Shown here: positions 1 through 64,000 of the stretch, in pieces
How the letters are laid out: every line of letters begins with the position of its first letter
Numbering within the stretch: position 1 is the stretch's first letter
Source: Paeniglutamicibacter sulfureus
GTDB lineage: Bacteria > Actinomycetota > Actinomycetes > Actinomycetales > Micrococcaceae
Direction: 5' to 3'
NCBI RefSeq assembly: GCF_039535115.1
Contig: NZ_BAAAWO010000001.1
Span: 2,542,001 to 2,606,000, forward strand
DNA length: 64,000 nt
Position numbers and translations under genes: made by a program
Notes under the pieces: generated by a model
Told to the model about the DNA's origin: nothing
The model's input: only the letters and a program-made list of their open reading frames with translations
Databases searched by the model: none

Positions 1-187
1 CCCGTGCCATGGAAACAGCGTACCCGACCCATCCACTTCGCCGTGTGGTTAGTGGCAACAAAATCCCACGCCAGATCCTAGGCTGGTTTCTGGGACTAAC
101 CCGCGGCGCCAGGATCCACGTCTTCGTGAACCCTCCCGAAAACCATGTCGCCACATTGCGGGATGCCCGTTCACGGCAGCTTTCCGA

Positions 188-1687
188 TCACCCGCCGATA
201 TGAGCACTTCTTCCATGCTCCGACCACCCCGTGCCAATTTGCTCGCTGTGAGGGAGATTGGGCAGAACAAATCTTTCGTAAGCTTTAAGGATGAGGCGAT
301 TTTCCGGAATCTCCTCAGGTTTTAGAGATTTATTGATGGCGTTCTGGACGCTCCAAGGCTCTTGCTCGCCCGAGTCGTTCACTATGTCGCAAATAACCTG
401 AACCATACGGGTGGCACCCAAAGCGGTGAGACTCTCCAACTCTCTCAAAGAGACTGCAAGACATGGAATGCCTGGGTCGGTAAGGTGCCCGTGGAAATCC
501 TTGGCATTTGCGCAGTGGATAGGTTCGGCGGTGACGATGAGTCCTATTTGTTTTAAGTCTTTCGGAATCTCGTGGAACTTCGGGTGTTCGCTAAGGATGA
601 GTTCACTGCTGGTCTTAATCTGCTTACGTGCTCTGCCGATACAATTTTCCAAAACTGTATCTATGCGGGTGCTCCCGGCTATGGCATCCGCTGATATTTT
701 CGCACTCTTACACTCAATCAAGAGCACCGTATCCTCAATCTGAGCAAACCAATCGATTGAGAGCATGGGGCTCTTAGTTCCGTAGTCAATCTCGGGTATG
801 ACTTGATCGAACCCCGCATACCCTAGCTGTAGACCGGTGTACGCTTCGACCCGCTTTCCAAGTTCCTCGGAGAAGCCCTCCCATGTTTCTGTGCCCCTGT
901 AGAAGAGATTGCCGATGGTCATGGTTTGAAGAATGTAGAAGTGCTGGGGAGCAACCAAAGATCCGTTTTGGAGATCAATCAGCGGATACCTTGCAAGGGG
1001 TGAGACTGCGAATCTTTTTTGGAGCTCACCCAATTCGTTCTTCTGAGCAAAAGCATCTCGCGCATGTTGAATCGTGGTTGTCAGATCATTAATCGTTCGT
1101 TCAAACTGCTCATTCGTTAGACCAATTTTTCCGGCAAGGTCGTCGGGGAGAATCCCATCTGTCGAAGAGATCTGCCCCCCGTTTTCTTCCATAGCTACTG
1201 CGATCGCGAAAACAGCCTGCATACGCTCTTGGAGGGACATTCCAAATACATCATGCCAGTCGCGCTGTGGAAGACGAGAGTCATCGAGTTGCTGGTCGAC
1301 GAACAACAAGTAGGTTCGGGCAATTTCATATAATGGCGATACTTGGAACTTGATTTGTTCGTACATGTAGGCGCCCATGATCAGCTGCAGGTCCCTTCGG
1401 GATCGCCCATCGGTCCTTCCTGCTGTATTGAACAGGTTAAAGAGTCTCGGAAGCGTCTTTTCTGTCACTGGCTTCGAGCGCATCTCGCTGCCGTACAGGA
1501 TCGATTCCCGCGCCAGTGCCGCAATCGCCCACGGCGAGATTGATCCCCTAGATATATCGTGTGAGTAGTTGTCCAACGTCGCGGCCATCGACGCTAGCTT
1601 AGGCAAGAGCTCTGATGGCTTATGTCTTTTGACTGCTTGGGTTACTTCACTCCAGCGCGGTGTGTTGTCCCTGCCCAATTGGTTCAT
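188..1687 (-). CDS. Hypothetical protein with PD-(D/E)XK nuclease-like motif
   Basis: A 499-residue protein that I cannot assign to a named family. Near residues 310-327 it has a buried Asp followed by a hydrophobic strand ending in ECK (D312, E325, K327), the spacing expected of the PD-(D/E)XK restriction-endonuclease-like fold. The N-terminal 250 residues look helical and carry no motif I recognise. No signal peptide or membrane segment is visible. The gene is visibly less GC-rich than its neighbours, which suggests separate acquisition. A role in DNA cleavage, repair or defence is inference from the motif only. It lies 82 bp from the next gene and is probably transcribed alone. Confidence 0.7.
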   Translation of the reverse strand: MNQLGRDNTPRWSEVTQAVKRHKPSELLPKLASMAATLDNYSHDISRGSISPWAIAALARESILYGSEMRSKPVTEKTLPRLFNLFNTAGRTDGRSRRDLQLIMGAYMYEQIKFQVSPLYEIARTYLLFVDQQLDDSRLPQRDWHDVFGMSLQERMQAVFAIAVAMEENGGQISSTDGILPDDLAGKIGLTNEQFERTINDLTTTIQHARDAFAQKNELGELQKRFAVSPLARYPLIDLQNGSLVAPQHFYILQTMTIGNLFYRGTETWEGFSEELGKRVEAYTGLQLGYAGFDQVIPEIDYGTKSPMLSIDWFAQIEDTVLLIECKSAKISADAIAGSTRIDTVLENCIGRARKQIKTSSELILSEHPKFHEIPKDLKQIGLIVTAEPIHCANAKDFHGHLTDPGIPCLAVSLRELESLTALGATRMVQVICDIVNDSGEQEPWSVQNAINKSLKPEEIPENRLILKAYERFVLPNLPHSEQIGTGWSEHGRSAHIGG

Positions 1688-1769
1688 TGTCGCTTCTCAC
1701 TTTGCTTATGTCTTTTTTGGCCGTCATAGCCCGCTCTTGCGTTCTCGCTGTTGTCTCGGTTTGCCCGAT

Positions 1770-2072
1770 TCAGGAGGCTTGGTCTGCAGGTGGTCCAGGT
1801 ACCGGCCACGGCAAGTCATCGAGGATCTGCCACAGCGTGGCACTGTCGGCGGCGGTGCGGGAAAGGCCCGGCAGTTCGTCCAGGGCGAGTGCCTGCAGGT
1901 ACTTGGCGACGGTCACTGTTGCTTCGGCATAGGCGGCGTGGCCGTCGTGGCCGGCGGTGACGATGGCGGCGCATTTCTGCGCTTGGTGGCGGGTCAGGTG
2001 GACCGGGATGTTGTCCAGCTCGTCGGGAGCATTGAGTAGTCCTTGGTACTTGTCCGGGTCAAGGATTCCCAT
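1770..2072 (-). CDS. Small hypothetical protein (100 aa)
   Basis: The same frame stays open upstream, but the protein-like part starts at the ATG at 2072, beginning MGILDPDKYQ, just 2 bp after the stop of the preceding gene. I chose that start because the upstream residues are Arg/Pro-rich noise typical of a shadow frame. The protein is soluble and acidic, with no motif I recognise. The close packing of three small genes here (2908 to 1770) indicates one operon. Similar small unannotated genes are common on actinobacterial plasmids and integrative elements; that comparison is from general knowledge. Confidence 0.6.
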   Translation of the reverse strand: MGILDPDKYQGLLNAPDELDNIPVHLTRHQAQKCAAIVTAGHDGHAAYAEATVTVAKYLQALALDELPGLSRTAADSATLWQILDDLPWPVPGPPADQAS

Positions 2073-2074
2073 GG

Positions 2075-2479
2075 TTAGGCATCGTTGCTTGCTCGGCGGA
2101 GTTCTTCCAGCTGGCGGCGTTCCTCGGCGGTTCGGTATCCCTGCCCGGCGATGGCGTTCTGTGCCAGTGCCAGTTCCTCGCCCATTTGCTGGGCCAGTTT
2201 TGCGGCCCGGGCGAGGTGTTCTCCGGCCAGGGCGACGCTGGCGGCGGGGTCTTTGCCCTCGTATTCGGTGACGTCGTATTCCTCGAGGGATTTCACGAGC
2301 CCTTGGGCGAGTTGGTTGGAAATCTGGGGCAGGAAGTTGCCGAAGTTTTTGAGGTTCCCCAGGATCCGGTACACGTCCGGTGCAGGGTGGGTTGCCCGGG
2401 TGAGGTGGGCCAGGGCGCGCAGTGCGTCGTAGGCGGTGTCGGCTTCCTGCACTGCTTCGGGGGTCTTGTCGTCGTCCAT
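2075..2479 (-). CDS. Small hypothetical protein (134 aa), helical
   Basis: A 134-residue acidic, Ala/Leu/Glu-rich protein predicted from composition to be mostly helical. The C-terminal half (Ala/Gln/Glu repeats around residues 85-130) could form a coiled coil. There is no Cys or His cluster, signal peptide or membrane segment. It lies between two other small genes with gaps of 2 and 6 bp, so all three are probably cotranscribed from upstream of 2908. I do not recognise a family. The context points to plasmid or integrative-element maintenance or transfer, but nothing in the sequence proves this. Confidence 0.65.
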   Translation of the reverse strand: MDDDKTPEAVQEADTAYDALRALAHLTRATHPAPDVYRILGNLKNFGNFLPQISNQLAQGLVKSLEEYDVTEYEGKDPAASVALAGEHLARAAKLAQQMGEELALAQNAIAGQGYRTAEERRQLEELRRASNDA

Positions 2480-2485
2480 GATCGT

Positions 2486-2908
2486 TTACTCCTGGTTCCT
2501 TGGTCCTTGTTCTGTTCTCACCATATCGGTGGGGCACCAGGTGCCCATGAGTTCCCCGGTGTCATCGATCCACGCGATGTGCACCAGGTGCGTGGTCCGG
2601 GCGGTGACTTCGACCGGAAGGATCAGGCTGCCGCTGTTGGTGGGGATCTCTGCGGTGGCCCGGTGGTGCGGCACGGCTTGGGCCGGTTCGTCGCCGGGGT
2701 AAAGGCGCATGAGTTCGTACGCGGTGCCTTGGTGGGTGAAGGAGTCGTGGTTTCCCCGTGCCGGGGTGTCCGGGGCGCGCAGCGCCCTGGTGCGGCGGCC
2801 GGGGGAGCTTGCGGAGGAGGCCGCCGCCGAAATCTGTAGCCGCGGTTCCCAGGGGGATTCGTTGCGGAGCTGCGTGGGGTGGTGGGTAAAGGTCATGTCG
2901 ATGCTCAT
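2486..2908 (-). CDS. Hypothetical protein (140 aa)
   Basis: First gene of the three-gene operon. The C-terminal half (residues 55-140) looks like a compact beta-rich domain with several Trp/His/Tyr positions. The N-terminal 45 residues are low-complexity (Ser/Ala/Arg/Pro). The DNA coding that low-complexity part (2792-2828) closely matches the GC-rich repeat found next to the terminators at 4895, 5090 and 6069. The N-terminal linker may therefore have been built from, or invaded by, that repeat. Family and function are unknown to me. Confidence 0.55.
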   Translation of the reverse strand: MSIDMTFTHHPTQLRNESPWEPRLQISAAASSASSPGRRTRALRAPDTPARGNHDSFTHQGTAYELMRLYPGDEPAQAVPHHRATAEIPTNSGSLILPVEVTARTTHLVHIAWIDDTGELMGTWCPTDMVRTEQGPRNQE

Positions 2909-2937
2909 GTGTGGGTCTCCCTTTTGGGTGTGAGTGT

Positions 2938-2979
2938 AGCTAAGTGGGGCGACGTTTTGGAACGTCGCCCCACTTAGCT
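2938..2979. terminator. Perfect 19-bp-stem hairpin
   Basis: AGCTAAGTGGGGCGACGTT is followed by a 4-nt loop and its exact complement. It lies between the stop of the DUF4192 gene (2990) and the next minus-strand gene start (2908). There is no T-run on either side, so it is either a factor-assisted terminator or an mRNA-stabilising or attenuating hairpin. Confidence 0.55.
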
Positions 2980-2989
2980 GGTGGTTGGG

Positions 2990-3979
2990 TTAGCGCTTGG
3001 TGCTGGCTGACCTCGGGAGTTCGCCGGTGTTGATCATTTTGATCAACAGGGTGGTGAGGCGGTGCTCGGGGTCGGCAACGAGCGCGAGGGCCAGGAATTT
3101 CATGGCTTCGCTTCCCTTGCCGTCGATCCAGCGTGCCCATCCGACTCCGGCCAGCAGGTCGGTGCGGCTGGCTTCGGGGATGAATTCCAGCGCGGTATAG
3201 ACTGCGTCGGCACCCGTGAGGAAGAATTCCCAATCTTCCGGTGCTTTCTCCCCCATCAGGACGGCGCTAATCGTTCCGGCGTCGTCACTGGTGGTGGCCA
3301 GCGAGGCGAACAGCAGGTCACGCACGTTCTTGTTGGTGCAGATTCCGGCCAGCCATGCGGCGTGCTCGGGGCTGACCTTCCCGTTGTGGCGGTATCCGCC
3401 GACCATGTCGGCCAGCGTGCCGCGCACCACGGCGCGGGTTTCGGCGTCCTCGAAGCCCATGTGACGGGCGTCGTTGATGAATTTCTCGAGGTCGCTGATG
3501 CTTGCCGGGGTGGTGCAGGCCGGAATGTCTGCGGCCATCTTGGCGGCCTTGTTGGTGCTGAACATCAAGGCCAGTGCCGCGTTGGATTCGGCCACGGTGG
3601 AGAATTCCACCGCGTCGGTGGAATCGCCGTCGTAGTCCATGACCCATCCATCGGTGATGAGCACCGAGTTCCTGACGGGGCATCCCGCGCGGGCCAAGGT
3701 GTCGCCCAACGCGCGGAACTGCTGGGTGGTCATGGCCTTTTCGTTCTCGAAGCTCAACAGGATGACGCTGTTGGCATCACTCACGCGGTGAACGTACGTG
3801 GTGATTTGCTGTGCCCATTCCTCGGCGGGTGCTTCGGGGCTGGCATCCACGCGCAGGGTGGCCAGCAGGCCGTTGTCGTTCGTCAGCATGAGGACCACCG
3901 ACGAGGTGGGGATGAAGCCAATTCCGTGAATGGCGACTGCCGTGACCTCGGCCATGGTGGTTGCTTTGATGCTTTTCAT
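2990..3979 (-). CDS. DUF4192 domain-containing protein
   Basis: A 329-residue protein that fits DUF4192, a family of unknown function found almost only in Actinobacteria. Signs of this are a conserved beta-rich N-terminus with VVLMLTNDNG and LRVD segments, the block around VRNSVLITDGWVMDY, and a C-terminal helical repeat region. I start it at the ATG at 3979 because GAGGAAAACAACC directly precedes it. The longer open frame runs into a leader that is repeated elsewhere with single-base indels and so is not coding. DUF4192 genes are frequent on plasmids and ICEs of this group. It is expressed from repeat copy A. Confidence 0.85.
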   Translation of the reverse strand: MKSIKATTMAEVTAVAIHGIGFIPTSSVVLMLTNDNGLLATLRVDASPEAPAEEWAQQITTYVHRVSDANSVILLSFENEKAMTTQQFRALGDTLARAGCPVRNSVLITDGWVMDYDGDSTDAVEFSTVAESNAALALMFSTNKAAKMAADIPACTTPASISDLEKFINDARHMGFEDAETRAVVRGTLADMVGGYRHNGKVSPEHAAWLAGICTNKNVRDLLFASLATTSDDAGTISAVLMGEKAPEDWEFFLTGADAVYTALEFIPEASRTDLLAGVGWARWIDGKGSEAMKFLALALVADPEHRLTTLLIKMINTGELPRSASTKR

Positions 3980-4600
3980 GGTTGTTTTCCTCAATCTGTG
4001 GGTGAGGGGGATCGCGGAACCAGCCCCGCGCTTTGTCTCTCCCCCGCGTTTTTTGGTTGCTGGCGAAATGAAATGAGCGGACCGAGCACCAAGGAGCAGC
4101 AACCCGCAGGGCAGGTGCGGCCAATTGTTTGTGAGGAAATAAGCGCAGCGCCGATCAAAGAATTTGCCGGGCTGGCCCCGCAGCGCAGCAAGGGGCTTGT
4201 GCCCTTGGTGTCGGGCCATAAACTCCGAAGGACAGCAACCGAAAAAGGGGACGGCCGAAGGCCGGCACCTGATTCGCCGGAGGCGGATCAGGTCAACAGC
4301 CGCACCGCGCCAGCGGGGCGTCCGGTTCCTGGGTGCGAGCGAGCGAGTACCCAGGACTCCCTCAAACCCCCGGCTAACTGATCAACGCTCCCCCGCGGCT
4401 TTCCGGTCAGCTCATCCACGGCGCCGTCCACGCAAGTCGTCCATGCGCGGTAGCGGGTGTGGCGAGTCTGTGCGTCGGGGCGGTGGGTGAAGTGCAGTGC
4501 TGTGGGTGGGTGGACACGCCTGCGATGAAATGTCAGGCCATCCACAGCCAAACGAGGTGGCCGGAAACTCGTATGGCCGCCGCTTGCGAAGTGGCCAGCA
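3977..4600 (-). repeat. Leader repeat, copy A (about 625 bp)
   Basis: This stretch matches 7110-7736 nearly base for base. Its first part (3993-4373) also matches 5599-5983. Read on the minus strand it is the 5' leader of the DUF4192 gene and includes the ribosome-binding site. It contains hairpins: CCTGATTCGCC/GGCGGATCAGG at 4268-4292, a GGCC-loop-GGCC stem just beside it, and CCTGGGT/ACCCAGG at about 4328-4355. Copies differ by single-base indels (six versus seven Ts after GCG, ATGAGC versus ATGAAGC), so it is not protein coding. Confidence 0.85.
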
Positions 4601-4845
4601 TATGGCCGCCGCTTGCGAAGTGGCCAGCACATGGCCGCCGCTTGCGAAGTGGCCAGCATATGGCCGCCGCTTGCGAAGTGGCCAGCATATGGCCGCCGCT
4701 TGCGAAGTGGCCAGCAGTGGCGCACCGCGCCATCATGACCGAAGGTCAGCACATGGCCGCCGCTTGCGAAGTGGCCAGCAGTGGCGCACCGCGCCATCAT
4801 GACCGAAGGTCAGCACATGGCCGCCGCTTGCGAAGTGGCCAGCAC
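4573..4845. repeat. 29-bp iteron-like tandem repeats with 64-bp higher-order unit
   Basis: Units begin at 4573, 4602, 4631, 4660 and 4689, an exact 29-bp period. Further cores at 4753 and 4817 have a 64-bp period (29-bp core plus a 35-bp segment containing GCGCACCGCGCCATCATGAC). The core carries inverted arms TGGCC...GGCCA around CTTGCGAAG. A single core also occurs at 7709. There are no unique spacers, so it is not CRISPR. Iterons of a replication origin or partition site are the most likely reading, but no Rep gene is in the window. Confidence 0.8.
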
Positions 4846-4894
4846 ACCCAGGCTAGATACCGAGAGACCCGTGCGTGCAGTGGTCACTGTACTG

Positions 4895-4989
4895 CGCGCA
4901 GCGTCTGGCGGCCGGGGGAGCTGGCGGCGGAGGCCGCCCGCGCAACCAGGAAAAGGGGAGGCACACGCCTGTTCGGTGCGCCCCTCCCC
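4895..4989 (-). terminator. Orphan terminator block, copy 1
   Basis: A GC-rich segment (GGCGGCCGGGGGAGCTGGCG at its core) is followed by a stem whose minus-strand reading is GGGGAGGGGCGCAC, loop, GTGCCTCCCC, TTTT. It matches the blocks after the 106-aa gene and after dprA, but no gene lies between it and 5145. A gene that once ended here seems to be gone. Confidence 0.5.
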
Positions 4990-5002
4990 CGCCCGGCCCC
5001 TC

Positions 5003-5140
5003 GGCATTCCGCGGGGAGTGGATGATGCATTACTCATTCACTCAAACGAGTGTGTGGGTACAAGACGCGATGTTGCCGGGCCTGGCCATCGCGCAGCGTC
5101 GACGGCCGGGGGAGCTGGCGGCGGAGGCCGCCCGCTCCAC
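5003..5140. repeat. Direct repeat D, copy 1 (about 138 bp)
   Basis: This matches 5982-6122 with few differences. It includes the hairpin CACTC-AAAC-GAGTG (near 5038-5052) and the GC-rich terminator-block motif. In both places it directly follows a terminator in the minus-strand reading. Confidence 0.75.
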
Positions 5141-5144
5141 CACG

Positions 5145-5178
5145 AAAAAGGAGGGGACACCGAAACGGCGCCCCCTCC
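5145..5178 (-). terminator. Rho-independent terminator of the 106-aa gene
   Basis: On the minus strand GGAGGGG, a 15-nt loop and CCCCTCC are followed by TTTTT. It lies 12 bp after the stop codon of the 106-aa gene. Confidence 0.75.
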
Positions 5179-5190
5179 CCCACAGCGTGG

Positions 5191-5511
5191 TTACTGCTCT
5201 GCTACAGGGTTAGCTTCTTCTTCTATTGAGAACATGCCCAAAACGGCGTCCTGGATCTCGCCGATTCGCCACGTGAGGCGCTGGTCGCAGGCTTCCAAGA
5301 GGATCATGCCGGTGTCCTTGAAGTAGTCCTCTTCTTCTGGGCTGTCGGCTGGCATCAGAATTGGTGAGGAAAAGAGTCTTGCCTCAGAAGGGCTCACCGG
5401 ATATCGGATTGCTGCAATGGAATGGCAAATGGCGCGCAGTTCGAAGTCTCCTTGGAGTTCTGCCGGAACGTGCTCGTCAAGAACGGCCTGGAGCTGTTCG
5501 TTGGAAATCAT
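5191..5511 (-). CDS. Hypothetical protein (106 aa)
   Basis: An acidic 106-residue protein with no recognised domain, Cys pair or membrane segment. A GAGGACGAAGACG sequence precedes the ATG at 5511. It has its own terminator at 5145-5178, and repeat copy B lies about 90 bp upstream, so it is a single-gene unit driven by the same kind of leader as the DUF4192 and dprA genes. Function unknown. The context is plasmid or integrative-element backbone. Confidence 0.7.
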   Translation of the reverse strand: MISNEQLQAVLDEHVPAELQGDFELRAICHSIAAIRYPVSPSEARLFSSPILMPADSPEEEDYFKDTGMILLEACDQRLTWRIGEIQDAVLGMFSIEEEANPVAEQ

Positions 5512-5598
5512 CGTCTTCGTCCTCGTTCTCTAGGTAGTGGAAACTAGCCGTAGGACCATGCTATTCATGGCCTACCATGATTGCCGGTTCGCTTGAAG

Positions 5599-5983
5599 CA
5601 ATCTGTGGGTGAGGGGGATCGCGGAACCAGCCCCGCGCTTTGTCTCTCCCCCGCGTTTTTTTGGTTGCTGGCGAAATGAAATGAAGCGGACCGAGCACCA
5701 AGGAGCAGCAACCCGTAGGGCAGGCCGGCCAATTCTTTGTGAGGAAATAAGCGCAGCGCCGATCAAAGAATTTGTTGGACTGGCCCCGCAGCGCAGCAAG
5801 GGGCTTGTGCCCTTGGTGTCGGGCCATAAACTCCGAAGGACAGCAACCGAAAAAAGGGGACGGCCGCAGGCCGGCACCTGATTCGCCGAAAGGCGGATCA
5901 GGTCAACAGCCGCACCGCGCCAGCGGGGCGTCCGGTTCCTGGGTGCGAGCGAGCGAGTGCCCAGGACTCCCTCAAACCCCCGG
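5599..5983 (-). repeat. Leader repeat, copy B (about 385 bp)
   Basis: The shorter copy of the leader repeat, upstream of the 106-aa gene. It lacks the RBS/start-codon end that copies A and C share. The hairpin at 5877-5902 keeps both stem arms but has a GAAA-type loop instead of GGA. The neighbouring GGCC stem has loop GCA instead of GAA. Confidence 0.85.
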
Positions 5984-6122
5984 CATTCCGCCGGGAGTAG
6001 ATGATGCATTACTCATTCACTCAAACGAGTGCGTGAGTACAAGACGCGATGATGCCGGACCTGGCCATCGCGCAGCGTCGGCGGCCGGGGGAGCTGGCGG
6101 CGGAGGCCGCCCGCACCACCAC
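5982..6122. repeat. Direct repeat D, copy 2
   Basis: The second copy of the 5003-5140 repeat, again ending in the GC-rich block beside a terminator. It joins leader copy B to the dprA terminator. Confidence 0.75.
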
Positions 6123-6123
6123 G

Positions 6124-6158
6124 AAAAAGGAGGGGCACCCGATACGGCGTGCCCCTCC
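6124..6158 (-). terminator. Rho-independent terminator after dprA
   Basis: On the minus strand GGAGGGGCAC, a 10-nt loop, GTGCCCCTCC and TTTTT. The 10-bp stem is perfect and lies 13 bp beyond the stop codon. Confidence 0.9.
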
Positions 6159-6170
6159 CCCACTGCGTGG

Positions 6171-7112
6171 TTAGTGGTTGGTATCCAACAAGTTCAATGC
6201 CTCGGCCCCGGTGGTGACGAGGTCGGCGACTCCGTCTCGTATGAGGCGGTGCGTTCCTGCGGAATTGGCAGAGAATACCGAGCCCGGCACGGCTCCGACG
6301 TTTCGCCCCATGGTCTTGGCATGGTTGGCGGTGGTCATTGCCCCGGAGCGCCAGCGCGCCTCTGTTACGACGGTTGCGCCGGTCAGCCCGGCGATGAGTC
6401 GGTTTCGGGCGAGGAAGCGCCAGCGCGTCGGTGCTTTGCCCGGCGCTAATTCGCTGAGCACGGTTCCCCTTTCGGCGATGCGCGCGAGCAAATCGGCGTT
6501 GCCGACTGGGTAGTACCGGTCAAGGCCTCCTGCCATCACAGCAATGGTTGGGCACTCGTTGTTTTCGGCGCTGAGCGCGGCTTCGTGTGCGGCGGCGTCG
6601 ATTCCGTAGGCTCCACCGGAGACAACGGTTACTCCGCTGTTTGCCGCGTGGATGGAAATTTCAGCGGTTGCTTGGCGTCCGTATTCGGTGGCGTCTCGTG
6701 AGCCGACGATGGCCAGCGCTCGGTGCGTTTCGGGGATCCCGTTTTCCATGTTTCCGCGCCACCAGAGGCCGATCGGGTTGGACCGGGGGTCGTTGCCAGC
6801 GGTCGGCCAGTTTTCGTCCTCGGGGGTCAGGAATCCCCCGCCTAGACGCTCGATCAAGGCGAGGCTTGCCTGGGCGTGTTCGCGGCCCCGGTATTTGCCT
6901 TTCCAGACGTACAGGGCGTCCTCGAGGTTTCGTTCGTTGGTGCTCTTGTGGCTGTTGAATATCTCGCGTTCCGAGTCGGTCATGGTCGCGTCCTGTTCGA
7001 CTATCGCCAGTCCTTTCTCGGGACCGACTGCGGCCAGCAGGGCGCGCGCTGCTCCGTCGCAGGGTTCGGAGAAATCGGTCCATGCGGCGTAAGCGATGCG
7101 TTGGGTGTTCAT
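6171..7112 (-). CDS. dprA: DprA/Smf-family DNA-processing protein
   Basis: A 313-residue DprA-like protein with the Rossmann-type DprA core: GSRDATEYGRQ (about residue 135), VSGGAYGIDAAAHEAAL, AVMAGGLDRYYPVG, and RFLARNRLIAGLTGATVVTEA. DprA binds single-stranded DNA and loads RecA during natural transformation. Plasmid and ICE copies such as this one are usually paralogues whose role in incoming DNA is less clear. The first 100 residues diverge from chromosomal DprA. I start it at the ATG at 7112 with GAGGAAAACAACC upstream, identical to the DUF4192 gene start. It is transcribed behind leader copy C and closed by the terminator at 6124-6158. Confidence 0.88.
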   Translation of the reverse strand: MNTQRIAYAAWTDFSEPCDGAARALLAAVGPEKGLAIVEQDATMTDSEREIFNSHKSTNERNLEDALYVWKGKYRGREHAQASLALIERLGGGFLTPEDENWPTAGNDPRSNPIGLWWRGNMENGIPETHRALAIVGSRDATEYGRQATAEISIHAANSGVTVVSGGAYGIDAAAHEAALSAENNECPTIAVMAGGLDRYYPVGNADLLARIAERGTVLSELAPGKAPTRWRFLARNRLIAGLTGATVVTEARWRSGAMTTANHAKTMGRNVGAVPGSVFSANSAGTHRLIRDGVADLVTTGAEALNLLDTNH

Positions 7113-7736
7113 GGTTGTTTTCCTCCATCGGTGGGTGAGGGGGATCGCGGAACCAGCCCCGCGCTCTTTGTCTCTCCCCCGCGTTTTTTTGGTTGCTGGC
7201 GAAATGAAATGAAGCGGACCGAGCACCAAGGAGCATCAACCCGCAGGGCAGGCCGGCCAATTCTTTGTGAGGAAATAAGCGCAGCGCCGGACACAGAATT
7301 TGCCGGGCTGGCCCCGCAGCGCAGCAAGGGGCTTGTGCCCTTGCTGTCGGGCCATAAACTCCGAAGGACAGCAACCAAAAAAAGGGGACGGCCTTTAGGC
7401 CGGCACCTGATCCGCCGAAGGCGGATCAGGTCAACAGCCGCACCGCGCAGCGGGGCGCCCGGTTCCCTGGGTGCGAGCGAGCGAGTACCCAGGGGCCCTG
7501 GAACCGCCGGATAGCTGATCAACGCTCCCCCAGGGCTTTCCGGCCGGCTCATCCACGGCGCCGTCCACGCAAGTCGTCCATGCGCGGTAGCGGGTGTGGC
7601 GAGTCTGTGCGTCGGGGCGGTGGGAGAAGTGCAGTGCTGTGGGTGGGTGGACACGCCTGCGATGAAATGTCAGGCCATCCACAGCCAAACGAGGTGGCCG
7701 GAAACTCGTATGGCCGCCGCTTGCGAAGTGCCCAGC
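7110..7736 (-). repeat. Leader repeat, copy C (about 625 bp)
   Basis: Nearly identical to 3977-4600 and located directly upstream of dprA. The hairpin at 7406-7430 has a perfect stem (CCTGATCCGCC/GGCGGATCAGG) where copy A has a G-U pair. The GGCC stem carries loop TTTA. It ends in a single copy of the 29-bp iteron core. Confidence 0.85.
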
Positions 7737-7802
7737 AGTGGCACATCTCGCTCGATGTCGCATCTGCCGCTATTGGAGCTTCCCCTCGGCTCATAGCACT
7801 GG

Positions 7803-7819
7803 ATACAGAACTTCTGTAT
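7803..7819. repeat. 17-bp perfect palindrome
   Basis: ATACAGAA and TTCTGTAT are separated by a single C. The size suits an operator for a dimeric repressor. The nearest genes are dprA's leader and copZ, neither close enough to assign it. Confidence 0.4.
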
Positions 7820-8010
7820 GTTCATCCAGATATGCCTACAGGTGGCATACGCGGAACCAGATGAGGCTAAAGCTGTTTACCCCCTTGTGATGCGGCTCTC
7901 GGACAACCACTGGAACGTTCTCAATTGGGGCTCCGATACGATACCCACCCCAGGACATCCCCCAATTTTTCTGCGTAGCTAGAATTTCTGAGTGCATTGT
8001 GACTCCAATT

Positions 8011-8039
8011 CAATTGTCCAGACGCTATCTGGACAATTG
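8011..8039. repeat. 12-bp perfect inverted repeat
   Basis: CAATTGTCCAGA, 5-nt spacer, TCTGGACAATTG. It is AT-richer than the surroundings. It could be an operator or a recombination/partition site. No T-run follows, so it is not a standard terminator. Confidence 0.45.
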
Positions 8040-8281
8040 ACGGCCCAAGGGCATGGACTCAACAATTGAAGAAATCTCAGCTATCAACGGCTGCAGCCGG
8101 CGGACGTTCCATCTTGTTCTACCCTCACCGGTACCACCCCATCGCAACGGCCCTGCGCGGCGTCTTTTAAGGCCGTAGATTAGGCCCGGCGCACCTCCGC
8201 GTGTCGTTCACGCTGAAAGTCCAGGGGGAAATCCGGATATCTGGTCCGCACCTCTGCCCCTGGGGTGAGTGGGGAAGATGC

Positions 8282-8608
8282 TTAGACGCTAGCGGAGATG
8301 AGCGTGTAGCCGGCCTCCGTCACTGCGGCTTCGAGAACCGAGTTCTCGATGGCGGAGGTGGTGGTGATGACGGCGGTGGAGGTGCCTCCGGCAGCCAGAA
8401 TGATCTCGACGTTGCTGACCCCCGGGACCTCGTTGAGTTCCTCGGTGACGGAGGAGACGCAGTGGCTGCAGGTCATGCCGTCGATTTTCAGGGTGATATT
8501 GTTCTGGTTCATGGTTTCCTCTGAAGGTTTGGCGGTGATGGTGAGGCCTTCGTTTGAGTTGCTTCCGCAGCCGCAGCCGCCGCAACCGGAGCCTGATTCG
8601 TTGCTCAT
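8282..8608 (-). CDS. copZ: Copper chaperone CopZ (HMA domain) with Cys-rich N-terminal extension
   Basis: A 108-residue heavy-metal-associated protein. The ferredoxin-like HMA domain starts at about residue 38 and carries the copper-binding loop GMTCSHC (C47, C50). The 32-residue extension contains a Gly/Cys run (C9, C12, C14), likely a second Cu(I) site. Both the long-form ATG at 8608 (AAGGAGAACCC upstream) and the internal ATG at 8512 (AGAGGAAACC upstream) have strong ribosome-binding sites, so two isoforms may be made. It lies 40 bp downstream of csoR, in the same operon, and would hand Cu(I) to exporters such as the CopB-type ATPase at 24.4 kb. Confidence 0.9.
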   Translation of the reverse strand: MSNESGSGCGGCGCGSNSNEGLTITAKPSEETMNQNNITLKIDGMTCSHCVSSVTEELNEVPGVSNVEIILAAGGTSTAVITTTSAIENSVLEAAVTEAGYTLISASV

Positions 8609-8648
8609 GGGTTCTCCTTGTGGGGGAGATGGAAACGCGTGTTGCGAA

Positions 8649-8978
8649 TTAGCGCAGCAGGCGATCAATGGCCGTGGTGACCTCGGAAACCTTCTCGTCC
8701 ACGTAGGACCGGTCCCCGGTTTGGATGCTCTGTTCCGCGGCATTCACGACGCAATGGGAAACGTGTTCTTCCAGCAGGCCGAGGCTGACCTTGTGCAGAG
8801 CCGCGTTGATGGCTGAGATCTGCGCGAGGATGTCGATGCAGTATTTGTCCTCATTCACCATGCGGCCGACGCCGCGAACCTGGCCTTCGATGCGGCTGAG
8901 TCGCTTCGTCAGGGCGTCCTTGGTGGCCGTATATCCGTGCCCGACGTGCTCGTCGAGGGGAAGCGCGATGTTTTCCAT
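8649..8978 (-). CDS. csoR: Copper-sensing repressor CsoR
   Basis: A 109-residue all-helical CsoR-family repressor. The Cu(I) ligands are all present with canonical spacing: C47, H72 and C76 (25 and 4 residues apart, as in the Mycobacterium tuberculosis founder). Apo-CsoR binds the operator and copper releases it. Two GC-rich palindromic operator sequences lie just upstream (8989-9030), so csoR-copZ is expected to be autoregulated. A similar site stands before the CopB ATPase gene. Confidence 0.94.
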   Translation of the reverse strand: MENIALPLDEHVGHGYTATKDALTKRLSRIEGQVRGVGRMVNEDKYCIDILAQISAINAALHKVSLGLLEEHVSHCVVNAAEQSIQTGDRSYVDEKVSEVTTAIDRLLR

Positions 8979-8988
8979 ACCTCAAACG

Positions 8989-9030
8989 ATACCCCCAATG
9001 GGTATATTGTCAAATACCCCCCTGGGGTAT
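8989..9030 (-). promoter_or_regulatory. Two CsoR operators
   Basis: TACCCCCAATGGGTA (within 8989-9005) and ATACCCCCCTGGGGTAT (9014-9030) have the A/T-flanked C-run/G-run form of CsoR sites. They lie 10-50 bp before the csoR start codon. Confidence 0.85.
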
Positions 9031-10371
9031 GTGCGTCACGGCTTGGGCTGATGCGGTTTCCTGCGGCATTAGAGGGGCGGCTTTGTGAAATCGGCCAATA
9101 TCGAGGCTGGACCTGCGCGACGTCCGGTAGCGATGGGTTATGAGACATCGCTACCGTGCTCTTTGCCGACGCACCGTTGAGTTTGCGACGCAGTTGGATT
9201 TGTGAACACCGAGGTGGATGTTTTCCTATGATTATGCCGACACCCCCGATCTGGCGGATTCCATGGTGCCAGGACCAGTTCCAGACCCAATCCCGGACGA
9301 CTGCGGAATCGCGCGGAGCTGGGTCAGAGCATCATCAGAATGAATCCCGCGACGGTGCACAGGATTCCCGTCCCCGTAAGTATCCATCCGATGAGCAGGG
9401 CGGGGTTCTCCGCCCGGGGCGTTCCCCGCCCCCTTCGGTCAGGATGGGGGCTGGTCGTAATGGATTTCACCTTGGGGGCCGGCAGTCAAACCCAGGTCTC
9501 TGCGGGATCGTGCAGCAGGTGGGAAGTTGAATGTTTCATCGAAGAACACGGCGGCTTCTCCGGGAGAAGGGACTGGATATGAGTGAGCTTTTCAGTTCCT
9601 AGTCAGGTACCTAAGAACAGGCAAATGCCGCGGCTAGGTTCGCTGCTTCGAGGTTGCATCGCCGCGTCGGGCTCAACAGATGACGTCATCGCATCTAAGT
9701 GGGATAACGGGAATTTGGGCGTTTTTCGGTCTCAGTGGATGGCCCCTGTGGGCGGCAGTGCCGGGACAACGATGTTGTCAGGCTCTTGTCAGCGTTCAGA
9801 TTCACCGCAGTGCGGCGCGTCCCCGACGGTGCTGGAGAGCACCTCCATCGTCCGGTTCCCGAGACCGCCCAGGCCGGCAGGATGTGGTGGGGGATAAACG
9901 CATGTGGGACCCGATTAATATCGAGTCCCACAGCGTGCACCGGCCAGAGGATTTAGGTCTCACCGTTACAGCGACTGCAAGCTCCGTTCAAAAAACCTGC
10001 AGTCGCCTAGAAAGAGCTTATCAGAGCGTCGTTTCCAGTCGAAGCACCCGTCCTGGCCGATCTTTTCACCTCCATGTTGGTTCTTGTGCGGGCGGATACC
10101 AGGGTCCGCACGAAAGGGAAACATAGACACGCATCGACAATTCAAGCAGCTGTTGCGCGTCGCAGTGGATGACCGTGGGTAGTCGCGTTGCCTGACCATG
10201 AGACGGTTTCTTCAACGTTCCCGGATCTGTCCCTTGACCTTCTTCGTCGGCGGCGTCAGGCTGACGACAGACCCTAGTTCTTGGATTTTTGGATCCAGAT
10301 CTTAAAGACGAACGACCCGGTGCCAGTTTCGAAGCCGCACCAGGTCGTTCTGACGCGAAACGAGTCGCGCT
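9031..10371. other. Long stretch without a confident gene
   Basis: About 1.3 kb between csoR and the transposition module. Frames are short and not protein-like, apart from the possible 48-aa membrane peptide at 9324-9470. An inverted pair GCGACTGCA/TGCAGTCGC lies at 9971-10006. Otherwise I see nothing. It is probably decayed DNA left by the insertion. Confidence 0.5.
9324..9470 (-). CDS. Possible small membrane peptide (48 aa)
   Basis: A GTG-initiated frame of 48 codons. It encodes a charged N-terminus (KSITTSPHPDRRGRGTPR) and then one hydrophobic helix with NPALLIGWILTGTGIL and AGFILMML at the C-terminus. The clean division between Arg-rich head and transmembrane tail looks like a real single-pass peptide. 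There is no clear ribosome-binding site and no operon partner. Confidence 0.35.
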   Translation of the reverse strand: MKSITTSPHPDRRGRGTPRAENPALLIGWILTGTGILCTVAGFILMML

Positions 10372-11022
10372 GTGCTCACCGTAAGCCACGATCCCGCCGC
10401 TGTCGAATTCCAGCTCTTCTCCCGCACGCTGAGCTGCCCCCGGTGCAGTGGATCCTTGAAGCCGTGGGGGTTTGGGCGGGAGCGGATCATCAGATACCAG
10501 GTGCCGGTCGTGAACCGCCGGGTTCTGCCACGCAGGGCCCGCTGCCATCAGTGCCAGAGCACCCATATCCTGCTGCCGGTGGCGTTGACCGCCCGTCGAG
10601 CCGATGCGGCTGCGGTGATCGCGCACGCCGTGGAATCGAGCATTGTCTCCGGAGCGGGGCACCGGAAAATCGCCGCGCAGCTGGGCCGCCCGCAGACCAC
10701 CGTCCGCGGATGGATCCGGGATTTCAGGGCCAACGCCCCGGCGATCCTGACGGAATTCACCGCACGGGTGCACCGCGCCACCGCCGAGTCCCTGGGATTC
10801 TGGCCGACTCCGGCGCCCACGGCCGCGGCCAACGCGCTGGGCATGCTCATGGCCCATGCCCGGGTGCTGGCCCACCACCACGGGGCAATCCCCGGCCAAG
10901 CCCCGGTCGCCAACGTGACGTGGCCTGTTGCCGCCCTGGCCGGGCATGGCCCATGGTTCTTCAGCGGTCGCCAGCGTCTCGAGGCGGTGCAACACCAGCC
11001 CGCCCTGCCGCAGGAAGCCTAA
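10372..11022 (+). CDS. DUF6431-type transposon accessory protein (zinc finger + HTH)
   Basis: A 216-residue protein with a GTG start. It has a zinc-ribbon (CPRC near residue 24 and CHQC near residue 58) followed by a helix-turn-helix (GHRKIAAQLGRPQTTVRGW, about residues 95-115). I recall the name DUF6431 for such proteins in front of DDE-recombinase/ATPase gene pairs in Micrococcaceae; the domain name is from memory. It probably helps recognise transposon ends or targets. The following transposase gene begins 88 bp downstream. Confidence 0.7.
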   Translation: MLTVSHDPAAVEFQLFSRTLSCPRCSGSLKPWGFGRERIIRYQVPVVNRRVLPRRARCHQCQSTHILLPVALTARRADAAAVIAHAVESSIVSGAGHRKIAAQLGRPQTTVRGWIRDFRANAPAILTEFTARVHRATAESLGFWPTPAPTAAANALGMLMAHARVLAHHHGAIPGQAPVANVTWPVAALAGHGPWFFSGRQRLEAVQHQPALPQEA

Positions 11023-11110
11023 CTGGGCCAAGGTGGGGTTCACGTGTCGTTTCCGGATCTCCGGCGAGGACATGGGTCCATGTTTCACCCCGCCGGAAGG
11101 AACCTTTTCG

Positions 11111-12658
11111 ATGATCAGTGCCTCGCTTCACCTACCCGATCAGCTTGTCCCTGCCCCGCCGAGACCACCCGCCGTGCCGCCGCAGGCCCCCATGGAGAGC
11201 ACCGGTGGCGAGGATGCCTTGCCGCAGCCGGCGGTGGTCGTTTCCCCGGTGCCGGCCAACCCTGCCCCGCGGGCCAACACCCCCTTGATGCGCAAGGAGC
11301 ACCGTGAGAAGATCGCCCTGTTCCGCTACCAAATCGTGCGGGCCGCGGCGGATCGGTCGTTGAGCTCCCGCCAGCGCGGACCCCTGGTCCGGGCCCTGGC
11401 CGAGGTTGATCATCCCTGGCCCTTCGGTGGCACCCGCCGCTTCTCCCGCGAAACCCTGGACCGCTGGATCAAAGCGTGGTGGGACCACGGGTTTGACGGG
11501 CTGAAACCGGACGAACGAGCCTGCGCCCCCTACATCGATTCGACCGTGCTGAGCCTGGCCGAAACCCTCAAACGGGAGAAACCCAACCGCACCGCCGCGC
11601 AGGTGAAGCGGATCATCACCGAAGCCATGGGCCAGGCACCCTCGGAGACCACGCTGCTGCGCTACTTCCGTGCCCGGAACATTTCCACCGGCACCCGCCC
11701 GGTCGCCACCGGTCGCTTCGAGACCGAGAAATCCAACGAGATCTGGGTCGGTGATGCCCTGCACGGGCCACGGATCGGTGGGCGAAAGACGTTTCTGTTC
11801 GCGTTCCTTGATGATCACTCCCGCATGGTCACCGCCGCCCGCTGGGCCTATGCCGAGGATGCCATCCGGCTTTCGGCGGTCCTGCGTCCGGCCCTGCAAA
11901 CCCACGGCATCCCCGAGGTCGCCTACCTGGACAACGGGGCCGCCATGAGTGACAAGTCGCTGGCGCGCACGTGCGCCAAACTCGGGATCAGGCTGGTGCA
12001 TTCGGCCCCCTACCGGCCCCAGGGACGGGGCAAGATCGAACGCTTCTTCAACACGGTCACCAGCCAGTTCCTCGGTGAAATCACGGTCACCGACACACCC
12101 ATGCTCCCGGGCACCGACCCGGAGGCCGGCTCGCAGATCAGCTCCCTTCACGAGTTGAACACGCTGTTCACCGCATGGGTGAACATGGTCTATCACCACC
12201 AACAACACACCAGCATCGGGCAAACGCCCCTGGCCCGATGGGAAGCATCCTGGGAACACCGCACCCCGGTGCGCAAATCCCTGGCCGAGATCCGTGAGGC
12301 GTTCCTCTGGTCAGATGTCCGCACGGTGACCAAGACCGGGACCGTATCCCTGCACTCAAACACCTACGAGGTCGACCCGCTGCTGGCCGGCACCAAGGTG
12401 GAACTGATCTATGACCCCTTCGACCTGGACGGGGAAATCACCGTGAACAACCACGAGGGAAACCCGGCGGGGACGGCCCGGCCACTGGATATCGGACGGC
12501 ACGTGCATTCCAAGGTCACCAACGCCGTGAAGGACAACGACTCCGCAACCAACATCAGCACCGGGATCAACTACCTGGACCTGGTCGCCACCCGGCACCG
12601 CGAATCCCTCACGGCCGCACCGATCAGCTTCGCCGAGATCCAGGAGCGTGCCCGTTGA
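11111..12658 (+). CDS. DDE-type transposase/integrase (Mu/IS481-like)
   Basis: A 515-residue DDE recombinase. It has an N-terminal helix-turn-helix region, then the rve core with catalytic D in WVGDALHGP, D in YLDNGAAMS and E in GKIERFFN, then a C-terminal Mu-transposase-like beta domain. I choose the ATG at 11111 because GGAAGGAACC lies 8 bp before it; residues read from further upstream are Pro/Arg noise. Its stop overlaps the start of the ATPase gene (TTGA), so the two are translationally coupled. Together they resemble TnpA/TnpB pairs of Tn5053/Tn552-type elements. Confidence 0.88.
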   Translation: MISASLHLPDQLVPAPPRPPAVPPQAPMESTGGEDALPQPAVVVSPVPANPAPRANTPLMRKEHREKIALFRYQIVRAAADRSLSSRQRGPLVRALAEVDHPWPFGGTRRFSRETLDRWIKAWWDHGFDGLKPDERACAPYIDSTVLSLAETLKREKPNRTAAQVKRIITEAMGQAPSETTLLRYFRARNISTGTRPVATGRFETEKSNEIWVGDALHGPRIGGRKTFLFAFLDDHSRMVTAARWAYAEDAIRLSAVLRPALQTHGIPEVAYLDNGAAMSDKSLARTCAKLGIRLVHSAPYRPQGRGKIERFFNTVTSQFLGEITVTDTPMLPGTDPEAGSQISSLHELNTLFTAWVNMVYHHQQHTSIGQTPLARWEASWEHRTPVRKSLAEIREAFLWSDVRTVTKTGTVSLHSNTYEVDPLLAGTKVELIYDPFDLDGEITVNNHEGNPAGTARPLDIGRHVHSKVTNAVKDNDSATNISTGINYLDLVATRHRESLTAAPISFAEIQERAR

Positions 12659-13470
12659 GCCAGATCGATAGCCTGCAAAGCTATTTTGGTTTTTCCCGGC
12701 TTCCTTTTGGCCGTGATATCCCGCCGGCGGCGCTGAACCAGCACCCCGGGCACCGCGAGGCGGTCGCCCGCATCTCCTGGTGCATCGACCAGCGCCGCAT
12801 GGGAGTGATCGCCGGGGAAGTCGGGGCCGGGAAGACCGTGGCGGCCCGCGCCGCACTGGCGCACCTGGAACCATCCCGCCACCAAATCATCTATGTCCCG
12901 GATCCGACCATCGGGATCCGCGGGATCCGTGCAGCGATTGTGACCGCGCTGGGGGCCACGCCCTCCTTCTTCTCCGGAGCCCTGGCCGCGCAGGCCGCGG
13001 CCCTGCTCGCCGGCGAACTCGACGAACGCTCTCGCCTGCCGGTGATTGTCATCGATGAAGCACACCTGCTGACCAACGAAGACCTCGAATCATTGAGGAT
13101 GCTCTCAAACGTCAGCATGGATACGGAGTCGCATTTCGCGTTGTTGCTCATCGGTCAACCCACCCTGCGGCGCCGGTTGAAACTGGCGGTGCTGGCCGCC
13201 CTGGACCAACGGATCGGGACCCGGTTCACCATCAACGGGATGAATCTGGAGGACACCAGCGACTACATCAAGGGACATCTTGGATTCGCAGGCCGAACTG
13301 ATCCCTTGTTCTCCGAAGATGCGATCACCGTCATCCATCAGGCGTCCCGTGGCTACCCGCGCACCGTGAACAACCTGGCCCTGGCCGCACTCATGGCCAC
13401 CCGCTCGGCCAAAGGCGCGATCGTGGACCAATCCGCGGCGCAGTCGGCGGTGAGCGAATTCAGCGAATAA
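12655..13470 (+). CDS. ExeA/TniB-like AAA ATPase of the transposition module
   Basis: A 271-residue AAA ATPase with Walker A GEVGAGKT (residues 54-61) and Walker B VIVIDEAH (about residues 130-137). Such ATPases choose target DNA and activate the partner DDE transposase (MuB/TniB/ExeA type). It starts at a TTG that overlaps the transposase stop codon by 4 bp. A strong hairpin terminator follows 45 bp after the stop. Confidence 0.88.
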   Translation: MSQIDSLQSYFGFSRLPFGRDIPPAALNQHPGHREAVARISWCIDQRRMGVIAGEVGAGKTVAARAALAHLEPSRHQIIYVPDPTIGIRGIRAAIVTALGATPSFFSGALAAQAAALLAGELDERSRLPVIVIDEAHLLTNEDLESLRMLSNVSMDTESHFALLLIGQPTLRRRLKLAVLAALDQRIGTRFTINGMNLEDTSDYIKGHLGFAGRTDPLFSEDAITVIHQASRGYPRTVNNLALAALMATRSAKGAIVDQSAAQSAVSEFSE

Positions 13471-13513
13471 CCCAACCGGCACCCCTGCCGACCAGCCCGC
13501 CGGCATGACCACG

Positions 13514-13547
13514 AACGCCTCGCCAAGATCATCCTGGCGAGGCGTTT
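13514..13547 (+). terminator. Terminator of the transposition module
   Basis: ACGCCTCGCCA, 9-nt loop, TGGCGAGGCGT followed by TT. The 11-bp perfect stem lies directly after the ATPase gene. Confidence 0.85.
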
Positions 13548-13908
13548 CTATGGCAGGTTCGTCGTCAAACTCGGTGGCGGCTTCATCGTCAAATTACGCG
13601 ACGGTCAACAGCAGCATGCGTGGTCGTCTGCGTAGATGAGGACTTCTTCCAGGGGCTGCCCATGAAACGGATGAACCTCACAACCGCTATGTCGCCCTTT
13701 CCCTACTCTTCACCTATCACTTCGGCGATCCGTTGCTGCCACACATGTAGTACCAAGGCGGGATTGGACGTGTTCTGACACATGAACACCCGGAAAGGGG
13801 GAAGAACGGAACCAGACGTAGGCGAGTTCGACGGCCGTATTCGCGAATGAAACCCATGACCTCACTTTCGCCCGAAGCCCGGGACCACGCGTTTGTCCGC
13901 CGCATGGA
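13548..13908. other. Gene-free stretch after the transposon
   Basis: No gene seen. TTCGTCGTCAAA and TTCATCGTCAAA near 13558-13591 are short direct repeats that might belong to the transposon end. I could not find a matching inverted copy upstream of 10372 with confidence, so the element's ends remain undefined. Confidence 0.4.
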
Positions 13909-13938
13909 TTGATAACGGAATTGTAACTTTTTTATATA
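13909..13938 (+). promoter_or_regulatory. Likely housekeeping promoter of the M23 gene
   Basis: TTGATA and TATATA are separated by 18 bp, just upstream of the riboswitch. This is an unusually AT-rich patch for the region. Confidence 0.55.
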
Positions 13939-13943
13939 CCCCG

Positions 13944-14162
13944 GTAGAGTTACACGTTGGGTTTCACTTACGCAAATCCGTCCCGATCCGGTTCGCATAA
14001 CCCTACCGGCGGATCGCGGAGCAAGAATTCCCGGTAGGGGCGGAGGACCCATTCAACCGTTCCTGGTCTTGGACCACGGATCTTGGGGTGAAGCTGAGTC
14101 CACTATGTAGGCTCAGCCGAGTTGATCTCATGACTCGAATCCGACAGCTAACTTCGCAGGCG
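13944..14162 (+). ncRNA. c-di-AMP riboswitch (ydaO/yuaA class), copy 1
   Basis: The 5' leader of the M23 gene carries the class signature: a GGGCGGAGGACCCA segment, GGGGTGAAGCTGA, and the 3' consensus GACAGCTAACTTCGCAGGC at 14144-14162. In Actinobacteria this riboswitch typically precedes cell-wall hydrolase genes and turns them off when c-di-AMP is high. The second copy at 15252 shares the same blocks. Confidence 0.88.
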
Positions 14163-14181
14163 ATACATGAGAGGTAGACAT

Positions 14182-15189
14182 TTGACTCAGCAGCACACTC
14201 CCGGGCGCCGCCGTGCTTCCGGCCCCGTTGATGCTTCGCCTGCTGAAGGTTCACTAGAGCAGATCGCGGACACCGCACTGAGCGGTGAAAGCACTGCCCG
14301 ACGTTCCGGTCGACGCGCCCTGAGCGCGGTCCCGGATTCCGTCGAGGCCCCCGATAGCATGCAGTACCTTGGCCGCCGCTTTGCGGCGGGCCTGCGCTAC
14401 GGCGCATCCCCGGACGCGGCAAGCATTGCCGCCACCGAAATCCCTACTCCCCTGGTTGCTCCCACGACTTCGGTTGCAGCTCCGGCCGAAGTCGACGAAC
14501 TGGACAACGTCCTGAAGTTCGAGCCCCGGACGCAACGCCCCCGACTTGGGTATGCGCACATGATCGCAGCAGTCGCAGCCGTTTCCGGTCTGGCATTCGC
14601 CGCCGTCACCCCGGGGCAGGATGTCGAGGAAATTGCCTCGGAGACCCAGCGCGTCGCCCAGACTGCTGTCGCAGATGTCAAGGCCCCGGCCAATGACGAG
14701 GTCAAGATCGAGCGGGCCTCGCTGACCAGCGAGTTCACCGAGGAAGACAAGCTGGCAACGGTCGTGACCGCTTCCGGCGGCGATGTCACCAAAGTCGAAA
14801 GCGGCGGGGTCCTGGCCCAACCGTTGGACACCGTGCGATTGACTTCGCGTTTCGGGTTCCGGAAGAATCCGACCGGCCCGGGTTTCATGAACCACAACGG
14901 GCTGGACTACGGCGCCGCGTGCGGGACCCCTGTGAAGGCCAGTGCCGCCGGCACTGTCGTGCAGTCCGAGTTTGCCGGCCACTCCGGCAATCGCGTGCAG
15001 ATCGACCATGGCAACGGGCTGGAGACAAGCTACAACCACAATTCGGCACTCAAGGTGTCGGTGGGCCAGAAGGTCAAGCGCGGAGAAGTTGTCGCGCTTG
15101 TCGGCACCACGGGCAACTCGACCGGCTGCCACGTCCACCTCGAGGTCATCGTCAACGGCAAGTGGGTAAACCCCGAGGCTTGGTTATAA
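14182..15189 (+). CDS. M23 family metallopeptidase (cell-wall endopeptidase)
   Basis: A 335-residue secreted or membrane-anchored peptidase. A long Ala/Ser/Arg-rich N-terminal region leads to a hydrophobic segment (MIAAVAAVSGLAFAAV, about residues 125-140), then the LytM/M23 domain. Zinc ligands are visible in NHNGLDYG (HxxxD) and CHVHLEV (HxH). I prefer the TTG at 14182, which follows GAGAGGT by 6 bp. An ATG at 14167 is in frame but lies on the ribosome-binding site. It is controlled by the c-di-AMP riboswitch just upstream and paired with the NlpC/P60 gene downstream. Confidence 0.88.
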   Translation: MTQQHTPGRRRASGPVDASPAEGSLEQIADTALSGESTARRSGRRALSAVPDSVEAPDSMQYLGRRFAAGLRYGASPDAASIAATEIPTPLVAPTTSVAAPAEVDELDNVLKFEPRTQRPRLGYAHMIAAVAAVSGLAFAAVTPGQDVEEIASETQRVAQTAVADVKAPANDEVKIERASLTSEFTEEDKLATVVTASGGDVTKVESGGVLAQPLDTVRLTSRFGFRKNPTGPGFMNHNGLDYGAACGTPVKASAAGTVVQSEFAGHSGNRVQIDHGNGLETSYNHNSALKVSVGQKVKRGEVVALVGTTGNSTGCHVHLEVIVNGKWVNPEAWL

Positions 15190-15251
15190 CGGCAATTGTC
15201 ACTGTTCCGTGACCAAAACGTGACTTGTGGATTAGCTTCATATATTCTAAG

Positions 15252-15456
15252 TAAGTGATCGGGGATCAACCCTGTTCACCGCCGCGGGAAGTGCCGAGCA
15301 CTGCCAGCCCACGGTGTCCGTTCACTTACTCGTTTGGCAGTGGCGGGGGACCCACTTTCGGTTTCCACACCAGGAAGCCTTGGGGTTAAGTGGTTCGGCC
15401 TGGCGGCCGGATTGCCGAGTGACTCCCACTCGAACCCGACAGCTCACCTCGCAGGC
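15252..15456 (+). ncRNA. c-di-AMP riboswitch (ydaO/yuaA class), copy 2
   Basis: The leader of the NlpC/P60 gene has the same arrangement as copy 1: GGGGGACCCAC at about 15346-15355, GGGGTTAAGTGG, and GACAGCTCACCTCGCAGGC at about 15438-15456. A TATATT hexamer at 15241 may be the -10 element. Confidence 0.88.
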
Positions 15457-15476
15457 ATCAGGAGAGGCATTACCAC

Positions 15477-16322
15477 GTGACTACACGTCAAGCATTGGGC
15501 CGCCACCGCGCGACCCCGGTTCGGATCAACCCGCTCGAATCCATCTCGAAGGCAGTCGCCTCGAACGCCGGATCCGTTGGCCGCCAGGCAGCAGTCGTTG
15601 CCGCCGCCTCCGGCCTGGTCCTCACTTTGGGTGTTCCGGCCCAGGGCGATGTTTCCCGCGAAGCAAGCGCCGTTCCCGTTGAAGGGCTTAGCCCGGAGCG
15701 TGTAGCCGTCAAGGCCGTTTCGGTCTCGGCGTCCAAGGACCTGACCATCGAGCGCGCGGCGTTCACCTCGAAGCCTGCCCCTGCTCCCGTCGTGGTTGCC
15801 GTGGCCAAGGAAGTTGCCCCCAGCAGCACCGCGACGAAGACGCGGTCCAACGACACCGCTCCGATGGCTCGCTCCAACAACGACTCTGATGCCTACGCGC
15901 CGGTCACCCGCTCGAACCGCGACAGTGCGCCGGAAGCCTCGACCCCGAAGCCCAAGAGCGATTCGATGAACACCGCGAACCTCTCCGGCATTGCTGCAAC
16001 CGCCGCCAAGTATGAGGGCGTTCCCTACGTATGGGGCGGCAATACCCCGTCGGGCTGGGACTGCTCCGGCTTCGTCAAGTACGTCTACGCAAAACACGGC
16101 ATCAACATCGCCCGCGGCACCTCCGCCATCCGCGCCTCCGGCCAGTTCGTCCGCACCAGCTCTCCGAAGCCCGGCGACCTGGTCTTCCAGAACGGCGGCG
16201 GCCACGTCGGCATCTACCTCGGCGGCGGCAAGATGATCGGCGCACAGAACCCGACTACGGACACGCTTCTCCACAATGTGACTCGCAACCCCCTCTACGG
16301 GTACTACACCCTCAAGGGCTAA
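15477..16322 (+). CDS. NlpC/P60 family cell-wall hydrolase
   Basis: A 281-residue protein with a GTG start behind GGAGAGGC. The N-terminal 60 residues include a basic stretch and a hydrophobic segment, consistent with export. A Ser/Lys/Pro-rich linker (residues 85-160) precedes the C-terminal NlpC/P60 domain. That domain has catalytic Cys in WDCSGFVKY and His in GGHVGIYLG. It would cleave peptidoglycan peptide stems. Its riboswitch leader and the following terminator make it a single-gene unit parallel to the upstream M23 gene. Confidence 0.92.
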   Translation: MTTRQALGRHRATPVRINPLESISKAVASNAGSVGRQAAVVAAASGLVLTLGVPAQGDVSREASAVPVEGLSPERVAVKAVSVSASKDLTIERAAFTSKPAPAPVVVAVAKEVAPSSTATKTRSNDTAPMARSNNDSDAYAPVTRSNRDSAPEASTPKPKSDSMNTANLSGIAATAAKYEGVPYVWGGNTPSGWDCSGFVKYVYAKHGINIARGTSAIRASGQFVRTSSPKPGDLVFQNGGGHVGIYLGGGKMIGAQNPTTDTLLHNVTRNPLYGYYTLKG

Positions 16323-16333
16323 GCGCAAGCGTT

Positions 16334-16375
16334 CCAAGGCCTCCGTCGATCCGCAAGGATCGACGGAGGCCTTGG
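16334..16375 (+). terminator. Rho-independent terminator of the NlpC/P60 gene
   Basis: A perfect 19-bp stem (CCAAGGCCTCCGTCGATCC and its complement) around a GCAA tetraloop, followed by TTCTTTTG. Confidence 0.93.
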
Positions 16376-16742
16376 TTCTTTTGACATGGGTTCTCCCTCA
16401 TAGCGGGTCCTTGACCTGCGCTATGCTTGACAGGGCCCAGTTACGCTGAACTGGAACGATGGTAGCCAAGTTCACATCAGAAATATTCTGGATAATCTCC
16501 TGCGACAGCGGTCAAAAAGCACTTCTAATAATGCGTAATTCGCTGCGGCCCCAAGCGGGCGCCCTGTTTCACAAGGACCGGGTTAACCTCTTGGGTGCGG
16601 GGGGTCGCGGTGGGACTCTTAGCCGAATGCATCCCGCCGCGACACCCACCACTAGACGAAATCCAAGAACGTCATCTGGATCCTGAGTGTATGCACGCTT
16701 CGGCGGACTGTCATACCCGCGTTGGTTCCCGCGGAAGGCGGT
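16376..16742. other. Gene-free intergenic stretch
   Basis: Lies between the terminator of the plus-strand peptidase and the end of the minus-strand ccsB. No frame with protein-like composition and no clear repeat seen. Confidence 0.5.
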
Positions 16743-17771
16743 TTAGACTCCGGCGTAGGAGTGCAGTCCGTTGAAGTAGAGGTTCACGACGGTGAAATTG
16801 AAGACCAGGCAGAGGTAACCGATGATGCTCAGCCAGGCCGAGCGTGCGCCGGTCCAGCCGCCGGTTGCCCGGGCGTGCAGGTAGCCGGCGTAGACGACCC
16901 AGATCACGAAGGTCCAGACTTCCTTGGTGTCCCAGCCCCAGTAGCGGCCCCAGGCGGCCTCGGCCCAAATGGCACCGGCTATCAAGGTGAAGGTCCACAT
17001 CACGAAGGCGACCGCGTTGATGCGGTAGGCGAAGTTTTCCAAGGGAGCCGCGCCGGGGACCAGGCGCATGAACGGCATCTTGTCCTTCCTTCCGGCGGCC
17101 AGGGCATCCATGCGCGTGTGCTGGAGCAGCTGGAGCACGTTCATCGCAAAGGTGATGGTGAACAGTGCGGAAGCCAAGACCGCGATCGAGACGTGGATGA
17201 TCAGCCAGTAGCTCTGCAGGGCAGGGACAAGGTGGGCAACGGGGGTCGGGAAGCCCATGGTGGCGCCGCACAGCATGACGGTGACCAGGCCGATGACGAA
17301 GGTGCCCATGAAGCGCAGGTCCTTCTTCACCAGCACCAGCATGAACACCAGGGCCACCAGGAAGGAACCGGTGGACAGGAACTCATACATGTTGCCCCAC
17401 GGCACGCGCCCGGTCGCGATAGCGCGGGAGACCACGGCAAAGCCCTGCAGCAGCACGCCCAGCCAGCTCAGCGAGACCGCGACCTTGGCCGCCATCCGCT
17501 TGGCCGAGGCAGCGGTGTAGGTCATGGAATCGTTGACCAAGGCGTTGTCCGGGGTCCCCGAAGGGGGCGGCGCGATGGCTCCGGCAGCAACCAGGACCTT
17601 CTTTTCAGAAACAACCGCCTGTGTGTCGATTTCCTGGATGAGCTTGCTCGACTTCGCAAGGTCCCACGCAAATGCCACGAAGGCGGATGCGTAGACCATC
17701 GCGGCGAGCAACATGAACAGGTCGCTGTACTGCCCCAGGGCCACGTTGATCGTGGGCATGTCGTTTTCCAT
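16743..17771 (-). CDS. ccsB: Cytochrome c biogenesis protein CcsB (CcsA family)
   Basis: A 342-residue polytopic membrane protein. The heme-handling Trp-rich WWD-type motif WGRYWGWDTKE starts at residue 274, and conserved His residues lie in external loops. With ResB it forms the System II synthase that moves heme outward and attaches it to CXXCH of c-type apocytochromes. I start it at the ATG at 17771, after AGGAGAACCT and 8 bp from the resB stop. It is last in the tlpA-ccdA-resB-ccsB operon. Confidence 0.92.
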   Translation of the reverse strand: MENDMPTINVALGQYSDLFMLLAAMVYASAFVAFAWDLAKSSKLIQEIDTQAVVSEKKVLVAAGAIAPPPSGTPDNALVNDSMTYTAASAKRMAAKVAVSLSWLGVLLQGFAVVSRAIATGRVPWGNMYEFLSTGSFLVALVFMLVLVKKDLRFMGTFVIGLVTVMLCGATMGFPTPVAHLVPALQSYWLIIHVSIAVLASALFTITFAMNVLQLLQHTRMDALAAGRKDKMPFMRLVPGAAPLENFAYRINAVAFVMWTFTLIAGAIWAEAAWGRYWGWDTKEVWTFVIWVVYAGYLHARATGGWTGARSAWLSIIGYLCLVFNFTVVNLYFNGLHSYAGV

Positions 17772-17779
17772 AGGTTCTC

Positions 17780-19399
17780 CTAGACTCCGGCCCGCTGAAC
17801 GGCGGGCCACTGCTGTTCAAGAAGCTTGCGCAGCTCCTTGGCTTCGGACTCAAGCCCGTGGTCTTCGCCACGGGCCAGCAATCCGTATTCGATGACCCGC
17901 TCTTCACGGCCCGAGCCGTCAACGGAGGTCTTGATTCTCACCCAGGCCCGGCGGCGCGGGGTAAAGAGCGAGATGCCCAGGCCCAGCAGTGAAAGGGCCG
18001 CAAAGACCGCCACGGGGCGCTTGCTCGGGTCGTAGGCGATGTCCACGCCGATGAAGCGCTTGAGCCCGTCAAAGGAAATGCTTCCCTTGCCGTCGGGCAA
18101 TTCGTAGGTCTGCCCGGCGCCCAGCACGATGCCTCCGGCCTCAAGGTCTCTGTTGTTCAGCTCCGTAAGCTGGTCGGTTTCCAGCACGTAGACGTTTTGC
18201 GGATTGCCGTCGTCCAGCCCCAGGTCCCCATAGTAGGAATTCAGCTGGAGCTGCGGGTTGATGGCGTTGGGGTCCCCGGAAATGGAGAACCCTGTCTCGT
18301 CGGTCATGGCGGTGGGCAGCAGAAAACCCTGGAAGCCCAGCTGGTCGGGCTTGGCGTCGGGAGCCTTGATGACCATGAGGGAGGTGTACATGCCGTCCTG
18401 GGGCACCGAAACCACCGAGCCGCTGAAGGCAATGTTTCCGTCACCGTCTCGCACGGTGACCACCGGGGTGTACCCGTTGCCGACCAGGTACATGTCCGCG
18501 CCATCGATGCGCAGGGGGTGGTTGACCCGAATCGTTTCCTTTTCGGGTTCGGCATTCGGGTTACGGCGGGTCTCCACCTCGGCGGTGAAGTCGATCGGCT
18601 GGCCGAAATGCGTGGTGGATTCGCGGTCGAAGGTGACGTTGAATTTCTCGAGCTTGACCGAATACGGGTCCAAGGAGTCTTCCTGGAACCAGGTCCCGGG
18701 AGTGAACGCGTCGTAGGACACCAGGGAGTTCACGAAGGTGTCCCCCTCCACCAGGAGCCGCTGCCCGTTGTAGCCGAAGGCCCCTCCGATTCCCACCGAG
18801 GCCAGGAGCCCCACCAAGGAAATGTGGAACAGCAGGTTGCCTATTTCTCGGGTGTACCCGCGTTCCGCACCCACCGACGGGGTCGGGCCCTCGGTACGGG
18901 CTTCGGAGCGGTAGCCGCGCTTTTTCAGGAGCTTCGCGGCCCGCTCGACAATTTCCCCGTCGCTGAGACCAGACTCGGAGGCCGGCTGGATCTGGATCGT
19001 GCCGTTTTGCGGCAGGCGGTTCAGCCGTGAGGGGGTGCGTGGTGGCGGGGTGCGAAGCGCCTGCGCGTGCTTCTTCACGCGGGGCAGGATGCAGCCGATC
19101 AGGGAGATGAACAGCAACAGGTAGATGGCCGAGAACCAGACGGAGGAGTAGACGTCGAAGAGCTGGAAGCGGTCGAGCCATTCGCCGGTGGTCGGCTTGT
19201 TGGTCAGGTAGGTGGTCACCTGCTCCGGGTTGACCGAGCGCTGGGGAAAGAGTGAACCGGGCACCGCGGCCACGGCCAGGAGCAGCAGCAGGAAGAGCGC
19301 GGTGCGCATGCTGGTGAGCTGGGTCCAGGTCCAGCGCAGCATGCCAACGAATCCAAGGGCCGGGACAACTACATCTTTTTTCATGTCTTTTTTCGCCAT
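17780..19399 (-). CDS. resB: Cytochrome c biogenesis protein ResB
   Basis: A 539-residue ResB-family protein with transmembrane segments near residues 30-50, 85-105 and 185-205, a large extracytoplasmic domain, and a last membrane helix near residue 460. It is the partner of CcsB in System II cytochrome c assembly. Its ATG shares one base with the ccdA stop (TAATG), indicating coupled translation. Confidence 0.92.
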   Translation of the reverse strand: MAKKDMKKDVVVPALGFVGMLRWTWTQLTSMRTALFLLLLLAVAAVPGSLFPQRSVNPEQVTTYLTNKPTTGEWLDRFQLFDVYSSVWFSAIYLLLFISLIGCILPRVKKHAQALRTPPPRTPSRLNRLPQNGTIQIQPASESGLSDGEIVERAAKLLKKRGYRSEARTEGPTPSVGAERGYTREIGNLLFHISLVGLLASVGIGGAFGYNGQRLLVEGDTFVNSLVSYDAFTPGTWFQEDSLDPYSVKLEKFNVTFDRESTTHFGQPIDFTAEVETRRNPNAEPEKETIRVNHPLRIDGADMYLVGNGYTPVVTVRDGDGNIAFSGSVVSVPQDGMYTSLMVIKAPDAKPDQLGFQGFLLPTAMTDETGFSISGDPNAINPQLQLNSYYGDLGLDDGNPQNVYVLETDQLTELNNRDLEAGGIVLGAGQTYELPDGKGSISFDGLKRFIGVDIAYDPSKRPVAVFAALSLLGLGISLFTPRRRAWVRIKTSVDGSGREERVIEYGLLARGEDHGLESEAKELRKLLEQQWPAVQRAGV

Positions 19400-20193
19400 T
19401 AGATGGGCAACCTGACCTCATTGGTGAACCAATCCTGCAATTGCGTGACCCAAAAGCCCCACAGGCCGGTGGCCATCAGGATTCCCAGAAGGATCAACAT
19501 GCCGCCGCCGAAGCGCATGATCGCCAGCTGGTGCCGGCGGAAGAATTGCATGGCACCCATGCCGCGGCGGATCGCCAGGGCGATGAAGAGGAACGGCAGT
19601 CCCAATCCCATGCAGTAGAAGAAGGTCAGCAGGGCTCCCTTGGCAACGTTGGCGTCGGGGCCACTGCTCATGATCAGCACGGCGGCAAGCGTCGGCCCGA
19701 TGCAGGGTGCCCATCCGAGTCCGAAAGTGACACCCAATACCGGTGCACCCCACAGCCCGGCGGGGGGTTTGCGGTGGATCTTGGCTTCGCGTTGCATGAA
19801 GGAGAATCCGCCCATGAACACGATGCCCATAAAAATCACGACCAGGCCCAGCACTTGGGTGACCCACGATCCCTTGTAGATCATCCAGCCGGCGATTTGT
19901 GAGAAGACGACTCCGGCCAGCATGAAGACCGCGGTGAAGCCGAGGATGAACAGCCCGATGCCGGCGGCCATGCGGCCGCGTTTTTGCTCGGCGAGGTCGG
20001 CGCCGGAGAGACCGGTGACGTATCCGAGGTAGCCGGGCACCAGGGGCAGCACGCAGGGGGACAGGAAGGACACGAGGCCTGCCAGGATGGCCACGGGCAC
20101 TGCAAGTAGCAGCGATCCGTCCTGGACGATTTCGGCAAACGGGTTTCCTTGGGCCGGCAGCATGAGGGCTCCGGCCAGTACGGGGCTGATCAC
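19399..20193 (-). CDS. ccdA: Thiol-disulfide transporter CcdA
   Basis: A 264-residue membrane protein with six hydrophobic helices. The two conserved Cys of the CcdA/DsbD family appear in FLSPCVLPLVPGY and GWAPCIGPTLAAVL. It passes electrons across the membrane to the extracytoplasmic thioredoxin TlpA, which keeps the apocytochrome CXXCH reduced. It overlaps the tlpA stop by 4 bp at its start and resB by 1 bp at its end. Confidence 0.93.
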   Translation of the reverse strand: MISPVLAGALMLPAQGNPFAEIVQDGSLLLAVPVAILAGLVSFLSPCVLPLVPGYLGYVTGLSGADLAEQKRGRMAAGIGLFILGFTAVFMLAGVVFSQIAGWMIYKGSWVTQVLGLVVIFMGIVFMGGFSFMQREAKIHRKPPAGLWGAPVLGVTFGLGWAPCIGPTLAAVLIMSSGPDANVAKGALLTFFYCMGLGLPFLFIALAIRRGMGAMQFFRRHQLAIMRFGGGMLILLGILMATGLWGFWVTQLQDWFTNEVRLPI

Positions 20194-20816
20194 AACGACT
20201 CGGTGAGTGCCGTGTTGATTAGTGCCTTGAGCGTCGGCTTTTCGGCGACGCCCAGGATCCGCGCGGAGACCCGTCCCTGCTTGTCCAGCACCAAGGTGGT
20301 GGGCACGGCCTTGAGCGGGACGTACTTGGTCATGGCCAGCTGGATGGCGCCCTGGGTGTCCTGGATGGAGGGGTAGGGGATGCCGAAGGTGCGCTCGAAG
20401 GCCTCGGCCGCTTCCTTTTCGTCACGCACGTTGACGCCGACGAATCCGACCTGTCCTTCGAACTCCTTGCTGAGTTCAACCATGTGCGGCGCCTCGATGC
20501 GGCACGGTGCGCATGCGGCGTACCAAAAGTTCAGGACCGTTGCCTGCCCGGCCCAGGTACTCGAGTCGATCTTGGTTCCGTCATAGGCCACCGCATTGAT
20601 CTCGACCGGTGCCGTGCGCGAGGCGGGACCGTATTCCTGGACTGACCCGTCGCCGGCAATGTAGTTCTTGTTGTTTCCTTCGCGGGCCTGCTTGGCCAGG
20701 GGGTCTTCGTCGCCGACGCATGCGGCCAGCGGCAGCACGGCCGCTCCAAGCATGGCGGCGCGCAAGAATGTACGTCGGCCCAAGCGCTGTGCTTGGGACG
20801 AGATGGGATCGGTCAT
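20190..20816 (-). CDS. TlpA/ResA-like thioredoxin lipoprotein
   Basis: A 208-residue extracytoplasmic thioredoxin. The N-terminus has twin arginines (RRTFLRA) and a lipobox LAAC, so it is probably exported and lipid-anchored. The redox site is WYAACAPCRIEAP (CxxC) and the cis-Pro region is VPTTLV. It takes electrons from CcdA for cytochrome c maturation. I choose the ATG at 20816 (TGGAGCTTGAG upstream). The longer frame adds 30 unlikely residues. Confidence 0.9.
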   Translation of the reverse strand: MTDPISSQAQRLGRRTFLRAAMLGAAVLPLAACVGDEDPLAKQAREGNNKNYIAGDGSVQEYGPASRTAPVEINAVAYDGTKIDSSTWAGQATVLNFWYAACAPCRIEAPHMVELSKEFEGQVGFVGVNVRDEKEAAEAFERTFGIPYPSIQDTQGAIQLAMTKYVPLKAVPTTLVLDKQGRVSARILGVAEKPTLKALINTALTESL

Positions 20817-21016
20817 GATCTCAAGCTCCAGGGATGTTCGCAGCGTTGGACAAGAGGTCCACGCCGGGTTATGTATAGCGGACGGCGCCCGGACTTTCAT
20901 CTTCAAAGTCCGGGCTAGTCACGGAGGTGAGAGTGCATTCGCGTTTCCGCGGGTTGTGCCACAGGGTCTTGCCCTCGGCCGAGCGGCGTGTCACCCAGAG
21001 GGGCAGCCGGTGGCCA

Positions 21017-21399
21017 TCATTCGTTCAATCTGGTCCCGGCAAGGGCTCCCCCCAGGATGGACGAAATGGGTTTGCGACGTAGGACCCTCAGTCGGTCCTG
21101 GAACAGGGACAAGCCCTCGAAACGGTTCGCCGCCTCGGTGATTCGCTCATCCGTGGCAAGGTCCAGGAGCGGGGCGCTAAAGGCGGGCTTCGCCGTTTTC
21201 CGAACCCGTACAAGCTGGGACGAGACCACGTGGGTGATGTGGCGTCCGGCTCATGCTCTCCGGTGCAGAAATCTGCCGTCCGAACGGCCCTTTGATGGCC
21301 TAGAGCGGAAAGGTGGAACTTCGCCGATCGACCACAGAGGACCCAGTCCGGATTATGAACTCCGCCATGACGCAGCAGGTGAACGGTGGCAATCGACAT
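21017..21399 (-). pseudogene. Frameshifted, truncated histidine phosphatase (phosphoglycerate-mutase family)
   Basis: The first frame starts at 21399 and gives MSIATVHLLRHGGVHNPDW, including the RHG motif of the histidine phosphatase superfamily. After about residue 55 it loses similarity. A second frame covering about 21240-21017 continues the family pattern with VVSSQLVRVRKTA, then ATDERITEAANRFEG. The gene thus appears broken by a frameshift and lacks its C-terminal third. In related actinobacteria this phosphatase gene normally heads the tlpA-ccdA-resB-ccsB operon (from general knowledge), so position and sequence agree. Confidence 0.7.
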
Positions 21400-21755
21400 G
21401 GCCCAAGTATCTCAAATCCTTGTTCAACAACCTAAACCAAGATAATGGCCATGACCCGGCGCCCAGGAACCGCAACGATGGCACCGCCAGCCCGTTGTCC
21501 CCGTGGCGGCATGTCCCCAGAAATATGTCTGTTCCGAGCAGCAGTATTCGTCCAGCGCCCCGCACGTTTGCCGTTTTGCGCACGAACTATTGTAAAATGT
21601 TTCAGAGTTTAGTATAAGCAATCTTTTGCTGGCTGTGGTGGGGCCGTTGGTAGTCGCTGCAGCCCCTCTCCCGCAGTCGACAACTATCGTGGAACCGGAA
21701 GCACGTTGTGGCATTAGGGCCGGTTCGATAAGAATTTCAGGGAAGTGAGTACTCC
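21400..21755. other. Intergenic stretch upstream of the copper region
   Basis: No gene seen. AT-rich sequence near 21590-21620 (TATTGTAAAATG and TTTAGTATAAGC) may contain the promoter of the DUF6153-like gene. A similar TATCGTAAAATGG lies upstream of its paralogue near 35916. Confidence 0.45.
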
Positions 21756-22205
21756 GTGACGAAATGCCGAGCATTCTTGGCTCTGGCGTTTCAACCTGCT
21801 TTCATTCTGGTTGCGCTGGCTTTGGGCCTGCTCGGCATGCACGTTCTCGGCGTGGACCATCAGGTACCCAATGCCGCGTATGGTTCCAGTGTCGCGGTCA
21901 ACGAGCAGGACAACGGAACAGGTTATTCCCAACCCACGACCGCATGGCCAGTGGTAGCGCATCACATTCCGGTCGAAGATTCCCAGGCTTCCCTTGCCGG
22001 GAGCTCCTTGAGCGGTATGGAATCGACCCTGATCGGCATGTGTGTCCTTGCTCTATCCTTGGGCGGAATGTTCTCACACCTTCTCACCCGGGCGTTTCAA
22101 CCTGTCCCCGGGAGGGGGCTGGCCGCCCCGCCCGCTCTTTGGCTCCGCCGAATCCGTTCGCGTGTAACCCCTTCGCTGGTTCAGCTTTCGATCAGCCGCA
22201 CGTAA
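21756..22205 (+). CDS. DUF6153-like small membrane protein, copy 1
   Basis: A 149-residue protein starting at GTG. It has a first hydrophobic helix containing ALGLLGMHVLGVDH (about residues 21-35), a His-containing loop, a second helix (LIGMCVLALSLGGMFSH) and a conserved tail ending PSLVQLSISRT. The family name is recalled, not searched. Met/His residues at the membrane edge and the neighbourhood of copper genes suggest a copper-related envelope role; function is not established. Its paralogue at 36151 shares the layout and tail. Confidence 0.75.
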   Translation: MTKCRAFLALAFQPAFILVALALGLLGMHVLGVDHQVPNAAYGSSVAVNEQDNGTGYSQPTTAWPVVAHHIPVEDSQASLAGSSLSGMESTLIGMCVLALSLGGMFSHLLTRAFQPVPGRGLAAPPALWLRRIRSRVTPSLVQLSISRT

Positions 22206-22658
22206 AAAGGGGATAGGCCCAGCCCACGCTGAGGATACAATCCTCCAGCGAGGGAGCATGCCTCTATTGCCGGCAAGACGCCACCTTCAAGGGGGAGAGA
22301 CTGTCCCCTCGAGGGTGGGCCGGCATGGACCGTGCCGATCTCGCAAAACACCACAGGTTCGTTCAGGGACCGGTGTCAGTGGGCACGAAGAACGGGTTTG
22401 ATGCCACCCGGGGGACCGCCGAGGGTGCCATGCCGGAGTCCACGATCCCTGGCCTTCGCTGCGCCAAGCGTGGCGTCATGGCATTAGATTTCAGGCGCTT
22501 CCCGAATCTACGAAGCGCTCACCCAGCAGCCTCGGCCTGCCGAAAGACGGTGTTCGTCGACGGCACGCTGCAATCATGCATAAACCGGGTGCCCCTTGGG
22601 ACCCCGGCCTTCACACATGCAGGCTTGCTCCTTTTATCGATGTTATTTATGGAGATCC
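22206..22658. other. Leader stretch before the beta-propeller gene
   Basis: No gene seen. It contains the hairpin at 22268-22325. Fragments such as CGGCACGCTGC-ATCAT recur in the corresponding spot upstream of the paralogue (about 36998-37020), showing that this noncoding part belongs to the duplicated module. Confidence 0.5.
22268..22325. repeat. Long hairpin TGCCGGC...GCCGGCA
   Basis: The outer 7-bp arms are perfect. The inner arms CCACCTTCAAGGGG/CCCCTCGAGGGTGG pair at 12 of 14 positions plus G-U pairs. No T-run follows. It lies 63 bp after the DUF6153-like gene and may be a terminator or a processing hairpin. Confidence 0.5.
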
Positions 22659-23531
22659 ATGCCTTTCCCCACTCGTATTTTTCGCCAGTCCCGCATCTGG
22701 CCCGCCACGGCAATTGCCTTACTCGCCACCCTGGGACTTGCCGCGTGCGGTGCAACCCCAGATTCGAATGCCGGCGAACAGCCACCGGCCAATCCGTTTG
22801 GCCATATCCATGCCATCAGCATCGAGGAAACAACACAACGGGTCCTGCTCGCAACCCACAACGGCCTCTTCGACGCCACCGAGACCGTTCCAAGGAAAAT
22901 CGGCCCCACCATCGACCTGATGGGATTCGCTGCCTCATCGAACGGGACCTTCTATGCTTCCGGGCATCCCGGTCCAGGTATTGATCTGCCCAATCCCCTG
23001 GGCCTGATGAAATCGACCGATGGCGGGGAATCGTGGATCCCGGTCTCCTTGCAGGGGTCATCCGATTTTCATGCCATGACCGTGACCAGTGACCAAATTG
23101 TTGGATTCGACGGGATTCTTCGGTCGACGGTGGACGGCAAGGAATGGTCGGACGCCGGGCCGATGTCACCTTCCCCGTATGCGTTGGTGGGAAGCCCCGA
23201 TAATACCGTCGTGTTGGCCACCACCGAGGACGGAGTATGGAGATCCGTTGACAGTGGAGATACCTGGGAGACTCCAGATGGGGGGCCGAGGCTTCTCACG
23301 GCCGCATTTGCTGATCCGATGACCGTCGTGGGCGTAACACCCGAGGGAAGCGTGTATCTCAGCGACGATGCCGGCCTTTCCTGGGCCTCAATCAAAGCCG
23401 AAGTGGGCCAGCCATCTACCATGGGCGCCACCCGAACCGCGGATGGAAACATTTCCGTCTGGATGGCCATGGAAGGTGGCTTGGTCAAGTACACCTATGA
23501 CGGCACCACCTTCACCGAGGAAACCCCATGA
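22659..23531 (+). CDS. Beta-propeller (BNR/F510_1955-type) lipoprotein, copy 1
   Basis: A 290-residue lipoprotein. The lipobox is LGLAACGA at about residues 24-31. The mature part is a beta-propeller with repeated Asp-box-like motifs (STDGGESWIP, SVDSGDTWET, SDDAGLSWAS) and HIHAISIEE. It is of the type annotated as F510_1955 family glycosylhydrolase or sialidase-like, but I see no evidence for a substrate. I start at the ATG at 22659 behind GGAG. Its last 4 bp overlap the GNAT gene start (ATGA), so they are coupled. It is duplicated at 37099. Confidence 0.85.
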   Translation: MPFPTRIFRQSRIWPATAIALLATLGLAACGATPDSNAGEQPPANPFGHIHAISIEETTQRVLLATHNGLFDATETVPRKIGPTIDLMGFAASSNGTFYASGHPGPGIDLPNPLGLMKSTDGGESWIPVSLQGSSDFHAMTVTSDQIVGFDGILRSTVDGKEWSDAGPMSPSPYALVGSPDNTVVLATTEDGVWRSVDSGDTWETPDGGPRLLTAAFADPMTVVGVTPEGSVYLSDDAGLSWASIKAEVGQPSTMGATRTADGNISVWMAMEGGLVKYTYDGTTFTEETP

Positions 23532-24211
23532 GCCAGAAACCTCCGAAATTTCCCAGCACCCGGTCTCTGGTGGTCGTCAGGGAAGCCACGGAAGAAGACT
23601 TGCGTTTGATGGCTTCCGACGTGATCCGGTATCTGCCCGAGGGGCTGTTCCCACGACTGGGAAAACGCTTCGTCCGGCGTTGGATGAAAACCTTTCTGAC
23701 CGAACAATACGGGGTGGCCCTGGTCGCGGTAACCAAGGATGCCCCGCGGCAGCAAGTGGGTTTCCTGGTCGGTTCAACCAACCAAATCCACCACGTCGCC
23801 GACGTCCTGCACCAGCACAAGTGGGGTCTCCTGTTCTCGGGACTGGCGGCTCTTTCCATCCGGCCGCGGGTACTTCTCCACTTTCTGCGCACCCGGGCCC
23901 GACCGTACCTGCGCCGCCTCCTGGGGCGCACGAACGGCCCGGTTGCCGGGGCCAACCCCCGTCCGGCAACGGCCGTGATCACCTCGCTCGTGGTCCTGCC
24001 CACCCTGCGGGGCGGGGGCATCGGAAGGCTTCTCGTGGAGGAATTCCTCAACCGTGCCGTGGCGGACCGGGCATCCCTGGCCGAGCTTGTCACCGCGGCA
24101 GGGGCAGCAGGGGCAGGGGCGTTCTATAAGAAGCTGGGCTGGACATGCGTTGGGGAACGCCATTCCAAGGACGGGGCACCCATCCACACCTACCAACGTT
24201 CCCTGCCGTAG
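23528..24211 (+). CDS. GNAT-family N-acetyltransferase, copy 1
   Basis: A 227-residue acyltransferase. The GNAT core is recognisable by VITSLVVLPTLRGGGIGRLLVEEF (beta4 and the acetyl-CoA loop RGGGIG, about residues 155-178) and the C-terminal GAGAFYKKLGW. An Arg-rich middle insert (residues 105-145) is unusual. The substrate is unknown. Tight coupling to the propeller lipoprotein in both copies of the module suggests they act together. Confidence 0.85.
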   Translation: MSQKPPKFPSTRSLVVVREATEEDLRLMASDVIRYLPEGLFPRLGKRFVRRWMKTFLTEQYGVALVAVTKDAPRQQVGFLVGSTNQIHHVADVLHQHKWGLLFSGLAALSIRPRVLLHFLRTRARPYLRRLLGRTNGPVAGANPRPATAVITSLVVLPTLRGGGIGRLLVEEFLNRAVADRASLAELVTAAGAAGAGAFYKKLGWTCVGERHSKDGAPIHTYQRSLP

Positions 24212-24311
24212 AAGATGTGGGTGGCAACGCAGGGCCCCGGCCAAGCGATGTTCTACGGCACAGGACTCCTGCCCGAGCCAAGACCTCCGGGACGACCATC
24301 ACTTGAACAAA

Positions 24312-24330
24312 CATACCCCATAGGGGTATG
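24312..24330 (+). promoter_or_regulatory. CsoR-type operator before the CopB gene
   Basis: CATACCCC, 3-nt centre, GGGGTATG: a perfect 8-bp inverted repeat of the same type as the csoR sites at 8989-9030. It lies about 85 bp before the ATPase start codon, so CsoR probably controls the ATPase. Confidence 0.82.
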
Positions 24331-24415
24331 TTTGGGGTGTTGTCAGTGAAGCCTCACATGTCAGTCATCGGCAGTCCAGCCGCCGAGGCCGTTCGGTACC
24401 CAACGAAGGAGAATC

Positions 24416-26512
24416 ATGGAAGAGCACAACCACGGGCACGTGCGTCAGGATTCGGTGCCGGGCATGGACCACGCGGCCATGGGTCACGGCGAGATGGATC
24501 ATGATGACCACGCGGTCCACACCCAGGGCCAGCATGCCGGACACAGCACCGCCATGTTCAAGAACCGGTTCTGGTTGACCTTGGCGCTGTCGGTTCCGGT
24601 GGTGTACTTCAGCCCCATGGTCGGGCACCTGCTGGGATACGTTCCGCCGCAATTTCCCGGCGCACCATGGATTGCCCCGATCTTGGGCACTGTCATCTTC
24701 TTCTATGGCGGCCAGCCGTTCCTCAGGGGCGGTTGGCAGGAGATCAAGGCCCGGCAGCCGGGCATGATGCTGCTGATTTCCATGGCCATCACCGTGGCGT
24801 TCATCGCCTCCTGGGTGACAAGCCTGGGCCTGGGCGGTTTTGACCTGGATTTCTGGTGGGAACTGGCCCTGCTGGTGGCCATCATGCTGCTGGGGCACTG
24901 GATCGAAATGCGGGCATTGGGTTCGGCCCGCGGCGCCCTGGACGCGCTGGCGGCGCTGCTCCCCGATGAGGCCGAGCGGGTCATCGACGGCGGCACCGAA
25001 ACCATCAGCATCACCGAATTGGTTGCAGGGGATGTGGTCCTAGTGCGCTCGGGCGCGCGGATGCCTGCCGACGGCGTGATCACCGAGGGTTTTGCCGAGG
25101 TGGATGAGTCGATGATCACCGGGGAGTCAAAAACCGTCCCCCGCACCGTTGGGGACCCCGTGGTGGCAGGGACCGTTGCCACCGACAGCTCCCTGCGCCT
25201 GAAGGTCTCCGCCGTCGGGGACGACACCGCACTGGCAGGGATCCAGCGACTGGTGGCCGAGGCCCAGTCATCCACCTCCCGGGCCCAGGCGCTGGCAGAC
25301 CGGGCCGCCGCGTTCCTGTTTTACTTTGCCGCCGGCGCCGGCGTCATCACCTTCATCGTCTGGTCGCTGCTGGGCAGCATCCCGGATGCGGTGACCCGCA
25401 CCGTCACGGTCCTGGTCATTGCCTGCCCGCATGCCCTGGGGCTGGCCATCCCGCTGGTGATTGCCATCTCCACGGAGCGGGCCGCCCGGGCGGGCGTGCT
25501 GATCAAGAACCGCATGGCCCTGGAACGGATGCGCACCATCGATGTGGTCTTGTTCGACAAGACCGGCACCCTGACCAAGGGCGAACCGGCACTCACCGAT
25601 GTCGAGGCGATCGATGGCCTGTTGACCGATGACCTCTTGGCCCTTGCCGCCGCCGTCGAATCCGACAGCGAACACCCCGTGGCCCGCGCCATCGTCAACG
25701 CCGCCCAGCTCACGGGTGCACCCGTGCTGACGGCCACGGATTTTCGTTCCATGACCGGCCGCGGGGTCCAGGCGACCGTTGGCGGCTCGGCCCTCGCCGT
25801 CGGCGGGCCCGCCCTGTTGGCGGAACTGAACCTGACCGAGCCCGAGCGCATCGCGATGGCAACAAGAGGTTGGAAGGAGCGGGGCGCCTCGGTGTTGCAC
25901 GTGATTCGCGACGGAGCCGTGATCGGGGCCGTCGCCCTGGAGGACGAGGTCCGGGACGAATCCCGCCAGGCCGTCCAGGCCCTGCAGGACCGCGGCATCA
26001 AGGTCGCCATGATCACCGGGGATGCACGCCAGGTGGCCCAGGCCGTGGCCACCGAACTGCACATTGATGAGGTTTTCGCCGAGGTCCTGCCCCAGGACAA
26101 GGACCAGAAGGTTGCCGAACTGCAGGGCCGCGGGCTCAAGGTGGCCATGGTCGGTGACGGCGTCAACGACGCCCCGGCCCTGGCCCGTGCCGAGGTCGGG
26201 ATCGCGATCGGGGCCGGCACGGACGTTGCCATGGAATCGGCCGGGGTGGTGCTGGCCGGCAACGACCCGAGGGCCGTGCTGTCCATGGTGGATCTCTCCC
26301 ATGCCAGCTACCGGAAAATGTGGCAGAACCTGGTGTGGGCCACCGGCTACAACATCATTTCCGTACCCTTGGCTGCCGGGGTGTTCGCTTTCGCCGGGAT
26401 CGTGCTTTCGCCTGCAGCCGGCGCGGTGCTGATGTCCCTGTCCACCATCGTGGTCGCCCTCAACGCCCAATTGCTGCGCCGGCTTCGGCTCAACCCGGCC
26501 GACGCCCGCTGA
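24416..26512 (+). CDS. copB: Copper-translocating P1B-type ATPase, CopB (CPH) type
   Basis: A 698-residue heavy-metal ATPase. The first 45 residues form a His/Met-rich tail rather than an HMA domain. The ion-path motif is CPH (C337-P338-H339 in VIACPHALG), typical of CopB pumps. The phosphorylation site is DKTGTLTKGE (D381), and TGES and GDGVNDAPAL motifs are present. It exports copper from the cytoplasm. It is preceded by a CsoR-type operator and followed by the third DUF6153-like gene and a DUF305 gene. Confidence 0.95.
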   Translation: MEEHNHGHVRQDSVPGMDHAAMGHGEMDHDDHAVHTQGQHAGHSTAMFKNRFWLTLALSVPVVYFSPMVGHLLGYVPPQFPGAPWIAPILGTVIFFYGGQPFLRGGWQEIKARQPGMMLLISMAITVAFIASWVTSLGLGGFDLDFWWELALLVAIMLLGHWIEMRALGSARGALDALAALLPDEAERVIDGGTETISITELVAGDVVLVRSGARMPADGVITEGFAEVDESMITGESKTVPRTVGDPVVAGTVATDSSLRLKVSAVGDDTALAGIQRLVAEAQSSTSRAQALADRAAAFLFYFAAGAGVITFIVWSLLGSIPDAVTRTVTVLVIACPHALGLAIPLVIAISTERAARAGVLIKNRMALERMRTIDVVLFDKTGTLTKGEPALTDVEAIDGLLTDDLLALAAAVESDSEHPVARAIVNAAQLTGAPVLTATDFRSMTGRGVQATVGGSALAVGGPALLAELNLTEPERIAMATRGWKERGASVLHVIRDGAVIGAVALEDEVRDESRQAVQALQDRGIKVAMITGDARQVAQAVATELHIDEVFAEVLPQDKDQKVAELQGRGLKVAMVGDGVNDAPALARAEVGIAIGAGTDVAMESAGVVLAGNDPRAVLSMVDLSHASYRKMWQNLVWATGYNIISVPLAAGVFAFAGIVLSPAAGAVLMSLSTIVVALNAQLLRRLRLNPADAR

Positions 26513-26599
26513 TACCGGGATCCGAGGATCCACCCAGCCTGCACCCGTAAAATACACAACTAACCAACCACCTCCGGACACCCACAGGAAGGACCCGCC

Positions 26600-27091
26600 G
26601 TGCGCACGACCCCAGCCCCGTCTGCCAGGGGTCCCTTCCTGTCCACGCTCGGCTTGATGGCCATGGTGCTCGCCATTGTCGCCGGCCTCCTGGGCATGCA
26701 TGTCCTCGGAGGGATCCCAGTAACGGCCATGGAGTCGGCATCGATGCCCAGCCCGGCCGCGACAACATCTCCCACCGTGCAAGCCACGGTGCCGAATCAC
26801 GCGGCATCCACTGACATTCTCCCGGCGGCCCATCTGGTTGCCGACGCGCTCTTGCCTGCACCCCAGGGGATGCCGATGGGCTGCGACGGGTTCCCCTCCG
26901 ACGGCCACAGCATGGGCAGCCACGAAATGTGCGTTCCCGCCTTCGGACCAGACCTGCCGAATCTTCCACCGCCGCGGATACTCGCTTGGACACCCACGGT
27001 AACGGCATTCACCAGCGCCCCGGGACCCAAATCGGAGGGCCGGATTCCCGACCCGCCCTCGTTGGCCGAACTCTCGATCCTTCGAACGTAA
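26600..27091 (+). CDS. DUF6153-like small membrane protein, long form
   Basis: A 163-residue protein with a GTG start behind AGGAAGG. It has one strong N-terminal helix with the family signature VAGLLGMHVLGG, a middle region rich in Met, His and Cys (MGCDGFPSDGHSMGSHEMC), and the family tail PSLAELSILRT. Unlike copies 1 and 2 it lacks the second helix. The Met/His/Cys cluster is a plausible copper site. It sits between the CopB pump and the DUF305 gene. Confidence 0.7.
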   Translation: MRTTPAPSARGPFLSTLGLMAMVLAIVAGLLGMHVLGGIPVTAMESASMPSPAATTSPTVQATVPNHAASTDILPAAHLVADALLPAPQGMPMGCDGFPSDGHSMGSHEMCVPAFGPDLPNLPPPRILAWTPTVTAFTSAPGPKSEGRIPDPPSLAELSILRT

Positions 27092-27191
27092 ACCGATGAT
27101 GTTTCCTGCCGCCTCGGTGACAGGTTCATCAACCGGGTGCCCCACGGGGTGCCGTTTACCGCGAGAAACTTTTTAGCGAAGGATGATCCCC

Positions 27192-27800
27192 TTGAAGAAA
27201 TTTGCAGCCCTCACAACCACCGCCCTGGCCGCCGCGATCGCCTTGACCGGATGCGGTGCCGGGTCCGGCAATGAGATGGAAGGCATGGACCAAAGCCCCA
27301 CCGCCACCTCCGCCACCTCCGGCAGCCAAACACCCGCCACCAACGCCCAGCACAATGCCGCTGACACGATGTTCGCCCAAATGATGATTCCCCACCACGT
27401 CCAAGCGGTGGAGATGAGCGACATTATGCTGGAGAAGTCCGACCTGGACCCCCAGATCGAGAAACTGGCCCAGGACATCAAGGCCGCGCAGGCCCCCGAA
27501 ATCCAAAAAATGACCGATTGGCTCACCGGGTGGTCCGAACCGACCGCCATGGCCGGGGACCACGGCATGGACGGCATGATGACCGACGCCGACCTGGACA
27601 AGCTCAAGTCCGCACAGGGCACCGAGGCCAGCAAGCTGTTCCTGACCCAAATGATCGCCCATCACGAAGGGGCCGTGAAGATGGCCGAGACAGAGGTCAC
27701 CGGCGGCCAGAACGCCGACGCCGTGACCCTGGCCAAGGACATCGTTTCCTCCCAGGAAGCCGAGATCAAGGACATGCAGGACCTGCTCGCCACCCTGTAG
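27192..27800 (+). CDS. DUF305 family lipoprotein
   Basis: A 202-residue exported protein: signal peptide, lipobox LTGC, then the DUF305 domain with its characteristic His pairs in MMIPHHVQAVEM and MIAHHEGAVKMAETE. DUF305 proteins are four-helix, ferritin-like fold proteins that often accompany copper resistance genes. I prefer the TTG at 27192, giving MKKFAALTTTALAAA, because AAGGA is 8 bp before it. An ATG at 27183 is in frame but sits on that ribosome-binding site. The last 40 residues reappear fused to the second GNAT (38.65 kb). Confidence 0.88.
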   Translation: MKKFAALTTTALAAAIALTGCGAGSGNEMEGMDQSPTATSATSGSQTPATNAQHNAADTMFAQMMIPHHVQAVEMSDIMLEKSDLDPQIEKLAQDIKAAQAPEIQKMTDWLTGWSEPTAMAGDHGMDGMMTDADLDKLKSAQGTEASKLFLTQMIAHHEGAVKMAETEVTGGQNADAVTLAKDIVSSQEAEIKDMQDLLATL

Positions 27801-27824
27801 CGACCCTCGCTCCTGCCTTTTGCT

Positions 27825-27856
27825 GTGGTGGTTCCGAAACGTTTCGGAACCACCAC
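27825..27856 (+). terminator. Perfect hairpin after the DUF305 gene
   Basis: GTGGTGGTTCCGAAA, 2-nt loop, TTTCGGAACCACCAC. There is no T-run. An equivalent hairpin with altered but compensated stem bases follows the GNAT-DUF305 fusion at 38799. Confidence 0.8.
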
Positions 27857-28006
27857 CTACACCCCTTCTTCCCCGCCGGGTACCACCGGGCTGTTCCCGC
27901 ATGCCTCCTTTCTGTGCCCGGACGACACCCTTGCCTCAGGGCTCGATCGCTGCCATATCTCCCCGTTCGCTCCTCGTCTGAACATACATTCTTGAAGGAT
28001 TCACTC

Positions 28007-29533
28007 ATGACCTATCACTTGAACCGGCGCTCCTTCCTGGGCCTCTCCGTCGCGACGACCGCCGTGGCGGCCTTGGCCGCATGTGCACCCGCCCCGTCCG
28101 CCCCCGCAGGGGTCTCTCGCATCCTGCCCACGGACCCGCTCATCACCGCAGCCGAAGCCCAGCGGGCCAGCACCGGAAAGACCGTCAGCCAAACCCTCAC
28201 CGCGGGGCCTTTGTCCACCACCCGGGCAGGAACGGACATCACCACGTGGGGATACAACGGTTCCCTGGTCGCCCCGACCCTGCGGGGCTCGGTTGGTGAC
28301 CAGCTCACCGTCACCGTCGCCAACAAACTCACCGAATCCACCAGCATCCACTGGCATGGGCTCGCCATGCGCAACGATGCCGACGGCGTGCCGGGCCTTA
28401 CCCAGGAACCTGTAGATGCCGGCACCGAATACCTCTACGATTTCAAGTTGCCGCACCCGGGCACCTACTGGTATCACTCGCACGTGGAGATGCAGCGCGA
28501 ACGGGCACTCTATGGTGCCTTGATCATCGACGACCCGCAGGAACCGTTGACGTACGACAAGGAGTGGGTGATCGTCCTGGATGACTGGCTCGACGGCGTC
28601 ACCGGGACCCCTGACGACGTCATCAAGGAACTGTCCAAGGGCATGGGAGGAATGGGCGGCATGGACCACGGCGGCGACAATGGCCCCATGGTTATGGGCC
28701 ACATGCTCATGGGTGCCACCAGCGATTTCCTGGGCGGGGACGCCGGCGACGTTGCCTACCCGCTGCATCTCTTCAACGGCACCAGCGCCGAAAAGCCGGA
28801 GACCTTCACGGCGAAACCAGGTGACCGCATCCGGCTGCGCATCATCAATGCCGCCGGCGACACCGCCTACCGGATCGGGGTCCCGAACCAGCAACTCACC
28901 GTGACCCACACCGACGGTTTCCCCGTCGAGCACACCGAGGTCGATGCCATCGTCCTGGGCATGGGCGAACGCATCGACGCGCTTTTGACCGTCAGCGGCG
29001 GTTACACCCCCGTGTTGGCGTTGGCCGAGGGCAAAGCCCAAATGGCCTACGGACTTCTCTCCACCGGCACCGGGGGCGCCCCGGCCAGAGCGGACCTCCC
29101 GAAGACCTTGACGGGCAAGGTCGTCCACGGTGGCCAGCTCACCGCGGACCCGGCCGTGCTGCTGGCCGCCAAGGCGCCGGACCGGGTCCACGAGCTGCGG
29201 CTGACCGGCGGGATGGCGAACTATGACTGGGGTATCAACGGCCACCGCTTCGACATGGCCAAACCCTTCGAGAAGGCCTTTGACATCCAGGCCGGTGAAC
29301 GGGTGGAGGTGAAGTTCGTCAACGACACCGAGATGTGGCACCCGATGCATATCCACGGCCACACCTTCCAGATCGGGGAAACCGGGGCACGCAAGGACAC
29401 CGTCATTGTCCTGCCCAAGGAAACGGTCACGGTCCAGTTCGACGCCGATAACCCCGGGCAATGGCTCACCCATTGCCACAACGCCTTCCACGCCGAACGC
29501 GGCATGATGGGAGTCTTCTCCTACCTCAGGTAG
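28007..29533 (+). CDS. Multicopper oxidase
   Basis: A 508-residue three-domain multicopper oxidase. The N-terminus has twin arginines (NRRSFLGLS) and LAAC, so Tat export with possible lipid anchoring. All four copper-ligand motifs are present: HWHG, HSHVE, HPMHIHGH, and HCHNAFHAERGM with the axial Met. A Met/His-rich insert at about residues 210-235 (GMGGMGGMDHGG) resembles the CueO methionine-rich segment. It probably oxidises Cu(I) outside the membrane. I start at the ATG at 28007, after GAAGGA. Confidence 0.94.
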   Translation: MTYHLNRRSFLGLSVATTAVAALAACAPAPSAPAGVSRILPTDPLITAAEAQRASTGKTVSQTLTAGPLSTTRAGTDITTWGYNGSLVAPTLRGSVGDQLTVTVANKLTESTSIHWHGLAMRNDADGVPGLTQEPVDAGTEYLYDFKLPHPGTYWYHSHVEMQRERALYGALIIDDPQEPLTYDKEWVIVLDDWLDGVTGTPDDVIKELSKGMGGMGGMDHGGDNGPMVMGHMLMGATSDFLGGDAGDVAYPLHLFNGTSAEKPETFTAKPGDRIRLRIINAAGDTAYRIGVPNQQLTVTHTDGFPVEHTEVDAIVLGMGERIDALLTVSGGYTPVLALAEGKAQMAYGLLSTGTGGAPARADLPKTLTGKVVHGGQLTADPAVLLAAKAPDRVHELRLTGGMANYDWGINGHRFDMAKPFEKAFDIQAGERVEVKFVNDTEMWHPMHIHGHTFQIGETGARKDTVIVLPKETVTVQFDADNPGQWLTHCHNAFHAERGMMGVFSYLR

Positions 29534-29896
29534 AACCAAGCCACCTGTGCCGCATTGATACGGGCGGCATAGGTGGCCAAGGTCTTCAGCAAGAGTGGTG
29601 ATCCATGCCGGGGTCTTTCCTCCCAGGACCGAAGCGGTGTCCATGAGTTCATCCTCTGGTTCTTGGGCGGCGAGCAGCCCCGAAGGGATACCGGTCCGCG
29701 TCAATGACACCGAGGGCGTCCGGCTGGTGTTCGGCGCAACCTTCGAGGTTGGGTGGTGAGTCGGCCCCGCGCCACAGGCACACCCGGTGGTCGAGAGGAC
29801 GCACGTGGTCGTTGCCCCAGCAAGTGCCTTCGATGCACTCGTTGAAACAGGGGCGGCCGGACATCCGCCATAAAGAAAAGCTTCTGCCGGGCAAAC
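29534..29896. other. Stretch between convergent genes, possibly decayed ORF
   Basis: No confident gene. On the minus strand two frames with protein-like segments abut near 29680 (CIEGTCWGNDHVRPLDHRVC in one, ELMDTASVLGGKTPAWITT in another). They may be remains of one small gene broken by a frameshift. I do not recognise it. Confidence 0.3.
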
Positions 29897-29922
29897 GGTG
29901 ATTTGAACGCGTTCAAATCACC
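29897..29922. terminator. 26-bp perfect palindrome between convergent genes
   Basis: GGTGATTTGAAC, GC, GTTCAAATCACC, flanked by further arms GCCGGGC and GCCCGGC. It overlaps the stop codon of the DUF1232 gene. It is a likely bidirectional terminator. Confidence 0.6.
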
Positions 29923-30361
29923 GCGCGCCCGGCAAGGAAGAAACACCGCCGGAGCGGAGACCGGCAAGCTTTTCGATGAAAGCAAGCCCGGCGGGAGTAC
30001 CCTGCCAATGGCGACGCAACGGCTCCGATCCGGCCGAACGAACGGCGGAGCGCAGGGCGACAGCGAGGATAATGAGGTCATCGGCATACCCGATCACCGG
30101 TAGGAAATCCGGCACCAGATCCACCGGGATGAGCAAATAAACGAGTAGCAGCGCCAGCTTGACCCGTACTCCACGCGGCACTGCCTTGTCGGTGATCAGT
30201 CCTTGCAACAAGCGCAGCAGATCCGGCAGCAACTGCAGGGCATCGCGCATGCCTACGGTGCCGGGGTACCTTCGCGCATAAATCCACAAGGCCGCCAGCA
30301 GGATCGCATAGACGCCAGCCAAGCCGGCCAGTGTCCCCAATAGGGCCTGCCACCAATACAT
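29918..30361 (-). CDS. YkvA/DUF1232 membrane protein
   Basis: A 147-residue protein with an N-terminal transmembrane helix (residues 5-25) and the DUF1232 signature YLLIPVDLVPDFLPVIGYAD with ADDLIILAVAL. The function of the family is unknown. It begins 5 bp after the ChrB-like gene's stop, so the two form an operon. Confidence 0.85.
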   Translation of the reverse strand: MYWWQALLGTLAGLAGVYAILLAALWIYARRYPGTVGMRDALQLLPDLLRLLQGLITDKAVPRGVRVKLALLLVYLLIPVDLVPDFLPVIGYADDLIILAVALRSAVRSAGSEPLRRHWQGTPAGLAFIEKLAGLRSGGVSSLPGAR

Positions 30362-30366
30362 TGGGA

Positions 30367-30924
30367 CTAGTCTCCGGTGTCCGAAGCTTCAGGTTCGGTC
30401 GGGGCATGGAGAGTGGCATAGACCTGCTCCGCGTAACCCTCGAGGGAACCCACACACTGGCGCAGCAGATCCTCGGAAGCCTCGGCTTCGGGCAATTCAA
30501 GGACATCTCGGCTTTTGAGTTCACGGTGCCAGCGGCGTAGCCGCTCCAGGCTTTGCTCTTCCTCTTCGAGTTCGGCCAACGTGAACTTTTCGATGCGGAT
30601 TTCCTTGGCGATCTCGGCCTCGAACTTGGCGCAGTCGCCGGAAAATTCGCGCCATTCATCCAACCGCAAGGCCACGAAAGCCGCGCGCAACGCATCCACA
30701 CCGGGGGCCTGCGAGGTCGTGGGCAGCACCAACACGTCTCCGGACCCTCGACCGGCCAGTTCAGTGACCTTCGCCACGGCCTTCGTGAAGTGTGGGGTGT
30801 CGGGAACGGTCCAGACTCCCGAGGTGACCGGGGCCGCACCGATTTTCCTCAATTCGCGCCAGACGGCCACTCGGTTCTTGGAGGTGTCTCCGGTCATTCG
30901 GACAACAAGTACTAACCAGTTCAT
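30367..30924 (-). CDS. ChrB N-terminal-domain protein
   Basis: A 185-residue protein matching the ChrB N-terminal domain (WLVLVVRM, SKNRVAVWRELRKIGA, GVWTVPD). ChrB is a chromate-responsive regulator in chromate resistance operons, but full-length ChrB has a second domain that is absent here, and no chrA transporter is in the window. The start at 30924 begins MNWLVLV. An ATG three codons upstream (30933) is also possible. A palindrome at 30956 may be its operator. Confidence 0.78.
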   Translation of the reverse strand: MNWLVLVVRMTGDTSKNRVAVWRELRKIGAAPVTSGVWTVPDTPHFTKAVAKVTELAGRGSGDVLVLPTTSQAPGVDALRAAFVALRLDEWREFSGDCAKFEAEIAKEIRIEKFTLAELEEEEQSLERLRRWHRELKSRDVLELPEAEASEDLLRQCVGSLEGYAEQVYATLHAPTEPEASDTGD

Positions 30925-30955
30925 ATGAAGCATCGTACATTGATACACGACTAAA

Positions 30956-30969
30956 GTAACAACTGTTAC
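30956..30969 (-). promoter_or_regulatory. Palindrome GTAACA-AC-TGTTAC upstream of the ChrB-like gene
   Basis: A perfect 6-bp inverted repeat, 32-46 bp before the start codon, in an AT-rich promoter-like patch. A plausible operator for the downstream gene. Confidence 0.4.
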
Positions 30970-31128
30970 ATCACAGAATGAGCGTTTGGTTTCACTGTAG
31001 ACGATGCTCGTGACCCCTGAACCGAATTGGCCACGAGCAGTGACGGCAGTCCCCGCGGTCGGTTTGCGATAATACCGCCAATCCGCGTTGGCGGGGCGAT
31101 GTGACACGTACCCTTTGAATCAGCTGCC

Positions 31129-32853
31129 TTACTGGTCGGTTTTGATGACAGCGTGGTCGCCATCGCGGCGCACATCGGTGGCCCCGTCGATGGTCCCGGT
31201 GTCGTAGTCGACCCAGAGCGCCTGGATCGATCCAAAGACGCCGTCGGATCGGGTGGTTTCCCGGATTTTCCATTCATTGGCCCGTGCCAAGGCCTTCATG
31301 CTCTTGGTGGCTTTGCCTTCCACGGCGAGGATACCGCCTTGCAGGTGGAAGCGTGGCCCGTCCACAGCCTCCTGGACGGGCTGGTCCTGCAACAGGACGG
31401 GGACCAGTACGGAGGCCAGGATGTTGGGGATTTGCTGGCCGCCGGGGGTGCCGATTCCCATGACCACGCGGCCCTGGGCATCCAGGACCATGGCGGGGTT
31501 GGACCAGGTGACGGACTTCCGGCCTGGTTCCGGGCGATTCGCCGGCGAGTCGATGCTTTCGAACCTGCTGAGCTGATTGTTCAGGAAAAATCCCCCGACG
31601 ACTTCGCTCTTGGTGCCTCCCCAGAAGCTGGTGATGGTGTTTGTCATCGACACGGCCATACCGTCGCGATCCACGACGGAGAGGTGGGTGGTGTTTCCCG
31701 GGTCGATGGCTCCGGCGGGGGAATCCTTGGAGGCCCTCTCCTCGAGTTGGCTGCCGATCTTGAGGTTCCGTTCGCGGTCAAGGACCTCCGAGAGGTCCAC
31801 CTCGACAAAGCGCTGGTCCCCGAAATTCTCCGTGACGGTGTCGCTGGCGTTTGACCATGCTGCCATGAGTTTGTCCACGTAGGGCGAGGACCCGGGAGCG
31901 TCGGAGGCGATGGCGGCGCCTTCGGCTTGCTGGAGCATCTGGATCAGTCCGGCCCCGGGGAGGGCCGGCGGCGCGGTGACCACCGTGTACTCGCCCACCT
32001 TCCCGTCGACGGGTTCGAACTTTTCGGTCTGGTAATCGGCAAGCGTGGCTGCATCGAGGCCCTTGACCTGTGTCAGCTGCTTCGAGATCGAACCTTCATA
32101 GAATTCGTCACGCCCCCCTGTCGCCAGCGTCTGGATCGTCTCTGCCAGTTCTGCTTGTTTGAGTGTTTCGCCCTCGCGCAGGACGCGGCTGCCGTCCTTG
32201 GTGCGGAATTGCCGGTGCTCCGAAACGATGCTCGATCCGATCCCGTCGTTCATGCGCTCACCCAGGAACTGGGTGATCACAAAGCCGTCGCGGGCGAGCT
32301 CCACTGCCGGCTGCAGCAATTCGTCCCACGGCATCGAGCCATAGGTTGCATGCAGGGTCGCCATGCCGTCGACGAAGCCGGGCACGCCGGTCCCGGAGGC
32401 AGGGATCTTCCCGCTGGTGCCCACGACCTCGCGGTAGTCGAAGGCGGCGACCTCCTTCTCCGGCTCCGCGATGAGGGTGACTCCTCCACCGCCGATCCCC
32501 GAGGCATGGGGCTCGACCACCGACACGGCAAAGGCCGTGGCGATGGCCGCATCGGCGGCATTGCCGCCCCGCTCCAGGATCTCCATCCCGACCTCCACCG
32601 CCTCGGGATGCCCGGCGGCGATGCCCTCCTGCGCCAGCACGGTCCCCGCTGGCGCCGTCACCGCAGGGGCGGTTTCCGGACTGGGACCCGTCCCGATGGG
32701 GGCGGAGAACCTCTCTGCGAGCGGCTGGCTTGAACAGCCCGCCAGGAGCAGGCCGACGGACAATATTCCGACAATCGTTTGCCTGGAGCCCCAGCGTTTC
32801 CGCGTGGTGCCGAATCCTGGGCGATTGGAAGGCGTACGGATATTTTGTTTCAT
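31129..32853 (-). CDS. ggt: Gamma-glutamyltransferase lipoprotein
   Basis: A 574-residue gamma-glutamyltranspeptidase precursor with signal peptide and lipobox LLAGC (C40). The autocleavage nucleophile is Thr388 in GNTTHLSVVD, and the substrate loop GTPGGQQIPN is present. Such enzymes hydrolyse or transfer gamma-glutamyl groups outside the cell. Actinobacteria use mycothiol rather than glutathione, so environmental gamma-glutamyl peptides or poly-gamma-glutamate are more likely substrates. It overlaps the small anchored-protein gene by 4 bp. Confidence 0.9.
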   Translation of the reverse strand: MKQNIRTPSNRPGFGTTRKRWGSRQTIVGILSVGLLLAGCSSQPLAERFSAPIGTGPSPETAPAVTAPAGTVLAQEGIAAGHPEAVEVGMEILERGGNAADAAIATAFAVSVVEPHASGIGGGGVTLIAEPEKEVAAFDYREVVGTSGKIPASGTGVPGFVDGMATLHATYGSMPWDELLQPAVELARDGFVITQFLGERMNDGIGSSIVSEHRQFRTKDGSRVLREGETLKQAELAETIQTLATGGRDEFYEGSISKQLTQVKGLDAATLADYQTEKFEPVDGKVGEYTVVTAPPALPGAGLIQMLQQAEGAAIASDAPGSSPYVDKLMAAWSNASDTVTENFGDQRFVEVDLSEVLDRERNLKIGSQLEERASKDSPAGAIDPGNTTHLSVVDRDGMAVSMTNTITSFWGGTKSEVVGGFFLNNQLSRFESIDSPANRPEPGRKSVTWSNPAMVLDAQGRVVMGIGTPGGQQIPNILASVLVPVLLQDQPVQEAVDGPRFHLQGGILAVEGKATKSMKALARANEWKIRETTRSDGVFGSIQALWVDYDTGTIDGATDVRRDGDHAVIKTDQ

Positions 32854-33242
32854 CGTTCGGTCTCCTGGCTTGGTGGCGGGCGGCGCCGCGAACGGATCAT
32901 GAGGATCGTGCCCACGAGTGCCGTCACGGCCACGAGTCCGGCGAGCCCGAGCAGCCCCGGCGACAGGAAACGATGCTCTTCACCGGAATCCTCGTCGTTT
33001 CCGTCGTTTGTTGTCTCTGGGTTTTCGGATCCTGGCGCCGCAACGTGGAGTTGCACCGCCGTTTCCCGCGGTGTTGTTTTCAGCGCTGCTACTTGGGTGG
33101 CCGGTCCGCCGAGAAGCCCCGCATGTGCGTGGCCCCCCGTGGTGCCCAGGCCCAGAAAAAGGAGCACTGTGGCCATGGCGATGGTGGCGGCCCGGGCCAA
33201 CGGACGGCGGTACCCCCGCATCGGGCGGGCGGGATTATCCAT
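32850..33242 (-). CDS. Small exported, membrane-anchored protein (130 aa)
   Basis: The N-terminus is basic then hydrophobic (signal peptide, ending near GGHAHA at about residue 41). An acidic linker (residues 75-90) leads to a C-terminal transmembrane helix (LLGLAGLVAVTALVGTILMI) and an Arg-rich cytoplasmic tail. This layout resembles CopC/YcnI- or sortase-free anchored envelope proteins, but no domain can be named. It overlaps both neighbours (4 bp with ggt, 8 bp with the DUF418 gene), so all three are translated together. Confidence 0.7.
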   Translation of the reverse strand: MDNPARPMRGYRRPLARAATIAMATVLLFLGLGTTGGHAHAGLLGGPATQVAALKTTPRETAVQLHVAAPGSENPETTNDGNDEDSGEEHRFLSPGLLGLAGLVAVTALVGTILMIRSRRRPPPSQETER

Positions 33243-34353
33243 GGTGTCCTGACGGGTTGGTGGCGGGGCTGCGGGTCAAGCCGGCCGGGAGCCGCAGGAG
33301 GCGTTCCAGGGGGCCCTGTCCCCGGGCCGGAACCCACAGATGTGCGCAGATGATGCAGAACGTGGTGATGAGTGCGGCGAAGGCAATGCCTTCGAGGGTG
33401 CTGTGCGGATCGGGCCGCACGAAGATCGCCAGCAGCACCAGGTGCATGACATACATCGTGAACGAGAGCCGTCCCAGGTGAACGAGCGGTAGCGCATGCC
33501 GCTCAAGCCAGGGCTCCACCAGCAGCAACATCCCGATGACAGCGGCGGCAGAACCAATCCCCGACAGCAGCCACAGGGGCGCCTGGGAATGGTCGTAGCT
33601 GGCCAAAAGCCGCGCGAAACCGCCGCTGGTGGGATCGATCCCCGTCACCCCGGCCAGCAGGCGCGAGAGCACGATTCCGCCGGCCGCGGCGGCCATCCCG
33701 CCGAACAAAAGAATCAGCTGGAGCCGGCGATGACTCAGGTCCAACCGGCTCAGGGTCAGTCCGGCCACCAGCGGGACGATCCACACGAGCGCCGGGTAGG
33801 GTCCTGTCACCAGGATTCCATCGAGGATCCCCAGCGGATTGCCGGAGAGCAGGATCGGGGTTCGGCTGAACCCCTCGCCGCGCAGGACCAACAGGCCCAT
33901 CCAGAGCATGGGTGCGGCAAGCATGAGGATGCCGGTGAGCCAGGCGAGAACCGTGGTGCGCAGGCGGGTGAGCGGTATCCCCACGAGGAACAACACCCCG
34001 TAGACAGCCAGGATGACACTGACCCCGTGGTTGATGGGTTGCAGGGCCAGGCCGAACCCGAGCAGCAGAAGCGCCCGCCACACCAGCATGGTCCACTGTT
34101 GGCGCCACGGGCGATGCTTGGCCGGATGCGTCAGCATTCCGAGCCCGATCCCGGCCAGGAACACGAAGAGCAAGGAGGCCCGGCCAAAGGGAAGCATGAA
34201 GATGCGTTCGAGCAGGTCGTCCGCCTCCTGCGGCCCGACGTTCACGGCGATCATCCCGATGACGGCCAACGCCCGGGCAACATCCAGGGCGGCGGACCGT
34301 TTCGGCGGGGCGGAAGGGGGTGAATGGAGGGGCGTTGGCGTTTGCGTATTCAC
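33235..34353 (-). CDS. DUF418/HGSNAT-like multi-pass membrane protein
   Basis: A 372-residue protein with about ten hydrophobic helices. The N-terminal block RSAALDVARALAVIGMIAVN and the C-terminal DUF418 region (LGRLSFTMYVMHLVL) are characteristic of the acyltransferase-like DUF418 family. The substrate is unknown. First gene of the three-gene operon with the anchored protein and GGT. A frameshifted ArsR-type regulator gene is divergent 105 bp away. Confidence 0.82.
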   Translation of the reverse strand: MNTQTPTPLHSPPSAPPKRSAALDVARALAVIGMIAVNVGPQEADDLLERIFMLPFGRASLLFVFLAGIGLGMLTHPAKHRPWRQQWTMLVWRALLLLGFGLALQPINHGVSVILAVYGVLFLVGIPLTRLRTTVLAWLTGILMLAAPMLWMGLLVLRGEGFSRTPILLSGNPLGILDGILVTGPYPALVWIVPLVAGLTLSRLDLSHRRLQLILLFGGMAAAAGGIVLSRLLAGVTGIDPTSGGFARLLASYDHSQAPLWLLSGIGSAAAVIGMLLLVEPWLERHALPLVHLGRLSFTMYVMHLVLLAIFVRPDPHSTLEGIAFAALITTFCIICAHLWVPARGQGPLERLLRLPAGLTRSPATNPSGHHG

Positions 34354-34457
34354 GAAGCGTCAGGTCCTGTCTGCGTGGGGAGGGCAGTCCCCGGCGGTAC
34401 GTAAGCGCGTCGGAGTCCGGGGGAACCGACAGCTATGACCGACACCCAAGACAGTAT

Positions 34458-34957
34458 ATGCGCATGCACGGGGACAGCTTTGAGGCCACCCCTCCGGTCA
34501 AACCCGGGTTCATTGAGCTGGCCGGGGAGGTCCTGGGCCTGCTTTGGAATCCCAACCTCATCCTTATTCTCCTTGCTCTCGAACACGGTGAGGAACTCGC
34601 GGTGGGCGAGCCGGCCAAGATTGTCGAGAAGTCGCCCTCGGGAGTCTCCCAGCACCTGGCCCGGCTGCGCATGGCGCGCATGGTGACCACGCGCGCCGGG
34701 ACGGAGCGAAAGTGTTTTACACTCTCATCGCCCGCCACCCCACGCTGGTCATCCGCAAGGCCATCCGGCAGGCTGATCACATGATCGCCCCCCGGAAACC
34801 AGATCCCCCCGCCTCACGCCGCCCAAGCCTGACCCCGAGTTTTGCTCCGGCGGTTCGGCCGCGGGGCCGGCAATGTGGCTTAGGCCGCGGTTGCGCTGCG
34901 TCGTGTTCTGATATCGTCCTTCGGTCTTTTCGTTGCCCCCGATTCTTGCCCGGATAG
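34458..34957 (+). pseudogene. ArsR/SmtB-type regulator, apparent 1-bp frameshift
   Basis: Starting at the ATG at 34458, the first 90 codons give a winged-helix ArsR domain (VLGLLWNPNLILILLALEHG, KSPSGVSQHLARLRMARMV). At about 34710 the frame turns to noise after GTERK. The +1 frame continues exactly as the family should, with VFYTLIARHPTLVIRKAIRQADHM. A single missing base in the run around CGAAAGTGTTT explains it. If real, the protein loses its C-terminal dimer and metal-binding helix. A sequencing error is the main alternative. Confidence 0.7.
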
Positions 34958-35027
34958 AGGCCCAAATCACCCGCATCGATTCCTGGAATGCTCCCCCCGC
35001 GCCTCCGGGAGGGCTGCCATTGTGGTT

Positions 35028-35453
35028 CTACTCGGTGGTTCCGCGTCCGAGGGATTCAAGCAGTTCGTTGCAGGCGTTTTCGCAGCGGCGGCACGCCTCG
35101 GCACAGACGCGGCAATGTGCGTGCATATCGGCGTGGCGTTCACATTCATCGGCGCACCTTTTGCAGGCTGCCGCGCAGGCTGCCAATACGGCTTGGGTGA
35201 TATTGGCGTCATACCCGGTGTGACGGGAAAGGATGTTTCCGGTGGTGGCGCAGATGTCCGCGCAGTCCAGATTGGTGCGGATGCACTTGGTCAGCTCAGC
35301 GACCATGTCTTCACTCAAGCAGGCATCGGCGCAGGCGGTACAGGTCTGCGCGCATTCAAAACAGGCAGCGATGCACTCGGCAAGTTTTTGGCGGTCAATA
35401 CCACCGAGATCTTTCGGATAGGTCTCCAGCATTGAGGTGATATGACTCATCAT
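35028..35453 (-). CDS. csp3: Four-helix-bundle copper-storage protein (Csp family)
   Basis: A 141-residue Cys-rich protein with about 17 Cys spaced along helices (CIAACFECAQTCTACADAC, CAAACKRCADEC, CRVCAEACRRC), the pattern of cytosolic Csp3 proteins that pack many Cu(I) ions inside a four-helix bundle. There is no signal peptide. I start at the ATG at 35453, preceded by GGAGCAGA. It is a single-gene unit within the copper region. Confidence 0.9.
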   Translation of the reverse strand: MMSHITSMLETYPKDLGGIDRQKLAECIAACFECAQTCTACADACLSEDMVAELTKCIRTNLDCADICATTGNILSRHTGYDANITQAVLAACAAACKRCADECERHADMHAHCRVCAEACRRCENACNELLESLGRGTTE

Positions 35454-36150
35454 TCTGCTCCTACTCCATGGACGCAAAGAGAACCGGCGGGCCGCCGCCC
35501 CTCATAACAACCGTAGCCTTGCCATTCCGGCGTGGCCATCCCCCTTCCTTACCGGAATGCGAGAACCAAACGAAGACGTTCACCTTTCACCCCGGTCATC
35601 CTCGGTCCAGGCGACGGCATTCCCGCCAGTTCCCCCAGCACGTCCATGCTTGCCCATTGGGTTCCTGACCTCGGCGTTGCCCTGGTCCAGCCAGATCCAC
35701 CTCAGGCTCGGGCGCGGGCGGACGCTTGATATCCGGCTGCATAAAAGTGTAGAGACCCGTACGTTGAAGCCTTCAGAACCCGAAGGGCCACAAGGTGCCC
35801 ATCCATTGAGGTGCTGTGCCGCCGGAAGCGATCTTCAGGTCATAAGGTGGTGTGATTTACGGGGGCAGCGTTCTTCCCCCGGTGGTCTCGGCGATTGCCG
35901 TTTCTCACGCAAGCTATCGTAAAATGGATCGAACCCAGCCTGGGCAACGGGACTCAGGGGCATCGGTGTCGGACTGACTCACTATTTTCGATCTTGCCGG
36001 TGTTGCGATGTTTCCGGCTACAACACCGGACCGGGCGGCTCTGGGCACATATCGGCACCGGGGCATGCGACCCAATGGCATAGTCCGAACTGTTTGCCAG
36101 AGTGTTGCATATGAGCTTGTCCGAAACACTTTCAGGGAAGGAAGCCCGCC
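35454..36150. other. Gene-free stretch before the second copper module
   Basis: About 700 bp with no convincing frame. TATCGTAAAATGG near 35916 recalls the sequence before the paralogous DUF6153-like gene and may mark its promoter. Nothing else recognised. Confidence 0.45.
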
Positions 36151-36600
36151 ATGATAAAAAACCGAGCATTCTTGCCGTTGGTGTTTCGTCCTGCTTTTAT
36201 TCTGATCGCACTGTTCCTTGGCCTACTCGGGATGCACGTTGTTGGTGTGGATCACCATGTTTCGCATGCGACTCATAATCCCCCGGTCGGAGTTATCGGT
36301 CAGGAAGCCATCCTGGATTCCGCTCATGGCCCGGACCTATTCTCAGTACTGACTCAGCACGCCCCTGCCGACGATACCCCTGCTTCGTTTGCGGGGGATT
36401 CGGTTGGCGGTGTGGAGTCAGCCTTGATCGGCATATGTGTTCTTGCCCTATCCATCGGCGGACTTTTTTTCCATCGTGTTTCGAGGGCATGCCGATCCGT
36501 ACCGGGTTGGGGATTGCCTGCCCCGCCTGTTTTCTGGATTCCCCGGGTTCATGCACACACAACGCCTTCGCTAATTCAGCTATCGATCAGTCGCACGTAA
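36151..36600 (+). CDS. DUF6153-like small membrane protein, copy 2
   Basis: A 149-residue paralogue of the protein at 21756, with the same length, the same helix signature (LFLGLLGMHVVGVDHH), a second helix (LIGICVLALSIGGLFFH) and tail (PSLIQLSISRT). It heads the duplicated module and is preceded by GGAAG. Confidence 0.78.
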   Translation: MIKNRAFLPLVFRPAFILIALFLGLLGMHVVGVDHHVSHATHNPPVGVIGQEAILDSAHGPDLFSVLTQHAPADDTPASFAGDSVGGVESALIGICVLALSIGGLFFHRVSRACRSVPGWGLPAPPVFWIPRVHAHTTPSLIQLSISRT

Positions 36601-37098
36601 AGCAGTGGTGAGGCCTCGAGGCCAACCATCTTTTGTCGTGCCCTTTTTCGATGGCTATGCGGGATCATGAGCAAGGCTCCTGTCCGCAATGGATACAATC
36701 CAGGGATCACAGTGTTTCACGGTCCCCGCTGCCCTTTTGCCGCGTTGTCGAATCGGGCGTACCACCCTGTCAGTCGGCAGCCACCCTCACGGCACCATTC
36801 CTTGTTCCGTGCCCGGCATCGAGCACCTGGACCGCGTGGACCATAACTCGGCAAACCCCTTTCCTGTGGCCTGGCATCACCTTGGCGAAGCGAACATCGC
36901 TCAGCTGGGGATCCCCCGCCACAATGCAGAGCTGTCGGCCATAGAAGAACTACTTCTGGTCGGCCAATAAGATCTGCCTGCCGACTGACATGTTCCGTCC
37001 ACGGCACGCTGCCATCATCCACGAATTTTGAGTGGGCTGCGGCACCTCCGAAGCCCACTCCAGCAGGCCCGTTCCTGCTCCGTTATCCCTGGAGAACC
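36601..37098. other. Leader stretch, module copy 2
   Basis: No gene seen. A hairpin around GGCCTCGAGGCC followed by TCTTTTG at about 36605-36634 may terminate transcription of the DUF6153-like gene. The rest corresponds to 22206-22658 but has diverged strongly. Confidence 0.45.
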
Positions 37099-37971
37099 AT
37101 GTCTTCCACCCTGCCCATATTTTCTCGTTCCCGAAAGTGGACTGCGATGTCCATTGCCTTACTCGCCACCTTGGGGCTTGCCGCGTGCGGCGAGACCCAG
37201 AAGTCGAATGCAGACGAACAACCACCGGCCAATCCGTATGGCCATATCCATGCCATCAGCGTCGAAGAATCAACCCAACGGGTCCTGCTCGCAACCCACA
37301 ACGGCCTCTTCGACGCCACAGAAACCGTTCCACGACCGGTCGGCCCACCGATCGACCTGATGGGATTCACCATCTCATCAGACGGAACCTTCTATGCTTC
37401 CGGGCATCCAGGGCCGAGCGTGGATTTGCCCAACCCCCTTGGCCTGATGAAATCGACCGATGGCGGGGAATCCTGGATACCCCTCTCGCGGCAGGGTGAA
37501 TCCGATTTCCATGCCATGACGGCGACGAGTGACCAGTTGGTCGGATTCGACGGGATTCTTCGATCGACGGTGGACGGCAAGGAATGGTCGGACGTCGGGC
37601 CGATGTCACCTTCCCCGTATGCGTTGGCGGGAAGCCCCGACGACACGGTGGTTCTGGCCACCACCGAGGAAGGTGTGTGGCGATCCATCGATGGCGGACG
37701 AACCTGGTCGGCTCCGGGTGGCGGACCGCAACTCCTCACCGCCGCATTTGCGGATCAGAAGACCGCCGTTGGTATCTCACCGGAAGGAAGCGTGTATCTC
37801 AGCGACGATGCCGGTCTTTCCTGGCAAAGAACCGACGCCGAGGTAGACCAAACGTCGGCCATTGGGGCCACCAGTGACGCAGATGGGCGCCTCTCCATCT
37901 GGATGGCCATGGAACGTGGCCTGGTCAAGTTCGCATACGACGGCATCACTCTTACCGAGGAAACCCGATGA
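37099..37971 (+). CDS. Beta-propeller (BNR/F510_1955-type) lipoprotein, copy 2
   Basis: A 290-residue paralogue of the protein at 22659, with identical length, lipobox LGLAACGE, and Asp-box repeats (STDGGESWIP, SIDGGRTWSA, SDDAGLSWQR). The two are very similar over most of their length, including at DNA level. GGAGAACC precedes the ATG. It overlaps the next gene by ATGA. Confidence 0.85.
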   Translation: MSSTLPIFSRSRKWTAMSIALLATLGLAACGETQKSNADEQPPANPYGHIHAISVEESTQRVLLATHNGLFDATETVPRPVGPPIDLMGFTISSDGTFYASGHPGPSVDLPNPLGLMKSTDGGESWIPLSRQGESDFHAMTATSDQLVGFDGILRSTVDGKEWSDVGPMSPSPYALAGSPDDTVVLATTEEGVWRSIDGGRTWSAPGGGPQLLTAAFADQKTAVGISPEGSVYLSDDAGLSWQRTDAEVDQTSAIGATSDADGRLSIWMAMERGLVKFAYDGITLTEETR

Positions 37972-38777
37972 GCCAGATTTTCCCGATGTTCCCCAGCGCG
38001 CGATCCATGGTGATCGTCAGGGATGCCACGGATCAAGACCTGCGATTAATGGCTTCTGACATGATCCGATATTTGCCTGACGGGCTGTTCCCACGCCTGG
38101 GACAACGCTTCGTCAAGCGGTGGATGAGTACCTTTCTCACCCAACAACAGGGGGTTGCCCTTGTCGCTGTAACGAACGATGTCGCGCAGCAACAAGTTGG
38201 TTTCCTGATTGGTTCAACCCACCAAGTCCGTCACGTCGCGGATGTTCTCAACAACCACAAGTGGAGTCTCCTGCTCTCGGGAACTGCAGCGCTTTCCATC
38301 CGGCCGCGGGTGCTTCTGCACTTCCTGCGCACCCGGGCCCGCCCGTACCTGCGTCGCATAGCGGGACGCACGTCCAGCCCAAGTGCCACTGCCACCAAGT
38401 CCGAGCCGGCAACGGCGGTCATTACCTCGCTCGTGGTGCTGCCAACGGTGCGGGGCGGGGGTGTGGGAAGTCTTCTGGTGGATGAATTCCTCGCGCAGGC
38501 CCAACGAGAAGGTTCGTTCCGGGCAGAACTGGTAACCACGGCCGGGGCTGCTGGGGCAGGAGTCTTCTACGAAAAGATCGGCTGGGTCTGCGCTGAGGAG
38601 CGGTATTCCAAGGACGGCACACAGATTCAAACCTATCGCCATCCCCTGACGGAGACGGAGGTGGGCGACAAAGTGGCGTGCCTGCAGTCCGATATCCAAC
38701 GACACCTGACCAAGAGCATCGCCTCTTCCCAGGAATCCGAATTCAAGGACAGGGAAGGCCTGCTCTCCACCCTGTAG
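37968..38777 (+). CDS. GNAT-family acetyltransferase, copy 2, fused to a DUF305 tail
   Basis: A 269-residue protein. Residues 1 to about 226 parallel the GNAT at 23528 (VITSLVVLPTVRGGGVGSLLVDEF, GAGVFYEKIGW). The extra 42 residues (TETEV...SIASSQESEFKDREGLLSTL) are clearly related to the C-terminal end of the DUF305 protein at 27800 (AETEV...DIVSSQEAEIKDMQDLLATL). The fusion is explained by deletion of the pump, DUF6153-like gene and most of the DUF305 gene from a second copy of the operon. Whether the tail matters for function is unknown. Confidence 0.85.
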   Translation: MSQIFPMFPSARSMVIVRDATDQDLRLMASDMIRYLPDGLFPRLGQRFVKRWMSTFLTQQQGVALVAVTNDVAQQQVGFLIGSTHQVRHVADVLNNHKWSLLLSGTAALSIRPRVLLHFLRTRARPYLRRIAGRTSSPSATATKSEPATAVITSLVVLPTVRGGGVGSLLVDEFLAQAQREGSFRAELVTTAGAAGAGVFYEKIGWVCAEERYSKDGTQIQTYRHPLTETEVGDKVACLQSDIQRHLTKSIASSQESEFKDREGLLSTL

Positions 38778-38798
38778 CGAGTCCTGACCCTTTTTGTG

Positions 38799-38830
38799 GT
38801 GGTGGATCCGCGGAAATGCGGATCCACCAC
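38799..38830 (+). terminator. Hairpin after the GNAT-DUF305 fusion
   Basis: GTGGTGGATCCGC, 6-nt loop, GCGGATCCACCAC. Its position and outer stem match the hairpin after the intact DUF305 gene, while the inner stem differs by paired changes. Confidence 0.78.
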
Positions 38831-38922
38831 CGACCACATTTCTTCCCTGTTCGCTATGGCCCGACATGTTCCCGCATCTCCCCATACCGCGCTCATTCAA
38901 TCAGTCTGGAGCTGAACCTTTT

Positions 38923-40275
38923 ATGGGTGGACACCACCACGCCGACGTACTCGTTGACCCGGCCCGGCGCCGACGCGCCAACCTCATCCTGTGGATCCTT
39001 CTCGCCCCGGTGGGGGTGCTGGCGTTCGTGGCGACCATCGTGCTCTGGCCCAGCGGCGGCATCACCAAGTCCCCGCTCAACGATGTCTTTGATACCGCAA
39101 GCGGGGTGGAGCTTTCCACCGGAACCGTCACCCGGACGGTCAATGAAACCTGTCCCTCCACCCAGGGGATGGAGGGGACCGGCGGCCAGGAACTGTTGTG
39201 CGAGATTTCCTATGTCACTCCCGAGGCGGGCGGTGCCTCCTTCGCCCTGGAAGTTCCGCCGGAAACCACCCAGTCCCGGCCCTTGGTGGCAGGGGACAAG
39301 ATCAAGTACCTCGACCTCTCGCACACCACCGATACCTCGGCGCCCTACGTCTTCGTTGACTTCGTTCGTTCGACCCCGCTTGCCCTGCTGGGCATCGCCT
39401 ATGCGGTGGTGGTGTGCTGGGTTGCGCGGTGGCGCGGGCTGCGTGCCTTGGCCGGGCTCGCCGGCGGGCTGTTCTTCATCGTCGGATTCATGATCCCGGC
39501 GCTGCTGGAGGGCAAGTCACCCATGCTGGTTGGGCTAACCACGTCAACCATCGTCATGTTTGCCGCGCTGTATTTTGCCCACGGATTCTCGGCCAGGACC
39601 TCCACTGCACTGTTGGGGACGCTGTTCGGGTTGGGTGTTACCGCGGCCATAGCCGTTTGGGCCACCGATGCGGCGGCCCTGACCGGGGCCACCGAGGACT
39701 CGGCCATGACGCTGAGCACGGTGGTGCCCGAACTCAGCCTCTCCGGCTTGCTGCTGTGCGGCCTGCTCATCGCCGGCATGGGCGTGCTCAACGATGTGAC
39801 CATCACCCAGTCCTCCGCGGTCTGGGAGCTGGCGGAAATCGCGCCGCATTCCACTGCCCGGCAGCTTTTCACCTCGGGGATGCGCATCGGCCGGGACCAC
39901 ATCGCCTCGACCGTCTACACCATTGCCTTCGCCTACGCCGGCGCGGCACTGCCGATCCTGGTGTTGGTGAGCTTGTACGACCGACCCCTGATGGACACCC
40001 TCACCACCGGCCAAATGGCCGAGGAGGTCATTCGAATCCTGGTGGGTTCCATCGGGTTGGTATTGGCCATCCCGGTGACCACTGCCATCGCGGTGGCAGT
40101 GGTCAAGGCCACGGGGTCGGGTGCCAAGGCCACGGAAAACGGCTCCATAGCCAGCCAAAGTGGTTCCAGGCTGTCGGGTCGACGCGCCCTGCAGCCGGAC
40201 GCGGTGGAGCAAATCCATGCTGCGGACTGGACTCCTGAAATGGCCGTTTCCGCAAGACGCCATGATCCCACTTAA
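38923..40275 (+). CDS. YibE/F family membrane protein
   Basis: A 450-residue protein starting MGGHHHADVL at 38923, with an N-terminal transmembrane helix, an extracytoplasmic beta domain with a CxxC-spaced Cys pair region (residues 60-150), then six to seven helices of the YibE/F family (LLIAGMGVLNDVTITQSSAVWEL is diagnostic). Its function is unproven; it is often near metal transport genes. Here it lies between the copper module and a truncated zinc-binding protein gene. Confidence 0.85.
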   Translation: MGGHHHADVLVDPARRRRANLILWILLAPVGVLAFVATIVLWPSGGITKSPLNDVFDTASGVELSTGTVTRTVNETCPSTQGMEGTGGQELLCEISYVTPEAGGASFALEVPPETTQSRPLVAGDKIKYLDLSHTTDTSAPYVFVDFVRSTPLALLGIAYAVVVCWVARWRGLRALAGLAGGLFFIVGFMIPALLEGKSPMLVGLTTSTIVMFAALYFAHGFSARTSTALLGTLFGLGVTAAIAVWATDAAALTGATEDSAMTLSTVVPELSLSGLLLCGLLIAGMGVLNDVTITQSSAVWELAEIAPHSTARQLFTSGMRIGRDHIASTVYTIAFAYAGAALPILVLVSLYDRPLMDTLTTGQMAEEVIRILVGSIGLVLAIPVTTAIAVAVVKATGSGAKATENGSIASQSGSRLSGRRALQPDAVEQIHAADWTPEMAVSARRHDPT

Positions 40276-40312
40276 CGCTAATGATTCTTATTTACGTTAG
40301 AATGAGTGCTTG
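40276..40312 (+). promoter_or_regulatory. Possible Zur-type promoter region of znuA
   Basis: TAACG and CGTTA bracket an AT-rich segment with AATGATTCTTATTT, reminiscent of actinobacterial Zur boxes. It lies 40-75 bp before the znuA start. Confidence 0.35.
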
Positions 40313-40350
40313 AGCGTTCATACAACCGGCTCTCAAGGATCGCTTCACCC

Positions 40351-40965
40351 ATGAATCGTCGAACACTACGCCTCGTCCCCCTGGCCCCTGCCGGCACCCT
40401 TGCCCTGGCGGCCTGCGGCGGAAATGCTTCAGGCCAGGATTCCGCAGCCGAGCAGGACCAAGTTCAAGTGGTCACCAGCACCACCGTCTACGCCGACCTG
40501 GTCAGCCGGATCGGCGGAGACCTGGTGGAGGCAAACCCGGTCATCAACTCGGTGTCGCAAGATCCGCACTCCTACGAGGCGACCTCGCGCGACAAGCTCG
40601 CACTTTCCAAGGCCCAGCTGGTGGTGGCCAACGGCGGCGGATACGACACTGGTGATGGCAACTGCGGCGGATACGACGTCTTCATGGATGTGCTGGCCAA
40701 GGACCTCAAGCCGTCCGAATCCACGGTCATCAACGCCGTCGACACCTCGCCGGTCGCGGACGACGGTGCAGTGGTCGACGAAGACCATGCGGAGGATTCC
40801 GCCGTGAAGGACGAGCACGCGGAGCACGGCGACGCTTCCTGCAACGAGCACGTTTGGTACGACGTCGAATCAATGCGCCTGCTCACCGAAGAGATCTCCC
40901 AGAGGCTGGCGGAACTGAGGCCCGAGGCCGCCACGACCTTCACGGGGCGGCTTGTGAAAAAGTGA
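40351..40965 (+). pseudogene. znuA: Zinc ABC transporter substrate-binding protein ZnuA, 3'-truncated
   Basis: The remaining 204 codons cover the signal peptide with lipobox LALAACGG, VVTSTTVYADLVSRIGG, the first ligand region QDPHSYEAT, an acidic His-rich loop (DEDHAEDSAVKDEHAEHGD) and NEHVWYDVESM. Family members are about 300 residues. The C-terminal lobe, including its zinc ligands, is missing because the frame runs into a Tn3-family terminal repeat at 40944 and stops at 40965. Confidence 0.85.
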
Positions 40966-40981
40966 AATATCCGACGCTAAG
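40944..40981. mobile_element. Tn3-family 38-bp terminal inverted repeat (left)
   Basis: Exactly 38 bp, beginning GGGGCGGCTTGTGAAAAAGT and ending ACGCTAAG, the inner sequence typical of Tn3-family ends. It interrupts znuA. A related sequence in the opposite orientation is at 51379-51416. Confidence 0.8.
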
Positions 40982-41102
40982 GTCTTGCCGGGCGCCGCAG
41001 TGGCCGGTATCTGTCGAGCTTGATGTAGTTCGTGTGGTGCCAGTAGTACGATCGTGACTTGGCTGGAAGTAGCCCGCTGCGGCGTTTGTCCGTGGCCGTG
41101 TC
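40977..41102 (-). pseudogene. tnpA: Remnant of a Tn3-family transposase C-terminus
   Basis: On the minus strand a short frame ends in RSYYWHHTNYIKLDRYRP... with its TAG stop inside the terminal repeat, as in Tn3-family tnpA genes. Only about 40 codons remain before pstS begins. The assignment rests on position and the repeat, not on a recognised motif. Confidence 0.4.
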
Positions 41103-41105
41103 AAC

Positions 41106-42260
41106 TCAAGGGCGAAGGGAAATCGAATCGATGGCCTGTCGGGCTTCCCGCGCGAGGCTGTCGGGCATGGGTGCGCTCTTGGCCGAATCGGAGGCAACCT
41201 GTTGCCCCTCGTCGCTGACGACGTAGTACCCGAAGGTCTTGACCAGGTCCAGGGTCGTGGGGTCGGTGTAGCCGCTGCAGACGATGAAGTAGGAGACGAG
41301 CACCAGCGGGTAGGCCCCGGGTTCGGTGGTGGTTCTGTCCAGCTCCAGGGCGATGTCGTTTTCGTGCCGTCCCTCCACACGCTTCGAGGCACCCACCGCG
41401 ATGGACGCAGCTTCGCCACTGACCTCTACGAAGGAATCCCCCACCCGGAGTTTGCCCTTGCCCAGGGTCTGGTCCACCAGGGAATCATCCGCATAGGTCA
41501 GGGCGCCGGGTGTGCGGGCAACGGTTGTCACGACCCCGGAGTTGCCTTGGGCTTGTTCGGTGGCCAGGCCCGTGGGCCAGCTGCCGTCGGGTTCGTGGGG
41601 CCACTGTTCGGGGGCGGCGGCATGCAGGTATTCGGTGAAGTTCTCGGTCGTTCCCGAATCATCGGATCGTGCGACCTCCGTCATCGGTATATCCGGCAGG
41701 GCCACGTCCGGGTTCAGGGCCTTGATGGCCGGATCCTGCCAACTGGTGATGTTGCCGGCAAAGATCCCGGCAATCGTCTGCGCGTCGAAGTTCAGTTCCT
41801 TGATGCCGGGGAGGTTGAAGGCGATGCTGATCGGCGAGATGTAGGCGGGGATGTTGATTGCTCCTTGCGGGCCGCACGCCTCTTGGGACTTGGCGACTTC
41901 CTCTTCCTTCAGGAAGGCATCGGACCCGGCGAATTGCGTGGCTCCGGCCAGCAGGCCCGCACGTCCTGCCCCGGAACCCACGGAGGCGTATTGCACTTGG
42001 ACGCGTGGATGCAGGAAGGCGAACCCGTTGGTCCAGGCATTCATGGCCGAGTTCTGCGCCGTCGACCCGCCTCCGGTGAGGGTTCCACTCATGGTTGACG
42101 GGTTCCGTTGCGCGGCTTCCTTCTGTGCCTCCCCCAGGGGGTAGTCGGAACCGCAGCCGGCCAGCAGCAACGTCAATCCAAGCACCGAGGCGATCGAACC
42201 CATGCGGATACCTGAGCGGGCGCGCTTCGGGGCAAGGGAATGGTGCGGGCCACCATGCAT
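41106..42260 (-). CDS. pstS: Phosphate-binding lipoprotein PstS-like
   Basis: A 384-residue lipoprotein (LLLAGCGSD) of the PstS family. It has SGTLTGGGSTAQNSAMNAW near the mature N-terminus, GSGAGRAGLLAG and RSDDSGTTENF, all phosphate-pocket segments. The partner genes pstCAB are absent. PstS-like genes are commonly found in arsenic operons, where they may favour phosphate over arsenate or bind arsenate. The start is preceded by AGGAG. Confidence 0.88.
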   Translation of the reverse strand: MHGGPHHSLAPKRARSGIRMGSIASVLGLTLLLAGCGSDYPLGEAQKEAAQRNPSTMSGTLTGGGSTAQNSAMNAWTNGFAFLHPRVQVQYASVGSGAGRAGLLAGATQFAGSDAFLKEEEVAKSQEACGPQGAINIPAYISPISIAFNLPGIKELNFDAQTIAGIFAGNITSWQDPAIKALNPDVALPDIPMTEVARSDDSGTTENFTEYLHAAAPEQWPHEPDGSWPTGLATEQAQGNSGVVTTVARTPGALTYADDSLVDQTLGKGKLRVGDSFVEVSGEAASIAVGASKRVEGRHENDIALELDRTTTEPGAYPLVLVSYFIVCSGYTDPTTLDLVKTFGYYVVSDEGQQVASDSAKSAPMPDSLAREARQAIDSISLRP

Positions 42261-42395
42261 GGCGTACTCCTGGGAATGAGAGGTGGTGGGTACAGCGGTA
42301 AGCGGCTTCCCTGGACGAGGTGGTGGGTAGCCGTGTGGTGCGCGGCCACGGGGGTCCCGTCGGGCGGGACCCCCGTGTTCTTGAGCGCGTGTTCT

Positions 42396-43871
42396 TTAGC
42401 GCGAGGCCGGCTCGCCCAGCAGTTCGGCGTGGCCGTGCAGGGTTCCGGTGACGAATCCGATGGTGACCGGCTGCGGACCGCAGCAGGCATCGGCTGCCGG
42501 TTCAGGAGTGCTGCAGCAAGAATCTGCTGCGGGTTCCGTTGTGCCGCAGGCGGCCGCCGGTTCGCCCACGGCAGGGGCGTCGCAGGAACCGCCCAGGTCG
42601 GTGGAGCAGACCCCGGTTTCCGGTAGTTCCAGTTCGACCAGGTCTGCTGCCGCGCGGTCCCCGGCCAGGGACGCGGCGATGGAGCGGACCTGCTCGTAGC
42701 CGGTGGCCATGAGGAACGTCGGGGCCCGGCCGTAGCTCTTCATCCCCACGATGTAGAAGTCGGTTTCCGGGTGGGCGAGGACCCGTTCGCCGTGGGCGGT
42801 GACGGTGCCGCAGCTGTGGAACTCCGGATCGATCAGTGGGCCCAGGGCGCTGGGTGCTTCGACGATCGCATCCAGGTCCAGGCGCAGCTCGGAGAGCATG
42901 GCCAGGTCCGGGCGGAAGCCGGTGGCCGGAACCAGGAGGTCAATCACGAGGTTGCGTCCGTCGGAGAGGTTCACCGTCAAGCGCTCGTCCGATTCCAGGG
43001 AGGTGACGGAGAGGTTTTCCAGGATGGTGATGTCGCCGTTTTCGACGAAGCGGCGCAGGGACGTGCCCAGCTGCCCGCGGGCCGGCAATTCGTCCGCCGC
43101 CCCGCCGCCGTAGAGCTTGACCGGGTTGGCTACCCCGCGCAGGCCCCAGAGGATGGTGGTGTCGGGGTGTTGTTGGCGCAACCGACCCAGGCTGATCAGC
43201 GTGTTGGCCGCGGAGTGTCCGGCGCCCAGGACCAGGATGGTCTTCCCGGCGAAGGCTTCCTTGTCCGTTCCCAGCGGATCGGGAAGCGGGGAGGTGATGA
43301 AGCCTGCGCTTCGGGCTTGGGTTTCGCCGATGGCCTCGATGCCGGAGCGGCCCACCGGATTGGAGGTGTTCCAGGTTCCGGAGGCGTCGATGACGGCCCG
43401 GCCCAGCAGATCCTCGGTGCCCGTTGCGGTTTGGGTGCGCACCAGGAAAAGGGCATCTTCGCGGCCATTGGTGCGTGTCTTGTCCACGCTCTTGCCGTCG
43501 GCCTGGATGCGGGTGACGTGGGTGACGCGGTGGCCGTAGCTGATGTTCGGGGCCAATGCCGGGTGTGCGGCCAGCGGTTCGAGGTATTCGCTGACCATGT
43601 CCGCACCGCTGGGCAGGCGGGTTTCGCGGGGGGCTTCCCAGTCACCGGCGTAGGTGTCCGTCGGGGTTTCCAGCAGGCGGCGGGAGGCGGCGTCGATGTT
43701 GTATTTCCAGGTGGAGAAGAGCTTGATGTGGCCCCAAGCGGTCATGGCGGCCCCGGCGCTGGTTCCGGCTTCGAGGATGCGGACATCCTGGTGGCGTTCG
43801 TTCAGGTGTGCCGCGGCGGCCAGCCCGATGGGACCGGCGCCGATGACGATCACGGGGTAATTCTGGTTCAT
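42396..43871 (-). CDS. FAD/NAD(P)-dependent flavoprotein monooxygenase (ArsO-like), Cys-rich tail
   Basis: A 491-residue flavoprotein with two dinucleotide-binding motifs: GAGPIGLAAAAHL at the N-terminus and VLGAGHSAANTL near residue 215. ATGFRPDLA is near residue 315. The last 75 residues carry Cys pairs (SCCS, ACCG, single Cys in CSTDLGGSC), as expected for binding trivalent arsenic. It resembles flavin monooxygenases of ars operons, and position in this island supports that. The reaction is not established from sequence. Confidence 0.78.
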   Translation of the reverse strand: MNQNYPVIVIGAGPIGLAAAAHLNERHQDVRILEAGTSAGAAMTAWGHIKLFSTWKYNIDAASRRLLETPTDTYAGDWEAPRETRLPSGADMVSEYLEPLAAHPALAPNISYGHRVTHVTRIQADGKSVDKTRTNGREDALFLVRTQTATGTEDLLGRAVIDASGTWNTSNPVGRSGIEAIGETQARSAGFITSPLPDPLGTDKEAFAGKTILVLGAGHSAANTLISLGRLRQQHPDTTILWGLRGVANPVKLYGGGAADELPARGQLGTSLRRFVENGDITILENLSVTSLESDERLTVNLSDGRNLVIDLLVPATGFRPDLAMLSELRLDLDAIVEAPSALGPLIDPEFHSCGTVTAHGERVLAHPETDFYIVGMKSYGRAPTFLMATGYEQVRSIAASLAGDRAAADLVELELPETGVCSTDLGGSCDAPAVGEPAAACGTTEPAADSCCSTPEPAADACCGPQPVTIGFVTGTLHGHAELLGEPASR

Positions 43872-43895
43872 GCTCTTCTCCTCCTGGTATGGGTG

Positions 43896-44312
43896 CTACT
43901 TGGTGGCGGGCAGCAGTTCGGAGATGAGCGCCTCGATGCGTGCCCTGATGTCGTCGCGGATCGGGCGGACGGCCTCCACGCCCTGGCCCGCCGGGTCATC
44001 GAGCTTCCAGTCCTCGTAGCGCTTGCCCGGGAAGATCGGGCAGGTGTCCCCACAGCCCATGGTGATGACGACGTCGGATTCCTTCACGGCCTCGGTGGTG
44101 AGGATCTTGGGGGTTTCGCCAGCCATGTCGATGCCCACCTCGTTCATCGCGGCCACGGCTGCCGGGTTCACGGTGTCGGCCGGCTGCGAACCGGCGGAGC
44201 GGACCTCGATCTGCCCGGCGGACAAGTTGCTCAGGAAGGCTGCGGCCATTTGGGAGCGTCCGGCGTTGTGGACGCAGACGAACAGGACGGAAGGCTTGGT
44301 GGTGGTGTTCAT
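43896..44312 (-). CDS. arsC: Arsenate reductase ArsC (LMW-phosphatase fold, thioredoxin-type)
   Basis: A 138-residue protein. The P-loop is C13-VHNAG-R19 and the redox relay has Cys in MGCGDTCP (C87, C91). This matches arsenate reductases that use a Cys triad and thioredoxin; the thioredoxin reductase gene at 46.4 kb fits. It follows acr3 with a 4-bp overlap, so reduction and export are coupled. Confidence 0.93.
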   Translation of the reverse strand: MNTTTKPSVLFVCVHNAGRSQMAAAFLSNLSAGQIEVRSAGSQPADTVNPAAVAAMNEVGIDMAGETPKILTTEAVKESDVVITMGCGDTCPIFPGKRYEDWKLDDPAGQGVEAVRPIRDDIRARIEALISELLPATK

Positions 44313-45400
44313 GCGTTTGCCTTTGCGGGGTTGAAGGAAGGGAAGAATTTGCGGGACCAGAGGGCGACGTAGACCAGGGCCACGAGCAGCGGCACCTCGA
44401 TGAGCGGGCCGACGACCCCGGCCAGGGCCTGGCCGCTGGTGACGCCGAAGGTGGCGATGGCCACGGCGATGGCGAGCTCGAAGTTGTTGCCCGCGGCGGT
44501 GAACGCCAACGTGGTGGTGCGGGCATAGCCCATGCGCAGGGCATGGCCGATGAGCATGGAGGCACCGAAGACCACAATGAAGTAGACCAGCAGGGGCAGG
44601 GCGATGCGTGCGACGTCCAGGGGCTTGGCGATGATGGTGTCGCCCTGCAGGGCGAAGAGCAGCACGATGGTGAACAGCAGGCCGTAAAGTGCCCAGGGGC
44701 CGATCTTCGGCAGGAACTTGTTTTCGTACCAGTCCCGGCCCTTGGCCTTTTCGCCAAAGGTGCGGGTGAGGTACCCGGCGACCAGCGGGATACCCAGGAA
44801 CACGAGCACCGAAAGGGTGATGGTCCAGATCGAGAATTCGGCGCTGGTGGTGGGCAGGCCCAGCCAGGACGGGAGCGCCTGCAGGTAGAACCAGCCCAGG
44901 GCACCGAAGGCGAAGACCTGGAAGACGGAGTTGATGGCCACCAGCACCGCGGCGGCCTCGCGGTCCCCACAGGCCAGGTCGTTCCAGATGAACACCATGG
45001 CGATGCAGCGGGCCAGCCCGACGATGATCAACCCGGTCCGGTACTCGGGCAAATCCGCCAGGAAGATCCAGGCCAGGACAAACATGAACGCCGGGGCCAG
45101 GACCCAGTTGATCACCAGGGAGGTGATCATGAGTTTCTTGTCGCTGAGCACGCGCCCGGTCTCGTTGTAGCGGACCTTGGCCAGCACCGGGTACATCATC
45201 ACCAGCAGGCCCACTGCGATGGGCAGGGAGATGCCGGCGACCTGGAGGGAGTCCAGGACCGAGCCGAGTCCGGGAATGAGTCGACCCAGGGCCAGCCCGA
45301 GGGCCATGGCGGCCAGGATCCACACGGCCAGGTAGCGGTCCAGGGTGGAGAGCTTGGCGCTCAGGTGCCGGGTTTCAGCGGGCGGGGCATGCGATGTCAC
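44309..45400 (-). CDS. acr3: Arsenite efflux transporter Acr3
   Basis: A 363-residue, ten-helix BASS-fold transporter of the ACR3 family. Conserved Cys occurs in VGLARCIAMVFIWNDLACGD. The open frame extends upstream through the arsR operator region, so I place the start at the GTG at 45400, 10 bp after GGAG. It is divergent from arsR and exports As(III). Confidence 0.94.
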   Translation of the reverse strand: MTSHAPPAETRHLSAKLSTLDRYLAVWILAAMALGLALGRLIPGLGSVLDSLQVAGISLPIAVGLLVMMYPVLAKVRYNETGRVLSDKKLMITSLVINWVLAPAFMFVLAWIFLADLPEYRTGLIIVGLARCIAMVFIWNDLACGDREAAAVLVAINSVFQVFAFGALGWFYLQALPSWLGLPTTSAEFSIWTITLSVLVFLGIPLVAGYLTRTFGEKAKGRDWYENKFLPKIGPWALYGLLFTIVLLFALQGDTIIAKPLDVARIALPLLVYFIVVFGASMLIGHALRMGYARTTTLAFTAAGNNFELAIAVAIATFGVTSGQALAGVVGPLIEVPLLVALVYVALWSRKFFPSFNPAKANA

Positions 45401-45425
45401 GTCGAGTTCACTCCAAAAGACTAGG

Positions 45426-45472
45426 CATCGACGAGCGTCGATGTATCGAGTATGCTTGCTTATATCGACGAT
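45426..45472. promoter_or_regulatory. ArsR operator between acr3 and arsR
   Basis: CATCGAC-GAGC-GTCGATG at 45426-45443 and a half-related ATATCGACGATT at about 45462-45473 lie in an AT-rich patch between the divergent genes. Confidence 0.75.
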
Positions 45473-45518
45473 TGTCAATCTCCCGCCCGGGAGACGTAAG
45501 GAAAGCGAGGCGAGGCAG

Positions 45519-45905
45519 ATGCCCACCCCTGTTGCCACCCAAACCCGTCAGGAAACCCCCGTGGTTCCCGAACAGGAAACCGAAGCCCCGTGCTGCGTTC
45601 CCTCCCACGGGGAGGATTCCTTGCTTGCCGTCGAGGCCGAGGCCCTGGCGGCGCGATTCAAGGCGCTGTCCGACCCGAACCGGTTGCGCATCCTGTCGAT
45701 CGTTTCCTCGTCCCCGGATGCCGAGACCTGCGTCTGTGACTTGTCCGAGCCGCTGAACCTGGGCCAGCCCACCGTCTCGCACCATCTGAAGATCATGGTG
45801 GAAGCCGGCCTGTTGAACCGCGAGAAGCGCGGGGTCTGGGCCTACTACTCGCTGGTTCCCGGGGCACTGGATTCCCTGGCCGCAACCCTGATCCCGAAGG
45901 CCTAA
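45519..45905 (+). CDS. arsR: Arsenic-responsive repressor ArsR
   Basis: A 128-residue ArsR/SmtB winged-helix protein with ETCVCDL, the As(III) binding Cys pair, in the recognition region, and PTVSHHLKIMVEAGLL as recognition helix. An additional N-terminal Cys pair (APCCVP) could add a ligand. The start at 45519 has GAGGCGAGG upstream. It is divergent from acr3 and heads the plus-strand ars genes. Confidence 0.94.
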   Translation: MPTPVATQTRQETPVVPEQETEAPCCVPSHGEDSLLAVEAEALAARFKALSDPNRLRILSIVSSSPDAETCVCDLSEPLNLGQPTVSHHLKIMVEAGLLNREKRGVWAYYSLVPGALDSLAATLIPKA

Positions 45906-45908
45906 CCC

Positions 45909-46340
45909 ATGAGCACCACGTCACCGGCAGCCCGTCCCGCCGTCCTGTTCGTCTGCGTCAAGAACGGCGGCAAGTCTCAGATGGCCGCCGGCCTGATGAA
46001 ATTCGAGGCCGGGTCCGAGGTCACCGTCACCTCGGCCGGCACCCATCCGGGGAAGGCCATCAATGCGCTCTCGGCCGAGGTCCTGCAGGACCTCGGCATC
46101 GACATCGGCGCGGAGCAGCCCAAGGCGTTGACCGAGGAGAACATGCGTACAGCCGGGCTGGTGGTGGTCCTGGGCACCGAGGCCCACGTCCCCGCGGTGG
46201 AAGGCGTGAGCGTGGAAATCTGGGAAACGGACGAACCATCCCTGCGCGGCGTCGAAGGCCGGGAACGCATGGAACTGGTCCGCGACGACATCCACGGACG
46301 GGTCAAGGACCTGAAAAACCGCCTCCTGGCCTCGCACTAA
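45909..46340 (+). CDS. Low-molecular-weight phosphatase/ArsC-like protein with Lys in P-loop
   Basis: A 143-residue protein of the LMW-phosphatase fold. The P-loop reads C16-VKNGG-K22-S, so Lys replaces the Arg that normally binds the oxyanion. It may be an arsenate-mycothiol transferase-like enzyme or a divergent phosphatase. It starts 3 bp after the arsR stop. Confidence 0.82.
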   Translation: MSTTSPAARPAVLFVCVKNGGKSQMAAGLMKFEAGSEVTVTSAGTHPGKAINALSAEVLQDLGIDIGAEQPKALTEENMRTAGLVVVLGTEAHVPAVEGVSVEIWETDEPSLRGVEGRERMELVRDDIHGRVKDLKNRLLASH

Positions 46341-46383
46341 CACCCCCACCATCGAGTTTTACCCCGTCTTGAAAGGCTTTCCC

Positions 46384-47373
46384 ATGAGCTCTGGCATCTC
46401 CGACACCATCCGCAACGTCATCATCATCGGATCCGGCCCCGCCGGATACACCGCCGCCATCTATACCGCCCGCGCGGATTTGGCCCCTCTGGTCATCGCC
46501 GGCTCGGTCACCGCCGGCGGGGAACTGATGAACACCACCGAGGTCGAGAACTTCCCCGGCTTTACCGAGGGCATCATGGGCCCGGACCTGATGGAGAACA
46601 TGCAGAAGCAAGCCGAACGCTTCGGCGCCGAAATCCTCTTCGACGATGTCACCCACGTGGAGCTGGCCGGCGACATCAAGAAGGTCACCGCGGGAAACGG
46701 GACCACCTACCTGGCACACACCGTCATCCTCTCCACCGGCTCGGCCTACCGCACCCTCGGGGTGCCCAACGAAAAGCGGCTGACCGGCCACGGGGTGTCC
46801 TCCTGCGCGACCTGCGACGGATTCTTCTTCCGCGGACAGGACATTGCCGTGATCGGCGGCGGGGACTCGGCCATGGAGGAAGCCCTCTTCCTGACCAAGT
46901 TCGCCTCCAAGGTCACCGTCGTCCACCGCCGCGACACCCTGCGTGCCTCCAAGATCATGGCCGACCGTGCGCTGGCGCACCCGAAGATCGACTTCATCTG
47001 GAACAGTGCCGTGACCGACATCGAGGGCGAGGAAAAAGCCACCGGCCTGCAGCTGGAAAACCTGCTCACCGGGGAAACCAGCAGCCTCCCGGTGACCGGG
47101 GTGTTCGTGGCCATCGGCAACGATCCGCGCACCGACCTGGTCAACGACCAAGTGGAACTCACCGCCGCCGGCACGATCGCCGTGAAGGACCGCACCTCCC
47201 AGACCTCGCTTCCCGGGGTTTTCGCCGCCGGGGACGTCATCGATGCGACCTACCGACAGGCCATCACCGCCGCCGGATCCGGTTGCGTGGCGGCCCTGGA
47301 TGTCACCCACTTCCTGGCCGCAGGCGAAGACTCCGAAGCTCAGCTGGCAAGCGCCTCCTTCCAGCCGGCCTGA
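46384..47373 (+). CDS. trxB: Thioredoxin reductase
   Basis: A 329-residue flavoprotein with an N-terminal FAD motif (IIGSGPAGYTAAIYTARA), a redox Cys pair CATC in SSCATCDGFF (near residue 140), an NADPH motif GGGDSAMEEA and the C-terminal GVFAAGDVID. It recycles thioredoxin for ArsC. GAAAGG precedes the ATG at 46384. The next gene begins 2 bp after its stop. Confidence 0.94.
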   Translation: MSSGISDTIRNVIIIGSGPAGYTAAIYTARADLAPLVIAGSVTAGGELMNTTEVENFPGFTEGIMGPDLMENMQKQAERFGAEILFDDVTHVELAGDIKKVTAGNGTTYLAHTVILSTGSAYRTLGVPNEKRLTGHGVSSCATCDGFFFRGQDIAVIGGGDSAMEEALFLTKFASKVTVVHRRDTLRASKIMADRALAHPKIDFIWNSAVTDIEGEEKATGLQLENLLTGETSSLPVTGVFVAIGNDPRTDLVNDQVELTAAGTIAVKDRTSQTSLPGVFAAGDVIDATYRQAITAAGSGCVAALDVTHFLAAGEDSEAQLASASFQPA

Positions 47374-47375
47374 TC

Positions 47376-48632
47376 ATGTCCCCCATCCGGCGGTTGACCA
47401 CGCGGCGCGGCTGCGTCGTCGCCGGCCTGGGAGTGGGCCAGATCCTGTCGTGGGGTTCGACCTTTTACCTGCTCGCGGTCCTGGCCGGACCCATCGCCAC
47501 GGACACCGGATGGCCGGTTTCCCTGGTGGTCGCCGGCGTCTCGGTGGGGCTGGTCATCGCGGGCCTGGGCTCGCCACGTGTCGGTACCCTGGTGGCCGGC
47601 AACCACGGGCGCACCGTCCTGGTGGCCAGCGCCCTGTTGCTCGCCCTGGGCCTGGCCGTCCTCGGTGTGGCACCGAACCAGTGGTGGTACCTCGGGGCCT
47701 GGGCGATCCTCGGGGCGGGCATGAGCGGCGGCCTCTACAGCGGGGCGTTCGCGGTCCTGGGACACACCTATGGTTCCTCCGCACGCTCGGCCATTACCCT
47801 CCTGACGCTTTTCGGCGGGTTCGCCAGCACCATCTGCTGGCCGCTGAGCACCGTACTGGTCAACGAGCTGGGATGGAGGTGGACGGCCCTGGCCTATGCC
47901 GGGGCGCACCTGCTGATCACCGCCCCCTTGTATGCGATCACCATTCCGCGCCGGCCCGTGGCTCCAACACCCAACAGTGAACCACCGGATCGGAACCATG
48001 CTGTCCCGATGCCCTCCGGCCCCCGCTGGTTGCTGTTCGCCCTGGTGGCCCTGGTTTCCACCCTGGGCACCTCCATTGCCGCATTGATGTCGATCCACAT
48101 GTTTTCCCTGCTGGCGGGCATCGGGATCGCCGGAACCGCTGCAGTCCTCCTGGCGGCAACCATCGGCCCTTCCCAGGTGGGCGCCCGGTTCATCGAATTG
48201 GTCATCGGGCGCAAACACCACTCCTTGTGGACCATGCTGGCAGCGACCCTGGCCATGGCGGTGGCCATCGGGTTCCTCGGGTCCGGATTCCTGGCTCCCA
48301 CGCTCCTCATGGTGGTTTACGGGGTGGGGATCGGGCTGAGTTCGATTGCCAACGGAACCGTGCCGCTGGCGCTCTTCGGCCAGGAGCACTACGCACGGCT
48401 CATGGGCCGCATCGCCCTGCCCTCGCTGCTGGCCCAGGCAGCGGCACCCCTCATCGGGTCCGTGCTCATCCGGGACCTGGGGCAACAAAACACGATGATC
48501 GTGCTGGGGTGGGTGGCGTTGCTGGCCCTTGTCCTGGCCCTCTGGCTAATGCTCCTGCACCACGGCAAGCCCAACCCCGCCGCCCCTGCGGCAGCATCCG
48601 AGCCCTCCGGCCTCAGCTCTTACCATTCGTAG
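47376..48632 (+). CDS. MFS transporter of the ars cluster
   Basis: A 418-residue major facilitator protein with 12 predicted helices and a His/Pro-rich central loop (residues 190-210). It is transcribed directly after trxB. MFS proteins in ars operons include ArsK- and ArsJ-type exporters of arsenicals. The exact substrate cannot be told from sequence. Confidence 0.82.
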   Translation: MSPIRRLTTRRGCVVAGLGVGQILSWGSTFYLLAVLAGPIATDTGWPVSLVVAGVSVGLVIAGLGSPRVGTLVAGNHGRTVLVASALLLALGLAVLGVAPNQWWYLGAWAILGAGMSGGLYSGAFAVLGHTYGSSARSAITLLTLFGGFASTICWPLSTVLVNELGWRWTALAYAGAHLLITAPLYAITIPRRPVAPTPNSEPPDRNHAVPMPSGPRWLLFALVALVSTLGTSIAALMSIHMFSLLAGIGIAGTAAVLLAATIGPSQVGARFIELVIGRKHHSLWTMLAATLAMAVAIGFLGSGFLAPTLLMVVYGVGIGLSSIANGTVPLALFGQEHYARLMGRIALPSLLAQAAAPLIGSVLIRDLGQQNTMIVLGWVALLALVLALWLMLLHHGKPNPAAPAAASEPSGLSSYHS

Positions 48633-48980
48633 GAACGCGGGGCACCACCACTCGGACACCTGCGCCCCCACACCGGGTTTCCTGGTCCCCGCAATGATCA
48701 CCGACCCTCGGGACTCGGATGACAGGGGGAGCCAGGGCCTTCCACGGTTCGCCCGCCAGGAGGCGCAAGGACCCGTGCCGGCGAGTCTTCGTAGCTGATT
48801 GGCTGGCGCACGGGCACAACCGCACCGTGTGGCGTCAAGGGAATCGCACCGCGGCCGGATTCCCGGTGCCGCCATACACTGTGACTTTTCCCGTCGCCTG
48901 TGCGGAACATTCCCGTGACCTGATAACTCTTAAAACGCAGGTCAGAGGGGGGCTTATTCCGCTAGCGGACCCCGGGCGGG
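48633..48980. other. Gene-free stretch between convergent ars genes
   Basis: No gene or strong hairpin seen between the MFS gene and the end of the ArsR-ArsC fusion gene. Confidence 0.5.
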
Positions 48981-49655
48981 CTATGCTGCGCGCAGGCGGG
49001 GTGCGAGGACGTTGATGCGACGAGAGAGGTCGGCGAAGGCGTTCTCGAACGCGGCCTCGGTGTCCAGCCAGAGCGGGTCAGTCACGGACCAGTGGATATC
49101 CCCCAGGGCGGGGAGTTTCTCGTGGGCAATGTCGCAAACCGTTACGACAAAGTCCTCGCCGTCCGCCACTTGGTCCAAGCGCCGGGGCCGACTCTCCTCG
49201 AGGTCCAGTCCGTGGCTGCGGGCGACGTCCACGGCCCCTTGGGCGATGCCGTTTGCCGGGTCCATTCCCGCGGACGCCGAGGGGATGGAACTGGCCCGTT
49301 GCCACAGGGCGGCGGCCAGTTGCGACCTCGCACTGTTCCGCACGCCGACGAATAGGACCCGGCGGGCCGCGCGTTCGCCCCCGGGCACCAGCCCGTCGAG
49401 GGCACCGGCGGCGAGCCGGAAGTAGCTCCGCCGCTTGTCCGCCTCGGAGCGGTGGCTCGTCACCAAACCTGATGCTTCCAGTGCGCGCAGGTGGTGGGAG
49501 AGCAGGTTCGAGGGCAACCCCAACTCCGCCCGCAGCTCGGTCGGTGAAGAGTCGCCCAGAGTCAGCAGGTCCACGATGCGCAACCGTGCGGGATCCGCGA
49601 GTGCCCCATGCTTGGTGATCCGCGCCTGAAAGGCAATTTCTGACTCATTGTTCAT
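48981..49655 (-). CDS. ArsR-ArsC fusion protein lacking the catalytic cysteine
   Basis: A 224-residue fusion. Residues 1-90 are an ArsR winged helix (LPSNLLSHHLRALEASGLV). Residues 98-224 are an LMW-phosphatase/ArsC domain. In the P-loop, G104-VRNSA-R110, glycine sits where Cys should be, while Arg and the downstream Asp-Pro loop (VTDPLW) are kept. Codon GGC in place of TGC is a one-base change. The domain may therefore sense an oxyanion rather than reduce arsenate, or be inactive. It starts at the ATG at 49655 and lies alone between two gene-free stretches. Confidence 0.88.
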   Translation of the reverse strand: MNNESEIAFQARITKHGALADPARLRIVDLLTLGDSSPTELRAELGLPSNLLSHHLRALEASGLVTSHRSEADKRRSYFRLAAGALDGLVPGGERAARRVLFVGVRNSARSQLAAALWQRASSIPSASAGMDPANGIAQGAVDVARSHGLDLEESRPRRLDQVADGEDFVVTVCDIAHEKLPALGDIHWSVTDPLWLDTEAAFENAFADLSRRINVLAPRLRAA

Positions 49656-49741
49656 TGGTTCAATCGTTACTGAGATACGTTTGACGGTCAAATTGAAGCT
49701 ACGGCTTCACCCCCAGCTGCCGCTGTGGCGCCGCCCCGTTC

Positions 49742-49767
49742 CCTGTGAATCGCCGCGGTAAATGGCA
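49742..49767. repeat. 26-bp sequence shared with 57611-57636
   Basis: CCTGTGAATCGC-GCG-TAAATGGC (variable bases at the dashes) occurs here and at 57611 in the same orientation, on either side of the permease, umuC remnant and integrase element. Possible element boundary or attachment sequence. Confidence 0.5.
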
Positions 49768-49860
49768 GGCTTTCCTTGATCATGAGGAGACGGACGCCCG
49801 GTGAGCCGGATGGCGCCGTTGGCCATGACGGGGGTTCTTCCGGTGCAAAAAGGGGCTAAG

Positions 49861-49965
49861 TCAGGCGGCGAAGCAGGAGAGCTTTGAGATGTCGGTGGTG
49901 AAGGACTGGGCGGCCATCTTGATCCCTTCGGCCATGGTCAGGTACGGGCTCCACAGGCCGGTTCC
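49861..49965 (-). pseudogene. merA: C-terminal remnant of mercuric reductase MerA
   Basis: On the minus strand the last 32 codons read GLWSPYLTMAEGIKMAAQSF then KLSCFAA and stop, matching the MerA C-terminus. The vicinal Cys pair that hands Hg(II) to the active site has become Cys-Phe (TGC TTC). The rest of merA is absent. Confidence 0.75.
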
Positions 49966-50102
49966 CCGCCCCCGGATTCCGGTAGGCCCAAGGGGGCAAC
50001 GCGCGGACGGGATGTGTCGGCACCGGAGATCCGTCAGGTACCGTGCCCTCCGCCAAACCGCCGAGCCCGGCAATGATGCCCGGCTCGGCGGTTAAGCGGA
50101 GG

Positions 50103-51098
50103 TCAGGCCGGTTGGTGGCGGTGTTCGGTGCGAATGATCCGTGGCAGGAACCTGACGTAGAGGACCATGCCGATGAGTTCGACGAGCGTCTGGGTGACCA
50201 CGACCAGTGCGGCCAGGGCCAGGGGTTCGGGCAGCGCCAGGGCCAGTGGGAGCACGACCAGTGAATTGCGGGTCGCGCCGCTAAAAACGACAGCACGAGT
50301 GGCGGCGGCATCGAGGCGGGCGGGCCTGGCCGCTAGCATCCCCAGCGGCACCATCACCAGCAGGAATGCTGCATAGAGGGGAACCACTGCCAGCAGCGAG
50401 CCGAGTTCCTGGCCGACTTCGGTGATCTGTGAACCGACGACCACCGCCAGGGTTGCCATCATCAGGGGAACCATCAAGGCCTGCATGAGTTTCATGATGA
50501 TCCTGCCCGCCGCTGCCTTGCGTGCCAGTGCTTGCGTGAGTGCTGCCGCAGCCAGGGGAATGAGGATCAGGACGACCAGGGCCTCGACGAAGGGTGCCGG
50601 GTCGATCACCGACACCACGTCGGGGCCGACGAAAAGTAGCAGGTAGAGGGGCAGCAGGAGCATCTGGAGCAGCATCAGGACCGGTGCGGCGGCCAGCAAC
50701 CTGTCGCTGGCCCCGCCTGCCAGCCCGGTGAATACAATGACGTAGTCGATGCAGGGGGTCAACAGCACCAGCAGGACCCCGAGGAGCAGGGCTTGGTCCC
50801 CGGCGATGAAACGCGTCAGGCCAAAGACCACCAGCGGAACAATGACGAAATTCAGCACCAGCACGGTGCCCATGAACCGCCAGTCCCTGGCGGCCTTCCC
50901 GATGGCGGCAAAGGGAATGCCCAGGAACGTCGCGAAGAGCAGCAGCCCCAGGACGGGGTTGATCGAATGTTCCAGGGCTCCGGCCGAACCGGGTGCCAGG
51001 AATCCGACAGCACCACCGATCAGGATGGCCACGAGGTACAGACCGATCTGATGGTGTTCCATCCGTGCAATGAGCTTCCGGGTATTCACCCTGCCCAT
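50103..51098 (-). CDS. BASS-family arsenic resistance permease
   Basis: A 331-residue, ten-helix protein of the bile acid:sodium symporter superfamily annotated in actinobacteria as arsenic resistance protein. The ACR3-like motif LTPCIDYVIVFTGLAGG is present and FSGATRNSLVVLPLALAL is typical. It differs from the Acr3 at 44.3 kb, so the island has two arsenite exporter types. It lies alone near the right end of the island. Confidence 0.85.
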   Translation of the reverse strand: MGRVNTRKLIARMEHHQIGLYLVAILIGGAVGFLAPGSAGALEHSINPVLGLLLFATFLGIPFAAIGKAARDWRFMGTVLVLNFVIVPLVVFGLTRFIAGDQALLLGVLLVLLTPCIDYVIVFTGLAGGASDRLLAAAPVLMLLQMLLLPLYLLLFVGPDVVSVIDPAPFVEALVVLILIPLAAAALTQALARKAAAGRIIMKLMQALMVPLMMATLAVVVGSQITEVGQELGSLLAVVPLYAAFLLVMVPLGMLAARPARLDAAATRAVVFSGATRNSLVVLPLALALPEPLALAALVVVTQTLVELIGMVLYVRFLPRIIRTEHRHQPA

Positions 51099-51378
51099 GC
51101 TAGGCGAGGTGGCCCGCCACCGATGAATCGGTACCTGGCTCCCCGCCCGGTTGCTGGCGGCGGTCTTGGGTGGTAGCGAAAACGATCGTTAGCGAGACAC
51201 TATGAGCTCGGTTCTTGGAACCGCGTAATCACGCTGGCCATTTTGAACGCTTGCCGTGTACGCGCCAATGTAATGGCCTCCGGGCTTTGCGATACTCGAT
51301 GCCTGCGAGGATCGGACTCAGGGCTTCAAACGGGACAGATTGCTGGTCAACGGCTGCATACTTCTCGTGGAAAATCGC
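51099..51378. other. Stretch inside the right transposon end
   Basis: No gene seen. It lies between the permease gene and the right terminal repeat, where tnpA or tnpR might have been expected. Confidence 0.45.
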
Positions 51379-51416
51379 GCTACCGTCGGATATTCCGCTT
51401 TTTCACAAGCCACCCC
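51379..51416. mobile_element. Tn3-family 38-bp terminal inverted repeat (right)
   Basis: The reverse complement starts GGGGTGGCTTGTGAAAAAGC and matches the left repeat at 32 of 38 positions, in opposite orientation. The 5 bp outside each repeat differ (TTCAC left, TGCAT right), so there is no target duplication. Confidence 0.72.
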
Positions 51417-51431
51417 TGCATTGGTCTTGTT

Positions 51432-52331
51432 TCAGCTGGCGTGCACGGTCAGCAGCTCGTCCCAGTGGGTGGTGTAGCGCGGCGACATCATGTCCCGGCG
51501 CATCGTCCACTCGGGGCCGGTCTTCATTCCCGCCAGGCCGAGCCCGACCGCGTTCACTCCGTGGCGCTGCTTGATCTTCTGGATCAGCGGGCCGATTTCC
51601 TTGGCCTCGTGGGCATTCACGAACGGTTCGAAGGTCTCTTGGGCGCCGGTCGGGCGGATATCGGTCACCACGATTCCGGCCCGGGCGTACTTCACCCCGT
51701 CCAGGATCTTGGGAAGCAGCGCCTTGGCCGCGCGCGTCAGCAGCAGCGGGTCCGCGGTCGGGCCGGGAAGGGCGACGGTCACTGCGGGCTGGTGGGAATC
51801 GTTGGTGTTGTAGTAACTGGTCATGGCCCAGGCAGTGAGCACCTTGGCCTGCCGCTGATGCTTGTGCAGGCGGGCGGAGGCCTGTTCGGCGTAGATCCCC
51901 AGGACTTGCTCCATGCCGTGTGTGTCGGTGATGGGCGTGGAGAAGGAGCGGCTGAATATCAGCTGTCCCTTGATTTCGTGTTCTTCTTCCATGGGGATGC
52001 AAGGGGTTCCCCGCAGCTCGAGAACGGTGCGCATCATGACGATCGAGAAGCGGTTGCGCAGCATCACCGCGTCGGCGTCGCGCAGGTCTTTCATGGTCCG
52101 GATCCCCAGGCCCATCAGCCGCTTGGCCAGGCGGGGGCCGATGCCCCAGATTTCCACCGTGGGCAGTCGGCCCAGGAGTTGTTCGCGGTCCTCCAAAGTG
52201 ACGGCATCCCACACGCAGACCCCGCCCAGGTTTCGAAATTTCTTGGCGCATTGGTTTGAAAGCTTGGCCAGGGTATTCAAGCATGGACTGTTGCATAAAA
52301 TGCAACTGGATACGTATTCACCCGTAGCCAA
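51432..52331 (-). pseudogene. umuC: Y-family DNA polymerase UmuC, 5'-truncated
   Basis: From about residue 18 on, the sequence follows the UmuC C-terminal two thirds: NTLAKLSNQCAKK, VEIWGIGPRLAKRL (thumb helix-hairpin-helix), the little-finger region and the DUF4113 tail GLAGMKTGPEW. The palm with the catalytic acidic residues is missing. The first 17 residues come from unrelated DNA next to the integrase element. It cannot polymerise DNA. Confidence 0.85.
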
Positions 52332-52401
52332 TAGCCCAAGAGCTCGGGAAGCAGCGCCGGGGACTTCAGCCTAACCATTGACCTGTTGAATTGGCCATTG
52401 A

Positions 52402-52445
52402 CAGTTGTTGCATCTATTCATACAGTCATCGATTAGATGCAACAA
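52402..52445. repeat. 12-bp inverted repeat at the integrase start
   Basis: TTGTTGCATCTA, 17-nt spacer, TAGATGCAACAA. It spans the start codon of the integrase gene. A related GTTGCAT-AAA-ATGCAAC is about 110 bp upstream. Likely a binding site for the element's HTH protein or an element end. Confidence 0.55.
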
Positions 52446-53546
52446 TTCTTGGACGTCAGCAACCTCCGGAACGTGCTATCCCTCGATTCCGGGACCGCGG
52501 CCCTTCATCCAGATGAAGCGGTCTACGAATCCATGCTCGGTTCCTGGGAGCAACAGCAACGAAGCCGAAGCCTGGCCGACGCCACCATTGAAAGCCGAAC
52601 CTCCACCGTCAGGAACTTCGGCGAGTATGCAGGGACCTACCCGTGGCAGTGGCAAGCCTCCGACCTGGAAGAATACACCAGCTCCATGCGTTCCAAGAGA
52701 CTTGCGCTTTCGACCATCAGGCAACGGCAAGGGATCCTGCAGGTTTTCTGCAACTACCTGATCAGCCCCGACTATGACTGGGTGGAGATCTGCGAGTCCC
52801 AATTCGGGAACACGCCCTCCCAGATCTGCCTGCCATGGAACACGACGAAACACGTGGCGGACTACGAAGGGCGCCCGGCACGGCGGGCACTGACATTCGA
52901 TGAGATACAGACATTGTTCGACTATGCGGATTCACGGGTTGAATCCTCGATCCGTGAAGGACGGAAGGGCGCGCTGGCAGCACTGCGGGACGCTCAGATG
53001 TTCAAGACCGCCTATGCCTTCGGACTGCGACGGGCCGAACTTCGGGGCCTGGACCTCCACGACCTTCACCGCAATGCCCGTGTCCCCGAGTGGGAACGGT
53101 ACGCCGCCATGCATGTTCGATGGGGCAAGGCGAGCAAGGGAAGCGTGCCGAAACGCCGGACCGTCTTGCTCGTCCCGGAACTGTCATGGTGGATAGACGG
53201 CATGAGGCAATGGGTCGACGAAGGCAGGGCACTGTTCTCACCCGGCGACCTGCCGGCGCTCTGGCCCACCGAACGGAAAACCCGTGTCTCCCTGGAGTAC
53301 ATTGACCGGCGGTTCACCGCCCTGCGGCGCGAAGCCGGCCTCGACCCCGCCCTGACGCTGCACTGCCTACGCCATTCCTATGTCACGCATCTGATCGAAT
53401 ACGGCTATGCCGATCGATTCGTCCAAGAGCAGGTCGGCCACCAGCACTCCTCAACGACGGCCATCTACACCTCCGTCAGCGGCGACTACAAGAACCGAAT
53501 CCTGGCGGACGCCTTGGGCCGCTTCAACACCCTGGAGCTGACATGA
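52437..53546 (+). CDS. Tyrosine recombinase/integrase
   Basis: A 369-residue site-specific recombinase with a SAM-like core-binding domain (residues 25-115) and a catalytic domain. Catalytic residues are visible in YAFGLRRAELRGL, HCLRHSYVTH and VGHQHSSTTAIYTSV (HxxR, H, Y). First gene of a three-gene element: its stop overlaps the next gene by 4 bp. The start codon lies in the 12-bp inverted repeat. Confidence 0.9.
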   Translation: MQQFLDVSNLRNVLSLDSGTAALHPDEAVYESMLGSWEQQQRSRSLADATIESRTSTVRNFGEYAGTYPWQWQASDLEEYTSSMRSKRLALSTIRQRQGILQVFCNYLISPDYDWVEICESQFGNTPSQICLPWNTTKHVADYEGRPARRALTFDEIQTLFDYADSRVESSIREGRKGALAALRDAQMFKTAYAFGLRRAELRGLDLHDLHRNARVPEWERYAAMHVRWGKASKGSVPKRRTVLLVPELSWWIDGMRQWVDEGRALFSPGDLPALWPTERKTRVSLEYIDRRFTALRREAGLDPALTLHCLRHSYVTHLIEYGYADRFVQEQVGHQHSSTTAIYTSVSGDYKNRILADALGRFNTLELT

Positions 53547-53887
53547 CCAAACATGTTGAGACCACCTGGAATTTGCGCCGCATCATGGCGGACCAAGGGC
53601 TCTTCAAGACCACCGAGTTGATCCCCCTGCTTGAGGAGTACGGCGTCAGCCTCTCCCGCGAACAGGTGTTCCGGCTCGTTACCCAGACACCCGAGCGGGC
53701 GAACCTGAGCTTCATCGGCGCGGTGTGTGCCGCGCTGAACTGCACGGTCTCGGACCTGATCGAGGTCCGCGTCGTGGAGGAGAAATCCGTTGCCGTCTCC
53801 GGTGAACCGACCCGTGGTTCCATCGGAAACCTGCGGCCGAAGCCTGCCAGGATCCACCGCCCGCCACAGGCCCCGCAGGGCGCATGA
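53543..53887 (+). CDS. XRE-like helix-turn-helix protein
   Basis: A 114-residue protein with a Cro/C1-type fold (LRRIMADQGLFKTTELIPLLEEYGVSLSREQVFRL, then FIGAVCAALNCTVSDLIEV). The C-terminal 35 residues are basic and Pro-rich. It overlaps both neighbouring genes by 4 bp, so the trio is translated as a unit. It may regulate the integrase or serve as a recombination directionality factor. Confidence 0.85.
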   Translation: MTKHVETTWNLRRIMADQGLFKTTELIPLLEEYGVSLSREQVFRLVTQTPERANLSFIGAVCAALNCTVSDLIEVRVVEEKSVAVSGEPTRGSIGNLRPKPARIHRPPQAPQGA

Positions 53888-54062
53888 ATTCGCTGCCGGT
53901 GGACCCCGACGTGGCCCTTGCCCAGATTGTCCACGCGTGCAGGAAAGAGGCGCCGGAGTTGCCCGATTCGGTCATTGCCTCGGCTGCTCTCCTGGCGGGC
54001 GGGGCGAAGGCCCGCACCCGCTTCGCCCGCGAACTGGCATTAAAACCCGACCTGCTCACCTC
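53884..54062 (+). pseudogene. Zinc-ribbon recombinase-like protein, 5' part (interrupted by IS30)
   Basis: The first 59-60 codons (MNSLPVDPDVALAQ ... ELALKPDLLTS) of the third gene of the element. The frame hits a TGA in the IS end at 54064. Joining 54062 to 55768 restores an uninterrupted frame of 659 residues. Confidence 0.8.
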
Positions 54063-55763
54063 TTGAATTCTAGGGATCGTTGCAACACCAGGTGGCTAGG
54101 CTGCCAACAGTAGTTCACGCAGGCGCTCGGTCGGGGTATCCCAGCCGAGCGTTTTGCGTGGACGTCCATTGAGCAGGCGAGCGACCCGCTCGAGTTCCTC
54201 GGGACCATGGACGCCGAGGTCAGTTCCTTTAGGGAAGTATTGGCGCAGCAACCCGTTCGTGTTCTCGTTGGATCCGCGCTGCCAGGGGCTGGCTGGATCG
54301 CAGAAGTAGACATCCATGTCCGTGGCCATGGAGAAAGCCTTGTGCGTCGCCATCTCGGCGCCCTGGTCCCAGGTCAGGGACCCTCTCAGCAGCTCGGGCA
54401 GCCCACCCATGCTCTTGATCAGGCCGTCGCGAACGGTTGCGGCGGTGTGATCACCGTCGAGGTGAACGAGCATGACAAAACGGGTAGTTCGCTCGACCAG
54501 AGTCGCAATCGCGGACTGATTCAGCGTCCCCGTGATCAGGTCCCCTTCCCAGTGCCCTGGCACGGCACGGTCCTCAATTTCGGCGGGACGCTCGGAGATG
54601 TTGATCATCGGGTCCCGGAACCGGCTGGTGCGCTTCTCCGGATCGGTGCGTGGCTTGCGGCGAGTTCGGCCGGTCCTTAACGCTGTGGCCACCTCTCGCT
54701 TGAGACCGCCACGGGCCTGGAAGTAGAGAGCCTGATAGATCGTTTCAGCGCACACGTGAAACTCCAACCTGTCGGGGAGCATCTTCCTCAGCCTGTTACT
54801 GATTTGCTCCGGTGACCAGCCTAGAAGCAACTTGGCCCCCACGTATTTTCGTAAGGTTCCCTCGCAAGAGAGCTTGCTGGTCTTGGGTCGTGGTCGGCGT
54901 TTGGCCGCTGCACGGTGCGCAGCATAGGGCTGGTAGCCGTTGGGACCGGTGTTGCGGCGGATCTCCCGGCTCACCGTCGAGACCGGCCGTCCTAGCGCCC
55001 TGGCGATGGCACGCATCGAGGAGTCGACCGCGAGCAGGTCTCGGATCTGCTCGCGTTCGGAAAGGGAGAGGTAGCGGTCGCTGATTGGTTTCTCCAGCGC
55101 GGCAAGCCCTGGAAACGGAGCCATGAAGGACGAACCCTCGACTGGATTATAAGTAGTCACCCCTTGTTTGTAGTCGACAACCCGACCGTCCGGGTAATAG
55201 CGTCGGTCGCCGGTCTTGCGAATGCCGGCGTCCCATTCCTTTGACGTGGTTACGTGAACCCCAACGGACATGGCAGCCTCCCGGCGAGATAGACCGGTGC
55301 CGCGCAGTCGCAGGAACTCTTCCCGTTTCCCGGCATGGGTCCCCTTCACGGCCGCTCCGGACTTGTATGCCCATTGGAAACAGGTGCCTGCGGGGATACC
55401 GACCTCGCGGGCGGCAACCGAAACGTTGCCAAGTCGCGCCAGCGCGGTGAAGAACTGGTCTTTCTGCTCCTGGGTGTATTTGGCCTTCTTCTTGCCGCGG
55501 GCGCCATGGACTGAGGATTTGATGCCTGGGGTGAGTTCGCGGGCCCACTGGTAGCACTTATTTGGATTGAACCCGAGCTCCGCGGCTGCAGCAGATACGT
55601 TCCGGGTCCGGTCCAAGACACTCAGGAATCGGTCGTGGTCCTCGGCCGAGTACTTCCGGGGCGTTGAAGGATTCTTATCGGTTGGTGATTTCTTCGTTAA
55701 AGACGACACGGTCGTTGCAACTCCCAAAGATCTGGGGTGTTGCAACGACCGCTAGAACTCGCC
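54063..55763. mobile_element. IS30-family insertion sequence
   Basis: About 1.7 kb with imperfect terminal inverted repeats sharing TTCTAG, then TCGTTGCAACACC a few bases inside. It is flanked by CCTC on both sides (54059-54062 and 55764-55767), a 3-4 bp target duplication. It carries one transposase gene on the minus strand. Confidence 0.88.
54096..55745 (-). CDS. IS30-family transposase
   Basis: A 549-residue transposase, longer than most IS30 proteins because of two extra N-terminal helix-turn-helix repeats (AAAAELGFNPNKCYQWA and AAREVGIPAGTCFQWA). Then comes the IS30 HTH (IARALGRPVSTVSREI) and the DDE core: GHWEGDLITG, LTWDQGAEM and GSNENTNGLLRQYFPKGTD. The frame opens at a TTG inside the right terminal repeat; an internal GTG about 11 codons later is an alternative start. 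It is intact and probably functional. Confidence 0.9.
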   Translation of the reverse strand: MQHPRSLGVATTVSSLTKKSPTDKNPSTPRKYSAEDHDRFLSVLDRTRNVSAAAAELGFNPNKCYQWARELTPGIKSSVHGARGKKKAKYTQEQKDQFFTALARLGNVSVAAREVGIPAGTCFQWAYKSGAAVKGTHAGKREEFLRLRGTGLSRREAAMSVGVHVTTSKEWDAGIRKTGDRRYYPDGRVVDYKQGVTTYNPVEGSSFMAPFPGLAALEKPISDRYLSLSEREQIRDLLAVDSSMRAIARALGRPVSTVSREIRRNTGPNGYQPYAAHRAAAKRRPRPKTSKLSCEGTLRKYVGAKLLLGWSPEQISNRLRKMLPDRLEFHVCAETIYQALYFQARGGLKREVATALRTGRTRRKPRTDPEKRTSRFRDPMINISERPAEIEDRAVPGHWEGDLITGTLNQSAIATLVERTTRFVMLVHLDGDHTAATVRDGLIKSMGGLPELLRGSLTWDQGAEMATHKAFSMATDMDVYFCDPASPWQRGSNENTNGLLRQYFPKGTDLGVHGPEELERVARLLNGRPRKTLGWDTPTERLRELLLAA

Positions 55764-55767
55764 CCTC

Positions 55768-57568
55768 GGGCCGCTCGGATGCCTCCCCGACGGCGTACCG
55801 CCTGATCAAGGACCTGCGCGCGCGAGGCTACGAAAACATCCAGCTGCCCCGCTGTTCCTCCTGCGGGCTGGCCAAGAACCTTCCACACCGGGACGGCCAG
55901 GGAGGGAAGCGATGCGGATCGTGCAACCGTCCCGCCACCACCCCGGATTGCACCTCCTGCCATCAGGTGCGCCGCGGCGGACACCGAATGATCGATGGCA
56001 AACCCTATTGCGCGCCCTGTTGGCGACGTGATCCCCGCAGCCGGGAAATCTGCAGCATCTGCGCAAGACCCGGAACCGCCGTCGTCCGAAGCGCCTCCGG
56101 GCCGGTCTGCAAGGGATGCTATACCTCCCCCTCCACGGCATGCTCCCATTGCGGAGAAATCCGCCCCACCATGACACGGAAGGAAGACACACCACTGTGC
56201 ATGCGTTGCTACCAGTCGCTGCGCAAACGCCCCCGCACTTGCTCCCGCTGCGGGGAATACCGCATCGCCCCCTACCTCCGCCAAGAGGGACCCGTCTGCC
56301 CTCACTGCGCGAACCAATTCGACCTGGGCCAATGTGCCGGATGCGGCAACGACCAACGACCACTCCAAGGAAACTACTGCACCATTTGCGTTGCACCTCG
56401 GCTTCTTCGAATTCTCATCTCCGATGACGAGGGCACCACTCATCCCCAGCTGACGGCCCTTGAGCACTACCTGCTCAGGAACCCGGAGAACGCCGACGCG
56501 GTGATCAGTTGGATCCGACGCAGCCCGATGGCGCGCGTCGTCCACGACATGGCCACCGGCCACGCCCCCATCTCGCTGCGCGCGATAGCCGGACACCGAG
56601 CAGGGGGTGCGACCGGGTATCTCGCCGCCCTGCTCATGGAATCCGGGGTCGTCCCCACCGAAAATTTCGACCGCATTCGGCTCGAAGTGTGGGAAGAGGA
56701 ATACTTCGCCGCCCTGCCCAACCTAGCCAACCGATCGCTTCTCAAGCAATATGCCGCGTGGATCGTCAATCCGCGGTTTGTCGATGCCGCGCATCTAGGC
56801 ACCACGGACGAAAGCCTCCGCCACAGGCAATCCAAGGCCCACCTGATCGCGGTCTGTAATCTGCTCGACACGCTCAATGACCGCGGTCTCGATCTGGGCA
56901 CCGTGCCCCAGCGCACCTTCGACGACTATGTGGCAACACGCGGCAGGGCCGGCAAACAACTCACGCCGTTCATCCGTTGGGCGGGCGCCCAGGGATTGAC
57001 GCGCCTGCGCAGCGAATACCTGAAAAGCAGCTTGGGAACCTCGGGTGCTACCGAGGACGAACGATGGGCCTGGGCAAAGGATCTGCTCACCTCCGAGGAC
57101 CTTCGGTTGGAGGTGCGCGTCGGCGGGCTGCTTGCCATCATCTACGGAACGGCTCTGACCCGCGTCGTCTCGCTTCGACGCGATGCCGTCACGTTGGAGG
57201 GCGACACGATCTATCTCTCGCTGGGAACCGAACCGATCAAGCTTCCCTCAGCATTGGGCGCGTTGCTACGGCGGCTTCTGGACTCCGGAACCACCTCGGG
57301 CCGGGAGAGCAACATCTGGATCTTCAAGGGTCGGCGAGCAGGCCGCCACCTCACGACCGCGACGATCAGGGGACCACTCGCGCGCAGAGGCATCAGCCTT
57401 CGCGCCGCCAGGAACGTTGCACTCATGAGCCTCGCCCGCGACCTTCCGCCCTCGGTCTTGGCTGAACTCTTGGGCATCTCCGTCTATGCCGCGGAACGCT
57501 GGAGCGCCCACAGCGGCCACGACTGGACCGACTACCCCCGCGTACGCCTCACGACAGGACCTATCTAG
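55768..57568 (+). pseudogene. Zinc-ribbon recombinase-like protein, main part (interrupted by IS30)
   Basis: The remaining 600 codons of the third gene. Residues 80-270 of the restored protein contain twelve CxxC pairs (CSSC, CGSC, CTSC, CAPC, CSIC, CKGC, CSHC, CMRC, CSRC, CPHC, CAGC, CTIC), enough for six zinc ribbons. The C-terminal 200 residues look like a degenerate tyrosine-recombinase domain (LAIIYGTALTRVVSLRRDAV, LLGISVYAAERWSAH) without a clear HxxR or catalytic Tyr. It may bind element ends beside the active integrase. Without the 5' part it may be translated only from an internal start. Confidence 0.8.
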
Positions 57569-57610
57569 GCTTCCATGCCAAATTCCAGACATCCCCAGCC
57601 TGGTGTCCAG

Positions 57611-57636
57611 CCTGTGAATCGCAGCGATAAATGGCG
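57611..57636. repeat. 26-bp sequence shared with 49742-49767
   Basis: Second copy of CCTGTGAATCGC-GCG-TAAATGGC, 40 bp after the zinc-ribbon gene. It may be the right end of the integrase element. Confidence 0.5.
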
Positions 57637-57691
57637 TGGTTTTTGCAGTGCTAATTGGCCGAATGAGCACGGGCTCGGAGGGGATAGACGC

Positions 57692-59215
57692 TTAGTGCCC
57701 CGCTCCGAGTTTCCCGGCCATGCGTTCGCGCATTTTCAGGCTGGCCGCGTTCAGTCCCTCGATCTCCACGGTCTTGCCGTACTTGGCGTATTTGGCGGTG
57801 ATGGCGTCTAGGGAAGCGATGGTGGATGCGTCCCACAAATGCGAGTTGTACAGGTCGATGACCACGCGGTTGGGATCCTCGACGTAGTCGAACTGGGTGT
57901 AGAGGTCGTTGGAGGAGGCGAAGAACAGTTCCCCGTTGACTTCGTACTTGGCAATTTGTTCCCCGAAGTGCTCCTCGATGCGCCGTTCCACGGTGACCAG
58001 GTGAGCGACCCGGTTGGCGAAGAGGACCATCGCGGTCAGGACCCCGACGCCGACGCCGATGGCCAGGTTGTGGGTGGCGACGGTGAAGATGACGGTGACG
58101 AGCATGACGGTGGTTTCGCTCTTGGGCATCATGCGCAGCGTGGAGGGCTTGATGCTGTGCCAGTCGAAGGTGGTCACGGACACGAAGATCATCACTGCCA
58201 CCAGTGCTGCCATCGGGATCAAGGCCACGACATCCCCCAGGGCGACGACCAGGATCAGCAGGAACGCCCCGGCCAGGAAGGTGGAAATGCGGGTGCGGGC
58301 GCCGGAGGCCTTGACGTTGATCATGGTCTGGCCGATCATCGCGCAGCCGCCCATGCCGCCGAAGAACCCGGTGATGATGTTTGCCGCGCCCTGGCCCCAG
58401 GATTCGCGGGTCTTGTTGGACCGGGTGTCGGTGACGTCATCGACGAGTTTTGCAGTCATCAGGGATTCAAGCAGTCCCACGAAGGCCATGGCCAAAGCGT
58501 AGGGGAACAGGACCTGCAGGGTCTCAAGGTCCAACGGAACGTTGGGCAAAAACAACGAGGGCAGGCTTTCGGGCATTTCGCCCTTGTCCCCGACGGTCGG
58601 CACGGCCAGGGATGCCAGGACGGCGATCAGCGTGAGTACCACGATGGCGACCAGGGGCGCGGGGACCGCGGTGGTGATCTTGGGCAGGCCGAAGACGATC
58701 AGCAGGCCCAGGGCCGTGAGCGGGTAGACCAACCACGGGACCCCGAGCAGTTCGGGGACCTGGGACATGAAGATCAGGATTGCCAGGGCGTTGACGAATC
58801 CGACCATCACCTGCCGGGGGATGAAGCGCATCAGCTTGGCCACGCCCAGCAGCGCCAGGATGATCTGGAGGATCCCGGCCAGGATGACTGCGGCGATGAA
58901 GTAGTCCACGCCATGACTTTTCACCAGCGGGGCGATGACCAGGGCAATGGCGCCGGTGGCGGCGGAGATCATGGCCGGCCGCCCGCCGAGGAAGGCGATG
59001 GACACGGCCATGGTGAAGGAGGCAAACAGCCCGATACGGGGATCGACGCCGGCAATGATGGAGAAGGCGATGGCCTCGGGAATCAAGGCCAGCGCCACGA
59101 CCAGCCCGGCCAGGACCTCGGTCTTGAGCAGGCGCGGGGACCTGAGGGTGCGTACGACGGACTGGCGTTCCTCCGGGGCCAGGACCGGGTGTCCTGGGGT
59201 GGTTTTCGTGGCCAT
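57692..59215 (-). CDS. SulP-family anion transporter with STAS domain
   Basis: A 507-residue protein with ten to twelve membrane helices ([19 protein letters not shown] is the SulP signature), [13 protein letters not shown], and a cytoplasmic STAS domain at residues 400-500 ([21 protein letters not shown]). It may carry sulfate, bicarbonate or another anion. Next to a sulfide/persulfide cluster, sulfate or thiosulfate is plausible. It is transcribed away from that cluster, divergent from the MerR gene. Confidence 0.88.
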
Positions 59216-59352
59216 GGGTGGCTCCGTTCAGGGGGTCGGCGCGCTCTGGCGCTCAGCTACATAGAATCAGTGGGGTGTGTGCGCCATTGCGTTGTGCAAT
59301 GCATGGCCGCGACTAGGAATGGCCGTGGCAGCGCATCAAGTGATTTCAAATC

Positions 59353-59370
59353 TACCTTAACGTAAAGGTA
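59353..59370. promoter_or_regulatory. MerR-type palindromic operator
   Basis: TACCTTAACGTAAAGGTA is palindromic at 16 of 18 positions. It lies between the divergent SulP and MerR genes, 30 bp before the MerR start, and resembles the long-spacer promoter dyad bound by MerR proteins. Confidence 0.7.
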
Positions 59371-59401
59371 AGGTTGAAATTCGAGGAAGAAGGAGACCCC
59401 T

Positions 59402-59794
59402 ATGGATGAAACGACCCGACCCATCAAGGCTGGCCAGACGATGCACATCGGGGACCTGGCCGAGGCCACCGGCCTGTCCCAGCGCACCATCCGCCACTAC
59501 GACGAGGTCGGCCTGCTTCCGGCAACCACGCGCAGCGAGGGGGGCTTTCGGATCTATACCGACTCCGACCTGCAGCGCATGCTCGTGATCCGCTCCATGA
59601 AACCGCTGGGATTCAGCCTGGAGGAAATGGGCGAGCTGCTCGATACGGTCGACGCCCTGGCCGACGACACGAACAATCCGGAGGCCCGGGCCAGGCTTGA
59701 AGGCTTCATTGCCCATGCCAACGCGAAGCTGGACAAGCTGGCACTGAACCTCAGCCGGGCCGAAGCCTTCATCCAGGACCTGCAGGCCAAGTAG
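59402..59794 (+). CDS. MerR-family transcriptional regulator
   Basis: A 130-residue regulator with the MerR winged helix (HIGDLAEATGLSQRTIRHYDEVGLL, GGFRIYTDSDLQRM) and a C-terminal coiled-coil helix (residues 85-125). No Cys is present, so it is not a classical metal or thiol sensor. It probably controls itself and the divergent SulP gene through the dyad at 59353. Confidence 0.9.
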   Translation: MDETTRPIKAGQTMHIGDLAEATGLSQRTIRHYDEVGLLPATTRSEGGFRIYTDSDLQRMLVIRSMKPLGFSLEEMGELLDTVDALADDTNNPEARARLEGFIAHANAKLDKLALNLSRAEAFIQDLQAK

Positions 59795-60161
59795 CCCCAC
59801 CGGCCAAAGCCTGTCCAGGAGTCCGGGTTGCGGGCCCCCGGGAGTCCATGTCTGACCGAAAGGCCTCTGCCACGCTCGACCTGCCGTTCACCGGAACCAG
59901 TCGCTTCCGGGAAGACCCCTCGGCCCATGACACAACGCTTAGTGACCGTGTTTTCTGGACTTTGCTGTTGCGTCTTCGGGCCGCTGGATGAAGCAACTAC
60001 ATTAGATGCCGCCACTCAGGGCGCAGCGACTGATGGGTTTAGGGGAATGATGCCCTGGCGGTTGCCAAGCCGCCGAGATGCCGAAGTTCGCGCATGGGCG
60101 CTGCCAGACCGCCGGAGTGCTGTGCTTAATGCCCGGGGAAGGCGACCGCCGGGTGGGTGCG
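59795..60161. other. Gene-free stretch
   Basis: No protein-like frame. A weak GGCGG/CCGCC hairpin lies at about 60057-60074. Nothing else noted. Confidence 0.5.
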
Positions 60162-60419
60162 TTAGGCCAGCGAGAGGAAGAGCTTTTCCATGTCGGCGCG
60201 GTCGGCGGTGGGATCCTCACTTTTCAGGCACTGTTCGAGCCCGGTGGCGATGATGGAGAACCCCGCGCGGTCGATGGCCTTCGAAGCGGCGGAAAGCTGG
60301 GTGACCACCGCGCGGCAGTCACCGCCTTCCTCCAGCATGCGTATCACCGCGTTCAGCTGGCCCTGGGCTCGTTTGAGCCTGTTGATGGCCGGTTTCATGG
60401 TGTCCGCTTCAAGTTCCAT
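60162..60419 (-). CDS. cstR: Persulfide-sensing repressor CstR (CsoR family)
   Basis: An 85-residue CsoR-family repressor. It has the CstR arrangement, C35 and C64 (29 apart), and lacks the His of copper-binding CsoR (compare C-H-C in the 8.6-kb protein). CstR senses reactive sulfur species through disulfide/trisulfide links. It is divergent from the sulfur operon, and four GC-rich palindromes of CsoR/CstR type lie in the two upstream regions. Confidence 0.88.
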   Translation of the reverse strand: MELEADTMKPAINRLKRAQGQLNAVIRMLEEGGDCRAVVTQLSAASKAIDRAGFSIIATGLEQCLKSEDPTADRADMEKLFLSLA

Positions 60420-60457
60420 GGTGGGTCCCTCCCGGGTGTAGGTTGCCTCAATCATAT

Positions 60458-60516
60458 ACCCCCGGGGGTTTCTGTGACATGTCATCGGCCGAGATTCTGA
60501 ATACCCCATGGGGTAT
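60458..60516. promoter_or_regulatory. Two CstR operators between cstR and the Cys-rich gene
   Basis: ACCCCCGGGGGT (60458-60469) and ATACCCCATGGGGTAT (60501-60516), both perfect palindromes, in the divergent promoter region. Confidence 0.82.
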
Positions 60517-60583
60517 GTGTCATACTCAAACACAGAGGGGCACCCGAGCCCCATCGATAACCCGAGACCCGAGGAATCACCCT

Positions 60584-60760
60584 ATGTGCCGCGCCACCAC
60601 ATGCCGCAAATGCCAGAAAACCACCTGGGCCGGATGCGGCCAGCACGTCAAGCAGGTCATGGCCCAGGTGCCGCGCAGCGAACGCTGCTCCTGCCACCCC
60701 GATGCCCCGAAGAAGGCCGGCAGGGAAGGCGGATTCTTCGCGCGCCTCTTTGGCCGCTAG
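60584..60760 (+). CDS. Small Cys-rich protein (58 aa)
   Basis: A 58-residue peptide with CRATTCRKCQ, GCGQH and CSC near the C-terminal third, and a basic tail. GAGGAATCACC precedes the ATG. The six Cys and one His suggest zinc or persulfide binding. I believe similar unnamed peptides occur beside sulfur-transfer genes in related bacteria, but I cannot verify that here. It is under the CstR-type operators. Confidence 0.75.
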   Translation: MCRATTCRKCQKTTWAGCGQHVKQVMAQVPRSERCSCHPDAPKKAGREGGFFARLFGR

Positions 60761-60860
60761 GCCGAGTCACTGCATGCTTTCCGGCGATCGACACCATGGG
60801 GGATGGTGTCGATCGCCGTTTTTTGTGGGCAAGCGGCCCTGGGTGTGGTCGATGGACTTC

Positions 60861-60919
60861 TTGACACATACCCCCCGGGGTATTATCGTTTTAGTTGAAG
60901 CGCATACCCCCTGGGGTAT
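60861..60919 (+). promoter_or_regulatory. Promoter with two CstR operators for the persulfide dioxygenase operon
   Basis: A TTGACA -35 hexamer at 60861 directly abuts ATACCCCCCGGGGTAT (60868-60883). A second site ATACCCCCTGGGGTAT follows at 60904-60919. Repressor bound here would cover the promoter. Confidence 0.82.
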
Positions 60920-60950
60920 AAACGATGAACAGACAAACAAAGGAGAGACC

Positions 60951-62348
<1,398 letters not shown>

Positions 62349-62462
62349 GTTCTCCACCACCCATCCCTCACCCATAAATTCCACGTATTCCCGGTCCCGC
62401 ATCCCCCTTTCCGGATGCGGGACCGGCCGGGCGCCATGCCCGGCAGAAAGGGCCCACAAGCC

Positions 62463-63047
62463 ATGAACCCCATTCCCCAGACCACCAGCCCCGAAGAACT
62501 CAAGGACTGGATCGCAGCTGGCTCCGACGTTGTGGTGCTTGACGTGCGCTCAGCCGCCGAATTCGAATCCCTGCACATCCTGGGCTCCTACAACGTCCCC
62601 CTCCCGTTGCTGGCCGAACACACCGAGGAACTCGCGGCCAAGCTTGACACCAAGGTGGTGCTGGTCTGCCAATCCGGCGTGCGCGCCACCGAAGCCAAGA
62701 CCAACCTCGCGTCAGTGGGATTCGGCAACGCCCATGTCCTGGCCGGCGGCGTCCCGGCTTACAAGCAGGCCGGCGGCCGGACCGTGGAAGGTTCCAAGCG
62801 CTGGGACCTGGAACGCCAGGTGCGCATGGCCGCCGGTTCCCTGGTGATCGCCGGCCTGGCCGGGGGCAAGTTCCTGTCCCCGCAGATCCGCACCGTTGCC
62901 GGGGTCATCGGGGCGGGACTGACCTTCTCCGCGGCCACCAACACCTGCGCCATGGGCAAGGCCCTGGCCAAGATGCCGTGGAACAAGACCGGCAACGAGC
63001 CGACCCGTGCATCGGTCCTCGCCCAGCTTCCCCCCAAGAAGTCCTAG
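62463..63047 (+). CDS. Rhodanese with DUF2892-type membrane tail
   Basis: A 194-residue protein: a rhodanese domain with active-site C in VCQSGVRATEA (near residue 65), then two hydrophobic segments (SLVIAGLAGGKFL and TVAGVIGAGLTFSAATNTCAMG) matching the DUF2892 family. It would hold sulfurtransferase activity at the membrane, close to the exporter downstream. Second gene of the sulfur operon, 114 bp after the dioxygenase gene. Confidence 0.9.
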   Translation: MNPIPQTTSPEELKDWIAAGSDVVVLDVRSAAEFESLHILGSYNVPLPLLAEHTEELAAKLDTKVVLVCQSGVRATEAKTNLASVGFGNAHVLAGGVPAYKQAGGRTVEGSKRWDLERQVRMAAGSLVIAGLAGGKFLSPQIRTVAGVIGAGLTFSAATNTCAMGKALAKMPWNKTGNEPTRASVLAQLPPKKS

Positions 63048-63137
63048 CACACACCCGGTTTCCGGGCCCGGGTCGCGTTGATCCGGGCCCGGAAAGCACC
63101 CACATACCGCTTGAACACGCCCCCGAAGGAGCAGACC

Positions 63138-63434
63138 ATGCCCGAAATCACCATCACCGACACCGACCAGCGACGTGCCACGGACCAGGTCCTTGACGTC
63201 CGCGAAGACTTCGAAGTCGCCGAGGGAATGATCCCCGGCGCCATCCACATCCCCATGGGAGAGCTCAACACCCGCCTGGGGGAGATCGACCGGACCCGCC
63301 CCGTCATCGTCATCTGCCGCAGCGGCAACCGCAGCGCCCGCGTCGCCGACGCCCTCACCGGCGCCGGATTCACCGCCGACACCATGGCCGGCGGCATGAC
63401 CGCCTGGCAACGTGCCGGCCTGCCCGTCACCTAA
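63138..63434 (+). CDS. Single-domain rhodanese sulfurtransferase
   Basis: A 98-residue rhodanese. The active loop is ICRSGNRSARV (Cys near residue 60), with DVREDFEVAEGMIPGAIHIPMG upstream. It is cytoplasmic and shuttles persulfide sulfur, probably for the dioxygenase. GAAGGAG lies 8 bp before the ATG. Confidence 0.93.
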   Translation: MPEITITDTDQRRATDQVLDVREDFEVAEGMIPGAIHIPMGELNTRLGEIDRTRPVIVICRSGNRSARVADALTGAGFTADTMAGGMTAWQRAGLPVT

Positions 63435-63499
63435 AGCCATACCCCGGCGCCAACCCCACCCGCGTCCCCTGCCCTTCCTTCCCAGACAAGGCCACCTCC

Positions 63500-64000
63500 A
63501 TGACCCTCACCCTCGCACTCACCCTCCTGCTCTCGGTGCTGATCGGGATCTCCCTCGGCCTGCTCGGCGGGGGCGGGTCCATCCTCACCGTCCCGATCCT
63601 CACCTACGTCGCCGGCATGAACCCCAAGGAAGCCATCGCCGCCTCGCTCTTCGTCGTCGGCGCGACCTCCGCGGTCAGCGCCGTGACTCATGCCCGCAAG
63701 AAGCGCGTGCAATGGCGCACCGGACTCGTCTTCGGCGCCGCCGGCATGGCCGGGGCCTTCGGCGGCGGCCTCTTGGGCGGACACATCCCCGGAACGATCC
63801 TCATGATCGCCTTCGCCCTCATGATGGTCGCCACCTCCCTGGCCATGATCCGCGGCCGTAAGAACCCCGCAGGCGCACCCCACCAGGGGGATCTGCCGGT
63901 GCCCAAGGTCATCATCGAGGGCCTGGTCGTCGGCTTGGTCACCGGGCTCGTCGGTGCCGGCGGCGGCTTCCTCGTCGTTCCGGCACTCGCCCTGCTCGGC
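63500..64000 (+). CDS. TauE/SafE-family sulfite exporter (partial)
   Basis: The first 167 codons run off the window end. There is a clear TauE/SafE signature: GISLGLLGGGGSILTVPIL, the loop between helices with AASLFVVGATSAVSA, and a second half-repeat beginning GLVTGLVGAGGGFLVVPAL. It would export sulfite made by the persulfide dioxygenase. The ATG at 63500 follows 65 bp after the rhodanese gene. Confidence 0.92.
   Translation, partial: MTLTLALTLLLSVLIGISLGLLGGGGSILTVPILTYVAGMNPKEAIAASLFVVGATSAVSAVTHARKKRVQWRTGLVFGAAGMAGAFGGGLLGGHIPGTILMIAFALMMVATSLAMIRGRKNPAGAPHQGDLPVPKVIIEGLVVGLVTGLVGAGGGFLVVPALALLG

What the first reader, a model, noticed from the sequence alone, without database searches (positions are those of the whole stretch)
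3977..7736. A long, structured noncoding leader is repeated three times, once before each of three unrelated genes
Copies at 3977-4600, 5599-5983 and 7110-7736 precede DUF4192, the 106-aa gene and dprA, all on the minus strand. Stems are kept while loops differ: the CCTGAT...ATCAGG hairpin has loops GGA, GAAA and GAA and a U-G to C-G change; the GGCC stem has loops GAA, GCA and TTTA. Single-base indels between copies rule out a shared protein. This pattern fits a selected RNA (or DNA) structure, perhaps a shared regulatory leader co-ordinating backbone genes. I know of no described RNA family with this form.
Basis: partly seen in the sequence, partly recalled or inferred. Interest (0 to 1): 0.78.

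Follow-up and report, generated by a model that had tools for sequence, protein, structure and literature searches.

The report
Single-stranded DNA promoters of Arthrobacter plasmids
A 200-base sequence repeated in front of several plasmid genes in soil bacteria looks like a switch that works only while the plasmid is entering a new cell as a single DNA strand: that strand folds into a ready-made promoter, so that helper genes can be read before the second strand is made.

Summary
The three repeats are real, but the structure belongs to the strand opposite to the mRNA. In 91 non-redundant relatives two helices carry, in mRNA letters, 181 A·C mismatches against 19 G·T; on the window's + strand those are G·T wobbles. 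So the template DNA strand folds, not an mRNA leader. Its 3' arm holds TTG-N16-NANNNT: A(-11) and T(-7) occur in 124 of 124 copies anchored without using the T (of 136), and the 16-nt spacing in 14 of 16 anchored loci (20 tried) from six other families. The -10 box lies in a predicted open loop between a -35/spacer duplex and a 14-bp duplex. Related elements precede parB, dprA and DUF4192 genes directed towards the relaxase in 13 of 13 assessable plasmids; oriT-like anatomy makes the folded strand the transferred one (inference). Best reading: an actinobacterial single-stranded-DNA promoter family of the leading region, working like Frpo, unrelated in sequence. The repeats themselves were noted in 2016 (seen through PMC10494377); the promoter reading was not found in searches. 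The window copies look like a chromosomal remnant. No experiment was done.

The parts
4048..4246 (+). Element 1, folded strand (template of the DUF4192 gene)
   Evidence: R2 hit 154.5 bits; R1 hit on the complement 4055-4239
5656..5854 (+). Element 2, folded strand (template of the 106-aa gene)
   Evidence: R2 hit 154.2 bits; DNA fold of 5650-5860 -48.7 kcal/mol, z -4.26, against -38.9, z -2.01 on the other strand
7184..7382 (+). Element 3, folded strand (template of dprA); -35 predicted unpaired here
   Evidence: R2 hit 152.1 bits; pairing probability of TTG 0.06
4197..4202 (+). -35-like box TTGTGC, element 1
   Evidence: predicted pairing of the hexamer 0.91
4219..4224 (+). -10-like box TAAACT, element 1, in unpaired loop
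   Evidence: predicted pairing 0.17
5805..5810 (+). -35-like box TTGTGC, element 2
   Evidence: predicted pairing of the hexamer 0.94
5827..5832 (+). -10-like box TAAACT, element 2, in unpaired loop
   Evidence: predicted pairing 0.18
7333..7338 (+). -35-like box TTGTGC, element 3
   Evidence: predicted pairing of the hexamer 0.34
7355..7360 (+). -10-like box TAAACT, element 3
   Evidence: predicted pairing 0.16
5657..5670 (+). Closing helix H0, 5' arm (element 2; template around and beyond the predicted start)
   Evidence: H0 pairing 0.99; H0 covaries between lineages
5841..5855 (+). Closing helix H0, 3' arm (element 2)
5688..5711 (+). Helix P1, 5' arm (element 2), partner of -35 and spacer (limits set by eye)
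5724..5777 (+). Helix P3 with conserved GAAATAAGCG tip (element 2), upstream of -35 (limits set by eye)
4252..4264 (-). Terminator-like hairpin just upstream of element 1 in gene direction (also 5861-5873 and 7389-7402)
   Evidence: 8 sites found in the stretch, 4.0 expected from shuffles
2990..3979 (-). DUF4192 protein gene after element 1
   Evidence: PF13830 1.1e-21
5191..5511 (-). 106-aa gene after element 2, no Pfam match
6171..7112 (-). dprA-like gene after element 3
   Evidence: PF02481 9.7e-65

Best explanation
The repeat is a single-stranded-DNA promoter of a conjugative plasmid's leading region, here stranded in a chromosome. When the plasmid enters a recipient as one strand (T-strand), each copy folds back on itself. 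The 3' arm supplies the non-template strand: TTGNNN (-35) inside a duplex, a 16-nt mostly paired spacer, and NANNNT (-10) in an unpaired internal loop, followed by a ~14-bp duplex (H0). This imitates an RNA polymerase open complex. Polymerase starts near the edge of H0, uses the 5' arm as template and runs on along the single strand towards the T-strand's 5' end (oriT side), reading parB, dprA, DUF4192 and similar genes at once. Second-strand synthesis destroys the fold, and in duplex DNA the same boxes point away from the gene, so expression stops. Shown here: homology, covariation, strand of the fold, box positions, gene orientation. Inferred: transferred strand (from oriT-like anatomy), recognition by polymerase, start site, timing in the recipient, off-switch.
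For: Strand: 181 A·C against 19 G·T in coding letters over helices P1 and P3 of 91 copies, and 535 C·T/C·C against 20 A·G/G·G, with all non-Watson-Crick pairs scored alike; isolated mismatches between Watson-Crick pairs alone 87 against 13 (27 against 11 distinct contexts) and 171 against 18. The template strand folds better than its complement beyond a shuffle null in 74 of 91 with DNA and 60 of 91 with RNA parameters. Boxes: of 136 copies 124 could be anchored by a pattern without the T; A(-11) and T(-7) in 124 of 124, TANNNT in 107, T[T/A]GNNN in 121 (with a fallback anchor 130 copies). TTG-N16-NANNNT in 14 of 16 anchored loci (20 tried; 11 genomes) of 6 other families, no other spacing from 8 to 26 in more than 2 loci. 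Predicted -35 mostly paired in 53, -10 mostly open in 50, both plus H0 paired in 47 of 56. The second -35 base covaries with its partner (columns 64/201). Context: 57 elements on 19 plasmids, first annotated start 63-83 nt past the element in 46 of 57; relaxase on the same strand, ahead, in 13 of 13 assessable plasmids. oriT-like GGAGCAAGCT plus inverted repeat in 15 loci, oriented so that the folded strand would be the transferred one.
Against: No transcript or binding data. The boxes are weak by the E. coli consensus: a sigma-70 scan found 0 sites on either strand of 3900-7800. Copy 3 has a predicted unpaired -35. L146 (f45) and L150 (f17) have spacing 15 instead of 16; 4 of 20 distant loci could not be anchored. 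The predicted open -10 and paired -35 are nearly the same on the complementary strand (0.40 and 0.77 against 0.33 and 0.84), so that prediction says nothing about strand. Relatives are not independent, so counts of cells overstate events. The excess of G·T on one strand could partly come from deamination of exposed single strands, though that would not explain the purine-purine mismatches. The nic strand is inferred. The host genome has no PF03432 or PF08751 relaxase, so these very copies may be inert.
Confidence: 0.8

Rival explanations
1. Structured cis-regulatory RNA leader (riboswitch-like) in the mRNA of each gene.
For: Conserved structure just upstream of start codons at a nearly constant distance (46 of 57 at 63-83 nt, tables).
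Against: G·T/A·C and mismatch spectra point to the complementary strand; terminator-like hairpin just before the core in gene direction in all three window copies; no Rfam match at threshold.
Confidence: 0.05
2. Single-strand initiation site (ssi/sso): RNA polymerase or primase binds the folded T-strand to make a primer for second-strand synthesis; transcription of the gene is secondary or absent.
For: Same fold and strand evidence; by its title Frpo itself serves both transcription and primer RNA synthesis (Masai and Arai 1997, title seen in reference lists).
Against: Several copies per plasmid (up to 5), most of them placed just before a gene start (46 of 57); a primer site would need neither.
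Confidence: 0.1
3. Ordinary duplex promoter on the + strand making an antisense or non-coding RNA away from the genes.
For: In duplex DNA the boxes do read that way.
Against: Does not explain covariation of both arms, because such an RNA would start after the structure.
Confidence: 0.03
4. Partition, replication or recombination site (parS, iteron, attC-like), with the genes adjacent by chance.
For: parB is one of the genes; an earlier paper groups the repeats with partitioning and conjugation (PMC10494377 passages).
Against: Placement before different genes with fixed spacing and direction; -35/-10 pattern.
Confidence: 0.02

Closest known systems
Frpo / ssi single-stranded promoters of F and ColIb-P9
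   Same: Hairpin in the T-strand with -35 and -10; two copies in F; leading region; genes incl. ssb and a ParB-like gene read towards oriT; umuDC genes near (PMC11541004 and PMC9849209, passages; F region)
   Different: No sequence similarity (best E 0.1; R2 best E 0.3); different size and fold; actinobacterial hosts; conserved P3 tip; GNA-type mini-hairpins; -10 in a predicted open loop
[quoted passage not shown]
   Same: Same place and genes, so almost certainly the same repeats
   Different: Known here only from citing papers (PMC10494377, PMC6305408, passages); no strand, fold or promoter function is stated in the passages seen; the 2016 paper was not read
EGeRS1/2 of Bacillus pLS20-family plasmids
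   Same: Repeated sequences before establishment operons of a Gram-positive plasmid (PMC8708921 passages)
   Different: Its authors held ssDNA promoters highly unlikely for EGeRS1: transferred strand is non-template and no promoter was seen in the fold; here both appear to go the other way
Single-strand origins (sso), e.g. of ICEBs1
   Same: Folded single strand that may recruit a polymerase (recalled)
   Different: Start second-strand synthesis; not known to me as placed before several genes (PMC4595007, listing and start of abstract only)

Membership tests
Frpo-type ssDNA promoter (functional class) | Fold formed by the strand that serves as template | tested here: met
Frpo-type ssDNA promoter (functional class) | -35 and -10 on the 3' arm at promoter spacing | tested here: met
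   weak by E. coli consensus, 0 sites
Frpo-type ssDNA promoter (functional class) | Genes directed towards relaxase/oriT | tested here: met
   13 of 13 plasmids with a relaxase in the stretch read, 6 of 19 not assessable
Frpo-type ssDNA promoter (functional class) | Template strand is the transferred strand | tested here: inconclusive
   oriT-like anatomy in 15 loci supports it, but nic is not mapped
Frpo-type ssDNA promoter (functional class) | RNA synthesis from ssDNA but not dsDNA | not testable with these tools
   needs in vitro transcription and mating experiments
Frpo sequence family | Sequence similarity to F Frpo1/Frpo2 | tested here: not met
Cis-regulatory RNA | Wobbles in the RNA-sense strand | tested here: not met
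Cis-regulatory RNA | Known Rfam family | tested here: not met
Single-strand origin (sso/ssi) | Priming of complementary strand synthesis | not testable with these tools

The most novel reading that the evidence does not exclude
Conjugative elements of Actinobacteria have their own, independently evolved class of single-stranded-DNA promoter: the entering strand folds into a preformed open complex (paired -35 and spacer, unpaired -10, paired downstream duplex), giving several genes a burst of expression that is switched off by second-strand synthesis. It would be a second, sequence-unrelated solution to zygotic induction, spread over many genera.
Probability: 0.7. Interest if true: 0.88.

Novelty: new variant of a known kind. 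Interest (0 to 1): 0.8.

Why it matters
In the papers seen here, promoters read from entering single-stranded DNA are shown for F and ColIb-P9 and predicted for plasmids with similar sequences; the surveys searched mainly by similarity to those sequences (PMC11541004, which added a consensus search in four islands; PMC12826799) and would hardly find this family. A family found by covariance model in 142 of 395 Micrococcaceae genomes and, more weakly, in further families would show that Gram-positive conjugative plasmids use the same trick with an unrelated sequence, would assign a function to unexplained plasmid repeats, and would mark which unknown genes (DUF4192, DUF3560, DUF3846, the ~143-aa proteins) act first in a new host. 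The strand-bias test (G·T against A·C) is a general way to tell an RNA structure from a structure in the complementary DNA strand.

Tried and rejected
RNA leader: rejected on the strand tests. Rfam families: none at threshold. A shared small protein: ORFs across the copies are not kept in frame. T-box resemblance of the hairpin next to the genes (noticed by eye, motif recalled): no Rfam hit, dropped. First mismatch count used poor patterns and scored only 7 of 91 sequences; replaced. First box-spacing test used a faulty anchor (12 loci anchored, 8 of them with spacing 16); replaced (16 of 20). In the box census 6 of 130 copies had been anchored by a fallback pattern that contains the T itself, which separates; two of those six (one of L113, and L034) look misanchored. 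Relaxase near the window: none seen by eye among ORFs of 180 aa or more in the left flank L023 (L024 and L025 were not read through), none by Pfam PF03432 or PF08751 in the whole genome. Homologues of the 499-aa ORF at 188-1687: 20 plasmids, mostly Streptomyces, below 60% identity, no bearing. Known nic motifs: one CATCCTGC in L110, none of the four patterns in the other six stretches. Genome scans used strict filters and scored 6 candidates per genome, so counts are lower bounds. Seven opposite-strand echoes and one weak hit were dropped from the 65 rows. The script listed only motif hits followed by an inverted repeat, and left out small redundant loci.
Full report
1. The observation. The window holds three copies of a ~380-bp sequence on the minus strand, before a DUF4192 gene, a 106-aa gene and a dprA-like gene; copies 1 and 3 are 96% and 94% identical to copy 2. 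Copies 1 and 3 share a further ~240 bp upstream. No other place in the 4.57-Mb single-contig genome matches at E<=0.001. Rfam gives nothing at threshold for the region, and the relaxed search gave five matches at E 0.34 or worse. One letter matters: the U-G pair it saw is a T·G on the + strand; on the minus strand, where an mRNA would lie, it is A·C.

2. Relatives. The sequence recurs in 6 plasmid records of Arthrobacter and Citricoccus and in 8 of 15 genomes of the genus, own genome included. A covariance model from 17 copies (R1) finds it in 142 of 395 Micrococcaceae genomes and 17 of 32 genera, in many with 2 to 6 matches (6 is the cap), often within a few kb on one strand. With one relative as query, 63 PLSDB plasmids match, 45 of them typed as conjugative. 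Weaker matches occur in further families of the order (20 of 396 genomes, 10 of them outside the family) and class (9 of 394, 6 of them outside the family, with model R2). Filters make all of these lower bounds.

3. Covariation. Among 56 diverse copies 24 of 41 consensus pairs show changes on both sides that keep the pair. Examples: the closing helix GGTTGCTG/CAGCAACC becomes GCCTGCTG/CAGCAGGC or GTTTGCTG/CAGCAAAC, and P1 and P3 are rewritten between lineages.

4. Which strand folds. I took helices P1 and P3 in 91 non-redundant copies (from 136) and aligned the two arms with every non-Watson-Crick pair scored alike. In coding-strand letters there are 86+95 A·C and 4+15 G·T pairs, and 535 C·T/C·C against 20 A·G/G·G. 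On the other strand these are G·T wobbles and G·A/G·G mismatches. Part of these lie in conserved internal loops, so I also counted only single mismatches between Watson-Crick pairs: 87 against 13 (27 against 11 distinct contexts) and 171 against 18. H0 agrees: 14 G·T against 4 A·C in template letters. Folding alone agrees too: beyond a dinucleotide-shuffle null the template strand is the more stable in 74 of 91 with DNA parameters and 60 of 91 with RNA parameters; for element 2 it is -48.7 kcal/mol (z -4.26) against -38.9 (z -2.01). So the selected structure is in the template strand, the window's + strand. Loops fit DNA: the mini-hairpin after the -10 box has a GNA triloop in 67 of 91 copies and P4 in 45 of 91; that GNA triloops are specially stable in DNA is recalled, not from a call. 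In F plasmid, the positive control, the strand complementary to ssb also folds better in the Frpo2 region (-119.1 against -111.6, and likewise in two shorter stretches; no shuffle null).

5. Promoter boxes. On the 3' arm of the folded strand stands T[T/A]GNNN, 16 nt, NANNNT. Of 136 copies 124 could be anchored on the sequence that follows, by a pattern without the T: T(-7) in 124, A(-11) in 124, TANNNT in 107, T[T/A]GNNN in 121. A fallback pattern anchored six more, five with A(-11) and four with T[T/A]G; six stayed unanchored. Of the non-redundant 91 the first pattern anchored 82, with A(-11) and T(-7) in 82 and T[T/A]G in 79. The 16-nt spacing is built into these counts. That -11 and -7 are the bases sigma region 2 reads is recalled. 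The second -35 base covaries with its partner (A-U 31, U-A 21 of 56), so TTG becomes TAG and stays paired. In 20 loci of other families the spacing was left free from 8 to 26 with an anchor outside the boxes: 16 loci could be anchored; 14 of them, from 11 genomes and six families, have TTG-N16-NANNNT, the other two have spacing 15, and no other spacing occurs in more than two. By the partition function with DNA parameters, over 56 copies the -35 TTG is mostly paired in 53, the -10 mostly unpaired in 50, and both with H0 paired in 47; the complementary strand shows nearly the same profile, so this bears on architecture, not on strand. In the window, elements 1 and 2 have -35 pairing 0.91 and 0.94, -10 pairing 0.17 and 0.18, H0 0.98 and 0.99; in element 3 the -35 TTG is predicted unpaired (0.06). 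The picture is an open complex made of one strand: -35 and spacer duplex, open -10, downstream duplex. Against it: an E. coli-consensus sigma-70 scan finds no site on either strand.

6. Where it sits. On 19 annotated plasmids R2 finds 57 elements (65 rows less 7 opposite-strand echoes and 1 weak hit), always one strand per plasmid. By hand from the tables, the first annotated start codon lies 63-83 nt beyond the element in 46 of 57; of these 46, 10 are parB, 14 DUF4192, 7 dprA and 15 unnamed. The other 11 have starts annotated closer, farther or inside the element, an insertion, or no gene. Where a relaxase gene was in the stretch read (13 plasmids: pChr15, pA2H2, NicSoilB4, FB24 plasmid 2, pSI-1, pJ337-114, LT1, YC-RL1, pJ349-116, FW305-BF8, SD-2, p232, pDCT5), it is on the same strand and ahead in 13 of 13, though 25 kb ahead in pA2H2; the other 6 plasmids could not be judged. 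Genes for SSB lie on the same strand between parB and the relaxase in LT1, FW305-BF8 and p232 (SSB Pfam hit for FW305-BF8), and umuD and/or Y-family polymerase genes near the elements in pA40H2, pA2H2, NicSoilB4, D5-1 and FW305-BF8, as described for anti-defence islands (PMC11541004 passages).

7. Which strand is transferred. Upstream of mobC in six MOBP plasmids the otherwise divergent sequence keeps CGGAGCAAGCT next to an inverted repeat. GGAGCAAGCT with an inverted repeat 1-4 nt on, differing in sequence between loci, occurs in 15 loci (hits without a repeat were not listed). In 14 of them the crude element motif lies upstream in the same direction; L108 has one more downstream, L068 and L110 one crude match in the other direction each, and in L166 the crude motif was absent but both R2 hits lie upstream. 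Since relaxase repeats lie 5' of nic on the nicked strand (recalled), the strand that leaves first would be the complement of the element-driven genes: their template. This is inference until nic is mapped.

8. The mechanism follows from 4-7 and is the Frpo principle: T-strand hairpin, transcription towards the T-strand's 5' end, off when duplex. Terminator-like hairpins stand before each window core in gene direction (8 sites in the stretch against 4.0 expected), which could insulate each unit. The window copies are probably a remnant: the genome has no PF03432 or PF08751 relaxase, and a transposase gene lies close by (10928-12658).

9. Known and new. The repeats were noticed before: PMC10494377 (passages) cites Mihasan and Brandsch 2016 for DNA repeats 5' of Duf4192, DprA and ParB with a syntenic T4SS in 12 plasmids; that paper is not held and I have not read it. 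A promoter, strand or fold reading of them was not found in searches (PMC open-licence papers only) or in the passages read of PMC11541004, PMC9849209, PMC8708921, PMC12826799, PMC12614216, PMC11730352, PMC6305408 and PMC10494377. Similarity to Frpo is absent. I file it as working like Frpo, not as a member of the Frpo sequence family.

Noticed in passing
window 4574-4844 and 7711: A unit TGGCCGCCGCTTGCGAAGTGGCCAGCA repeated 7 times (spacing 29 or 64) upstream of element 1 and once upstream of element 3; could be an iteron or protein-binding array.
   Followed up: partly
window 14005-14178 and 15306-15471: Two c-di-AMP riboswitches (Rfam RF00379) before an M23 peptidase and an NlpC/P60 protein.
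   Followed up: no
window 7184-7382: Element 3 carries a P3 5' arm of one sequence type and a partner of another, and its -35 is predicted unpaired; looks like a gene-conversion chimera or decay.
   Followed up: partly
L167 (p232) 9764, 13447, 16843: Three copies on one plasmid score identically with R2, suggesting homogenisation between copies.
   Followed up: no
15 loci, e.g. L069 23123, L073 7382, L078 10507: Probable oriT of related plasmids: GGAGCAAGCT plus a variable inverted repeat at a nearly fixed offset.
   Followed up: partly
L006 8150-8569: An annotated gene (WP_176705007.1) starts inside the element; its true start is probably after it, so the record is likely misannotated.
   Followed up: no
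window 10928-13470: A transposition pair near the leading-region remnant: an rve/Mu-C-terminal transposase by Pfam and an ORF that by eye looks like its ATPase partner.
   Followed up: no
window 4359-4600 and 7496-7737: A further 240-bp repeat upstream of copies 1 and 3 only, 95% identical, function not studied.
   Followed up: no
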